From the NCBI GenBank assembly GCA_017871115.1, contig JAFCIZ010000001.1, positions 6,136,001-6,200,000 of the forward strand: 64,000 bases of DNA, given 5' to 3'. The DNA is from Cunninghamella blakesleeana. Lineage: Eukaryota; Mucoromycota; Mucoromycetes; Mucorales; Cunninghamellaceae. The notes under the pieces are model-generated. The model saw only the letters and a list, made by a program, of their open reading frames with translations. It was not told the DNA's origin and searched no databases. Position numbers and translations under genes: made by a program. Shown here one piece after another: positions 1 through 64,000 of the stretch; position 1 is the first letter of the stretch; each line of letters begins with the position of its first letter.

Positions 1-317
1 TTCTTTAAACTTTATGGAGCAGTGTATTTTCATTTTTTTTTTAACTACATCCACAATCTATAAATTAGGAAATACAAAATTTTAAAAAGATAATAAAAAA
101 GAAAGATGAAAATCGGTAATTTTATATTTTTGCAATTGAATTTATTTATTTTCAAAATAGGCTATTTTTTTTAATCTTTTTCTTTTTCTTATTTTTGTTA
201 CCTTGTTGCTCTAGCAAACAAACAACCAAATAATAAAAAATAAAAAATGATTCATTGTAAATCAAGAGAAAAAAAGAAAAGGACAATGGGTATCTTTTTT
301 TTTTTTTTTATAAATAA

Positions 318-355
<38 letters not shown>

Positions 356-586
356 ATAATAAGTATATAAATGTTATAATACGGTGCAGGGTAGAATATA
401 TGTATAATTGTATATAGATAGAATAATATATTTATAAATAAATGAAATAATAATAATTAAAAAACTAATAACAAAAACCATTTACAAAACTTTTAACCAC
501 ATCCCACTAAATTGTTAAAAAACAAATATATATATAATAAAATATTAGCAAGTTTGTTTATCATGTCATATTTATTATCCCTTTTA

Positions 587-617
<31 letters not shown>

Positions 618-626
618 TGATAATTA
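1..626. other. AT-rich region downstream of the kinase gene
   Basis: No gene seen. It holds A/T runs and two TA microsatellites (about 320-351 and 592-617). Part is probably the 3' untranslated region of the kinase gene that ends at 627 on the minus strand. Confidence 0.6.
320..351. repeat. TA microsatellite
   Basis: Uninterrupted TA dinucleotides; similar tracts recur throughout the intergenic DNA and introns. Confidence 0.9.
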
Positions 627-2945
627 TTACCTTTCTCCAGATATGTTCCCACTTTTCGAGGAAGTTGAATTATTGTCATCTTGATGCTGTGATTCAATTG
701 CTTCTACACTATCATTAGTAGTTTCATTATCATTATCGTTATCATTATCGTTATTATCGAATGGATGATAAGATAATTGTCGATGAGTATGAATATGCTC
801 ATCAAGATCCATTTGAGAATTAATTTCATAAGAATGCTGTTGTTGTACATCAATATCTCGTTTTCTTAATTTGAATTCATCTGTAAGATCTACACTAATT
901 TGTCTTCGTTTTCCAGTACATGGTGTTGTCGTTGAAGGGTGGTGGGAATGATGATAAGATAATGAATTTTCTTTCGAGGGGTAGTGTATTTCATTCATAA
1001 TGACATTTTCATCAAGTAAATGTTCATTATTATTAATTTGTGTAATGGTAACATGTGATATAGTGCTCGTAGTGTTCGTAGTAGCATTAGTATGAGTAAT
1101 AGATGGTTCGTTATGATCTTCAACGATAGTACACATTGTTTCAATAGAGGAATAAGAAGGTGAGATTTGTGAATGGGATGATGTTGAAGCAGATGTTTGT
1201 AAAGTTGGTAAAGGTGGTGGTATATTCACAGGTGGTGTAGTAGTTGTAGTGCTTGTTATTTCCATATCATGGTGACTATCAGTTGCTAATTCTGAATTAT
1301 CGTCTTGGTCAATTTCTAAAAAAAAAGGATGTTGAAGAGCATCAGATGCTTTTAATCGTTGTTGTGGATTAAAATATAAGAATTGTTTTAAAAGATCTAG
1401 CATATTAGGTGTAGCTTGAGGTATAACAGAATCTAAAGGCTGTGGCCGTAACTATGATAAAAATAATAATAACAATAATAATAAAAATGAAAGTAGGGAA
1501 AAAAATAAAATGATTAAAATAGATGTTCATTAAGATATATATAACAATATTCATTGATCCTTTTTCTTTAGTTTTTTTTTTTCTTTACATGAGGAAATTC
1601 AAAACCAATTCTATGTGCTAATTTGACACCTTCACGCCATTCACCACCGCCATCCAATATAGATATTGTTGAAGCTGTACTTGCGCTACTGTTTTTTCGT
1701 TGAAGAGGGAAATTGGATTCATTAGTTGCTTCGTCTATTGTTTTTCTTCTTGCAAAACCTGGACTTGCTTTCTTTTCAGCTGATCGTAAATTTTTTTTCC
1801 TTGTTGTATGTACTAAAAATTTATTTCCAGGACTCCCTAATACTTTACAGATACAGTATAATTGATCGATTTCAGATTCACCAGGAAATAGTGGTTGTCG
1901 TGTAATTAATTCTGCAAATATAGTACCAATAGCCCATAAATCTACTGCACAACAATAATTGGATGATCTTAACAATACTTCGGGTGCACGGTACCTATTT
2001 TTTTTTTATTTATTTTTTTAAAAAAAAAGATAAAAATAGATAGAAAGAAAAGTTTAGGTCACCTTTGATTTGACTATTTAAAAAATATAATTATATAATA
2101 ATAATAATAATAATAAGTTTTATATATTTACCATCTCGTACTGACATATTCTGTATAAGGAGGACTACTACTTGTTTCACGTGCTAAGCCGAAATCTGCT
2201 AATTTTACAAGGAGTCCATTTGGTGAAGTTGTTAATAAAAGGTTTTCAGGTTTTAAATCACGATGAAATATTTGATTAAGATGAATATGAGATACTGCTG
2301 CTAACGTTTGCTTCCTAATAATAATATAAAAAAAAAGAAAAAAAAAGGAGAGAGTGAGTGAGTTCAGAGTATATATATTATTAATAATGCTATCTCTTTC
2401 CAAAACTTTACATGATATTACGTAGTTCTTTAGGAGTAAAAAAGGTATTGGTGTCTCGTTTATTATTAATCAGCTGAAATAGGTTGCCACCATCCATATA
2501 TTCCATTACAAAATAAAGTTCTTTTGAAGGTGAAAAAAAGGTATCATAAGTTTGTACAATATTAGGATGAGAAGGAAGTAGTCGTATTATTTTACATTCT
2601 AATAAAACATCACATTCAGCTGGTGATTCAAACTTTCGTTTCATAATTTTAATGGCGACCTTTTATTATATTAAATTGTTCACATAAATAGTAAATATAT
2701 GTTGATATTGATATACAAAATTATAATAAACAAATAAATGATGATTAGTTTATGCTATTGTCATTATATACATTTATATATGTCTCTTTTAAAATACAAT
2801 ATATTATTTTCAATTTCTTTTAATTTTTCATCTTTACCACTCTATGGGAACTTTTTTCTTCTGCTCGATGTACCGATCCAAAAGAACCAGCTCCTATAAC
2901 TTCTAAAAAGTCAAATTCATCTCTAGGGCATCCATTTCTTATCAT
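627..2945 (-). CDS. Ime2/MAK/ICK-type CMGC serine/threonine kinase
   Basis: The model has five exons (2838-2945, 2412-2659, 2132-2314, 1589-1994, 627-1451) and gives 589 residues without a phase break. The kinase domain covers about residues 13-360: glycine loop GAGSFG at 18-23, VAIK lysine 40, HRDLKPEN from 136, DFG 159-161, and activation loop TEY at 173-175 followed by VSTRWYRAPE. TxY plus this P+1 segment is typical of the Ime2/MAK/ICK (RCK) family rather than MAPKs. Family members drive meiotic entry in yeasts and control cilia in animals. A Ser-rich insert of about 60 residues sits before the conserved EWREG segment. The tail (360-589) is low complexity, rich in Ser, Thr, Asn and His. 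A MAPK-like or other CDK-like kinase is the alternative. The family call is firm; the meiotic role is inferred. Confidence 0.88.
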
Positions 2946-3320
2946 TTTATATTAATAAGTTAAAAAAAAAAAAATATAATGGATTATTTTTTTTTTTTTT
3001 TTCTTTTAAAAAATAAATGAAAATGAAAAAAGGAAGGAAAAAAGAAAAAGGGAAACAAAAATAAATTCCTAAATAAATTTAATTTGTAGACTCAAAATTA
3101 AATTTAAACCCCGTTCTTTTTAAATAATTATGAGGTTTTATATTTAAAAATTATGTTTTTTTATTGATTTATTGATTTATTGATTTATATATAATTTTTA
3201 TAAAAATAAATAATATTTATCATATATATAAATATATATATATATATTATCTTCATATTTACATTATTTACATATATATATATATATATATAATTTTTTT
3301 TATAATAATAAGAAATTTAT
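2946..3320. other. Intergenic, no gene seen
   Basis: AT-rich spacer upstream of the kinase start and downstream of the small membrane-protein gene. It holds poly-A/T runs and TA repeats (about 3232-3247 and 3273-3292). No ORF with exon-like composition was seen. Confidence 0.5.
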
Positions 3321-3585
3321 TCAGTCGTTAAATTCATTCATGTAGGAGGCTGCATGATGGCGGAGATCACGACTTTGAGATTTTCGAAATGACATTAAAG
3401 CTCCAACTATATAAAGAAGAGTACATCAATACGTAAAACAATGAAAGTAAAATCATTTCTTTTTTTTAATACTTACTTCCATAAGCGCCAAATACAAATG
3501 TAAGAAGTGGTTTACTCTCTGTAGGTAAATGTCTTGTTGCCTTGATAATTCCATTTTTAGTTGAATAAAATACTTGTTCCATCAT
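3321..3585 (-). CDS. Small single-pass membrane protein, 64 residues, unknown
   Basis: Two exons (3477-3585 and 3321-3406) joined by a GTAAGT donor and ATATAG acceptor give a 64-residue protein starting MMEQVFYS. A single hydrophobic stretch (about residues 27-42, LLTFVFGAYGIGALMSF) is followed by a basic segment and an acidic C-terminus ending NEFND. Size and layout recall small subunits of mitochondrial inner-membrane complexes such as the ATP synthase k/DAPIT type. The resemblance is too weak to name it. The clean intron and base composition above background support a real gene. Confidence 0.55.
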
Positions 3586-3792
3586 TTTGCCTTTAGTTTA
3601 ATAGTTTAAAACGTTTACTTATATTAATAATAAAAAGATGAGTGAGAAAAAAAAATGAAAGTGAAAAAGAAAAGAAAGGAAAAATACTGGGGAAAAATTC
3701 GTTTATATGTGTTTTTTTATTATACTAAAAAAGAATAAAATACTTGATAGTCAATAATATTTTAAGCAATCATGCGACATAAAAAAAGGTAA

Positions 3793-6700
3793 TCATGTTT
3801 CAGTAGATAATCCAAGTGATGGTAGAGCTTGTGTAATCTAAAAAAATAAAAAAAAAATGAACGAATGAATACTAGTATTTCGGGTTTTAAACCTAATTGC
3901 TCTTTTTCTTTTTTTTTCTATTATCTTACTTCATTTTTAATTGGAGTATAAGTTTGATCCAAATAGTTTAACAACTCATTCGCCAATAGACACCATTTTC
4001 TAGTCCCCTCTTGATCATATGAACTATTATAAATATAGAAATATAATAAAAATAAAGCATTAATAACAGTAATTAGAAGCTGTTCTTTTATTTTTTTATA
4101 TTTTTTTCCATTAATATTATCATGCAAAACTTACTGAAACCGTGTGAGACCTTCATTCCAAGTGATGACAACCAAATAATACATTTCTCTTTGGGGGTAC
4201 TATAAAAGAGTATTGTATATAAATTGTTTAGTAAACTTTTTTTTATTTTTGCATTTTATTTTATTTTATAAACCCATAAAATATCTAAATTTACCGAATG
4301 ATTAGTAAATAAAGGTAATAATTGCTGAATGTAATTGTATACACTATCTTTCTGTTGAGTAGCCATAGCCGTAGAAATATATATCCGATTCCAAATAATC
4401 CAGTTTTCCTTCACGATATCATCATGAATATAATGTCGAGTTCGTTGGGCCACCATTTTAAGAACTTGTAACGAAACTAAGTATTTTATTTAAAATATCA
4501 AATAAAAGAATTCAAAAGTATATGAATAAATAAATCTAATATAGTCATTAAAAAGAATTGACACCATTCACCATTCATTAAAATATCACTATTATAACTT
4601 ACTATTTATTGGAGCATAATCATGTCTTAATATTATATCTAAAATAAAATAAAATAAAAACAATGTATCATTTAGGAACACTACTCTAAAATACATAAGT
4701 TACTTATTTTAATTATTTTATTTTCATTACCAGCTAAGTGTTCAACTATAGGTATTCCATTTCCATTTGATTCCCCACACAATTTATCATATTTCTAAAT
4801 TGTTTATATTAAAAAATATAATGATGATGATAATAAATGAGTAATTTATCCTTTTTTTTTTGTTATTATAAATGAATTACTTTCAGGACTTCAAGTGCAT
4901 CATCAAAACGCTCTAAAATTATATAACAAGTCATTTCAAGTATAGGCAATAATGCAACCCAAGCTTCACAAGATTGTAAATCGTATTCGTCAATGTTTTT
5001 CAAGTTACCAAGTAATTTCAATACTTCATTACATGCAAGTGATTTTTCCATTGATGATAGTCTTTCAAATGATTCTGAAAAAAGCTTAGCTGACACACAT
5101 ATTAACAAAAATATAGCTTGTTGATTATTCAATTCTTTACTCTCACCCATCAGTTTTAAAACCTAATAATTTTTTTTAAAAGTTTAAATAAAATAAAAAT
5201 AAAAATAAAAATAAATACAATAATTAGTAGCCATATTTAATAATAATTGCTATCCATAATATCTTTATAGATATACATTATTTTTATTTTACTTTGTTTG
5301 TGATATTAAATAAAATTTCTCCATCAGCTTCATAACCATTTCTATAGAATTGTAACCCAAGATTCCAGGCTAATAAAAAGAGCATATTAGGATTAATATA
5401 ATAATAGCCCTAAATATATGATATTTCTAACATCACTGTTATTATTACTGCTATTGTTATAGTACCTGTACGATATGTCCATTCACAATCTCGATGTGAT
5501 AATTTAGATTGAGTGTTATTTAACAAAGTGAGATAATTGGCACCTATTTGAATGTTATAGTATGTGTATATATAAATTAGTACTTTTTATTATTTCATTA
5601 TATTTTTTATTCCATTAACCTTTTTTTATTTACCTTTTTCCATATTTAAAATAATACCGTTCTTATCCATTAATAATCCACTATTTTTTTAGAAAAAAAA
5701 TTACATTGGTTAAATAGTGATCATAATACGTATATTCCATTTCTTTATATATATATACCTTGGTGATACATTAGAACCAAATTTTCCATTAACACAGTAT
5801 CGAATAATCCATCTATTAATATAAGCATAAAAGAGTTATAAAATTAATCAATTTTTATATATTAAGAAACTTTATTGGCATTTATACCTTACTCCTTAAA
5901 TATACCTGAACATCATCATTATATTGGTTTGAAAGTATTCATCATTTATATGATCGTTTGATTTATAAAAAGCATAATTCATAATTTTTTGCATTAAAGT
6001 ACCAACTTCATTCTAAATATTTATAGAGTAATAAATATAAATTAATAAAGCTGTTATGGAGCGCAAGATAATCCAACTATATTGATTGTTATTATTATAT
6101 AATACCTTGTAACAAATATACATGCTTGATACTATCAAGTCAATAGTGAATTGTTCGCTGGAAAATAATTGATCCAAGTAGTTATTGGCTATTATTAAAA
6201 AAGTTTTATAAAATGTGCTTTAAATTAGGTAACTATATATAGTTATTTTATCAAGTTTATCATTATATGTACACACTACCTAGCCCTATATCCTTTTGAA
6301 GAACGCTTATTTCTAATAATAAAAGATAATCCATTACATTTGGTGATACATTCGTATTTTCAATGGCAGTAGTGATATACTTTGATAATTCGCAATCCGT
6401 ATTCTTCGTTTGTATACTACACACGGTAATTTTTCTAACAATCAATCAAAAATAAAAATAAATAAAATAAAATTAATTATACTACATATATACATATATA
6501 TATATTTGTGTGTGTGTATTCAACAAAAAAAAAAAAAGAAAAAAAAAGTATATTAACACGATTTACCTTGCAAGACTTAAAAAATTACTGTCATATTGAT
6601 TATTAGTAATAGATATGTCCCAAATTTGTTTATACCACAGGATAGCTAAAGTAAATTCATCATTCTAATGTTATTTTTAAACAAAATAAATAAATAAAAG

Positions 6701-9591
6701 GCAAAAATCAGATATATAAATCGAGTATTGAATATATTACTATAGTTATAAAATACTAAATTAAATTAAAAAAGAGCTTTACCTCAAAGAAATAATCACC
6801 ATTTTTCCACAAAAGCTATTTTTAAAAACATATAAAAATAATAATAAGTATATGATAGATTATATATGGTAATAATATAGTATAATAACAAAAAATATAT
6901 ATTATTTATCAATATGTTATTTTACCATTAAACAACATTCTAAATCAATATTGGTTAATTGATCTTTTACTAGGTACATTTCTAAAAAAAAAAAAAAATT
7001 GAAGCAATTAATGGTTTTAATCCTTTTTTTATTATTATTTTTTATTTTTTTACCTGTCATGATTGATTGTATTGAGTTAGCAAAATTAGGAATTTGATGA
7101 ATTGTATCTACAGATTTTGAAATCCAGTCCGACATGATATAGAATTTGCTAAGGTAAAGTAATCGGAATATGGCATGCTTTGAAGACTCGTCGCTTTTTT
7201 CTTCGTAGTGTTGGATACACCTGTTCATATATAAATCCAACCCTCCAATTAATGCATCGAATCTATAGTATATATATATATATATATATTTAAAAAAATT
7301 AATATGAAAATGAAATGCATAATTTATTTTTCTATTCTCTTTTTTCATTTTGATTACCTAAGTTTTTTATTTACTTTTAATACAAGAGCTTGAAATCTAA
7401 ATGCGTCACTACATATATTAGGTAAAAAAATTAAAATCATTAAGTTTAATCGTTTATATAAAATAAATAATAAGCTATTTAAAAAAAGTATTTTAATCAA
7501 TTTACCTGCATATATCCGAGGCTGTATTTTCGTCCAACGGTCTTATATTTTCTAACATTTCAAAGTATGTATTTTCAATAACTTGCATTTTTGTCGAAGT
7601 GCTTTGGTATAAAATTAAAAGTTTTGCTGAATAGTATTCAAATTTGTTATCATGTTTCTATTATAAAAATAAAAATAAAAATAAATTAAATCATATTCTT
7701 TAAATATAAATATATTTATAAGATACATATTTTTTTTTTTTTTTTTTTTTTTTTGCAAATGCTTTACCTCAGGAAATGACGATAAGATTTCTAATAATCG
7801 TTCTGTTTGACATTCATCAATTGTTTTATTACTATCTTGTTCTGCAAGAATATATCCTATGTAATATATATATATATATATATATGTAAGTAATATGAAT
7901 TAAAAAAAAAGGTTACAGTTATATTATTTTACCAATCAATCGAATCAAATAAATCTATTCGTATATCGTTTTTTTTAAAAAAATAAAATAAAAATATTCT
8001 TAGTGTTAATAAATTTAATGTAGATAATTAATATTTTTTTTTTATAACACGTTTTTCTACTACTATTTTTATTATCAATTTCTTTTTTATTATTTTATTT
8101 ATACCATGAACTCATCATTAAAATAATTGTATCTACTTAAACTTGAACAAAATGACATGATCCAGTGTAGTGCATTATCCAATTTCTTTTCATTAATTAA
8201 ATTGTTTGTCACATTGAAGCAAAATCTAAAAAGCTGATTTATCTACATGAATATAAAGAGAGTTTAACTAATCACATGATTACCGAGCTTATAATTATGT
8301 ATATAATTAAGACTTACATTTTCATTGGTTATTATAGAATCATAAAAGATGTTTTCTAAAAAATTAAAACAGGAAGAGTTAAATATCCATTTATATATTT
8401 TTTAAGTCATTTTTATGAATCATCTATTAATATTGTTATTACCATAAATTTTCTTTACATAAGCTTGTACTTCTTTCCACTGAGATAATGTTGCAGACTA
8501 TATTAATAAATATATAAATATATATATTTTATTTTGACTTACTTTTATTTTTTAAAGATAGCGCATAATAATAATATTACCAATTCAGCATTTATCATTA
8601 AAAAATCAAGGTAAAATTGAGCCAAATCATTCATTTGGGGAGGAGGTTGTTGGCCATAATTAGACAGTTTCTTCAATAAATCATTAGCACAATTGATCCA
8701 CTAGTTTTTATGAATAAATAAATAAAATAACTAGTATAAAAATACATATATGTACAATTTTTTGTTGAAAAAAATAAAAAAAAAATAATATATATACCTT
8801 TTGTGAATCTTCTAACAACATCTGAGCCGATGAATATTCTTGACATTTTATTAATTCTGAAGCTACAAAGTTTGATGTATTTAATAAGATCAAAGAAACT
8901 ACATAATATATATTGGTATTAGAATAAGCATAGTTCATAAAAAATAAATACAAATAAATAAATAAATCAAAATAGGTTGTTACTTACTGTCCCTACGTCT
9001 GTGAGCCATACAATGATAAGATTCTTTGATTAATCGATAACTTATATGTAATACTAATAAAAAAATACTTAGTTTGATTAGTCTAATTATTTTTTTTTTA
9101 TTTATATCTATTAAGTAAAAATAATAATCATAGTAATTATAAATCACGTTAAATTAAGGCGTACACGTTGCTCGCAGTTTTTTGCTATCATTTGATAAAC
9201 CTCCAAAGGTTAATGTTTCGTTCCATAGTGACATACCTTGAAAAAAGTAAAAAACAAAAAGTTATGAATTTATTTAATTATAACAATCATATTAGCACAT
9301 ATATATTACCAACTATTTCTAAAGTGTATTTTTCTTCATCAGTAGTTTCATATAAAGGTGAGAACAGATCTGTTTTTTCAAAGATGCTTTGAGCTAAAGG
9401 TGAAACTTGCTGACTGTGTTCAATAGGTAAATGAAGTAACTCTTGTAATTGTGAAATTAGCACTATATTTAAAAAAAGCGTAAATATATTAGTATATATA
9501 TTTATACGAGTAAAAAAGTTAGTATATAAAAATAAAGAAAATGGTTTTGTTATATTGTACCACATATTTCGGTAATAGTAGAAGATAGCAT
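3793..9591 (-). CDS. Spo22/Zip4/TEX11-like meiotic TPR protein, 30 exons
   Basis: Thirty exons join in phase to give about 934 residues, the usual size of Zip4/TEX11. Exons: 9561-9591, 9310-9462, 9165-9236, 8988-9053, 8798-8898, 8581-8700, 8443-8497, 8318-8355, 8105-8242, 7933-7954, 7768-7856, 7506-7657, 7358-7408, 7054-7262, 6926-6981, 6783-6815, 6567-6664, 6280-6434, 6106-6188, 5906-6012, 5759-5812, 5466-5542, 5293-5369, 4881-5162, 4731-4794, 4603-4638, 4295-4476, 4135-4199, 3930-4023, 3793-3837. The protein is all-helical. Family-like signatures are SLWNETL followed by LRATLLHISYRL near residues 60-90, EWTYRTAWNLGLQFYRNG near 650, and TWNEGLTRF with RKWCLLANELL near the C-terminus. Known members scaffold ZMM crossover proteins on the synaptonemal complex. 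The model skips a possible extra exon at 5634-5680, which would break the frame. Confidence 0.75.
5634..5680 (-). other. Possible decoy or cassette exon inside the Zip4-like gene
   Basis: A 47-nt open stretch is bordered by an AATAG acceptor and a GTAAAT donor. It lies in an unusually long intron (5543-5758, 216 nt). Skipping it restores the family-like EWTYRTAWNLG reading in the next exons, while including it shifts the frame. Confidence 0.3.
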
Positions 9592-10007
9592 TTTTATTCC
9601 TGCATAAAAAAAGTAGAGAGTGGAAAATCAAAAGGGCGAAAAAATAGAATAATTAGCTGGGTTTTTAAAAAAATATTTTTTTAGGATACTCCTTATTTAG
9701 ATAGCTTTTTTTTTTCTTACATATAGTTTTGATTTTATTTAGTCATATTTTGTATTGTATTATTACTTTGCGGTTATTTATTACCAAAATAATTATTTAT
9801 CAATTTTAATATTTATTCTTATTAAATTAAGAGAAGATACATAAAAAAAGGGAAAGAAGTGAAAGATAAAAATCGTTTTTTGTAAGAAAATGAAAGCTAG
9901 CTATATGACTGCTTTCCATATATTTTTTTATGTAGGAATTATAAAATTAACTAGACCTGATTTTTTTTTTTTTTTCTTTTAAAAATAAAAAAAATAGATA
10001 AAGTAAT
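9592..10007. promoter_or_regulatory. Divergent promoter region, Zip4-like gene / mitochondrial uL11
   Basis: The two genes start back to back, 416 bp apart. The stretch is AT-rich with T runs just before the uL11 ATG. I recognised no specific binding site. Confidence 0.4.
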
Positions 10008-10451
10008 ATGTCAAAAAAACAACAAGGAGTTGAAGTACTTGTACGTTTATTAGTATCAGCTGGTAAAGCTTCACCACAACCACCTGTTGGTCCTGCCTTA
10101 GGTGCTAGAGGGGTAAAATCTATTGATTTTTGTAAACAATTCAATGATAAAACAAAAAACATCGTCGTTGATACACCTATACCTACAGTTATTACTATTA
10201 AACCTGATCGTACATTCACTTTTATTACAAAAACACCACCCACTACCTTTTTATTAAAACGTGCAGCTGGTATAGAAAAAGGTGCTTCAAAACCTGGATC
10301 AGAAATCGTTGGCAACGTTAGTTTAAAACATGTGTACGAAATCGCTAAAGTCAAACAGAAGGATGCCAATCTTCAACATTTATCACTTGAAAGTATTTGT
10401 GGAAGTATTATTGGTGTAGCAAAAAGTGTTGGTATTCAAGTAGTACATTAA
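10008..10451 (+). CDS. Mitochondrial large-subunit ribosomal protein uL11
   Basis: A single exon codes for 147 residues. The N-terminal half carries the L11 hallmark GKASPQPPVGPALGARGV (about residues 19-36) and the binding face around KPDRTFTF. The C-terminal RNA-binding half contains SLKHVYEIAKVKQKD and ends SIIGVAKSVGIQV. The close match to yeast Mrpl19 in style and length makes this the mitochondrial, not cytosolic, L11. It forms the base of the GTPase-associated region of the mitoribosome. The ATG at 10008 gives the expected short N-terminus with no long presequence. The lack of introns is notable beside the intron-dense neighbours. Confidence 0.93.
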   Translation: MSKKQQGVEVLVRLLVSAGKASPQPPVGPALGARGVKSIDFCKQFNDKTKNIVVDTPIPTVITIKPDRTFTFITKTPPTTFLLKRAAGIEKGASKPGSEIVGNVSLKHVYEIAKVKQKDANLQHLSLESICGSIIGVAKSVGIQVVH

Positions 10452-10454
10452 AAT

Positions 10455-10585
10455 ACATATATAAATATATTATTTTATTTCAAAATAAAAGATAAAAACA
10501 AGTATATAATAGACTTTCATTATTTAATATCAATCATAATAAAATGAAAAAAAAAAGTAAAAAAGAAAATAAAAACATCATCCAA

Positions 10586-10621
<36 letters not shown>

Positions 10622-10828
10622 GTATTTGTTTTTATAAGTAAATGTATTTTATTTTATTTTTTAAAAAAAGGTTTACTCTTTGATTTTTTATTTTAAAATG
10701 AAGAATTAAATTTAGATTCAACAAATTTTTTAATATTTCTCCCTCTTTTTCTCTCATTATCTTCCTTTTTCTTATTTTTTTTTTCAAAAATAAAAAATAT
10801 CCCAATATATTTCAACATATCAATTCAT
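10455..10828. other. Intergenic, no gene seen
   Basis: AT-rich spacer between two plus-strand genes, with a TA microsatellite at about 10590-10618 and a pyrimidine-rich stretch (about 10739-10790) just upstream of the phosphatase start. Confidence 0.5.
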
Positions 10829-12817
10829 ATGCTATTTTTACAAACCTGTCGACAATTTCATAAGCGTACTTTAACTAGATGCTTTTCACAAACAGTAACA
10901 CCTTTTTATCAAGATTACTACCTGGCAAAATCCTTTAATAGTGAGTAGGGAAAAAACGGAATTCACTTTTATAAAATAATATTATATAAAAAGTAGATTA
11001 TATTGATATACTTATCATAGTCATTTGTTATTATTATATGTATTTTAGGTAAGGATCTTCTTAGACTCAATCTATCCAAAGCTCAGCAACTTATTGGTAT
11101 ATACATATTTGCTTATAAAAGTTCACATAGATACAGAAGTAGATATATAAAGTCAATTAACCAATAACTAAAATAAATTAATATATTTTTTAAACAGGTA
11201 CATGCACTTCTCGAGGAACGCGTGTAGAAAATGAAGATAGATTTAAAGTAGCCACTTTGGAGTTACCTGAAAGTGAACATTTAAGAACTATGAAGCGTGA
11301 TGCCAATCGTGCTTACTTTGGTATATTTGATGGGTAATGATAATATAGTAATAATAGAAAGAAAGGTTAAGAATAATAAAGAATGGGTGATTAAGACCAG
11401 CAATAGTAACTTATATATATATTGTTTTATAGACATGGTGGAGATATAATATCTGAATGGTTAGCAGCAAAATTAATTGAAAAGATAGAAACTGTCACTT
11501 TAGACGATTTTGCAGCAGTATTATCAACTTTACGTGCATATAGAGGTTATTTTCGACGATTTCCTATTCCAAAAGTATTACGCGATCTTGTAGATGAAAA
11601 TGGATACCCTTTACCTTCTGTCACATCAAAAACGGATTTAACTATAGAACAAAGATTAACATTAGCATTTTTACAAGCAGATATTGATTGTTTACAATCG
11701 TTACCAAATGCTAATAATGATGCTCATCAGGTAAATGAAGGATCAACTGGAAGTATTGCTATATTAGAACCTCAGGATGATAAACCTTTCTGGGAAAGCG
11801 AAAATTATGATATAATCGTTGGGCATGTTGGTGATACTCGGTATGTAAGATGATGAAAAAAAAAAAATCAACTTTTAAAATATATAAATAAAAAATACGA
11901 GATTTGATATTAATAACAACAAAAATAAAAAATAAAAAAAAAAAATAAAAAAAACAAAAAAAAAACATATATATATATAATATGTATATACAAAAAAAAA
12001 AAAAAAAAGATACATAGGTTGAAAAGTTTTCTTGTTACTTTCTCCATAAAAAATTAGTATACTTCTTTGTGATTCAAACTCTGGTGAAGCAATTACTCTT
12101 ACTACTGGTGACCATCATCCTGGAAATCCAATTGAACATGAACGATTACAAAAATATGCAGGTTTTGTTACTACTGATTCTTGGGGAGATGATAGAATAT
12201 TAGGCATGTTAGCAACTAGTAGAGCTTTTGGGGATTCAAAATTAAAAAGATTTGGTGTATCTGCTGAACCTGATATTATAAGACATAGAATAACTAAAGA
12301 TAATCCAGCTGCTTTTATGGTAATAATATAAACACATATTTAAAAATAAAAATAAAAACTTTTACTATATTAATGTTGCTAATATATTATTTGCTTTACC
12401 ATTATTATTTTTTGCCTTTTTTATAACTAGGTATTAATTACTGATGGTATTACATCTGTCATGTCTGATCAAGAAGTGGTTGATTTTGTAAGTTTTTAAT
12501 AATGCCTTTTTTTACATTAGTATTTATGTTTTGCTTATTTGTTTGTTAAATAATGTCAATACATTCACTCCTATATATATATCTTTTTATTTAATTTTTA
12601 ATTTTTATTATTTTATAAATAGGTTAAAGAAAGAAAAGATCCAACATCATCAGCGAAAAGACTTGTAGATGCTACTGATCAACTTCATTCAGAAGATAAT
12701 ATCACAGCTGTAGTCGTTCGATTAAAAGATTGGGGCGTTCGAATGCATGATTATACTCAAGACTTACGTAAATATAGATTAGCAAATACTAGCATGAGTA
12801 AACGACAATCATGGTAG
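10829..12817 (+). CDS. PP2C-family protein phosphatase, probably mitochondrial (Ptc6-like)
   Basis: Seven exons (10829-10940, 11049-11096, 11198-11333, 11433-11840, 12058-12319, 12431-12487, 12623-12817) give 405 residues. PP2C metal-binding motifs are in order: GTRVENEDRF at 60-69, FDGHGG at 97-102, GDTR at 232-235, ITDGITSVMSD at 325-335 and EDN at 365-367. The N-terminus (MLFLQTCRQFHKRTLTRCF) is basic, hydroxylated and free of acidic residues, which suggests import into mitochondria. The family dephosphorylates Ser/Thr using Mn2+ or Mg2+. Fungal Ptc6-type enzymes act in mitochondria on pyruvate dehydrogenase and in mitophagy. The PP2C call is firm; the Ptc6 assignment rests on the presequence and the long insert between FDGHGG and GDTR. 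Confidence 0.88.
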
Positions 12818-13351
12818 AATGTATTTGTATTTTTACCACCTTTTACATATATATATATATACATATTTTTTATATTTATTTTTAATTCATCATTTTATTA
12901 TTAATATTTATAACATATAAACTATAATTATTAATATAATATTCTTGGTTTTAATTAAAAGATTTCTCATTTATATCACAATTATTATTATATTACATAT
13001 ACTTATTCCTATTTTTAATTATCCCCATTTGGAATACTATTTAGCAACAATAAATTTTAATATAGTACTGTCAACATCACAATTGATCAGTACACTATAA
13101 CATATATGTTTGTAATAGCAATTCTAATACACTCATCATTACCGTCACTCACAAGAATTTATATATAAAAAAAGTAAGGTATATTAATTTTTTGACCAAC
13201 TTTTTCTTTTTATTAAAATAATTAAATAAATAAATAAGTAAATAAAATAAAGTAAAATGAAATGTATATATATATTAATTCATATTTTATTCTTTCCTAT
13301 TCTTTTTCCTTTTTTTATCTTTCTTTTATTTTTCTTTTTTAATAGAAGGTT
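12818..13351. other. Intergenic, no gene seen
   Basis: AT-rich spacer of about 530 bp between two plus-strand genes. The last 70 bases are pyrimidine-rich, as expected just upstream of a fungal start codon. Confidence 0.5.
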
Positions 13352-14371
13352 ATGAAAAGCCATCTACTGCTGTTATTTTTGTTTTTATATACTGGATTAT
13401 GTAATAACACTAATAATATGTCTAGCGTTAAACAACCCATAAAAGCAGTAATAAACATAACAAATAGTATACCACAAGAATTTAAACAAATATACCATCC
13501 ATATCTACCAAAGTATGCTACCAGCAATAATGATAAGGATCAAGTAGTACCTACTAATAGTTGGATTTCCAATTTATTTTATCCAAGCTTAAATAATACC
13601 GCTCCAACAAATAGTGATCCTTATACAATAAGAGTTTTAGATACTCTTGTTGGCGGTAATCCTGGGCTTTCCATTACCCAACAAGAAATAAAAGAAACTG
13701 GTAGATATCAAGATTCAAAGAGTGTAAATAGCACAACAGCTACGGCAATGTCAGATTACTTGATCAATGGACAAACAGTAGAAATCAGATACTCATGTGA
13801 AGAATGGGGGGAACCGAAAATGTCTAATCAAAATAATAATAATAATATAACAACACAAGTAATATCTTGGGACCATTTTGGTGCAACAGTCCGTTTAATG
13901 TCACAAAAAGATGCTAAAAAATACATTGATTTTCCTATTGCAAGGGGGATGGCTTATGTTACGGCTCATTATCATGATTTGACCCCTCATTTTTTTACTC
14001 AACGTGCTATAATTCATATCAATAGTGATGGTCCTAAGGAGAACCAGAATGGTAATACTATTTACAATGGTAAACGTTTTACAATACAATTCAATGATAA
14101 AGAAGAAAGCGTTTTTATTATTTATGCCTTGGACGGAACCTTATCCTTAACCTTTGCTGGTTTATCAAGATTAGTTGCTAAAAAGCCATATAATGGAACC
14201 ATTCGTATTGCAAAAATTCCAAGAAAAGAAGATGAGCCTATTTTTGATCAATATAAAAATGCTTGGGCTACTGGTGGATTAGTGAAATGGAAAGAAGAGT
14301 AGGTAGAAAAAAGGATTCCTAGCAGTAAAAAAAAATCATTTTATTTTGGTATTAATAGTATGTCTTTTTTT

Positions 14372-14405
<34 letters not shown>

Positions 14406-16174
14406 AGCTCTTATGCAATTCAGTGGAAAACCGAAGGTCAAGGCGAGCCATTGATATTTGCCTATCCACATCATATTCAAACATTAACAAATAAAATAAC
14501 AAGCATTAAACTATCATCAGCAGCCAAAGGCAAAATGACAGCAGTAATTGGTAACACATGGATCATGAATGAGTCAACAATCTTATTAACAAATCTTAAA
14601 GATCGTGACGTGAAAGACGATGCGGCAACTTGGTTTTTTCCACAGCATCCAAAATTAAATTCACTGGCAGCTCAAGATGTTTTAAAATATTTAGAAATGG
14701 ATATTGAAAGTGATTACCATAATGAAATCAACAAAAGTGATAATTATTTTTCTGGAAAAGCGTTACAGAAATATGCATTATTAGCCCTAATTCTCAACCA
14801 ACCTAATATTACTGGCTTATCTAAACCACAATTGGCACAACTTGCTTTAGATAAAATTAAAAATGCATTTTCAATCTTTTTACAAAACCGCCAAATGGAC
14901 CCCTTTTTCTATGATGTTATATATAAAGGAATAGTAGCTAGAAGTGGTTTACCAAAGAGTATGGGTGGTACCGGGAATCCTGGTGCAGCTTTTGGACATA
15001 CTTATTATAATGATCACTATTATCACCACGGTTATTTAATAGTGACAGGTAAAAAAACTCTTTTTTTTAGTAATTTTAGTGTTATTAATTTATGCTTTTT
15101 TTGAAAAATAACCTTTTATTATTTTATTTTATAAAAATATCTTTTTTTTTCTTTTTTTATAGCTGCAATCATACATTATTTAGACCCAAACTGGAATAGC
15201 GATAAAATTAAAGTTTGGACTGAAGCTTTAATTCGCGATGTCAATTCTCCAGGGAATGACACTCACTTTGCTCCTTATAGAAATTGGGATTGGTTTGCTG
15301 GACACACTTGGGCTGGTAATTGCTATATATTTAACTATTATGTTTGTTTATTTATTTATTTTAATTTTTATTTATTTCTAATTTTTTATTTATAGGTGGA
15401 GTTAAACTCAATGGTGCCTTGGATGGTCGGGATCAAGAATCTGTATCGGAATCCGTTAATTTTTTTTGGGGAACGAAATTATGGTATTCTATCACAAAGA
15501 ATAAAAAATTACTCAGTCTAGTCAATATGCAATTGAGTATCATGAAGAGAACAACCTATGAGTATTTTTGGATGTTAGATTCTAATAAAAATAGACCAAG
15601 TGACTATATCAAACACAAAGTAACTGGTATCCTATTTGAACAAAAATTAGATTATGTAAGTTTAAATAGTTATTTCAAATGTATGGCATTATTAGCATTA
15701 TTGTTATCAATAAATTAACCATATACACTGTCTTTTTTTATATATTATATTATATAGACAACGTATTTTGGACGTAATATAGAATTTATCCATGGGATAC
15801 AACAAATACCAATGACACCTATAATGATTGATTACTTTAAAACCTCAGCATTTGTAAGTTGTTTTTATTATAGTCCAGTAATGAATCGTTTTGGGGAAAA
15901 GTTTGATGTATCTTTTCTTTTATTCTTTTTATTTATCCTATTTATTTATATTTATTATTATTATTTTGGTAAATAATAGGCGAGAGAAGAGTGGGATCAA
16001 GTATTATCCAAAGTAGCCCCTACCCTAAGCACTGGCTGGGCAGGCATTTTATATCTTAACTATGTTTTAATTAATTCTTCAGATGCCTATAAAATGTTAA
16101 AAAGAACAAGAATGGATGATGGTCAAACTAGATCATACTCTTTATATATTGCTAGTACTCACAAAGATGCTTAA
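13352..16174 (+). CDS. Secreted endo-1,3-beta-glucanase, glycoside hydrolase family 81
   Basis: Six exons (13352-14298, 14408-15048, 15163-15315, 15396-15655, 15758-15853, 15980-16174) give 763 residues. A signal peptide ([17 protein letters not shown]) is followed by the N-terminal beta-sandwich with [11 protein letters not shown] near residue 65. The catalytic (alpha/alpha)6 half follows. [13 protein letters not shown] (about residues 515-527) holds the proposed catalytic acid Asp, and [16 protein letters not shown] (about 588-603) the proposed catalytic Glu residues. These enzymes cleave 1,3-beta-glucan during septum dissolution, autolysis or feeding on other fungi. Several NxS/T sites fit secretion. 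No carbohydrate-binding module or GPI signal is seen. It is full length for the family core. Confidence 0.93.
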
Positions 16175-16852
16175 AAGATACACAATTATCATTATCTTTT
16201 TTTCTCCTTTTACTATTTTTCGTTATATACCATCTTAAATTATTAATACTTTATATTTATTTAGAAAAAAACTGCTAGTTTATATGTATATTAGTGTAAA
16301 AGTTGTAATTTTTTGTTTTATTATCTAGTAGAATTATACTCTTAGTCATTTGGCTTTTTTTTATCCTTTTTATTTTTTTAATACTTCCAATAAGTTTTAT
16401 TTTTTTAGTCATATTATTAAATACATATTAGAAAAACAATCGATAAACAACTATTCATCTTTTTAAATATTCGTTAAAAGATAGAATTTATTTAATTTTA
16501 TTTTTTTATATTATTCCTGTATTATCATTATTTATTCGTATTATAACCACTAAAAAAATATTCAATAAAAGTGTTGAAAAAAATCCAATCCTCGAATTTG
16601 CAAATATACTCCTTTACCAATTAACTTTGTCTTAGGCAACTAATTTTGGATAAAAAAAAGTTTCAAAATTTTATATCAACTTTGAATAGGTAAACTGAAA
16701 AAATTGTTTTTAATAACTAGATCTATCATATTATTGATTTTTTTATATATAAGTTAAAAAAAACAGCTTTTATTCTAAATTAATATAAAAAATATTCAAT
16801 TATAACATGGCTGCATCATAACAGTAGTATATTCCAAGAAAATATAAAAGAA
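16175..16852. other. Convergent 3' region, no gene seen
   Basis: About 680 bp of AT-rich sequence between the 3' ends of the glucanase (plus) and the receptor kinase (minus), probably shared untranslated and termination sequence. No distinct feature was seen. Confidence 0.5.
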
Positions 16853-17020
16853 TTAAAAATAACTATCAGAGTTACTGGGCCTAATTAATTGAGTAAAAGT
16901 GTATATAGCGGCTTCTAATTCTTCTTTACGAATAGGTTTACTAGCATAGCCATTCATTCCTATATATTAAGTTATAAATTGCATTTGATATCGGTATCAA
17001 TAAAAATATAAATACAAATA

Positions 17021-17054
<34 letters not shown>

Positions 17055-20000
17055 TTCTATCTTATGTAAATATTTTTCTTTTTTCTTTTTCTCTCTCTTT
17101 TTATTTTATTTTTAAAAAAACGTACCTGATTCAAAACATTTTTCTTTATCACCGTTCATTACACAAGCAGTCAATGCAATAATGTAAGGAAAAGTAGCAG
17201 TAGATTCTTCTCTTATTCTAGTGGCAACTTCGAGACCATTCATCACCGGCATACAAATATCCATTAATATTAATTCAATAGGCTGGCCTTGGTTTTTTGA
17301 TTCTATCCATTTATCGAGTGCCTCTTTACCATTATGTGCAATATCGCATGTTAATCCTATTCTGCTAAGCATCTTTGCTAAAACTTTTCGATTAATTGGG
17401 TTGTCATCCACTAGTAAAGCACGTACAGATCCAAGTACTTCAGAAAAATTGTAATTATGTTGCTGCTGTCTTGCTATTAATGGTGTACCTAACGGCGTAG
17501 CAGTTAAAGAAGTAGAGGCTAAGTTGATCGTTTTCTTTACGCCTTTACTAAGGCTTAGTTGAAATCCATTATTGTTTTGAATAGCGCTATTCCAACCAGG
17601 ATGAAGAAGGCTTTGTTCAGGGACCGTTTTATCTAATAATTCACTTTGATAGTGATTCTGTTGATTGATATTTACAAAAGATGAAGATGGTGATGATTGT
17701 GACAGTAGATGAAGACAGTGAATAAGTTTGGTATTTTTGAATGGTTTGGATAGTATTTGAATATCAAATGGGTTGGCACGTTCTTCTAGAGGTGTAATCA
17801 CATTCAAATTAGCATCAGGTGTAATTGGTGAATGTCTAAATGGATAGGTTGAAGTGGATGCAGTGGTTGATATTGTGTTGCGTAACCGAACATCATTTAT
17901 ACAAAGTTTTGGAATTGTAGAAATATCAAACATCTGTTGTAAAGATTGAAGTATAAAATTACTTGTCATTGTTTCTGTTTTAGATATATTTTGTAAAGTA
18001 TTCTTTTCAATAATTGTATTCTTATTGTCATTATTATTTTGTAATGAATCATTATCATAGGGATCAAAATCGGCATCAATAATAAGTGTTGTTGGAAGTT
18101 GATTCTTATATTCTTGCTGTTTGAATAGTTTTTTAAAGAATTCGATAGCTTCTGGATAAGTTAGCGCTTTTACATCTGTCATTCCAAAGTGTCGAAGTGT
18201 GTTAGTCCAAGATTGCTGTGTAACTTTTTTCCCAGAAATAACCAGAGGTCGAGTATTATATTTTCCCAAATCATTTAATTTAAACTGTTCACCGTATGTT
18301 GGACTATTTGGTTGAGTTGATAGTTTAACACGGAAATAAAACGTTGAACCTTCACCTTCTTCAGATTCAACCCACATATCTCCAGACATTAGACGAACTA
18401 ATTGTCTACTAATAGCAAGACCAAGACCTAATAATAATAATAATAATAACCAATTAAAGTTATTTTCATTTTATTTATATTTCTTCTTTTTTTTATATCC
18501 TTCATTATATCATATTATATTATAATATTTGAATACCTGTCCCGCCATAGTTTCTTGTAGTTGAAGTATCCACTTGTGAGAACGATTTAAACAGCTTCTT
18601 TTGTTTTGATTTAGGAATACCAATACCAGTATCAGCAATAGAAAATAAAAATGTTGAATTTTCAAGAGGGCTACAATCCGTGTCGCTGCTAGGAGTCTTC
18701 GTATGCATCCATTGAGGTTGACAATCGTCTGATTCATCTTCATCTTCTGGTTGAGTAAAATTTTTATTATTTTCTAAGGTGACACTAATAGTAACGGACC
18801 CTTTTTCAGTAAACTTAAATGCATTAGATAATCTTAAAAAATGGAGAAATGAATTTATATATTTTATTATATGTTAGTAAACCGTAAAATAATATTTTTT
18901 ATAATTACTAATAATAACGATAGTAAGATAAAAAAAAAAAAAATTAAACTTACAAATTTAGAATGATTTGTCTTAAACGTACAAGGTCGCCATATACATG
19001 TATAGGCAAATCAGGATCAATAAAGTAAAGAAGAGCTATCCCTTTTCCAAGATAATTGGATGAAAGTAACTTTATAGCACTTTCAATCACAAAAGTCTAT
19101 TAAAAAAAATTAAAAATTAAAAAAAAAAATTGAAAATAGATTATTTTTTCAAGTTATTTTCTATTCTAAAAGACTTACTAAGTCTAACTGGCTTCTTTCT
19201 AGTGTTAATCTACCAGACTCGATTTTTGAATAGTCTAAAATATCGTCAATGAGTGCAACAAGGTGGTTACCTAAAGTTAATTTATTTATTTTTAAAAAAT
19301 AATAATAAATATATATTAAATAAACACTATATATACTTAAAATTCAGAAATTTATATTTTTATATATTACCAGAAGATTCTATAGTTTCAGCGCATTCAT
19401 ACAGATCTGGAGGAAGGTTACTTTCCATTAACATTCTAGACATTCCAATCACAGCATTCATGGGCGTACGGATTTCTAGTGGTTAAAAAATACAAGCATA
19501 ATTAATATAAATTAACTTATGAATAAATAAATACATATATATATATACCAGTGATTTATTATTATTATTTTGCTTTACCATGACTCATATTTGCTAAAAA
19601 GTTTTGTTTTGATGCAGCGGCAGCTTCAGCAACCTCTTTTGCAGCCGACAAATCTAATTATGATTAATTAATAAAAATAGAAAAAAATACGATAAATACT
19701 AGTATAACTTCGTAACAATTGAAGTATCATTTTCATTTTAAATTATATTTTTAAATATATATATATAGTCACCTTTTAATAGTTTCTGTGTTCTTGCACG
19801 CTCTAGTTCCAATTCTTTAGTACGTACTACCAAGTGCTCAGTTCTTTTTCTTACTAATTTTTCCATATTATTTGCATATTTTTCCAGCTATTAAAAAAAA
19901 ATAAGTTTAGATGACTTAATAAATAATGTGATAATATTCTTTTTTATAAGAATAGACACTATACTTACAAGTATAGCCATATTATCTACAACATTATCGG

Positions 20001-22409
20001 AGTGAAAGAGATTTGGATCAATTCTTTTGATACGGTTCTATAAAGTAGAAAAAGAAGAATTACTAAATAAATACTTATATCTATAAATTAGGTTATATAA
20101 TAATAAAAATGATAAAAACACTCACACCAATACTGGAAAAATTAGGTCTTGCAGACGCATTTCGTTGCAAGCAGTCCATAATTATTGGATTGAAATTTTC
20201 AGCATAATCATTCTTCTTAGATAAATCAGGATAAAGTTGGTCAAAATATATCTTGTTAAATATATCTTCTACTGTTAATCCATCATCTAAGCATGACTGA
20301 TAAGGTAATTCTCTAGTAATAATTTCGTTCATAATTATACCAGCGCTATTTTTTCAAACATATATAAATATATATATGACTTGTGAGTATATAGTTATAA
20401 ACATTTTCATTATTTGTTTCTATATTATTACTATTTTCTATAACATTATTATTAGTATACCTATAAACATCTGCAGCTTTACTTGTATTTGTTACATATA
20501 TTCCCAGTGTGTTATATAAAATAGTTTCAGGTGCGATCCAAAGTAAATTTTTATTATGCTGAACAACGTTGAATCGACTGGAAATGCTTTCACCTTTTTC
20601 CAAATCAAAATGCTTATCTCGGACTGAATTAACGATTACTGAATCCAAATGTGATCGTCTAATTTTATTTAATCCATAATCTGAGATTTTTAGTTCCCAT
20701 TTACTTGATATGTAACAAGAATTAGAAGTCAGGCAACCATGTACAGAAAACTTAGAACGATGTAAAAATGCCATACCTTGTACCAAATCGTTGATTAATG
20801 AAAATCGAAATATCCATGTCAAGTCAATATCTGGGTCAGCCAGTACGTCAGCTAAAGAACCCTTTGCACAATATTCTAACATAACATGTATTGATGTATA
20901 TAATAAAATAAACACATATGTACATAATTTAACACTCACCATGATGTATATCTTTTTTTTATTGCTTTTGTATTTTATATTTTTTACCTTCAACAATAAA
21001 CATCGAATCAGGCTCCAAAATAATTCCAACAAATTCAACAAAATTTTGGTGGCGAGTTTCTTTCATCAAAACAGCTTCACTCCTTACTTCTTCATCAATA
21101 CGAATGCGTTTTGACCCAATTTGTTTAACAAATACAGGCAAATTACCACTATTAAAAAGAATCATGAAATTATAAATTAATTAATTACTACCAAAGTCAT
21201 CTACCTTTCTCTCTTTTTCTTTTATTTTTCTTTACCGATAACATTTTGTATAAATCAGGTCATTTTTTCCTTTATAATCTTTGGGTTCAAAATATTTATT
21301 TTGTGATCTATAGAATAAGTTAATATAATGTATTTCAATAGATTAGAATATATCTAAAGAAAAATAAAAATAGTAATAATAGTATACATATATATATAAT
21401 TAAAGTTGATTACCTTTTCACTATATATTTAGGACACTCAGTTGAACTTGCAGGAAAGTTCAAAATGGTATGGTCATTATCTTTGCTATAAATCTTGGTA
21501 TTATCAGAATCGCTATTATTACTATGAATACTAACAAGATTGTTTTCTTCTTCATTATTTTGGTAGTTATTATTGTTGTCATTGGTAGTGTAGTTATCTA
21601 TACAATTAACTGGATCATCATTTTTACCATCTGAGCAACTATTAAGTTCATTATTGATTGTGCTATTGTTGCTATTACTGTTAATATTGGAACTGTCAGG
21701 ATAACTACTATCATCTTCATCTCCACCATCTTTCCGTCCATTATCATTGTATAAATTTAATGTTGATATATCCTCTTCATGATAAAGGTTATGTTTATTT
21801 TTTTCATTGATGAGTTCATTGAAAGTGAGTAACCAAGTTTCATCTTGTAGTCGATGTCTTCGTAAAAGTGATTTTCGAATTTTCCATATGAATAAAGAAC
21901 AAACCAATAATAAAGAGACGATAGTGATAGGCACAAATATGGCTAATAATATGTGTCTTTGTTTCATGGTTTGATCTGCCTCATATGATTGACATTGAGA
22001 GTAAGGGTCTCCTACCATACACTGTGTACAAGAAGATGAACCAGGTAATGCATAAGTACCATAATCACATGGTGTACACATTTGCTGATCATATGTATCC
22101 GTATAAGTGTTTTCTTCGCAAGGTAAACATTGAAATGATAGTCTAGTACGTTGGTTGTTATCCATACAAAAATTATCAGGTGCCAATTGATTAATATAAG
22201 TACCAGGTGAACAAATTTCATTAACAGTAGGTGTAGCTAATTTTGTTTGCATCCACGGTTGAAATGAAATTGTATTATATAATAGAACATATAATAATGA
22301 TAAAAATCCGAGCGAGAATAAATTAAGATACCTAAAAATACAACATTTAATGATATTTTTTTAAAAAAAATGAAAAAATAAAATGAAAAAATAAGTAAAT
22401 AACTTGTGG

Positions 22410-22443
<34 letters not shown>

Positions 22444-25052
22444 ATATATATATATGAATTTGCATATAAATATAATGAATACCATGCGTGTTTTATTCTT
22501 CCTCCAATAAGCGCTTGAACTTGGTCGTATAAATCACTTGATGTATATACAATGGTATCTTTTTTTAAATAGCCTTTTAATATTCTCTAAATGTACAGTA
22601 TTAAAATAATAATAAAAATTTGAATGAGAATTTACAATTATTATTATTATTATTTATTGACAATATTACTACATACGGAGTTGATAATGTCAAAAATAGG
22701 ATCAGAAAAAGTAACAAAAGCATCAGGTTCATATTGATAACTTTTTAAATCCGATAAAATATTTTGAAATTGATTATCCATAGTATCGATAGTGGAAGTA
22801 TTGATGTAATGTACAACATGGTGCATTTCAGGGTGATTATTTATTGTTGATTGTTGTTTTTCAAAAGCTTGATAAAATTCTAGACATAGCTGACTTATAT
22901 ATAAATTCGTTTGTTCAGCAAAACAAGCAGGTGTTCTTATATTGTCCCTTTCTAAAGTTTCTACAAGCCCACTGACGACACTAGAAAAATCAATCGCCAC
23001 TTGAGGCCCAGTTAAGTTTAATTGTTCAAAAAACGAACCTATTTGTACCGTTGTAATCTTGTTTTCCTTGTTATATCTTTCTATTAATTCATTGCTAGAC
23101 TTTAAAATAATCCCATTGATTCCTACTTGTTTATAAATTGAAATATGAATATACATAAAAAAGAATTACATATATTAAAAAAAAAAAAAAAGGTTATAAT
23201 AATAAATAAAATTACCTTTGCTTGCTAAAGAAGATATATCTTGTTTAAGTTGTGCTTCTGAGCCTAGAAAAAAAAAAAAAAAAAAAAAAAGAGATCAATA
23301 AAAAATACTTTAAAATAACATGATTTAAAATAAAAGATTAAACTCTTAACTTACCGATTGACGATTGCTTTTAGTTAATAAATAGTAATAATAATAAAAT
23401 ATAAAAAAAAAAAAATTAAAAGCACGAAAAAAGCTAATGCATGAATAATATACCGCCTACCTCTGAGTTCAAAACTGTCCAATTCAAGTGTCGAGCCAAA
23501 TCAGATACACCCCGCATCATTGCTGAATTATATGTATCTCCAGCAATATTAGGTACTATTTTTATAATATATGTAAACGTAAATATTAGTTGGTAATTCA
23601 TAAATCATCTATTTTATTTTATTTTATTTTTTATGAAAAAAAAGTTATAAAAAATTACCAATAACACCAATATGATCAGAACGATCATTTAAAGGGATCA
23701 TTGTCGTTTGTTCATTTTCGAGTATTTCTGGCAAAGTACCATTAGTTACTAAATTTGGACCAGTATATATTGTTTCATTCGTGTAAACTTCTTTTCCAGT
23801 TAATATCTAACAATAGAATATATTAAAAAATGGGTTATTCTTTTTTTTTTTCACTTGGTTATTTTATTACATTTTATTTACATTACATTCAAATACATAT
23901 AAAAAACAGGAAGAGCAATTTCATAATAAGGTAATCGAGAAATAGCAAATACATTTTTATGTCTATGAAAGAGATTTGTCATATTGTTTCCACCAAGATC
24001 AAAAAAACCAATTCCCAAATTAATATTTGGATCACGGTTTAATAACGATAATGCTATTTCCGATATTAAATCAACCGAAGCCTATAATATATAAATATAT
24101 TTATTTGAAAAATAGAATAGAAAATAGAAAAAATCATATAAATGATTATTTTATTTATCAAATTTGAAGAAGAAAAAAAAGTGCTTCTTTTTTATCATTT
24201 TATTTTATTTCATATTCATTTATTACCGAACCACCTAGGGATATAATACAATCATGATTTCCTTTTTCAAATAATTGTTTAATTTCAGTTGTTGGGTCCA
24301 AAGTACTATTATTTGGTTTTATAAAAATTGGAGTTGAAGATGTTTTCATAGTATTTTGAATCCCTATCAACCGTTCTTTACAAGCTATATCATTAAGTTG
24401 AGCTGATTGAATAATTAATGGTGATGAAAACCCCTTTTCATATAACTGTTGACCTAATAATTCCCCTCCTTTTCTATCATTCGATAAAACTCTTGTTAAG
24501 CCTAATTGACTAGCATATTCTTTTCCTGTATTAAATACAATCATTGGTATATTTTTATTTGAAGCATATTTTGCTGCTTCAAAAACATTATCATCAGGTA
24601 TAGTTAAAATAATGCCATCGATATTCTATTAAAAAAAAAAAAAAAAAAAAGATTTGTCATTATTTTTTTTTTTTAAAAAAAAAAAAGGATATTTATACAA
24701 GACTCTATATTTTCATTTATCATTTATATATATATACTTGATCTACAGCTGAGCGAATATCATCACTCATTTTTAAACCGTTAGTGACTAAATGGCGATT
24801 CCATTCAATTTGAACATCAACAATGGTAGCAGCATCTAAAGCACCTTGTTCTGGATGATGAAAATAACTAGCTGCATTAGCTTCATCATGTGAAAAGACA
24901 GCTATACGTGGTTTTCTAGGATTATTTTGTAAATTACAGGTTGGTAGCCATAATTGGTTATGACTTGGTGACAACACACTGTTATTATTGATCAATTGAA
25001 AGGAGAAGGTAAACTTTAACAAAAAATTCAGTATCAATAATAAAGGCAACAT
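16853..25052 (-). CDS. Receptor hybrid histidine kinase: tandem PBP, Cys-rich stalk, TM, guanylyl-cyclase-type pseudokinase, HisKA, HATPase, receivers
   Basis: Twenty-three exons stay in phase for about 1950 residues: 24738-25052, 24227-24625, 23887-24081, 23659-23806, 23461-23555, 23355-23367, 23216-23263, 22677-23122, 22483-22586, 21414-22331, 21236-21307, 20988-21148, 20461-20875, 20126-20345, 19969-20037, 19773-19887, 19579-19653, 19371-19475, 19179-19270, 18954-19099, 18537-18832, 17126-18427, 16853-16959. Order: signal peptide; type I periplasmic-binding-like domains at about 45-345 and 350-612; CxxC-rich stalk 618-702; TM 715-738; Asn/Asp-rich linker; pseudokinase 915-1183 (Lys926 kept, HGC at 1017-1019, DYG at 1037-1039); cyclase-type helix from [18 protein letters not shown]; phospho-acceptor His1269 in MSHEIRTPMN; N, G1 (DTGIGIP), F and G2 boxes; degenerate receiver about 1541-1725; receiver with Asp1872. 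It should sense an extracellular small molecule and signal by phosphorelay. The domain calls are strong; the ligand is unknown. Confidence 0.85.
17022..17053. repeat. TTA microsatellite inside a receptor-kinase intron
   Basis: About ten TTA units lie in the last intron of the receptor kinase gene (16960-17125). Confidence 0.85.
23355..23367 (-). other. Predicted 13-nt microexon of the receptor kinase
   Basis: Thirteen bases lie between an AAAAG acceptor and a GTAAGT donor, and their inclusion keeps the frame. A simpler option, extending the upstream exon by 7 nt to a GTATAT donor, also keeps the frame. The choice changes only a few residues of the second binding domain. Confidence 0.4.
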
Positions 25053-26185
25053 AGAGTAAAAAATATATATGTTTATATCATAAGTTTTTTTTTATTTAAT
25101 ATAAAAAAAAAATATATTCGTAAAAGATAAAACGAATTAAAAGAAAAAAAAAAGAACAATAATAAAAAGTCCGGAGTTTTTCATATTCTAAAAAATATAT
25201 ATTTGTTTAATTTATATAGGCCTTTTCTTTTCTTGATTAATTATAAATTAGTTTATTTTTAAACGTAGATTCTTTGTAAAAGGGATTTTTATGCCGACCC
25301 AGGAACTTAAATTTTTTTATAAAAAAAAATATTTTTGCTCCTTTTTTTTAATCCTTTTCTTTCTCACTTTTATTATTTGAACTCTAACAATATAAAATCA
25401 AATCGCTTTATACTTTTAACTAAAATCAAACATGTATGCTGTTATAAGGTTATTTATCTATTGGTAGAGTGACCTATTAGAGGACAATTGTCTCAACTCT
25501 AGGCAGGATTTTTTTTTAAAAAAAAAAAAAACACCAACGACCTTCAACTATTGTAATACTGCGTATACAATATTATTCCTCATACTACAAATTTATTTGA
25601 ATAGGTTTATCATATATTTACAAAGAACAGCTTATAACTATAACAATTGTCAAATAGAATAAAAGGATTCTTTAACATAATTATAAATTATAGAATATGT
25701 ATAGAAAGGAGTCTGTGTGTGTACCGAAATTTATTTTGTTACTGATTTGTATTATTTTATATTATATTTAATATAGACATTTAAACTTTTATAAAACATA
25801 ATAGAACAAGGAATTGAAATAAAAATAGTGGCAAATACATTTATTAAAACATTTTCCTAAGTATGATGGAGGGTTTTTTTAATAATCTATTAGCATATAG
25901 AAATGATTTAAAAGGTATTAAAAAAAAAGATGTATGAAAGTATGAAAGTATATAATACAAAAATAGCATATATAAATATATGTAAAGAAATTAAAAGAGT
26001 CATATTAAATTGGGAGAAAATAAAATGATTAATAAATAATAAAAATTATAAGTGTATGAATAAAAAGGAAATATAATTATTAGTGCATGAAAATGAATAT
26101 AAATATTAACAAATATAAATGAAAAGTAAAAATAAAAATCATAAAAAAAAAAAGAATCAAATAGAATAAAAGGATGATGGAGGTA
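25053..26185. other. Intergenic, promoter side of the receptor kinase
   Basis: About 1.1 kb of AT-rich sequence between the receptor start and the 3' end of the Myb gene. A somewhat less AT-rich patch at 25440-25512 includes the palindrome GACAATTGTC (about 25483-25492) followed by a T run. No coding exon or RNA gene could be supported. Confidence 0.45.
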
Positions 26186-26836
26186 TTAATATAATTTTCT
26201 TTGATGTTGTTGTTTTCTAACCATTCTAGATAACTTTGAAGAACGAACATCACATTCTCTCCAAGAGCGGTTACCCATTTCTTTAGCTACAGCCTTCCAA
26301 GCTTGTTTAAATAATCGATCATGTTTTTTAATAGCTAATAAAAGTGCTTGATCTTCTGGGCTAGTCCACTCTTTATGTTCTGACATTTTTGCTTGAAGAG
26401 TTTTAAAACGACCCCAACAACAGCCCCTGGATCGGTGTGGTAAATAGGTAGATGAAATCATGGCCCATGATAGCCCTTGTGAATAACCTTTTTGTAACAA
26501 AAAGTCTTCTGAAGCTGTCCATGGTGTACGAGTTTGAGTGGTGGAATTATTATTATTATTATTAAAAGAAGCGGTTGGTTTTTGTTGCTCAATCATTGGT
26601 GTGGCTGGTAAATAAGTAGTCTTGGGCGAACTAAAAGTAGAGCATAATGATAAAGAAGGAGATGATTGTGGACTATCAGTTATTTCAGAAGATGCAGATG
26701 ACCAATTGTCTTTATATTCAAACATATATACTGGTGATGTTGAGCAATAATTTTTATCGTCAGTAATTAAAGTAGTGGTGTTAGCATTAGTAGAGACATT
26801 AGTAGTATTATTGCAAAGTAAATTTTTTAAATCCAT
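26186..26836 (-). CDS. Myb/SANT-repeat DNA-binding protein
   Basis: A single exon codes for 216 residues. The N-terminal half is low complexity (Asn, Thr, Ser). Two Myb-like repeats follow: residues 104-148 (PWTASEDFLLQKGYSQG...WAMISSTYLPHRSRGCCWGRF) and 154-205 (EWTSPEDQALLLAIKKHDR...WKAVAKEMGNRSWRECDVR). The Trp pattern and the basic recognition helix of each repeat fit DNA binding, so a nuclear transcription factor is likely. There is no third repeat and no recognisable effector domain. Target genes are unknown. The lack of introns is unusual for this window. A chromatin-associated SANT protein is the alternative. Confidence 0.75.
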   Translation of the reverse strand: MDLKNLLCNNTTNVSTNANTTTLITDDKNYCSTSPVYMFEYKDNWSSASSEITDSPQSSPSLSLCSTFSSPKTTYLPATPMIEQQKPTASFNNNNNNSTTQTRTPWTASEDFLLQKGYSQGLSWAMISSTYLPHRSRGCCWGRFKTLQAKMSEHKEWTSPEDQALLLAIKKHDRLFKQAWKAVAKEMGNRSWRECDVRSSKLSRMVRKQQHQRKLY

Positions 26837-27912
26837 TTTTTTAAATAAGTAAATATAATATAAATAATAGGTAATAATAAAATTAAAAGTTAAAAGAATA
26901 AAGAAAAGAATTAAAAAAAAATATATATTTTTGAAAAACGGGTCCTTTTATATGATTTTGGAACGTCAAATTGAGAAAAGATAAACACAGCACATGCGAA
27001 CTTTAAAAAGACAATACATTCCATTTATTATCACCTATTATAGAAATCACTGTCATGAAAAAGAATTTTTGACATCATTTTACTCCCTTTTTTTTATATT
27101 TTAATTTTTTTTTTTTAGGTTATTTTTATTATGTTCATCGATGTTTTTTCCTTTTTTAACCAAAAAACAATAACCCAGGGTTCATTTAAATTGATTACAA
27201 TTACCATGTTTTATATTGCAGGCCGTGTCTAATTTTGGAGTTGCTGTAATCCATTCTACTTTCTCCCTCTTTTTTTTTTCTTATAATGAAATTGTAACGT
27301 GGTATATTTCCATCCCTTTTAAGCACGAGGTATTTTTTTCATAATTCTTATATTTTTTATACTTTTTTATATCTTATATTTTTTAACTGACATAATTAAC
27401 TCAAACCCTATAAACATGTGTGTGCGTAGATTATTTTCGAGGAGAAAAAAAATTTAAAATGACAAAAATATACTGTGATCCGAAATGATATCTGTACGTT
27501 GAAATTTTATTTTGACATTCAGCTGAAAAAAAAGCGATCCAGTACATATATTTTTATTTTCGTTATGTTTTGTTTTCTCATCTCCTATTTGATTTTTTTT
27601 TTTTCCCTTCATACCACGAGAACTATTCATCGTCTTGAACTTCAAAAATAAAAAAAAAGGTTTAAAACATGCTATGTTCATTATGATTTCTCCTAAAAAA
27701 AACGTGTCCACATTGACAATAATATGTATGTGCGAAAAAATAAAAAAAATCATGCATTGCACAGACATAAAAATAAAAAGCAATGAGATCATAATACACA
27801 ATAATCACATTAATAATTTCCTTTTTTTTAGAATTTTAATTTACTTTATTCTAAATATATGAAAAGGTATATCAACTATAATACAAAATGTTTACATAAT
27901 TACAAACCTTTA
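26837..27912. other. Intergenic, no supported gene
   Basis: About 1.1 kb. The open frames here (for example 27454-27801 minus) are Phe/Ile/Lys-rich translations of A/T runs and lack family features or convincing splice structure. A patch near 27170-27330 is slightly richer in G+C, but I recognise nothing in it. Confidence 0.45.
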
Positions 27913-30706
27913 TTAGCTTTCTTGAAACTCGATTAAAACTTGCCCTGATTTCACGTTATTTCCTGGGTATACATAAATTTTCTTGACTATTCCGTTACGT
28001 GTACTTCTTAATATATTTTGCATCTTCATTGCTTCTACAACTACTAAAGGCTCTCCAGATTGAACCTGTTAAATATAAATTAAAAGCATTACTATTAGTA
28101 TAATTGTCTATATAACATCCTGTTTTTATTTTATTTTATTTTTCAATATTGTAATATACCTGATCTCCTTCTTTTATAGCTATACTAATAATCCTTCCAG
28201 GCATTGGACTTTGGATCCATTCGCTCTGTTGTTCTTTACTTTTAGTTTTCATATATTTTAATAAACGGTGTTGTTGTTCATTTAGCACTGTAACGTTGAA
28301 CTATTTATATATACATATATAATATGAACATATAAGTATCATTTTTGACGATATATAATAAGATTTTTCTAGCAATAATAATAATATTAATATATATTTA
28401 TTTTTATTTTATTTTTTTTACCTTGCTACCACGATATTGTACTCTAAACCCGGATTCTAAAGTGTCCAAATATTGTAAAATAAATGTACCACCATCTTGT
28501 AATTGTGTACGTGATAACAATCCATCTAATGGCCAATGCATAGAATAAGTACCAGAAAAATTCGATGTTGAAACCTGAAAAAAAAAATAGTACAATAGTA
28601 ACAATTAATATTATTTTTTTTTATTCATATATAAATATATGTATATATATACATATAACCTTTTTTTTAACTCTTTTATATATACATATACATATAATTA
28701 TTCTTATTATTATAATATATACCTCGAATTGTTGTTGATCAAGCATTGATGTTGTTACTTTTACTTCCGAAATTTTTTCATTTTGATCATTCATTAATTG
28801 AACCCATAATGGATTGTTATTATTAAATAATGCTGTAGATTGTTGTAATCTACTTTGCTCTTTCTTCATCCACATACCACATACAATAGCAGAAAGTTTA
28901 TCTATATCTTCTGAGGTCATTGTTGGGGGCTGGAATCCATCAGGGTATTCATTTGCTAAAAAATGGGTTGAAATATTCCCACTTTGAAATTTAGGATGAG
29001 CTACTACACCACGAAGTAAAGGAATATTATGAGTAACACCTTTTATAACATATTCATCTAATGCTTTGATCATTGTATCCATAGCCTCTTGTCTTGTTTC
29101 CCCATGTGTTGCTAATTTACATATCAATGGATCATATTCTACATGAATGCTTGAACCTTCTATAAATCCTGAATCACATCTTATCGAATTATTTGCAGGG
29201 CAGTACTGCTGATTATTATTATTACTATTATTATTATTATTATTATCATTTATCATATCAATTTGAGGTTCTTGGTACGTTAATAATCTACCTATAGATG
29301 GTAAATAATTTTTAGGATCTTCCGCATACACTCTAGCTTCAATAGCCCACCCATTCACTTTGATATCAGATTGTTTCAAGCTTAAAGGATACCCAGCTGC
29401 TGAATAAATCATCTGCTCCACTAAATCTAATCCTGTGACATATTCAGTAATTGGATGTTCCACTTGTAATCGAGTATTCATTTCCAAAAAATAGAAGTTT
29501 CTTTCTTTATCCACTAAAAATTCCACTGTTCCAGCTGAATGATAACCAACGTGTTGAGCTAAAGCTACTGCTTGTTCTCCCATTGCTTTTCGAGTAGCAT
29601 CATCTAAATGTACACTTGGTGATTCCTCTATAACTTTTTGATTACGACGCTGAATAGAACATTCTCTTTCAGGTAAATAAATAACGTTTCCATGCTTATC
29701 GCCCAAAACTTGAATTTCAATATGGCGAGGCTGATCAATATATTTTTCTACTAGTAGGCGATCATCGCCAAAAGCGAATCGACTCTCTTGTTTTGCCAAC
29801 ATGTACCCATCTTTTAAATCACTATCAGTCCATGCAATTCGCATCCCTTTCCCACCACCTCCAGCACTTGCCTTGATCATCACTGGATAGCCTATGTCGT
29901 GAGCTACTTGCTTTGCATGTTCAAAAGAAAGAATTTCACCATGATAACCAGGGATTACATTTACACCACTTGCTTCTGCTAATTTTTTACTTTGAATTTT
30001 ATCGCCCATTGCTGATATCGCCCATGCTGAAGGTCCAACAAATAATATATGGTTTTTGGTTAATGCTTCTACAAAATGAGGGTTTTCACTAAGAAACCCA
30101 TAACCAGGATGTACGGCATCACAGCCTGTTGATGTGGCTGCTGATACGATACGATCGATAGACAAATAAGAATCAGCTGGCTCCCCAGGTCCAAGTCGTA
30201 CTGATTCATCTGCTAGTTGTACATGTAAAGAATTCATATCCAAATCAGAATAAACAGCAACTGTACGAATCCCCATAAATTTTGCTGTTTTAATAATACG
30301 ACAAGCTATTTCACCTCTATTGGCAATCAACAGTTTATTAAACGTCTATCATAAGAAAGAGAAAGAAAGAAAGAGGGATAAAAAAAATAAGCTACAGCCC
30401 TTGATAATAAAAATAATAATAATAATAAAATAATGATAAACCTGATTATTTTTGTATTTATTTTTTTACCTTTTTATATCCTGTAACTGTGTTGTACTTG
30501 TGAGCAATAAACTTATTGACAATAGTGTTATTTTTTGAGGAACGCGGTTTATGATGCATAGTTAAAAAACGCTGTTTATAAGAGTGGAGTAATACATTAT
30601 TTGATATTAAATATTTATGTTTAAAAGTAGAATGACGTATGTTATAAGCTAATAAAGGCAAAGTTGATTGTGAAGGAGAGGCATATCTAGAGAGAATATA
30701 ATTCAT
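27913..30706 (-). CDS. Propionyl-CoA carboxylase alpha subunit, mitochondrial (biotin carboxylase and carrier)
   Basis: Five exons (30470-30706, 28723-30345, 28422-28574, 28160-28300, 27913-28065) give 768 residues. A basic presequence precedes the biotin carboxylase domain (from about residue 82, [13 protein letters not shown]). Key motifs are the ATP-grasp glycine loop [12 protein letters not shown], the [14 protein letters not shown] catalytic segment and [17 protein letters not shown]. The segment [19 protein letters not shown] and the [12 protein letters not shown] stretch are diagnostic of propionyl-CoA carboxylase rather than pyruvate, acetyl-CoA or methylcrotonyl-CoA carboxylase. The C-terminal biotinyl domain has EAMKMQN with biotin-accepting Lys732. 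It would carboxylate propionyl-CoA to methylmalonyl-CoA with a beta subunit not in this window. An upstream in-frame ATG at 30742 is possible. Confidence 0.9.
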
Positions 30707-30742
30707 AGAAAGGAAAGTACATATATAAATATAAAAGGACAA

Positions 30743-32243
30743 ATAGATATATTATTGTTATTATTATTTTTTTTTAAAAAAAAAAAAAAAGAGAGAAAAA
30801 GAAAGGGAAAAAATCATTGTTCGCCTGGGAATGCAAGAGGCTTTATATTTCGAAAAACCCCGCTATATTTTTTATTTTTTTGGAAATTCTTATATCCACC
30901 TTCACCCCACCCTTTTTTTAAAAAATTTTATTACCTTTTTACCTTTTAAAATATATATGTATATATATATATTAAATTTATACTTTATAAAAAAAATCAT
31001 TTTTTCTATTTCTCTCATTTTTTTAAAAAAAATGAATCGAAATAAAATAAAATAATAGATTCGCGAGAATAAGATAATTTTTCTATTAAATAAAGATTTG
31101 GTTACTAGTTTTACCTATACTCTTTTATCTTCATAAATGATATACAAATTTTTTTTAATATCCTAATATATCAATAATACGATCAATATATACATATGTA
31201 GACCCATTTTTATACAATAATCTTAAATATCGGCTTATTAAATTAAAGAACCATATTAAAGTTAAATACTCATTTATCTCCAAAAACAGTAAATGATTGG
31301 TCTAAAATTTTAGCCAATCAATAATATAGCCCATTCACTCTATGTAGATTATTTTTTTAAGATTGTCATAGATAGTTACTGATTTATTCAAAAAATAATA
31401 ACCAAGTTAAATATCGATTTATAATGGTAAATATTCATGGTCATTGTATGAAAATTATCTGGTATTTGGAAAATGATTAACTGCAGGTCCTTGAAAATTT
31501 TAAGTGGATTTATTTTTTATTTATAGTGATATTTGGATATTTAGTTTGAATATGGATTTAATAATCATGCATTGGATGATTTTTATAAAAATTGTAACTT
31601 ACTATTTGTTAAAGAATCGATGAAAAAAAAAAGGTAGCGTAGTGTAAAGTTGGGAAAATACAAAATAAAAAACTGAGTATGATTTTATAAAATATGACCA
31701 CGGCTATTAAAAAAAAAATGTTTTTGAATTTATTTGATTAATACAACTATGATGTCGTACCTTAAATTTAAATTTAAAAAAAAATGACATTTCCAGAAAA
31801 ATAATTAAATATTTACATACTTTGTTTTTTATTTTATTTTACTGAACTACTGGCTATAATCTTGATATAATTAATAGAACTATGCATGTTAAACTTTATA
31901 TCCCTTACAAAAACAGTATATAATATATATATTTATTTGATAAGTGTGACATCATGTGGATAACTTTTTTTTTCTTTTGCCTAATCTGCTTTCCATATAT
32001 AGAATGGTAAATTTCCCCTTCCTTTAACTTTGATGCATTAAATAAGGTAAGTGTTAATTTATATCCAACTCAATTATTATTTAAAAGATTATTTACTTAA
32101 TTTAATAAGCTCAATACCAATTTATATTTTGTATCCCCTTAATTTTTTTTTTTTAAAAAACTATAAATCAACTTTAAAAAAATCATTCTCTCTTCTTTTT
32201 CATTCTATACTTTTTTTTAAAAAAATAAAATAAAACCACAAGT
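30743..32243. promoter_or_regulatory. Divergent promoter region, carboxylase alpha / secreted phosphoesterase
   Basis: About 1.5 kb between divergent starts. It holds A/T runs and a near-perfect palindrome with two opposed CCAAT boxes at 31294-31320, annotated separately. No coding exon is supported; the open frames at 30755-31055 and 32051-32233 are low-complexity. Confidence 0.5.
31294..31320. promoter_or_regulatory. Palindrome with two inverted CCAAT boxes
   Basis: TGATTGG and CCAATCA form inverted arms around a palindromic CTAAAATTTTAG core, with a single T off-centre. Each arm contains a CCAAT pentamer, the binding site of the fungal HAP/NF-Y complex. It lies about 600 bp upstream of the carboxylase start and 920 bp upstream of the phosphoesterase start. 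Function is inferred. Confidence 0.35.
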
Positions 32244-33357
32244 ATGAAATTATTTAGTTTGACCTCATTTGTTATATTGGCTGGTTCATTATTATCTTTT
32301 GGTGAAGGCGCTGCTAATAATACTTCTGTACCTGCTGCTTCTGCTTCTAAAATTGTACCTGGAAAAAATTTTGATCGTGTAGTTATTTTCATCTTTGAAA
32401 ATAATGATTATGATAAAGTCATTAAAAACAAATACTTTAAATCCCTTCCTGTTAAATATAATGGTATTTTATTAACAAATTATTATGCTACCACCCACCC
32501 TTCTCAACCAAACTATATGTAAGTTATAAATATTATTTATTTATTTTTAATAAATATATATATATATATATATAGGATAATACTCATTCTATTTTCTTTT
32601 TTTTTTTTTTTGAATGGATATATATTTAGTGCTCTCATCAGTGGCTCTACAGCAGGCACTAATGAAGATGATAAATCCGATATTAAAAGAAAAAACATTG
32701 TTGATCTTTTAGAAAAGAAAAATATCTCATGGAAATCCTATCAAGAAGATTACCCTGGCCATTGTAATAAGAAAATGGACATTAAAGACTATGCCAGAAA
32801 ACATAACCCTTTCATGTCCTTTGTAAATATCAGCGAAAACAAAAAAAGATGTGCCAATATTGTCAATAGCAAACAATTAGATGAAGATATTAAAAATAAC
32901 CAAGTACCTCAATTTGTATTTTATACTCCAAACGTAAGTTTATTTTTTTTAAAAAATATATATCATTGTGTACCAGGACTTTTTTAAAGTTGATTTGTAT
33001 ACTAATTAACTTTATATTTAACTATTTTTTATTTAATTTAATTAGTTAAAAAATGACGCTCACGACACTAGCATTAAATATGCCTCCCGTTGGTTTAAGA
33101 AATATTTGGAAAAACGTATTCAAAACAAGGCGTTCAATAAGAATACTATGTTTGTTGTTACTTTTGATGAAGATGATGGTGGTGATGAAAATAAAGTCTA
33201 CACTTCTCTTTTCGGTCCTGATTTCCATCCTCATAATAAATCTAAAAAAGATAACAAGAAATATAATCATTATTCCCTTTTAAGAACTATTGAAGATAAT
33301 TGGGAACTTGGAACTTTAAAACAAAAGGATGAAAAAGCCACTCCATTTGATTTATAA
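32244..33357 (+). CDS. Secreted acid-phosphatase-like phosphoesterase (PF04185 type)
   Basis: Three exons (32244-32518, 32630-32933, 33046-33357) give 296 residues. A signal peptide of about 23 residues (MKLFSLTSFVILAGSLLSF) precedes the catalytic domain. The metal-site motif VVIFIFENNDYDKVIK (about residues 50-65) comes first, then the TNYYATTHPSQPNYI segment typical of fungal phosphate-repressible acid phosphatases, and a late TFDEDDGGDENKVY motif matching the family's conserved acidic Asp/Glu site. The enzyme is probably extracellular and releases phosphate from phosphoesters. At 296 residues it is slightly shorter than many homologues, but both ends are present. Phospholipase C-type members of the same family are the alternative. 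Confidence 0.85.
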
Positions 33358-33800
33358 ATTACTTTATATATATATACATATTTAGATAGATACAGTTGAT
33401 CTGTTATTTTATTTTCAATTAAATCGTATAAAAAAAAAATGTATCAAGAATAAATAAATAAAAACAAGATTTGTATATTATTTACAAATTTATCATTTGT
33501 AATTAAAACTCTAATTTTTTTTTTGAACTCCATTTTTCTTTTTGTATAAAAGTTACCGGGATTTGATATAGAGTTATCTAAATTCTCATCTTGAGTTTAA
33601 ATTATAATTTTGGTTGATTAAAAATAACTATATTTGTAAATTAAAAAATAATAATATAATATGTATAAAAACTTCTATTTTTGTGTAAATCTAATATATA
33701 TATATATATATAATATATGATATTGATAAGAATTAAATAACATTAATATTAATATTAAAGAATAAAAAGGGTATGTATTTTTTTTTTCTCCATTCGCGTA
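33358..33800. other. Convergent 3' region, no gene seen
   Basis: About 440 bp of AT-rich sequence between two converging genes, with a TA tract at about 33693-33712. Nothing else was recognised. Confidence 0.5.
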
Positions 33801-35783
33801 TTAAATAGCACCGACTGCCATTCCTAAAGTATTTCTTCTTTGTTCTTGCCAACCAATTCCAATAGAACTACATCCATATGGCCATCTAACATTTAATCCA
33901 TATAATGATTCCATTTCACGCATAAACCCACCAAAATAATTCCATAATTGCTGATCCTTTTGTGCTTTTGGAAATCCACCTCCAGGCCATACCATTTTAG
34001 AATGATCCTTATGTATCATGAACTCTTTATGTAAAACCATAAATTTATATCCTTCAGCATTCAAATGTAAAGCATGTGATTGTTTATCTCCACCTTGATT
34101 TTTAAATCTAACATCATATAAAGGCGAGTTTCTTGGTATAATATAATAGGGTTCCCATTGTGATTCATAACATACTTCATAACTAACAGATTCTAAATTG
34201 GTAATGGGCGATGTTGTTGGATTGGTTATTCTTACTGCTAACTCTTTCCCTAATGTTGGTCCATGCCCTGCCCCATCATCTGTAATATAAGCAATCCCTT
34301 GATCAATTAACTGTTTGACGTCTTCCATTGATTCAGGTAAAGGTGTATCTTTGTACTGTTCATGTATTGCAAAACAAGGGACTACTAAGGCTGTTTTATG
34401 TTGATATTTACCCATAACACTGGCTAATATATTTTGTACTGATAAATATAAAGTTGCCGATGGGACAAAATCTGCATCTATTACATAAATATAAGGTGTA
34501 GTAGTTGACATAATGGCGAGATTGCGTAAATGATTAATAGGATATCGCAGCCGTTCATCATAATCCTTTTTGTCGTAGCTTGGTTTTACTAACGTGACAC
34601 CGACTTGTTCATATAATTTTAGATTATCCTGATCTTCAAAAAACGTTTTTACATGTTCGATATCATTCTGCTCTGTAAGATAGCTATTTAATAACAACAA
34701 CAGTAAAGAGAGTGGTAAAAGTTAGTAATTTGCTCCTAAAAAGAAGTATGGTATGCATATAATTACATTGTTACTGAAATTGGACCTTGCCAAGCTTCAA
34801 TTACTTTGGAGAATACATTTAGTCTATTGACTGAAAATTGAGATACCAAAGTTACCATATCTTCTGTAGAACTATTCACAGGTCGAGCAAGTATAATTTC
34901 TTCGTTTATTTTATTAGGATCTAAATACATAATACGTATATAACAATAATAATAATAATAATAATAAAATCATATTTAATTATATTATTTATTCATTTCA
35001 ATTTTTATGTCCCTATTATTTTCTATATATTACCTTCATCCATTATTGATGCTAATTGTGATGCCAATAAATAAATATCATCTATAATTTGTTAAAATAT
35101 GTACAAGAAATAAGAAAAAATGCATATGTATAAAGCTTATATTAAATTGGAAATTATTCATATTAATATCATAAGTATAACTATATATAAAAAACTTTAC
35201 TTTGAATTTTCATAGCTACAACGTTTCGACAATCATTTTTCATACAGTCAAGATATTGACCAGGGGATAAAGAAACCCACTGTGTACCGTCTGTTAGCCT
35301 AGGAGCGTTTTCATCTTGTACTTGAATAGATACAATATTACAACCTGGATCTACTTTAATAGTAGCTACATCGCGATACACATTTTCTTTAGATAGATCG
35401 TCCCAGTCATATAAAAGATGTTGTGGATCAGCGTACCAAGTAGAACATCGCTGTGAAGGATTGCATAATTCTACATGGCAAAAAGTAGGTTGTGTATAAG
35501 TAGGTTGCTCTAATAATTGTGAATATAGTGGTGATGAAGCAGTGGATGATGACGAGGATGAAAGTGATTGGCGTAATATATATAAAATGAAAATACCAAC
35601 AATACTGCTAATAAAAACTGCTCCTTTATTCGATAGAAAATAGTGTCCTTGATGAAAATATAGTGAATCCCGCTTTTTCTTATCGTTATAATAATAATTA
35701 GGTTGTTTTATATTAAAACTATTTAAATTATTATCTGTTCCAGATCGTTTAACAGAATAAAATGTTCGTTTTGATTTGTCCAT
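33801..35783 (-). CDS. LARGE/B4GAT1-type glycosyltransferase (GT49), type II membrane protein
   Basis: Four exons (35201-35783, 35034-35081, 34767-34920, 33801-34683) give 555 residues. A short cytosolic N-terminus precedes one membrane anchor at about residues 54-70 (GAVFISSIVGIFILYIL), then a Ser-rich stem, the usual layout of a Golgi transferase. The catalytic domain has the nucleotide-sugar/metal motif DAD at 331-333 inside YIYVIDADFVPS, the GHGPT segment, WEPYYIIPRNSPLYDVRF and the late HKDHSK and NVRWPYGCSSIGIGW segments. These match GT49 proteins that build glucuronate- or xylose-containing glycans in animals. The acceptor in a fungus is unknown. Internal Cys in the stem may form disulphides. 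Confidence 0.85.
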
Positions 35784-36247
35784 AAATAAAGAGAAAGTTT
35801 AACTTATATAAGTGTTGAAATACTATTTATTGACATATAAATTATAATAGAACGATAAAAAAACGAGGAAGAGTTTTAAAAAAAATTCACGCTAATTTTA
35901 AAAAAAATGCGCTCTTTGAATTCTCTCGACCTATCTATTTTCTTCAAAAAACTATCATAATAGAGTGCGTTTATAAAGTAATATATAATAAGGATATTTA
36001 AACTTTTATTAATATTGTTATTCTTTTGTTTAAAAAAATGATAATGTACAAAAATATCAATAAAATATACTGATATATAAAATGTATGAATTTTTTTTTT
36101 AAAAATAAATAAAAAACGATTCTACACTAAAAATATAACCTTTTTCTTTTTTTTCTTATTTTCTCTTAAATGATATAAACCCAAGATATGATATATTGAA
36201 TTTTTTTTTTCTTTTGATTTAATTTGTTTAATATTTCTTTTGCATCC
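35784..36247. other. Intergenic, no gene seen
   Basis: About 460 bp of AT-rich sequence. It is the upstream region of the glycosyltransferase and the downstream region of ILV5, both on the minus strand. T runs dominate. Confidence 0.5.
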
Positions 36248-37678
36248 TTAATTCTTGCCAGCATTTTCGGGACGTAATTGACGGACAGTTTGACCAGCAC
36301 GCCAGATTTCAGATTCACGAATTTCCTTAAGTTCTTCTTCTAATTTTTCACGATAATCGGCTTTAGAATTACGATCTAAAGAACGAGCGGTTTCGCTACC
36401 ATCACGTACAGATTGATAAAGCTTTTCAAAGACTGGTTTAGAAGCTTCGTGGAAAGGTCTCCACCAATCAAGGGCACCACGTTGAGCAGTAGTAGAACAG
36501 TTAGAGTACATCCAATCCATACCACGTTCACCAATTAAAGGATAAAGAGATTGAGTAGCTTCTTCAACGGTTTCATTGAAAGCTTCAGAGGGAGAGTGAC
36601 CATTAGCACGGAGGACTTCATATTGAGCTTGGAATAAACCTTGGATAGCACCCATCAATACACCACGTTCACCGAATAAATCAGAGTAGACTTCCTTTTC
36701 AAAGGTAGTTTCATATAAGTAACCGGTACCAATACCTACACCAAGGGCAATAGTGCGTTCTTTGGCTTTACCACTAGCATCTTGGAAGACAGCAAAAGAT
36801 CCATTAATACCACGGCCTTCTTGGAAAAGACGACGGACAGTGAAACCAGAACCTTTAGGAGCTACTAATACAACGTCGATATCTAAAGAATAAAAGATTA
36901 AAACCATTTAGCTAATTATATTCACCACAATAGATTATTTTTATTTCTCTATCTCTTTTCTTATTCTTTTTTTCTTTTTTTTTACCTTTAGGAGGAACAA
37001 TGTCAGTTTGATCTTTATAAACAATGGAGAAACCATGAGAGAAGTAAAGGGTTTTACCAGGAGTTAAAAGAGGCTTCATTTGAGGCCAGATTTCCTTTTG
37101 GTAAGCATCGGATAATAAGTTCATGACAACAGTACCCTTTTCAACAGCATCCAAGAGAGGGAAGAGATTCTTACCAGGTACCCAACCTTCTTCGATAGCT
37201 TGTTGGTAAGTTTTACCTTCACGTTGACCAATGATTACATTGACACCATTGTCACGTAAGTTAAGAGCTTGACCACGACCTTGAGGACCATAACCAAGGA
37301 CAGCAATAGTATCATCTTTGAAAGTTTCTAATAATTTTTCTTTAGGGACATCAGAACGTTCATATACTACTTCATCAGTACCACCAAAGTTTAAAGTCTT
37401 TAAACCACGTTGTTGGATAGAAGGCATGATCTTTTTTTAAAAAATAAAAAGTAATAATACAATATGTATTAGTCTATCAGAAATTATTTATACGCGACTT
37501 TATTTATATTATCTGTATTCTTATTTTTTTTTTTATTATGTGTAAAACAAATAATAAAACTTACAGAAGCTTTAATGGCAGTTTGCTTTAAAGCAGCTGA
37601 CATCATAGGTCTAGCAACTAAAGGACGGGTAGCACGAGAAGCAGTACGGAGAGCGGTGGTGAAAGCACGAGAAGCCAT
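36248..37678 (-). CDS. ILV5: Ketol-acid reductoisomerase, mitochondrial
   Basis: Three exons (37565-37678, 36986-37430, 36248-36882) give 397 residues. The N-terminus (MASRAFTTALRTASRATRP) is a classic mitochondrial presequence. The NADPH-binding Rossmann motif GYGPQGRG lies at 84-91, followed by NVIIGQREGKTY. The Mg2+-binding C-terminal knotted helices contain LFGERGVLMG, the NETVEEATQSLYPLIGERG segment and SNCSTTAQRGAL. It converts acetolactate and acetohydroxybutyrate in valine, leucine and isoleucine synthesis. Length matches fungal Ilv5. Codon use is visibly more biased and G+C-richer than its neighbours, as expected for a highly expressed gene. A TGACTCA site lies about 325 bp upstream. 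Confidence 0.96.
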
Positions 37679-38196
37679 TATAATAGTGGTGGTTTTATTT
37701 TATTTTTTATAAAAAAATAGTTAAGAAGAAAAAGAAAAAGAAAAACAAACAAACGAAAAAAAATTAATTTTATAGATGACGATAAAAATTAATTCTTAAA
37801 ATTTAATTGGTGGAGATAAACAGTTTGAAAAAAACATATGCATTTTTATATATAGAAAGCGCAAAAGTTGACCTACCATGATTCATGTTATTAACCAATC
37901 ATTTAAGGTATAAACTTTATCTCTACTAATATATAATTTAAATATGTTGGATAAGATGATCACTGGGTTTTAAACTAGATTCTATCTGATTTTTATTGGG
38001 TTGACTCATTTTATCTAGGTGTCATTCCAAATAGAGCCAATCAACATCCAAACACGCAACGTTTGACAGATCCTTTTAGCTACTCTATTTTTTTTTAAAA
38101 AGTGATTTGTTTTACATTATATATCATTGGTCTTTTTAATTTTTAATTTCTTATATTGTATAAATTATTATATCAACGATCATCGATTTAAAAGAC

Positions 38197-38231
<35 letters not shown>

Positions 38232-38603
38232 GCTATTATACAAAAATTGCCTTTTGAACACTACTTGACTGTATCATTAGGCTAACGATGACTCGGTACC
38301 AATTGCTTTTTTTTTCAATATTATCCATCAACTAAACTTTTTAAAACATGATATGATGTACGTATACCAATTTGTTAATGATCAACAATAGGTTGTTTAA
38401 TATTTATTTTATTATTATTTTCTATATGAGCAAAAAAGAATAAAGAAAAAAGAAAAAAGAAAAAAAATATGAATATGAATAACAAAAATGAAAATGATAT
38501 ATGATTATGATTATGATAAATAATAAATAGTAAAAAATAATAAATAAAAATAAAAATAACAACCTGAGTTTAATTATAATACAATATATGTAATAAATAT
38601 ATT
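37679..38603. promoter_or_regulatory. Upstream region of ILV5
   Basis: About 925 bp between the ILV5 start and the 3' end of the Fap7 gene, both minus strand. It is less AT-monotonous near 37860-38060 and contains a TGACTCA site, a CCAAT box near 38037 and, at 38289-38294, a TGACTC half-match. A TA tract occupies about 38203-38227. Confidence 0.5.
38002..38008. promoter_or_regulatory. Gcn4/Cpc1-type site TGACTCA upstream of ILV5
   Basis: A perfect 7-bp match to the consensus bound by Gcn4/Cpc1 bZIP activators lies about 325 bp upstream of the ILV5 ATG. Branched-chain amino acid genes are classic targets of general amino acid control, so the position makes sense. Binding itself is inferred. 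Confidence 0.5.
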
Positions 38604-38844
38604 TTAATCATGTCCATTATTTTTTTTCCAAGCATCCAACCACAACTTTACTCTATCAACATTACTTTCCATATCGTCAATCGTATTGCTTTGTAACTCG
38701 ATCACAATTTCAGGTGCATATGATTCACGAGCTTCTTCTAAAACAACTTGCATAATTTCACACTCCATATTTTCATCACGCTTTTTTTGATTATATCCTC
38801 TAATTATATTTTTATGATAATAATAATAATAATAATAATAATAA

Positions 38845-38889
<45 letters not shown>

Positions 38890-39307
38890 GTTCTTATTCA
38901 TACTTATTCATTTTATTTTATTTTTATTTTTATTTTTTTTCAAAAAACTTGTATCTTTTTATTTTTTAGCTTTACCTTTTTTCCATACGATCATATAAAA
39001 CATGAGTTTCTGCACGTAATACCAATACAAGATCAAACCAACGTTCAGGAAAGATTTCACAAGTATGGAAATCAACTACTTTTCCACCTTCTTGCATCAT
39101 ATCTTCCATTTCGTCTAATAACTTGTCTTCATCAAGAATATGTGTATCATATTCTTCCATGTAGCCTTCATGAAACTGATTAGCTTTGACAAGTTCACCA
39201 ACATTAATATGTTGTAATCCAGTTGCTTCTGCAATCATTTCACTTGTAGTTGTTTTTCCTGTACCAGGTGTTCCAGTAACTAAAATATTAGGTAAATTAC
39301 GTTCCAT
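38604..39307 (-). CDS. FAP7: Adenylate kinase isoenzyme 6 / ribosome-biogenesis ATPase Fap7
   Basis: Two exons (38976-39307 and 38604-38799) give 175 residues. The P-loop GTPGTGKT is at 12-19, followed by the AK6-typical segments LQHINVGELVKANQFHEGY, the LDEDKLLDEMEDMM helix and VVDFHTCEIFPERWFDLVLVLR. The C-terminal exon carries the family's RGYNQKKRDENMECEIMQVVLEEARESY lid and tail. Fap7 is a nuclear P-loop NMP kinase-like ATPase that acts with uS11 in the last cleavage step of 18S rRNA maturation. Length and motif order are those of the full family. A TA/AAT repeat lies inside its intron (about 38817-38882). Confidence 0.95.
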
Positions 39308-39653
39308 TATTTTTATTATTAAGAAAAATATTTAAAGAAAAAAAATGTAATAAAAAAAATCAGATTTTTTTTTTTTAAAAAAAAAAGAGCTGGACTTTAA
39401 ATTTAGTGGCTTCCATTATTATATTTTAAAAAAAAAATCTATTTGTCTTTTTTTTCTCCTCTCTCTATTTTATTAAAAAATATTGTACATATTCTTTTTT
39501 TTTTTAAAAAAAAAAGAATTTATATTTTCCTTTTTTTCCTTTTCCTTTATCTTTTTTTTTTAATACATTTATATATATATAAATATATATAAATACACAT
39601 ATATAAATATATATTTAATAGTGAATATATAATTATATATTACATAAATACTA
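39308..39653. promoter_or_regulatory. Divergent promoter region, Fap7 / Tra2-like gene
   Basis: About 345 bp between divergent starts, dominated by T and A runs, a CT-rich stretch (about 39446-39470) and a TATA-rich segment (39570-39640) just before the RRM gene. No specific site was recognised. Confidence 0.4.
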
Positions 39654-41236
39654 ATGGCATCACAACCATCTTCACCACCACCATCTACTATATCAAATGA
39701 TACCCATTATCCAACAGCATCAGTGACACCATCCACTACTGAACGACTTCATCGTGATCGATCCTTATCACCTCATTATTCATCTCGTTATAATAACACC
39801 AGATATGACCGTGATATAGATCGCTATCGCCAAGATGATCGTTTATCTCACCATCATCATCAAATACCTCCACATTTACCTCCTCCTCCTCCACTTCCAC
39901 TTTCTTCTGCTCCTACTTCTTCTTCAGCACATACACATTCTTCTGCTCCTCCTCCTCCTCCTAATATGCATGGATTACCTCCTCCTCCTCCTCACCATCA
40001 TCATCATCATCACCACTCTCACCACTCTCACCATCCACCTCCTCATCATCACCATTATAGACGTGATTATCGTGACGAAGGTCGTTTTGGACATAGAGAT
40101 GATCGATATAATTCCAGAAGCCATGATCGTTATGGAAGATATGACGATAGTAGATATGATTCAAGAATGAGAAGAAGTGGTGGTGGTGACTATCGTTCTT
40201 ATGATAGACATCATGATGATCGTCGTCCATATCGTTATGAATCCAAACCTAGATTTAGACGTCCAGTGAATAGGTAAAATTTTAATAATTGTAATATAAG
40301 AATAAGAAGAAGAAGAAAAATAAAATAATATATATATATATATATAATACCTAGCTAATTATTAATTATACTGGTATTATCATAACCATTATTATTTTTA
40401 ATTTTATAGAGGAACTGAAGAAGATAGGCAAAAATCCACCATTATTTTTGTAGGTAACTTACCTTATTCATTCCGTGAACGAGATGTAGCAACTATGTTT
40501 GAAAGATATGGAAAAATTGTCAAAATCACCATTCCTATTGATAATGTTACCACCAAAAATAAAGGGTAAAATAAATAAATATAAAGAAAAAGATTTGGAT
40601 ATATAAAGTTAAAAAGTGGAAAAAGTGGATAATGGAAAAGTGGAAAAGGAGGATGATATGTTATGACAATGAAGAAACAATATAGATATTAGAATTATTG
40701 ATGCAAACATCCATTATATCAACTCTCTCTCTCTATGAATGATGATAACATACATACATACATACATACAAAAAAAATAGATTTGCATTTGTTGAATTTG
40801 AAGAACGTCGTGATGCAGAAGAAGCTTTTGAAAACTTTCAAGGATTTAGTGTAGAAGGTAGAAGATTAAAATTAGATTGGGATATTGGATTGAATAAAAA
40901 AGATACAAGACGACCTGGACCAACAGATGATTACCCTGGGAATAGTAGTAGAAGGTAATCTTTTATTTTTATTGATTTCATTGATTTATTTGGTATTAAA
41001 TCTTCGTTCATTTTTTAAAAAAAATTTAATTAATAGAAGTAGATCACCTCCAACTGGCCCTTCATATAGTAGTCGAACTGATACATGTAAGTGATAAATA
41101 AAATAGTCAACGCGAATGATTTGCATTAAAAAGAAAATTTTATTAATATATATATATATATTAATCTTCATTTTCAATAGATATTCCTTCCAATGAAGAT
41201 GAACATCGAAGGACCGAAACTGATCGTCACTACTAA
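39654..41236 (+). CDS. Tra2-like RRM splicing regulator with His-rich segment
   Basis: Five exons (39654-40273, 40410-40565, 40781-40954, 41037-41086, 41181-41236) give 351 residues. The N-terminus is rich in Pro, His and Ser. A poly-His tract (about residues 113-135) leads into an RD/RY/RS-rich region (about 136-206). One RRM at 217-295 has RNP2 IFVGNL (219-224) and RNP1 KGFAFVEF (258-265). A short RS tail (RRSRSPP) follows. RS-RRM-RS order is that of transformer-2-type SR proteins that bind exonic enhancers; His tracts are known to direct proteins to nuclear speckles. A Y14-like or other single-RRM SR protein is the alternative. Confidence 0.82.
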
Positions 41237-41737
41237 AATTCTAAATCTTTGATATTAATATATGTAAATATATTTATATATATGACAAATTATTATATAC
41301 TTTTATATAATAAGAAAAACATTAATTGTGCCTTTTTTTATCTTATATTTTATTTTATTATTTTGGACTGATGATATATATACATATATTTTATTTTTTA
41401 CATTCTCTTTTTATTTTATTCTTTTTTTTTCTTTTCTTTGAATGAATATATTATATAATCTCATCCATTAATTATTGCATACTTTTTTTCTTTTATACTA
41501 AAAAAAATAATAATAATGGCATAATCTCCCAAAAGACAATATTATAACAAAATAAAACATAATTAATAAAGTTAAAAATAGAGTATTACTAACACATAAC
41601 ATAATATTTGTGAGATTTGGTACCTATAAAAGGAAATTTATACACTAAATTTTATATATATATTAAAAAAGCTTTTATTATTTATGGCATTTCTCTTTTA
41701 TTTAGTTACATAATTAAAAAATGCACATAATAAACAT

Positions 41738-41782
<45 letters not shown>

Positions 41783-42365
41783 ATAATAATAAAAATGAAA
41801 ATTGCTACTAACGTACCATTACGTCTCATTAAACCACAATTAAAGCAATGCATCCATGTAGTTGGGTTATAAAATAATATAGAATTTCGTTTATTAATTG
41901 AAAAAGCATTTTATAAATCAGATTATTACCCTGCTCTACAATATACATATACTTATACATATATATAAAATAATAATATAATTGGTTTTTTTAAAAAAAA
42001 ATCAAAAATTCCCCACTTATAATAATTTTGATATTAAATTTAAGATACCACTAGTACTTTATATGGTACCTGATATATGACAGCCAAGAATGAGCTATTT
42101 AAATTGAACAACAACAAAAAGAAAAAAAGAATAAACTACAAAATGCGTATAGTAATACCTTGAAATATAATATATTATAGTATAATTTAGTAAAGGATAA
42201 AGAATAATTAAATAATAAATAATAAATAAATAAATAAATAAAAGTGTATATGTTTACATTTACGCATAACAAATATAGTACAAATAAATAAAATTAGAAA
42301 AGTTTTTTTTTAAAAAAAAAAAAAAAAGAGAGAGAGAGGGAATGTGTAATATAAATAATATGATT
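41237..42365. other. Convergent 3' region, no gene seen
   Basis: About 1.1 kb between converging genes. It holds a GA microsatellite (41745-41774), A/T runs and TA tracts. No coding exon is supported. Confidence 0.5.
41745..41774. repeat. GA microsatellite
   Basis: Fifteen uninterrupted GA units in the convergent region downstream of the Tra2-like and F-BAR genes. Confidence 0.9.
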
Positions 42366-43960
42366 TTAATTTAAAGCCAAGTAGTTTCCAGGAACCTATA
42401 AAAAAAAGAGAGAGAGAGAGGGAGAGATATTGATCAATAAAAGACATAAAAACTAATCTATTTTATAGATATATATATATATATATATGTAATTACCAAA
42501 CCACGTTGTTTTCTTTGTTCATCTAAAATTTCAGCTTCCCACCACCCATCTGGTTGTTTTCTAATCACGGCCAACATATCATTAGCTTGGAAGGATAATT
42601 CAGAAGGGATCTAACATTAATATTAAAATTATTAACATATAATAATTAGGATCAGTTAATATTTGTTTATTTTATTTTAAATAAAAATAAAAATGAAAAA
42701 TATATTAAAAATTTACCTTTGCTTCATAACCCCATATGGCACGAGCTATTATAGATTTTTTTTTAAAAAATAATAATAATTAAGAAACAAATTATTTTAT
42801 GGTCATAACTATGTCTATTATTTTTTATAAATTGTATTATTTTTACCTTTATGTTTGTAAGGGGTTCCATCACTTAATATACGCTTTTCATCTTCAGTAA
42901 CAGCTGTAGGTTTATCTTTTTTAAAGAATATATTATTAAAAGAAAATCCACTTTTTGAAGAAGATGGTTGAGTTGAAGATGATGATTCCTGAGTAGAGGA
43001 AGAAGAAGAGGTAGGTTTACTATTATCTAATTGATCCTTATTTAAATTGGTATCGATAGTAGTAGCAGTCGTAGCTTCTTGTTCATTCTTTAAAATAGCA
43101 ACTGTTTCTTCTCCAACTCCATGTGTATTCTTTAATTCCGAAGAATGAATAAAATTACCTTTGGAGGGTGGTTCCCTTGGTCCACTAACGCTATTATATC
43201 TTTGAAGTCCTCCTCCTGATTTAGCTGACGAATCTCCTATATCCTTTTCATCACGTTTATATTCTGATGCGACAATGTTATTGATTTCTGCTGGTTTCTC
43301 TTCCCATTTTGGTGGTCGGATACCTATATTTGGTTGTTGTTCATTTTTAGATGGAAGTGGTTGATTAATTTGTGGTTGATAAGCCAACGTTGTAGTTGAG
43401 TGATTATTATTATTTACTGCGGGGTTAGCTTGTGAGTAATTGGTAGTTGTTGGTTGATTAGTAGTAGAATAATTATTTTTAGTATGTTGATCATTTGATG
43501 ATGGTTTTATAATTTGTGGTTGACTAACTGATGGTATAATTTGTTGTTGTTGCTGATTAGTATTATTTTGATTACTAGTTGCTGGATAATAATTATTAGA
43601 AGTTTGGTGAATAGTGGATGAATTCTCTTCAGGGGAGTGATGATGGTTGGGAGAAGTTGGCCGAACAATTGGTCGATAAGAAGACGTAATAGTAGCAGGT
43701 TGATTAGTCATAACAGGTTGATAGGTTGTAGAAGATGGTAGGTAAGTAGCAGTAGTAGTAGTAGCAGATTGATTAGTCATAACAGGTTGATAGGTCGTAG
43801 AAGATGGTGGGTAAGTAGCAGTAGTAGTAGTAGTAGCAGTAGTAGTGGTAGTAGTAGCAGTAGTATTAATATTCTGATTACCAGTTGATGGTGGATGAGA
43901 AGTTGGTGAATAGTTATTTACCGGTTGATTATAAGGAGGATATACTTGAGATGAATATTG

Positions 43961-43995
<35 letters not shown>

Positions 43996-46562
43996 GGTTG
44001 TGATTATGGTTAGGCACTAATGAAGTTGTTGAAGCTGATGAAGGTGCTATAATGTATACAGGGGATATATTATTTGATACGGAAGCAGGATTAGTACCAA
44101 AGTGACTATTTTCTGGTGGATATAAAATAGCTGGCTGAGAAGCAGAAGATACTAAACCAATGTTTGGTTGAGAGGTGGATTGTTTTAATGGAGGAGGATG
44201 CACAGATGGATTAAGATATGATTTCTTTGGTGGTGGTATTTGTAAAGAGGAAGAGGAAGAAGAAGAGGACATTGTATTTGGAACAAAAGAATTACGTTTT
44301 GAAGAAGTGGTAGATTCATTATTACTGTTGTTGTTTTTAGGAGGAGATATAATCATGGAAGCTGTTTTATTTTTTCTTGTTGAGATTGTCCATTTTTCTT
44401 CTTTAGGTTTTGGTGCTCTTAAAGGTAATTTCATTTCATTTCTATCATCATCATCATCGTCACTCTGATTATTGGTATTATGATTCATTCCATTACCCTT
44501 TAATGGTGATTGTTTGGTAGGTGTAGGCACTTTTTTACTGGTTGGTAATGGTGGAGAAGGAGGTTGAGATCGATTTAGCAATGTACCTGTATTAACATTT
44601 GATGGTGGATAAGTTGGTGATTCCATAACAATAGTGTTTTCTTTGATTTTACTATTATTGCTATTTTCATTATCCAAAGGTGAATGAATAGATGCTAAGG
44701 ATGACCTATTGATATTGTTTTTTGGGGAATGACTATAAGCAGAGTATTGATCCATAGATGAAGTAGTACTTATTATAGAATGCCTTTCATTACTTGCTGA
44801 ATCAGATAATAAATTTTCAACATCTTGGAAAGCACTTGATATTGCATCCGTCATACTATCATCATTAGACTTTATTATTTCATTGTGTACTGATTGAGGT
44901 GATCCATTGGTAATTTTAACACTAGTGCCATATTTTAAAATAAAATCATTTATATCTTTTCTAACGTCCGTCATTTCTAATCCTGTTCTTATTCCTTCAC
45001 AACCCTATATATAATAAAAAGTTAAAATGACTTCTTTTTTTTTTCTATTTTCTATGTTCCATTTTTATTAATTAATACTTACTCTATCATCTACAATAAA
45101 AACACTAGACATCATGTTTGCAAAACTATAATAAAAAAAGAAAATAAAATTAAAAAAAAATTAAAAAAAAAACCATGCAATATTACACAATAAAAAATCA
45201 TCAATGTTACATGTAAATACAAATTCATTATTAATCACTTTTATATGTATTAAATAAATAATTATATATATATGCTATATGTTACTTACGCCCATAAATT
45301 ACTTCTTATAAAGTTGATTCTTCTTTCTTCTAAATCTTGATAAAGATCACAGGTAATTCTCCAATCCAAAGTAAATTTATCTCTGACTTCTTGTAAATTT
45401 TCTACAGCAGATTTCCATTGACGATCTACTCAAGGTTTCACAAAATCAAAAAAAAAATAACTAAATTTAATTTTTCTTTTTTCTTAAATCAGCTTTTTTT
45501 ATTTTATTTTTAATTTTAATTTCAGCTCTTTTTTTTTTTACCTGCCATCGCCAAGGAATATTTAGAGGATTCTATATCTTCACCATTCTATTTTTATATA
45601 AAAATATAGGTTGTTAATTAGTTATTTGGATACTAAAAAAAAAAGATGGCTTTTCTTATTTTATATATATTTTTAGAAATCTATCTTTATTACCTGTTCT
45701 TTTTGTTTTAATAGTTGATTAGCTTCGTCATATGCCTGTTTTGCCTATTATATCCAAAAATAATAATAATAATAATAATGTATTTATAAACCTCCTGATC
45801 AAAAATAGGCATATATATTTATTTATTTATTTGTATAATCTTTTTTTTTTTTTTTACCTTTTCCACGTGAGCCAAGTGAATGTCCTTTAATTTTTTTGAA
45901 TTTTCTATTTGATGAGTACGCTAAATTTAAGTAAAAAGAATAGGTAGAAAATTAATATAGGATTAATAACGGACTTTGTTTAACTAAGTATCCTTCTTTT
46001 ATTCTTTAAAAAATTACCGCATCAATGATTTCGCTTTGTTCCTTTAAAAAGGACTCTAAAGGTGCTTCTAAAGAATATTTAAGTTGTTCAGCCATATCTA
46101 TATGGGCTTTTCCTGTTGATTCAAATGCTTTGGGTATACGTTGGATAGATTCTGCTAAGGTTCCAAGTTCCACTTTTCCAATGGTATATTGTGATAATTC
46201 AAGTAACTTTTGTCCATACTCTTTTTCAATTTGTGCCCTATCAATATACATAGAGAAGAAGAAAAAATGAGAGAAAAAGTAAGCCAAGTTGTATATATCC
46301 CTTTTTATTTTTATATAGTGTTTATATTATTTCTCTATTAATCCTTACCTAGCTTCATATATTGTTTTAAGATCTCGACATGTTTGCTCAGAACTTGCCA
46401 ACTTTTCTGTAAGAATATCTACCCCACGATCTTGTTCATCCTAATGAAAAACATATCATTGTAAAATAAAATAAAAAAAAAAGAATGGTTTTATATTGTA
46501 AACTTTAATAATAATGAAATAAGGGTAACTAAAATGAAAAACTTTCTTCTTTAATATATATG

Positions 46563-46602
<40 letters not shown>

Positions 46603-46636
46603 AAAAGGAATCTGAAAAGCGTAAAACTGAAGTCAT
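42366..46636 (-). CDS. F-BAR and SH3 protein of the Cdc15/Imp2/Hof1 type
   Basis: Twelve exons (46601-46636, 46349-46440, 46018-46237, 45858-45920, 45694-45744, 45542-45587, 45290-45425, 45083-45125, 42847-45004, 42717-42745, 42497-42610, 42366-42395) give 1005 residues. The F-BAR domain (about 1-245) starts SFWDEQDRGVDIL and contains YEARAQIEKEYGQKLLEL and the late SNLWAFANMMSSVFIVDDRGCEG helix. A roughly 690-residue disordered linker rich in Ser, Thr, Pro, Asn and Gln follows, with many SP/TP sites. The C-terminal SH3 (about 945-1003) has ARAIWGYEAK, ELSFQANDMLAVI, GWWEAEI and GLVPGNYLAL. Such proteins bend membrane and organise actin rings at septa. Several exons in the F-BAR part are shorter than 65 nt. 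Confidence 0.9.
43692..43829 (-). repeat. Two-copy 69-bp tandem repeat in the F-BAR protein linker
   Basis: Two adjacent 69-bp units (23 codons) differ at only a few bases and encode TYxPSSTTYQPVMTNQ-type segments joined by Thr/Ala-rich spacers. A GTA/GTC-type trinucleotide tract follows them. Confidence 0.7.
43961..43996. repeat. ATT tract coding poly-Asn in the F-BAR protein
   Basis: About twelve ATT units, read on the minus strand as AAT codons, give the Asn run in the disordered linker of the F-BAR protein. Confidence 0.85.
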
Positions 46637-47002
46637 TACAGCTTTTTTTGTTATATTGTACAATAAAAGAAAAAGAAAGAGAGAAAGGGTTGAAAATTTT
46701 AAATTTTAAAATTTAGTTTTTTTTTTTGGTAAAAAAATTTAAAAGTCCTACTCACTTTCGCTTTCGCATCACATCATTTCTCATAATTAGTTTTAAAGAT
46801 ACATTAATAAAATTTGTATAATTTAATATCAATAACAATAATAATAATAATAATAAAATTGATGAATAATAATAGTAAAATGTTTTATTTTTTAATTTGT
46901 TAAAAAAAAAAAAGCTTAAAAAAAAGAAATAAGTGTTATGAATAAAATCTTATAAAAAGTTATGTATATTTATATGTTAAGAATAAAAAAAGGAAAAAGA
47001 AA
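46637..47002. other. Intergenic, no gene seen
   Basis: About 365 bp of AT-rich sequence upstream of the F-BAR gene and downstream of the Yra1-like gene. It has AAT repeats near 46837-46856 and nothing else recognised. Confidence 0.5.
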
Positions 47003-48735
47003 TTATTGACCCATGTAAGTATCCATTTCAGCATCTAAATCTGCTTGACTAGGCTTTGGACGATTTTCACGTCTAGGACGACCATTACCACCGGCTCTTG
47101 TAGAACGACGACCACTACCACCGCCACGTTGAGAAGAAGGGCCACTTCTAGGAGGTCCTCTTCGATTAACACTAGGTGAACTTGCTACAGAAGATGATAA
47201 ATTGGCAAAAGCAATACGCATAGGACGATCTAAAATAATAAATAAAAAAATAAAGAGAGGATTATAAATACATGATGATCCTTTTTTTCTTTTTTTAATA
47301 TAAAAAATTAAAACTTACGATCTAAATCTACATTGTTATAAGCATTTTTAGCACGTTCAGCATCATTAGGATGAGCAAAGACAATATCAGCAACACCAGC
47401 AGATTTACCAGTAGGAGCAATATGAAGAAAAGCACGTTTTACAACACCTTGTTGACCAAAAAGTTCCTAAAAAAATAAATCAACAAATAAAATATAAATA
47501 TAAATGAATGAATGAATGAATATTTATTATGTTTATCCTTATATAAACCCTTATTCTCTTTTTTTTTCAGCCTTATGATTTTATATTATAAAACTTACAT
47601 AAAGATCTTTTTCTGTTACTTTAGGATGAAGATTAGATACTACTAAACTATTACGAGGACCACGAGGAGGAAGAGTATTTCTGATGGGACCACCGGTACG
47701 ACCTGTATTACCACGACGATTTGGCTGTTGAGATGAATTAAATTGATAAAAGGAGTAATATAATATTTAAATATAGATATATATAGATTTATATATATAT
47801 ATAAAAGGAGAAAAAGAGAGATGGAAAGAAAAAAAAAAGTTGATAAATGAGTTTACAAATTATTCTGTTGAACTATATATATATAATAAAAATAAAAGTA
47901 TATAGTGACAAGAGAGTTATCGAAAAGAAGGAACGTTGAAATAAAATAAAAAATAAAATAAAAAAGATCATGTTGTTGTAGTTGTACTATAAAACCCCAG
48001 TATCCGTGTGATTCGTCTTTTTTTTTTAAATTTTTTTTTTAATTTTCCCAATCAAACACATGCAAGCTGTTCCATTAGTGGTTCATATCCCCTTTATTCC
48101 CCTTATCTGATCATCAATCTATTTATATATACCATCCATACGTAGTCATCTGTCGATTGCTGCCACTATGATATGTATATATCCCAAGATGTTTATGATT
48201 ATATGATCAAGAGAGAGTGAGAGGGTAAGAGAAAGAAGAAGAAGAGGGTTGTGTGTGCGTATGTAAGCAAAGAAGAGAGAGAAATGTGTTTCATATAGAG
48301 AAGTGAGAATGAGAATGAGGAGATAAAGAGATAGATAGAGAGTATCTATTCGTCAATTATCATCAACTCATTTATATAAAAATATATCCATCCATATATT
48401 ATTATTATTATTATTAATATTATTATTGAGATCAGCTTCCCATAATATAAACAACCATTTAACATCTTTTTTATAAAATCTCATTTTTTTTTTCTTTTCT
48501 TATCGTTCTTCAATTCTTCACTTCAAATGCCATAAAGTATATGTATGTGTATATATGTATGTGTATATATGTATATAAAAGGAGTTCTTGTTTAAGTTTG
48601 GAAACATACCGTATTATTTCTATTGCTAGGACCACTACCACCACGTTTAGAGATACCACCTCGGGAGCCACCACGACCTTTTTGCTTGTTAGAGCTAATG
48701 ATTTCATCTAAGGCCATATCAAGAGAGGAAGACAT
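47003..48735 (-). CDS. mRNA export adaptor Yra1 / ALY-REF
   Basis: Four exons (48610-48735, 47599-47724, 47319-47466, 47003-47229) give 208 residues. The N-terminus SLDMALDEIISSNK is the conserved REF N-box. It is followed by an RGG-rich segment, one RRM (about 68-143, with SLVVSNLHPKVTEKDLYELF and GKSAGVADIVFAHPNDAERAKNAY) and a second Arg/Gly-rich region. The C-terminal helix DLDAEMDTYMGQ is the REF C-box. The full ALY layout is present, so the protein should load Mex67/NXF1 onto mRNA within TREX. Intron 1 is 885 nt, far longer than any other intron in the window. Confidence 0.93.
47725..48609 (-). other. 885-nt first intron of the Yra1/ALY gene
   Basis: The donor is GTATGT and the acceptor AACAG. 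Typical introns here are 50-200 nt. The interior is more complex than neighbouring introns, with purine-rich GA stretches on the plus strand at about 48209-48342. The yeast YRA1 gene also has one unusually long intron used for autoregulation, so a regulatory role is plausible. Confidence 0.7.
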
Positions 48736-49434
48736 TTTTTATATTTAGTTTTTGTTATAAATGTATTTGTAAATATATGTAAAAAAAAACAGGGATTGAT
48801 GTTTTTGTAAAGTTGATGGATTAAAAAAGAGATGGAAATTAATAATTAAAATAAAAAAGAAAAGAAAGAGAGAGAAAATGAGCGAGCGCAGTTTTATTTT
48901 TGTTTATTTTTTCACTCTCTTTCACTCCCTCCTTACCTGTTTTTCACACCAGTCACTTCACTGCGCAATTAAAATTTAACCAATTGAATAAACAGAATTC
49001 ATTTCTTAATTTGTAAATAAATTTATTTATTTAATAAGACAAATGACTTTATAATAATATGTAACATATAGGTACGTATAATAATAATAATAATAGTAAT
49101 AGTAATAATATTATTATTACTCTTATTATTATATTATATTAAATGCTTATAATACATATAAAATATACTAGAATCAATCTATCCAAAATAATAAAAGAAG
49201 AAACAACAAAGGAAAGAAAAGAAAAAAAGAAAGAAATAGTTACTTTTGCCCCACTCATTTTTTATGCGACTTGGAAGGGATACGTTCCAAAAAAAAAAAA
49301 AAAAAAAAGATAAATACAATTTTTCTTTTTTTTTTTCCTTTTTATTATTTTCGTTTCTTTTTCTGTTTTTCAAACTTATATTAGTACAAAAGAAAGATTT
49401 ATTTGAATTATTGATTTTTTTTTTCGTTTTACGT
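48736..49434. promoter_or_regulatory. Divergent region, Yra1-like gene / small orphan
   Basis: About 700 bp. It holds AAT/ATT repeats (49080-49110) and long T runs (49290-49340). No coding exon is supported and no specific site was recognised. Confidence 0.4.
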
Positions 49435-49689
49435 ATGGATTCCGGTTTACTTTATATGGGAAATATGAAAAACATCCCATCATTTGGGCATCACGGTTCA
49501 ACTTCATCAAAAAAAACAAGGAATATTGAATTACCTTGGTCTGATTTTTCAAAATTATTATCAAGTAAATATTCTACTAATAATTCTGTCACACCACAGG
49601 ATTTATTTGTCGGTTCCTTTGAAAATTGTCATCTTGGCAATTGGGATGGTAGTACGCATTACGATGTCCATCATTTTCCATTAAAATAG
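49435..49689 (+). CDS. Small orphan protein, 84 residues
   Basis: A single ORF from the ATG at 49435 has composition clearly less AT-monotonous than its flanks. The protein has no signal peptide or membrane segment. Visible features are a Gly/His patch (SFGHHGSTSSKKTR), an aromatic segment (ELPWSDFSKLL) and a C-terminal half rich in aromatic residues and His (FENCHLGNWDGSTHYDVHHF). I recognise no family. The frame stays open upstream to 49246, but that part is translation of A/T runs, so the internal ATG is preferred. It could be lineage-specific or an exon of a larger gene. Confidence 0.45.
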   Translation: MDSGLLYMGNMKNIPSFGHHGSTSSKKTRNIELPWSDFSKLLSSKYSTNNSVTPQDLFVGSFENCHLGNWDGSTHYDVHHFPLK

Positions 49690-49713
49690 TACTGTTTTTC
49701 TTTTTTTTTTAAA

Positions 49714-49744
<31 letters not shown>

Positions 49745-50323
49745 TTAAGTACATACATAAAGCATAATGAATAAAAAAAAAAAATCAAATTTGTATATAT
49801 ATATATTTATTTTATTGAATCCTATTTTTAAATTATTATACATAATATTGATCTATATAAAAAAGGGCCTCGATCATAAATTATTATTTTCATTATTAAA
49901 AAATATAACGCATTCTTCCTTTCAATCAATTGTCCACGTGATAAATATTTGGTAATATTTACATTATTGATCACATTATAAATAGATTATTATTTATGAT
50001 AAGAATATATTAGCCATAGTACATTTATTATTAAAGCATATTTTATAAGAAAGAAAAGTATATATATTAAAAAAAAAGTACATAAAGATGATGATGATAA
50101 TGATTAAAAAAGAATTTGTTTTTTTTTAAAAAAAAAAAAAGAAAGGGGATGAAAAAAAAAATATACAGATGATGATTTGAGTTTTTTTTAAAAAATATGA
50201 AAAAAAAAGATGCATAAAAAAAAGGAATATATAAAAATAATAGATCAGGGTATCTTGAAGAAGGAGAGAGTTTTTGTTTGTTGATTATTTTTAAACATAT
50301 ATAAACATATATTTAGAATCATA
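49690..50323. other. Convergent 3' region, no gene seen
   Basis: About 630 bp of A/T-rich sequence with AAT repeats (49717-49743) and A runs between two converging genes. No feature was supported. Confidence 0.5.
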
Positions 50324-51796
50324 TTATTTAGCAGATTTAGAAGAATAAGAGGCAGATGAAGGGATATGATGATGGGGTTGACCATTAGCACCGATTCCAT
50401 GGTGACATACATCGATAGATTTCACCCAATCGTCATTTAAAATATCTTGACAAGTAAATCGAGTTGAAGGATTAGGATCTAAAATATGATATATCAAACG
50501 GCGTGGGCCCGTAGGTAATTTAGATAATAATTCAAATTGTTGGGTAGGATAAGCACGTAAATAAGCGGCATAAGCATGGTCAGATTGTTTCTTTGCACGG
50601 TGCCAGATTAACCCTTCCATCCAAAGGCAGTATAATACAATACCAGAAGACCAAACATCAGCATTGCTACCCCAGTATTCTTTTTGTTCAAAGGCTTCAG
50701 GTGCAATATAAGGTTCTGAACCCATTAATCCGTGACTCTTGTGACCTTGCGATTCCCAAGGGAATCGAAAAACATCGCTTACACCAAAATCGGTGATTTT
50801 CAATGTGCCATCCGCTGCTAACAATAGATTTTCTGGTTTAATATCCCGGTGAGCCACTCCGACTGAATGTAGATATGCCAAGCCTTGAATCATTTGTTTA
50901 AAACAACATGCCTTTTCACGCTCCGTCATGCATTCCGACATAATACATCCAAATAAATCACCACCAGGGCACTAAAATTAACAAGTATTATTTTTAAGAA
51001 TAAAAAAGTATAAATATAAATATTAAGTATAAACATGCTGAATTAAATTTAGAACTTTTTTTTTTCTTTCTATTTTTTAAAATAGATCATATTTCACCCT
51101 GTTTTTTTTTTTTTTTAAATAAAACACATATGTTTATCATTATTTACGTACATATTCCATCACCACACTATAGCGTTTACGGTCATCTAAAACCAAATCG
51201 ATAGTTTCTACGACGTTAGGATGAGTAAAGGTAGAGGAGATACAGAATTCACTTGTCAATTTTTTCATGTATTCTTTTTCAGATTCAGATCGATTTTTTT
51301 TTCTAAATTGTTTGATTGCATATAATTTTTCATTTTTGCCATCTAATTTACGAGTGATCATGACTACAGCTGTCGATCCTTCACCTAATCTACGATAACA
51401 TTGTCCATATTCTTTTAAATTAGCAGTATCAGCACGATGATATCGTTTTGTTGTTGTTGTTGTAGAGGCGGTAGAAGTAATTGTTTGTTTAGATTGATCA
51501 GATTTAATGGAGGGTGTAGGTGATTTATTTGTATAGTTGTCTTTAAAATTAATAATAGAATGTCTCTTTTTTTGTTGCTTTTGTTGGCTATTATTATTGA
51601 ATTCCAAGTTGGTAGATCCATTACTTGATGCTGAAGATATGCTTTGGCTAGATTCTCTTGATATAGATACTGGTAAAGGTGTAGGCGTAGCTGCTGATTT
51701 TGCAAGATCGTTTACCATCATTTTACTAGTTTGTGTATGTGGTAACCAAACGTCAATGGGAGAATTTCTATGTACGTTGGCAGAAAAATGAACCAT
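50324..51796 (-). CDS. Sat4/Hal4-Hal5/Npr1-type fungal serine/threonine kinase
   Basis: Two exons (51152-51796 and 50324-50971) give 430 residues. The first 125 residues are Ser/Thr/Gln-rich and probably disordered. The kinase domain covers about 129-400: LGEGSTAVV at 138-145, YAIKQF with Lys162, HRDIKPEN from 256, DFGVSD from 276, and an activation segment with GSEPYIAPEAF. The insert DVWSSGIVLYCLWMEGLIWHRAKKQSD and the GEGSTAVV loop are typical of the fungal Hal/Npr group, which stabilises plasma-membrane transporters and controls K+ uptake. The domain is complete and the catalytic residues are intact. Assignment within the group is inference. Confidence 0.87.
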
Positions 51797-53711
51797 ATAT
51801 ATATATAAATATGTTGTGAATTAGATAAAAATAAAATAAATAGATGAAATAAAAGCTTTATTATATAAAATAAATAAATAAATATATATATATATATGTA
51901 TAGATAAATATATCTATATATCTATCTATATGAATGTAGTTTTATAAATGTGAAATATAAAATATATAAAAAAGTAAAAATAAAAAAATTAAAAAAAAAA
52001 GAGAGAGAGAGAGAGGAAAGAAAGTTGAAAAAAATTTATTTTATAAAATAGTCAATGAAAAAAAAAAAACGCAGATCGGAGCTGATTTAAAAAAATTATA
52101 AAAAAATTGTTTTTACAAAAAAAAAATGCCTCAGTTCTGAAGTGGTGGCTGATAGAGTTATATAAAACCTAGCTGATTAGCCAATAGCATTAATGTCTTT
52201 GATATTATCTTGTAAAACCTAGTTGGCATTCAAAAAAAAACTCTTATATAAATTTTATTCGGTTTGTGCGCCTTTCTAGTTCATGGATTGACCTAGATTT
52301 TTCTTTTTTTTTTTTTTTTAAAAGACTTGTGATCTATGATGTAGTTGATGATCACAGAAAAATAAAAAATCTCTCATAATTAACTCTTGTTCAAAACAGA
52401 TCGTCATTATCATTTTTTTTTAAATGATATAAACTTTAAAATAAATTATAAATTAAATAAATATATATTTATTATTGTTGTTTTCGTATTGGTTATGAAA
52501 TGAATTATTAAATTATTATTTTTTAAGTTTTATCCATTTTCGTGTTAATGAAAATGATTATGACGTGAAAGAGTTTTTAATCAATATTATGTTTATTTGT
52601 ATTTTCTTTGCTTTCTTTTCTTTCTTAATTGACAATGATATTATCACGAGCTAATTTTTACAGGTTAATTTGATAAAAAACAAATTAACTATCCAGTTTG
52701 GCTTGAAAGTAATCTATTTTATTATTTTTTTACGAATAAAATAAAATAAAAGGTCGTATATATGCCTATATCTATATCTATATATATCTATATCTATATA
52801 TATATAGATATATAAATATCATTTGTAAGTACTTCGCTTTTTATTATTTTTAATAAACAAGAGGAAAATATTTCTTCTACTTCCAACTTTAGTAATGGCG
52901 TAGCTTTTTTTAAAAGTCCGAAGTATTTGTTGTTAAAAATGAGGCGAGTGTTCGGATTATGTTTTGCCCAGGTAAGAAACACCCACCACCTTTTTTCTTT
53001 TTTACCTTTATGCTATCTATTTTGTGTTACCTAAGCAGTAAACTATTATTATTATTATATTATTATTATTATTATTTATTTATTTAACAAGTAATATAAA
53101 TATAATGATTCATTTTGTAATAAATGATATATATATAATTTATATATATATATATATATATAAAGGAAAATCATGTGATGGTTAAACCTATGATCATAAT
53201 CATTTATTTTTATTTTATTTTATTTTTCATTTGTTTAGTTTCAGAAAGCAATTCTATTATAAGCTTTTTGCCCTTTTTCATATAATTAAATATCATATAT
53301 AGTGATTATTTTTTTTTTTTAATCAAACCAAATAAAATATATATTGATACAAAACTTTAACAATCAAATTTTCATTTACACTAATTTAATTGAACATCCG
53401 ATGTCAAGAAAGAAAAAATGCATAATGATATCAGATTATAACCTAAACATTGACTGTTATTTCACCACGTGTGGATAGTGAATATTATATATATGTGTGT
53501 TTAAGTTGTGTACCAAATAAATAAATAAAAAACCACAAGGTCTTCTTCTCTCTATCTCCTTTTTCTTTATTTACTCTCTCATCTTACAAATTTTTTGTTG
53601 GTGGCGAAGAATGCCCGAAAACTTTTTCATTATTTCTCACAATTTTTTTCTCTTTCAATTCATTTTTCTCTCTTTTTCTTTTCCAAAACAATTTTTTTAT
53701 AATTAAAGAGA
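51797..53711. other. 1.9-kb intergenic region with one denser patch
   Basis: Mostly AT-rich, with GA, TA and TCTATA repeats (51998-52018, 52763-52812). A patch at 52830-52985 is visibly richer in G+C and open on the minus strand (62 codons). It may be a gene relic or unrecognised exon, but I cannot name it. A CT-rich stretch (53540-53580) lies upstream of the next gene. Confidence 0.45.
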
Positions 53712-54157
53712 ATGTCTTATTATTATCAAAATAGTAAGTTATTTTTTGTTTTTTTAAAATCATAAAAATAAATTTTCATTTTATTCAACCTTTCTTTTCT
53801 TTTTCTTTTCTTTCTTTTCTTTTTTTTATTTTTTTTTAAAAAAAAGTGTATAATCAATATGGAGGGTACCCACAAAGCCCACAATCCTTTTATGAAATTT
53901 ATAAACAGCCAGTGAATTATCGACAATATCAACCTCCTCATTTAAATTATATGCCATATTATAATTATTATTATGAGCCAAACGTTTTAAATCGATTAAT
54001 CAATCGGGCTCGATTTGGGACTGGATCATACTTTGGAAACCCTTATGCTCAAACAAGAGTCACCTTTGATCCTCTTTCTGGTAAAAGAATTTGGCCAGAA
54101 GATAATTATGTTAGTTCTATCAAGGATTTATGGAAAACAAGTGATCCATATGCTTAA
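53712..54157 (+). CDS. Tyr-rich small protein, 110 residues, unknown
   Basis: A 22-nt first exon (53712-53733, MSYYYQN) is spliced through GTAAGT and AAAAAAG signals to exon 2 (53847-54157). The N-terminal half is rich in Tyr, Gln, Asn and Pro. The C-terminal half (NRLINRARFGTGSYFGNP, then VTFDPLSGKRIWPEDN) looks like a small conserved domain. There is no signal peptide or membrane segment. I do not recognise the family. Splicing and composition support a real gene. Confidence 0.55.
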
Positions 54158-54279
54158 AAAAAGGAATGACTGTTTAAAACCCCGCCGGACGCCAAACAAA
54201 TATAACGCACTCTAATTTTTTAGTTTTTTTTTTTTTTAACTATCATTTTTCTTTTTCTTTTATTATATATATTCTTTTC

Positions 54280-55994
54280 ATGTCACTTTATGATTTATTA
54301 TTACTTACATTAACCAATCATACAATGTAAGTCAAGTGTTTTTACTTATTTTTATACATATTTTTTTTATTTTTATTATTTGTACATTTTATATATTAAG
54401 TTATTATTATTAAAAAATTATTTTATTTTATTACTATTATGCTTTTATAAAACTATATTTGATATAAAGTGATGAACTTGGTTTATTACCGTGTATTCCT
54501 GATAAAAATGAGATACCTCTAGCAACTCAACACTATTACCCTTTATTTGTTTATGAATCTAAATTAGGAATCAGTCTTGATAGTATCGTTGTTTTATTAA
54601 AAGAAGCTCAACAGCGTTTTCTTTACTATCAACAGCCGCAACAATGTGACAATTTAATACAGTTGGAGCAAGCAAGTAGAATATTAATCATGTTGAAACC
54701 TGATCATTATACTTCAATGAATACAAGGTATATTTCTTTTACATTTATAAACTTGTATAAATACAACGTACACCATTTGAAAATAGATTCTTTTATTTAC
54801 TTGTTTATTTTATTATTATCTACTTAGAAAAAAGTTAATCCAGTTAGGCCATATTAAAGTAAAAGACGAGTTAGAATTAATAGATTTGATTTTTACTATA
54901 CCAAGAAATACAAAAAGCTCTATAGCATGGCATCATAGGTAATAATAATTACGCGAAAAGAAATAAATACTTTTATAAATACGCAAGTAAACCTATCAAT
55001 AACTACCATGCTCATTACTGTCCTAATTTATGTTGTTATTTTTTTTTTTTTTTTAAATATATATAGAAAATGGCTCATTCAGTGTCAATATAAAAATATA
55101 AAGAATTTGGATATAGAAAAAGAAATCAAAATATGTGAAAGATGTATTCAACTCCATCCAAGAAATTATTATGCATGGGAATATCGTTATTGGCTCATCA
55201 GTACTTTTTTAAAACACGATATTCAAAAAATCATTAAGGAATATCAGGCAATGTGCCAATGGATTGAAAACAATGTTAGTGATCATTCTGGTATCAGCTA
55301 TATTGAACAGCTTTTAAAACTATTGACAGCAATTTTATTAGTCAAGAATAATGAAGAAAAGGAAGAAGAGAATGATAAACTTAATCTTGAAACAATTATG
55401 CAATCTCATTTAATATGGTTAGATCAGCTTGTATCATCATATGAGGGACATGAAACGTTATGGTGCCACAAAAGGTGCTGTACTTCTTTATGGATAGATC
55501 TACACAAGCCATCATCAGCGGCATTATTATCATCTTGGTTTATACAACAGCATGAATCAACAAAACAACTGTTATTCGAGTTAAATCCATCTCACCATCA
55601 TCTTATTTCTTTATCTAAACAACAAGAACACCAATTCATATTCGCTTCTAAATATGGATTATGGTTATGTTTAATGGTAAACGATATGATTATAAGTTAT
55701 AACGTAACCGAGCAGTATTAGGAAGAAATATGGATGCATGATGATATATACATGAAAGAAAACATAAATATGCCAGAAAATAAAACGGAGATTTATCATA
55801 ATGAAAAAAAGTTCAAGGGGTACCATTTTTAAACTTTTATGTTATTATTTATATTATAATAGGAAAAACGACATCAACAAATAAGGCCTATTGAACAAAC
55901 GAAAGCAAATGATTTAGTTGATTTTTATTTACAAGCACTACAATTATATGATTCCACGCCTATTTACTCATCATGGAAATTATTTTTACAATAA
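54280..55994 (+). CDS. PTAR1-like protein prenyltransferase alpha subunit (GGTase-III type)
   Basis: Five exons (54280-54326, 54470-54727, 54828-54938, 55067-55676, 55863-55994) give 385 residues. The N-terminus reads IDELGLLPCIP, then YPLFVYESKLGISLDSIV, as in PTAR1. Helical-hairpin prenyltransferase alpha repeats follow: SIAWHHRKWLIQC, PRNYYAWEYRYWLIS and ETLWCHKRCCTSLW. PTAR1 pairs with the RabGGTase beta subunit in GGTase-III, which adds geranylgeranyl to already farnesylated proteins such as YKT6. The beta subunit is not in this window. Farnesyltransferase or RabGGTase alpha are alternatives, but the N-terminal motif favours PTAR1. The start ATG is chosen because its 47-nt exon joins in phase. 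Confidence 0.8.
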
Positions 55995-57226
55995 AAACAA
56001 TTGATTCATATTGAGAATGATAAATACATAGGAATTAAGTATAAAAATTCAATAAAAAATATGAATTATACATTGATAATTAGTTTATATTGACCTATGA
56101 CGTATTTTATCCTTTTTTTTTTTAAAAAAAAAAAATTGCCGTCCTCGTTACCATTTTATCATTATCAATTTAATGCATGAATTACTCTGCGTAGGTTTTT
56201 TTAAGAAAAAAAAAAAAAAGGAATTGAAAAGGTAATAATTGAAAAAAAAAAAAAAAAAAAAATGTAACTACATGAATTATATTTTAAGAATAAACAAATC
56301 AAGTTTTTTTTTTATTTTTTTTATTTTTCTATATATATAAATTAATTTTACAGAATTATGTTGATAAATAAATCTGATTTTTCATTATTTGTATTATTAT
56401 TATTATTATTTTTAATTAGTGTGTATGAATAGTGAAATAATGAAAAAGGAAAAAACAATAGGATAAGCAAATCTATTTCACCTAGTTCAAAAATTTAAAA
56501 TACATTATTATTTGGTTTTTAGTTCAAAAAAAAATTCAAGGAGATCTTTTTCTTTTCTCTTATATTTAATTATAATTATTATTTTTTTTTATTCTTTTTA
56601 TCTTTTTTAGGAAAAATAAAACCAAATTATTTACAGAAAATAAAAGTCATGGTGATCCTTTTTAATATAATGAAAAAATAATAAAACTAAAAAGTAATAA
56701 ATAATAAAAATAGGTTGACACTAAAAATAAAATAAAGATCATTATCATAGTGAAATGAAATATATATATATTTATATGTATGTATGTATGTATGTATGTC
56801 CTCATTGTTATTATGTTAAACTGTATAACATCATGTCATTTTTCACCATCTTTCAATAAATAATGCCTTATAATCTCCTTTATATATATGTGATCATTTC
56901 TATTTTATCAATATATATATATATATTTTATCTTACTTTTCTTTACTCCCCCCCCCCCTTTTGTTTACAGAATGAAATAGATAGAAAGTGAGATTTACCG
57001 GAGAAAAAAAAAAAAAAAAAGGGATCATATTATACAGAATTACTTTATTTTTAACTTGTTTGACTAAGAAATAAAAAAAATAATAATAAATAAATAACTT
57101 AAAAAGATCTTTTTAAAATATTTCTTCGTGTCCTCTTCTTCTCTTTTTTCTTTATATTTTTTAATTTTATTTAATTTGATTTTTTATTTTATTTTCGAAT
57201 AGATCATTATCATAAATTCGACATCA
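55995..57226. other. 1.2-kb intergenic region, no gene seen
   Basis: A/T runs, a TATG microsatellite (about 56775-56799), a C run (56948-56957) and long A tracts. No exon-like segment was found. Confidence 0.5.
56775..56799. repeat. TATG tetranucleotide repeat
   Basis: Six ATGT/TATG units in the intergenic region upstream of the monocarboxylate-type transporter gene. Confidence 0.85.
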
Positions 57227-59514
57227 ATGGATCGTTCTAATAGTAAAGAAGATGATACAGCTACTTTATATCCGGAAAGTCAAATCACAAACGAAAGTAC
57301 TCTGGTCAATCCTTCAAAATGTAAACTTAAATCTTTATAATAACAATAATAATAAATATAAAACTTTCCGAATCTTAATTCCTTTTATTATTTTTATTTA
57401 TTTATTAGTACAGAAATTGTTGTTCAATAAATTAGCAGAATCATCGTCTACCTTTAATGAAGCTAAAACAAACCATTGTGATGGAGATGATGAAGATGAT
57501 GATATTACTATTGTAAAAGAAGAAGAAGAAGAAGATCCTTATCGATGGTTTATACTATTAGGCGGTTTTCTTGCGCAAGCTGTGAGTATGAGTACTTTAT
57601 CTAGTTGGTATGTTGTAAAAAAAAAAAAAGTAGTAAACTTTTTTTTTTTTTTTAATTTTTATTAATGATAATAATTGATTAATAAATTTCTTTTTTATTT
57701 TAATTTTAGGGGTACGTCCATTTATTATTTTTTATATACAACTATTTAAACGAAAAAATAAAAAAATAAAAAACAACAAAAATCTAGCGATGATTCTTAT
57801 TATATATATATATATGAATTTATCTTTGACTATAGGTATTATGCAAGATTATTATGATCGTCAAATATTTCAAGGAAGAGTAGATTCTACTCAGTTAAGT
57901 TTTGTTGGTACTATTGGGTTTAGTTTTTGTGGTTTAATGGGTCCGGTCAATCAATTTATTACTTCAAAAATCGGTACAAGATGGGTTATGTTTATAGGTT
58001 CTCTACTAATGTCCATTGGTTTAATCTTGGCTAGTTTTTCTGAAGAGGTAAGAATGATAAAAAAGCGGACTTTAAATTTAATTTGCTTTTTTGCAGAAAA
58101 ATATTAAAGTTTTAATTTTTTTTTTTTTCTTTCATCCTTATTTTCCTTGTCTACAATAAATCACCCTATTTAGGTATGGCATCTTTATATGACACAATCT
58201 ATTATCCATGGTACAGGCTCTGCACTTTTATATATTGTAAGTAATATAATATTTTTTTTGAAATACTTATAATTATTATTATCTGTATATAATAATACTA
58301 TATATAACTATATATAATTAGGTATCTATGTCTATATCGCCTCAATGGTTTGAAAAGAGACGTGGGCTTGCTATGGGAGTTATGGTTTCTGGTAGCGGTT
58401 TAGGCGGTTTAGTAACACCCTTTATTATGAATGAATTAAATGAAAACCTCGGTGGCGCCTGGTAAATATAATAATAAACAAATATAAATGCCTTTTTATT
58501 TAACTTTTTGCATTAATTTTATATAATGTTGTATTTGTTGTCCATATAAATATTTAGGTGTTATCGTATTTTAGGAATTATTAATTTTGTAATTAGTATG
58601 ATTGCTACCCTATTACTTAAAGAAAAACAAACATCAACAAAAAAGGCTATTAAAGTGAAGGATGTTATTGATTTAAGTATTTGTAAAGATACTAAATTCA
58701 TTATATGGTGTATTGCTGGTAACTTGAGTATGATGGCGTATTTTATTCCTGCTTTCTATTTACCATGTAAGTATTGTTCATCATTGTTATTACCGTTAGA
58801 ATAGCAATAGTAATATTATACACTTGTGTCTATACTTTATATTAATTACCTATTTGGATTTTTTTTTTTTATTAAAAAATATAGCTCACGCTACCAAGTT
58901 GGGATTTAAGCCTTCTCAAGGATCTACTCTAGTTGCCGTCTTTTCAGCCGTGAATGTAATTGGAAGAGTTATCTCGGGTTACTTTGGGGATCAAGTTGGT
59001 GTCATCAATATCAACATTATATTTTTATTGATTTGTGGTATGAGTTCATTCTTTATTTGGACTTTTGCTTCTTCTTATACAGTACTACTTTTATTTATTA
59101 TTTTATATGGTTTTATGAGCGGTGCTGTATTTTCACTATGTAAGAATAATAATAATAATATTAATGATAATAATAATTATATATATATATACGTAATCTA
59201 TGCATTCTGTATGATTTAATGTTTACTCAACCATCCCTCTTTCTTTTTCTACTTATTTATTACTATCTATAGTGGCACCCATTACGGCGGCTATTACTGG
59301 TATGGAAAAATATCCGTCTGGTATATCACTATATTTATTCTTTTTAACAGCAGCAAGACTTGGTCCATCCTTGGCTGGAGCTATTCAAACAGCAACAGAT
59401 AAAAATTCATTTTTCGCCCAACAAATGTTTACTGGGTTTGCTTTCGTTTTATCTTCTCTTGTAGTCGTCTTACTCAAATTTAAATTAAATCGAAATATCT
59501 TTGGAAAAATATGA
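57227..59514 (+). CDS. MFS transporter of the monocarboxylate (MCT/Mch) type
   Basis: Nine exons (57227-57320, 57409-57607, 57710-57711, 57836-58047, 58174-58236, 58322-58461, 58558-58766, 58885-59139, 59273-59514) give 471 residues with about 12 membrane segments after an acidic N-terminus. Family features are PYRWFILLGGFLAQ leading into TM1, SSWGIMQDYY at its end, the PQWFEKRRGLAMGVMVSGSGLGG signature between TM4 and TM5, and GRVISGYFGDQVG between TM7 and TM8. It probably carries monocarboxylates or related solutes by H+ symport across the plasma membrane; the substrate cannot be told. The conserved W-G pair can be read only if a 2-nt exon (57710-57711) is included. Confidence 0.88.
57710..57711 (+). 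other. Predicted 2-nt microexon (GG) in the transporter gene
   Basis: The bases lie between a TTTTAG acceptor and a GTACGT donor. Direct splicing of the flanking exons gives an early stop, while adding these two bases restores SSWGIMQDYY, which is conserved in monocarboxylate transporters. Confidence 0.55.
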
Positions 59515-60021
59515 TATATAAGAAAGAAAGATCAATCAATTGGAATAATTAAATAATATTATTATATCATATTACTGCTATTATTCATAGAGTCAATACC
59601 ATTTATTACATACAACATTATCATTGCTATTTTTTTTTTTTACTTTATTTATGCAAAAGCAATTTTTAAATCACCGCATTTTTTCTTATCTTTTATCTGT
59701 ATAATAAATTGAAATAACAATATTAGTAATAATAATAATAAACATAATAATTAAGTATAAAAAAAAGAATTCTATATAGGATGTAGTAAGGTTAGATATT
59801 ATATATATAGTGTGTAAAATATACGTAATATTATTTTTTTTTTCTTATATTTATTTCCCATGCGAAAAACGCGGAGAGTGAAATAATATACAAAAAAAAC
59901 TATTTTCTTTATTTATTCGATCTTTTTTCTTTTTCTTTTTTTACCTTTTTCTTCTTCTTTTACTATTAGCAATAATAATATTAATAAAAAAGAAATAGTT
60001 TTACAACTTTTTAATGTACAA
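59515..60021. other. Intergenic, no gene seen
   Basis: About 500 bp of AT-rich spacer between two same-strand membrane-protein genes. A TC-rich stretch lies at about 59920-59960, before the next start. Confidence 0.5.
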
Positions 60022-62542
60022 ATGGAATTAGCATGGTCCAATTTACTTGCTATGGCTAATGCAATGACAGGAGCACCTTGGGTGTTTTTTGTTTTATATA
60101 TTTATCTTGCTTTTGAATTAACTTGTTTTCAAGTTGGTAAAATCATGGCTTACCTTTATTTTATTCGATGGCTATCTTCAAATATCTTTATTTATGTCTT
60201 TGATCAAAGAGAGCGGTTACATAGCCTTTTTTTATCAACATGTTATATTCTTAGTGCTTTATCTTGTATTTTAATCTATAATCTTCATTCAACAGTTCAT
60301 TGGTCTTTGTTCCTTTTCTCCTTAACCTTCTTTGGTGTTTTCTACCTTTCTATTGGTATTCTCATAGAAAGCGTTATATTAAAAAGTTGGGGTGATTATA
60401 GAATGTATTTTTATGGTAATAAAAAAGAAAATACAAAGATAATATGGTATATGATAATAATAAGTTATACATATGTTTCATAACTCCTCAAAGCTATCCT
60501 TTTCTATTTTTTTTTATTTTTATTAATAACCTTATCTTGTCTTTTTACATTTTATTTATATATATATATTAGGTCACCATCGCACTTGGTCAGAATGGAC
60601 GTTGTTATTTTTACTTGGGTTGATTGGGTTGATATGCTTTTTATTTGATAGAGAAATGGTTAATGATAATGACGATAAACAGCAGCATCTTGTATTTTTA
60701 TTGAGAATTTTATTTACAACTATGGTTTGCATTGGTGCTTTGATTATGTGTATTATTGCCACATTTAAAACATATTCTTTACCATCAGATCCTACTGATT
60801 TGGGCTTAACACCTTCTACACCTTGGTTACAAAAGAATGCAGCAACTACTTTACCACCTTCGGATTTCATGTTATGGCCATCTCAATTTGCTCCTTATAA
60901 ACCTTATAGTTTATTTGGTGAACCTTTATCTCATATCTCTGAAGAAGATGCAAGTATGATTCAACGAATCATGTCCCAATCATCTTTAGGTCGTGAATTG
61001 AGTCATCATAGTACAGCCACATCAACTGCATCACCTTCCATTTATTCTACTACTTCCCCCATGCCTCCATCTCCACTTCCGCCATCATCACAACAGCAAC
61101 CTAATCGTCCTATTTATAGTGATGCTAATAATAATAGTCATATAACATCATATGGTACCATTTATTCTTCCACACCCAATATGACTATACCAACTAGAAA
61201 CGATTACAATAATGCTTTTTTAAATCCTTCTTTATATAATCATATTGGCTATGACTTGGAAAATAGACGGCCAAGTAATGCATCGTTTTCTTATGATCCT
61301 TCTGTTATATTGAATGAGGATGAAGATGATGACGAATTCAATAATAATAATATGAATATAAATTCACCAATATCGCAACAACAGCAAAAACAGCAACAGC
61401 AACTCCAATTACAACAGCCTTTTTATGCTCATTCGGTTAATCCAAATATATATGCTCATTGGGAATCAGTCCCATCCTATGAATTGGCTTTATTTTCTTT
61501 TATACCACCCGAAATACCATCTATTGCTATATTGCCAATATTATTATCTTATCTATTTTTATCATCTACTTCTGATACTTCATCAGATGCTCATTCTATC
61601 CATCGTTCTTCTTCTCATTCAAATCAGCAACAACAACAACAGCAGCAGCAGCACTCTTTTAATTTAATCAATACAACTAATGCAGTCGCTCTCCCTGGGC
61701 CATTATTAATTAATCCACCACCTTTAGATAAATGGAAGCTATGTTCATTACAATTCAATATGTTTATCCTTGGTTGTGTTTCGGCATTAATGCATGTATT
61801 TTTATTTGTTTATTTTTATGCTGTTTTAAATATTTCTATCGTATTCATCTGTTTAAGCGGAGTAACTATTTTTCTTTCAAAAATCTTATTATTAACAACT
61901 GTAAGGAAGGTACGTATTAAAAATATAAAATAAAAACAAAATAATATAAAATAAATAAATAATAAAAAGTATATATATATATATATATATATATTATGGT
62001 TTATATTTTATTCATTTTTAATATAATTATTTTTTCATATATACATATATATTAGTGGATACATAATATCCACTACACCTTTATGACTATTTTAATTCAT
62101 TCCATCTTAATACTATGCAATGTTACATATCTTTGGCTCATACCGAATCATCTTTTTACAATTATAGCTGCATTATTGTTACCATTTTTACAAGGTAATT
62201 TATATATATATATAACATAGTTTGAACCACAACTAATTTCTTTTTATTCTTAATTCTCTTTCTTTTTCTAAAGGTATTATATTTTATTTGGCATGGTTAA
62301 TTACATCTAATAGAATTAATACATTGGTTTGGTCAGATCAACAAAGGATAATACAAAGATCTATCATGTCTACCTTATTTAGTTGTATAGGACCTATCTT
62401 TGGTACTCTCTTAGCTGGGTTGCTTATAGATGATAATGGAATGATATTAAAAACAAATTCTTTTTCTTTAGTCTATCAATTATGTGTGGGTTTATTAACG
62501 CTAAGTTTTGTTTTATCTTGGGTTTGGTGTGAAGAGGAATAA
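60022..62542 (+). CDS. MFSD6-like polytopic membrane protein with Q/S-rich central loop
   Basis: Four exons (60022-60415, 60573-61909, 62056-62194, 62274-62542) give 712 residues. Many hydrophobic segments flank a long hydrophilic region (about residues 200-450) rich in Ser, Pro, Asn and Gln, including an acidic patch (NEDEDDDEF) and glutamine runs. SWGDYRMYFYG at the end of the first half recalls the GDYR-loop of MFSD6/LacY-like major facilitators. The C-terminal half ends with a GPIFGTLLAGLLID membrane segment. Probably a transporter of unknown substrate. The large loop between halves is unusual and may carry phosphorylation sites. The fold call is moderate. Confidence 0.65.
61371..61656 (+). 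repeat. Glutamine-coding CAA/CAG tracts
   Basis: Two CAA/CAG-rich tracts (about 61375-61415 and 61626-61652) encode the glutamine runs of the MFSD6-like protein and are likely length-variable. Confidence 0.6.
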
Positions 62543-63106
62543 ATAAATAAATAAAAATAATAATTTAGGATGCATTTGTTCTTTTTTCAATTCAATCTAT
62601 TTTACACATATTAGAAAACTTAATCTTTTAATATTATTAAAAAAAAGTATCATCACTTTATACATAATAAATACCACAATCATTACATAACCATAGTAAA
62701 AAAAAATAATATGCTTTATATCTTAAAAAAGGAATTTAGGAAACTTTATTTTTTTGTTCGCATGAAAAGCGATTTTTTTTACAATAGTATTAATTGTCAA
62801 TTTCATGTACACAAAAAATATACTTTCTTCCTCTTATCGCAAATTTTATGTAAACATTCTTTTGTTTTCCTTATATTTCACAATAGTAAATAGGATATAT
62901 ACATATTTTTAAATCATGATGATAGAAACTGATAAAAAATATATAATAATTATTTATTAGAGTGGATATTTTTAATAATGCCATAATTTCAAAAATATTT
63001 TATGAATAGAGATGTATGGTTGCTGTAATTATAGATGTAATGCAATCGACCATGTAAAAATGTTCGTTTTTTTTTTTCTTTTTTTTTTTTTTTGTAAATA
63101 TCTAAT
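62543..63106. other. Convergent 3' region, no gene seen
   Basis: About 560 bp of AT-rich sequence between converging genes. The open frame at 62711-62893 is low-complexity and lacks support. Confidence 0.5.
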
Positions 63107-64000
63107 CTATCCAAATTTTTCCCGCAATCTATCATATTGGCGTTTATCCTGAAAATAAAATAAAATAAAAAGATAAAGATCAATTTTTAATAAACAATTG
63201 ATTATACATAAATCTAATTATATGCTTATATGTTAGCGAAATAAATACTTACATGTGGTAAAACACTTGGTGATATTTTGGTAAATGCTATGTTAAAATG
63301 TTCCATAGTAACAAATATATCTTCTGAAGTTGTGGTTTCATTTATTTGCGTTGTTCCTTGTTGATAAAATTTACTTCTTATAGATGCAACAGCGCTTTCT
63401 CGAACAAGTGAAGCTAAATCAGCACCACTATAAATAAATAGATAAATAAATAAATATATTCAATTTGTATCTTTTCTTTTTTTAGAGAGTAATACCTAAA
63501 GCCTTCGCATTTTTTATCATTTGCAATAGTTTCTAATACTACATCAGCTGATAATGGTGTATTTTTTGTAAGTTTCATTAAAATATCTAATCTTTCACCA
63601 GGTGTAGGTAGTTCTACATAAAGTAGTTTATCTAATCTACCAGGACGAAGCATAGCAGGATCAATCATATCTATTTGTACATAGTAATAATAGTAATAAG
63701 AATATTAAAAATTAACATACATAAAAAAATATCATATTCATATATTCACATATATACGTAAGTATCGAATTACCAGGTCTATTAGTAGCTGCAATGACAT
63801 ATACTTGACTACGATTTTCTACACCATCTAATTCCGTTAATAAAGTATTAACAACACGAGCAGAAGCATCAGTCTAAAATAAACGTATTACAGTAAATAA
63901 ATTGTTATTAAATTATTATGAATGTATGTAAGCTTAGTTTTTATTAATTTTTAGTTTTTTTAAAAAAATATTAAGTGATGTATATATATTTACCTGCTGA
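63107..64000 (-). CDS. Rix7/NVL-type AAA ATPase, C-terminal part (runs off the window)
   Basis: The last exons are present (63994-64000 onwards, 63774-63873, 63496-63670, 63253-63427, 63107-63148), about 165 codons. They encode the second half of an AAA module: [19 protein letters not shown], sensor-1 [22 protein letters not shown] with the arginine finger, then the alpha-helical lid [20 protein letters not shown]-terminal segment ending [13 protein letters not shown] follows. The [15 protein letters not shown] reading and the tail fit nuclear VCP-like/Rix7, which removes factors from pre-60S particles in the nucleolus, better than Cdc48. The N-terminus and first AAA domain lie beyond 64000. 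Confidence 0.85.

Follow-up and report, generated by a model that had tools for sequence, protein, structure and literature searches.

The 64,000-nucleotide window analysed here, the whole stretch of Cunninghamella blakesleeana DNA under study, encodes on its minus strand what is probably a dimeric single-pass receptor hybrid histidine kinase with a pseudokinase of the receptor guanylyl cyclase (RGC) type, in which ligand closure would be passed on through a coiled coil. At the level of sequence, we show that the predicted chain joins two outer binding-protein-like domains, a stalk, a transmembrane (TM) segment, an RGC-type kinase-homology domain (KHD) read as a pseudokinase, a helix whose length is fixed, and HisKA, HATPase and receiver modules that are all intact (Table 1).

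Table 1 Features of the gene, with positions in the window and residues of the 1950-aa protein.
Feature	Residues	Position	Strand	Basis or remark
Whole gene	1-1950	16853..25052	minus	23 exons, 1950 aa; full-length alignment with P0001
Hydrophobic N-terminus, likely signal peptide	1-20	24993..25052	minus	by eye
First type-1 periplasmic-binding domain	46-334	23714..24917	minus	
Microexon 6, 13 nt		23355..23367	minus	yields NSEQSSIGSE, matches NSEQASIGTE in P0001
Second type-1 periplasmic-binding-like domain	347-588	22331..23677	minus	weak CcpA/LacI matches, 21-23 bits
Conserved hydrophobic segment before stalk	589-614	22253..22330	minus	alignment consensus, hydropathy scan
Cys-rich stalk, nine Cys	626-703	21986..22219	minus	sequence; PF07699/NCD3G in relatives
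Single transmembrane helix	714-737	21884..21955	minus	hydropathy 2.78
Asn-rich juxtamembrane segment	737-894	21307..21886	minus	sequence
RGC-type KHD	909-1191	20014..21264	minus	Pfam, PDB search, tree, residues
Signalling/dimerisation helix	1196-1243	19777..20001	minus	PDB search, constant spacing
HisKA/DHp, phospho-acceptor His 1269 in MSHEIRTPMN		19179..19630	minus	HisKA 73.7 bits
HATPase_c domain		18321..19096	minus	95.1 bits
Pseudo-receiver		17697..18251	minus	(beta-alpha)5 pattern in P0034 model; by eye, DD pair missing
Canonical receiver, phospho-acceptor Asp in LILMDICMP		16889..17426	minus	Response_reg 81.1 bits

The initial annotation had proposed one continuous 23-exon reading frame, and the splice model bears this out: all 22 introns are GT-AG, the exons run from 25052 down to 16853, and the product aligns over residues 1-1950 with P0001, a C. 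blakesleeana protein (74.5% identity). Chance open frames are ruled out by this end-to-end relative. The Pfam, PDB and homolog searches were run on an earlier 1941-aa model, in which exon 3 was 7 residues short and the 13-nt microexon was missing, the differences being confined to the ectodomain. The gene is predicted from genome sequence, its relatives are likewise protein predictions, and an intron of 119 nt parts the helix exon from the HisKA exon, all of which would suit a chance juxtaposition, either of two distinct genes or through a join made in assembly or gene modelling. We consider such a join extremely improbable: the HisKA exon begins mid-codon (phase 1), 119 nt leave scant room for the end of one gene and the start of another, 108 of 121 relatives among the matches listed are predicted to share the domain order, and a paralog at C1:3224490-3228514 shares the place and phase of the introns both at the helix/HisKA junction and within the H-box. 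A split of the gene between helix and HisKA was rejected on the mid-codon exon start, the relatives' domain order and these shared introns.

Residues 1-20 are likely a signal peptide, judging from the sequence, and the extracellular ligand-binding domains expected from the initial annotation take the form of two type-1 periplasmic-binding-like domains (Peripla_BP_4, 59.2 bits in the 1941-aa version). The second of these displays an alternating strand/helix pattern, of mixed confidence, in the model of relative P0019. Animal RGCs usually carry ANF_receptor (PF01094), which was absent in the Pfam search, Peripla_BP_4 and Peripla_BP_1 being matched instead. The ectodomain resembles sugar-binding proteins, and XylFII chains were among its fold matches. 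An ectodomain search with P0002 as query returned 11 proteins, nine of them with PF07714 in the Pfam list; P0129 and P0130 hold binding domains only and are perhaps short gene models. Nine cysteines support the proposed Cys-rich stalk, although its anticipated GCC2/GCC3 profile was not recovered in the protein itself, where the NCD3G match is sub-threshold (E 0.0064, Pfam); of 22 Mucorales relatives, eight matched PF07699, formerly named GCC2_GCC3, and six matched NCD3G. The expected single TM agrees with a simple hydropathy scan, which called one segment; the stretch before the stalk is also hydrophobic, was not called, and forms a low-confidence helix in the P0019 model.

Pfam assigned the KHD to PK_Tyr_Ser-Thr (102.7 bits, 1941-aa version), and a KHD-only query matched GC-A at 116 bits, GC-C at 79 and the best B-Raf at 66. 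Two trees placed it with the receptor cyclases, as the guanylyl-cyclase-type assignment of the initial annotation predicts: the fungal family formed a clade with support of 100/99 and 100/100, and RGCs plus the fungal family were united at 93/85 and 100/98 in the first and second tree, respectively. Both used 22 Mucorales rows (this protein and the paralog included) and 21 Mortierellomycota rows, hand-picked from those fetched, together with five of the six RGCs from the homolog search (P0025 was left out). The first tree had distant outgroup kinases on very long branches; the second was a repeat with B-Raf, GC-A and GC-C from which own_CDK, own_GCN2, own_BCK1 and P0029b were removed, its contrast kinases being B-Raf, a plant kinase and two PAK-like kinases. 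It is unlikely that the KHD instead derives from an ordinary TKL-type kinase followed by a generic signalling helix of the kind found in Sln1, with the RGC likeness due to convergence. Such an origin would accord with the B-Raf match, with the 133 bits scored by a plant kinase among 29 homolog matches (144-158 for RGCs), and with the signalling helices that precede many histidine kinases, yeast Sln1p among them (PMC1592074, available part). Against it stand the gap between GC-A and B-Raf in the KHD-only query, the support for the joint clade, the stretches HG.LxS, DYG and EYCxKGSL that align with GC-A, the selection of GC-A by the helix query described below, and the statement that a signalling helix downstream of a kinase domain is seen only in animal RGCs (PMC1592074, available part). 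Fold comparison, in which RGC ties with RIPK2 and B-Raf, would also accord with such an origin and was dropped as proof of RGC kinship.

By eye, the KHD keeps the VAIK Lys (926) and the DFG Asp (1037), and the HRD Asp is replaced by Cys 1019. We scored these residues in 118 of 122 members (four could not be scored), and none, this protein included, combined the HRD Asp with the DFG Asp. An Asp at the HRD position was retained in 43 of the 118, all Mortierellomycota; by motif pattern, Arg replaces the VAIK Lys in 48 of 92 Mortierellomycota rows. The kept Lys and DFG Asp, and the HRD-position Asp of those 43 relatives, are what a catalytically active domain, making the protein a receptor with both Ser/Thr-Tyr and His kinase activity, would predict. 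Given the lack of the HRD/DFG pair in all scored members, the frequent Arg and the Cys in the protein itself, that reading appears very unlikely on sequence grounds, and we treat the domain as a pseudokinase.

The putative dimerisation helix directly follows the KHD, as it does in RGCs. An 83-aa query covering it was compared with the PDB, and three GC-A sequences were the best of six matches (E 0.0018; next E 0.2), in keeping with the initial annotation. Its spacing to the histidine kinase is nearly invariant: among the matches listed, the helix motif lies 44 residues from MSHEIRT in 115 of 117 proteins, and 60 residues separate helix and H-box in 116 of 118. By contrast, the HG-to-APE interval took 35 different lengths among 61 proteins and the G2-to-receiver interval 78 among 107. 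In the AlphaFold model of the relative P0034, residues 384-472 form a single helix that spans the RGC helix and the phospho-His.

Downstream of the helix, in the same gene, HisKA (MSHEIRTPMN) and HATPase_c were both found where the initial annotation had put them. One chain holds HisKA, HATPase_c and a receiver with phospho-acceptor His and Asp, the traits of a hybrid histidine kinase. The annotation's plural receivers need qualification: the C-terminal one is canonical, and the other, whose receiver-like (beta-alpha)5 pattern was seen in the P0034 model (residues 718-850), is called a pseudo-receiver because the acidic pair is missing by eye. Foldseek matches to the P0034 model include the intracellular part of GC-A, ShkA (6qrj, the best), GacS and RetS. 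The pseudo-receiver would be consistent with a histidine-kinase part that has given up phosphorelay signalling for a scaffold role, structural or regulatory. However, HisKA, HATPase_c and Response_reg all score far above cut-offs, the H-box motif was matched in 119 of 121 relatives among the matches listed, and the genome has one Hpt place, so that the scaffold appears improbable and phosphorelay output the better reading of the sequence.

The same domain order occurs in early-diverging fungi, as a search proposed with the initial annotation revealed: among the matches listed (120 of 2213 in the wide homolog listing), it is present in relatives from Mucorales and Mortierellomycota, and no Rhizopus or Phycomyces names appear. 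The KHD, helix and H-box motif patterns were all matched in 108 of the 121 fungal relatives listed, the other 13 lacking at least one through truncation or a pattern miss. The cyclase PF00211 was absent from the protein and was not among the 12 families that 22 relatives matched; a search of the genome found two PF00211 domains, both in adenylyl-cyclase-type genes elsewhere. A KHD-helix-HisKA query of the genome recovered this gene and one paralog, and no cyclase on the same chassis. Its HisKA part matched two HAMP-repeat histidine kinases (75 bits each) and two more places (36 and 35 bits), and its KHD part matched other kinases at 39.6 bits at most.

The initial annotation's suggestion that no described family has this architecture is not supported, as group XVI of the fungal histidine kinases is probably this family, judging from the group's description. 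That group combines a Ser/Thr kinase domain and a TM with a hybrid histidine kinase (PMC8510515, available part, which cites Defosse 2015 and Kabbara 2019 for the groups), and our protein likewise has a protein-kinase domain and a TM alongside its histidine kinase. The available part of PMC8510515 says nothing of a relationship to RGCs, of the helix or of the outer domains, and those of PMC4965123, PMC11224324 and PMC12959091 do not mention group XVI. Some public proteins of the family are named 'RGC/RGC protein kinase' or 'Guanylate cyclase'; in the literature searched, no link between fungal histidine kinases and RGCs was found.

Among other systems, RGCs (GC-A/NPR1, GC-C, Gyc76C) share the order of ectodomain, single TM, KHD without HRD Asp, and helix, and the KHD and helix are alike by sequence; in contrast, our protein has a histidine kinase and receivers in the slot of the cyclase, and its ectodomain matches Peripla_BP families rather than ANF_receptor (Pfam). 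The ectodomain of animal RGCs shares the general binding-protein fold. Group X kinases carry a GAF domain between the kinase-related domain and HisKA, whereas our protein has no GAF match at E 0.01 (Pfam). In Bacteroides hybrid sensors a sugar-binding protein drives a histidine kinase, and bacterial XylFII-LytS similarly ties a sugar-binding-protein domain to a histidine kinase; such bacterial kinases are not known to have a KHD or stalk. In ShkA, the bacterial protein whose structure best matched the cytoplasmic P0034 model, a pseudo-receiver and a receiver also follow the kinase core, and to our knowledge a KHD is absent. Group X, like our protein, places a Ser/Thr kinase domain ahead of the histidine kinase, and it is not on the list of TM-rich groups (PMC8510515, available part). 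Sln1 and group VI are likewise TM receptor hybrid kinases with a signalling helix (PMC1592074, available part), yet our protein has no HAMP or Cache match, one called TM as opposed to two, and an inserted KHD.

For the dimeric receptor favoured here, we infer both the ligand and the phosphotransfer. The ligand would be a small molecule, a sugar or similar compound being most likely, that closes the outer domains and shifts the TM helices. The role of an allosteric clutch would fall to the pseudokinase, which may bind ATP as GC-C is reported to do, and motion would pass via one continuous coiled coil straight into the first DHp helix and switch His autophosphorylation. The C-terminal receiver would then take up the phosphate and hand it to the cell's Hpt protein, and the pseudo-receiver may restrain the kinase. 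In evolutionary terms, the animal RGC cyclase and the histidine kinase may fill the same slot after the helix, the chassis being shared and the output different. More tentatively, somewhat short of an even chance, we propose a Mucoromycota-wide family of sugar-type external sensors, with several copies per Mortierellomycota genome, that arose from an opisthokont RGC by catalytic-domain exchange behind the helix.

If true, an animal-hormone-receptor chassis would drive a bacterial-type phosphorelay, fungi would possess the RGC kinase class, which was reported in 2010 to be missing from 30 fungal proteomes, and the dimerisation helix would be a true plug compatible with both outputs. A shared chassis would amount to a natural domain-swap experiment, the same pseudokinase and helix serving two unrelated outputs, and would therefore make it testable what the KHD and helix transmit and whether this is a change of register, readable by any dimeric output. 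Our results also point to a set of fungal membrane sensors, among fungal hybrid histidine kinases that are mostly not membrane-bound (15% membrane-bound in the database of PMC8510515, available part).

The splice model, built with a small dynamic programme and corrected by hand, finally against a relative, yields a gene of 23 exons, the number counted in the initial annotation and one that includes a 13-nt microexon, with 22 introns, all GT-AG, and 1950 residues. Residues 1-1950 share 74.5% identity with P0001, a protein of Cunninghamella blakesleeana, and the joined receptor and histidine-kinase reading frame reported initially is confirmed. The window (26% G+C) spans positions 6136001-6200000 on contig 1 of a 31.9 Mb genome in 12 contigs, and also holds the other genes tabulated below. 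A Pfam scan of an earlier 1941-aa query model returned Peripla_BP_4 (59.2 bits), PK_Tyr_Ser-Thr (102.7), HisKA (73.7), HATPase_c (95.1) and Response_reg (81.1), together with a weak NCD3G match on the stalk (E 0.0064); the domain borders of the 1950-aa model were placed by hand. The hydrophobic segment that follows the second binding domain and precedes the Cys stalk is conserved, and in a simple scan its equivalent reached the TM threshold in the family proteins P0002, P0003 and P0019, and not in the query.

Features of the receptor gene, its 1950-aa product and the neighbouring genes
Feature	Residues	Window position	Strand
Receptor hybrid histidine kinase gene	1-1950	25052-16853	-
First binding domain	46-334		
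Second binding domain	347-588		
Hydrophobic segment	589-614	22253-22330	
Stalk, nine Cys	626-703		
TM	714-737		
Asn-rich stretch	after TM, up to 894		
Kinase-homology domain (KHD)	909-1191		
Signalling/dimerisation helix	1196-1243		
Phospho-His	1269		
HATPase	ends 1517		
Pseudo-receiver	1541-1725		
Receiver	1816-1939		
Glycosyl hydrolase 81 gene		13352-14299	+
Biotin carboxylase gene		28624-30330	-
Dystroglycan-type glycosyltransferase 49 gene		33804-34700	-
Protein prenyltransferase alpha gene		55008-55718	+

Against PDB sequences, the KHD plus helix scored highest with the receptor guanylyl cyclases (RGCs) GC-A (146 bits) and GC-C (94), followed by RAF (66), and the GC-A alignment extends on through the helix. 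A KHD-only query gave GC-A 116, GC-C 79 and B-Raf 66 bits, and the 83-residue helix region recovered three GC-A sequences at the top (E 0.0018; following match E 0.2). In a first tree of 55 rows, the fungal family (support 100/99) grouped with the RGCs (93/85), beside three insect RGCs (92/49). In a second tree of 54 rows, to which GC-A, GC-C and B-Raf were added, the fungal family (100/100) and the RGCs formed a joint clade at 100/98, to the exclusion of B-Raf, two kinases judged by eye to be PAK-like and a plant kinase; the branching order inside this clade lacks resolution, and long branches were flagged. In fold comparison, RIPK2 and B-Raf match the KHD as well as RGCs do, so the claim of RGC kinship is carried by sequence. 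Pfam, the PDB sequence searches and the trees bear out the anatomy and RGC kinship proposed initially. An unnamed ENA protein of 1275 aa, P0027, is itself an RGC, in which a PF02608 ectodomain (a different binding-protein type) is coupled to KHD, helix and cyclase. At the C-terminus it is similar to P0026 of Opistho-2, and in the second tree it sits on a long branch at the RGC base.

Searching with the KHD plus helix (E <= 1e-10) recovered 29 proteins, comprising 22 with Mucorales names, six RGCs (four insect, one Opistho-2, one unnamed) and one plant kinase. A second search used the paralogous protein P0021 and extended into HisKA; among the matches listed (best 120 of 2213), names were of Mucorales and Mortierellomycota, as far as genera were recognised, and some Mortierellomycota genomes held several family proteins, with three from Podila epigama sharing one locus-tag prefix and likewise three from Linnemannia zychae. 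Pooling both lists (the second being the best 120 of 2213) gave 121 fungal proteins among the matches listed, in which the H-box pattern was found in 119, the helix in 118, the KHD loop in 112 and all three in 108. The 22 Mucorales members scanned matched 12 Pfam families, including a kinase family (22), HisKA (21), HATPase_c (19), Response_reg (19), Peripla_BP_4 (14) and PF07699 (8); no cyclase family was among them. Within its own genome, the query has one paralog (C1:3224490-3228514), with outer domains of the same kind by eye, and introns of the two genes match in place and phase at the helix/HisKA junction and within the H-box. The query architecture is therefore that of a family, not an accident. 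In the second tree, Mucorales form one clade (100/100) and Mortierellomycota another (96/89), which fits a single origin before the two groups split.

Catalytic residues could be scored in 118 of 122 sequences, with relatives drawn from among the matches listed, and none of the 118 had the HRD Asp and DFG Asp together. The HRD Asp was absent in all 29 scored Mucorales sequences and the DFG Asp retained in 23, a pattern (HRD Asp lost, DFG Asp kept) also seen in the animal RGC segments compared. In Mortierellomycota, the DFG Asp was absent in 89/89, and 43/89 had Asp at the HRD place. Because the HRD Asp is missing in one group and the DFG Asp in the other, both are predicted to lack catalysis through different residues. 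Among 30 Mucorales rows, the pattern detected the VAIK Lys in 21 and left 9 unmatched; across 92 Mortierellomycota rows, this position was Lys in 27, Arg in 48 and unmatched in 17.

The passage from helix to histidine kinase is constant in length. Of the 117 proteins with both motifs, 115 show a distance of 44 residues from the helix motif end (RT) to MSHEIRT, and motif starts of helix and H-box lie 60 apart in 116/118, query included. Also constant are the intervals from the H-box to the second motif of the HisKA helices (DHp), 46 in 116/117, and from that second motif to the N-box, with 69 in 74/75. Variable intervals are HG to APE (35 lengths among 61), N-box to G2 (37 among 73) and G2 to receiver (78 among 107). 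An AlphaFold monomer model of the family protein P0034 (55-sequence alignment, mean pLDDT 81.4, pTM 0.51) shows the RGC helix and the first DHp helix as parts of a single helix, 384-472 (block pLDDT 55-71), with the phospho-His at 454. Its structure matches include ShkA, GacS and RetS, as well as the GC-A KHD (9bcp_B; TM 0.71 by target length, 30% identity).

The receptor has this domain content and constant spacing; by analogy with GC-A and GC-C, in the available text of PMC12493192, and with general histidine-kinase knowledge, the most likely course of the signal can be proposed step by step. Ligand would close the outer domains and the TM helices of the dimer would then shift; the pseudokinase would set the register of a coiled coil, itself probably continuous with the DHp, and the coiled coil would switch autophosphorylation, and phosphate would pass to the receiver and on to Hpt.

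In the available text of earlier work, RGC-group kinases were absent from 30 fungal proteomes (PMC2838846), and no fungal guanylate cyclase had been described, yet the class was highly abundant in Glomeromycotina by that paper's method (PMC8778642). Early-diverging fungi are credited with 'unprecedented' hybrid histidine kinases, mostly with TM helices (PMC5285503), and some, including Mucoromycotina, with 15-20 histidine kinases (PMC4965123). Group XVI is assigned a Ser/Thr kinase domain, shared with group X, and, like certain other groups, TM regions (PMC8510515), and the coarse architecture of our family has probably already been catalogued as group XVI. In the available text of the fungal histidine-kinase literature searched, we found no mention of RGC kinship, the helix or the output exchange. 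The family proteins P0011 and P0098 carry names such as 'RGC/RGC protein kinase', so some annotation already recognises the RGC likeness. Thus, while anatomy and kinship stand, the initial claim of an unrecorded class was too strong, given these database names and the probable match to group XVI.

An exon-by-exon six-frame search of the query's genome located the class III cyclase domain in two places, C8:1035000-1044500 and C6:4130500-4140000, and KHD matches overlapped neither. By eye, both genes join leucine-rich repeats, a PP2C-like part and the cyclase, as in fungal adenylyl cyclases, and are apparently duplicates. The same search found Hpt in one place, receivers in 15 and HisKA in seven, query gene and paralog included. 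Two hybrid histidine kinases, at C4:311905 and C5:4357720, have long HAMP-type repeats and by eye are of the group III kind.
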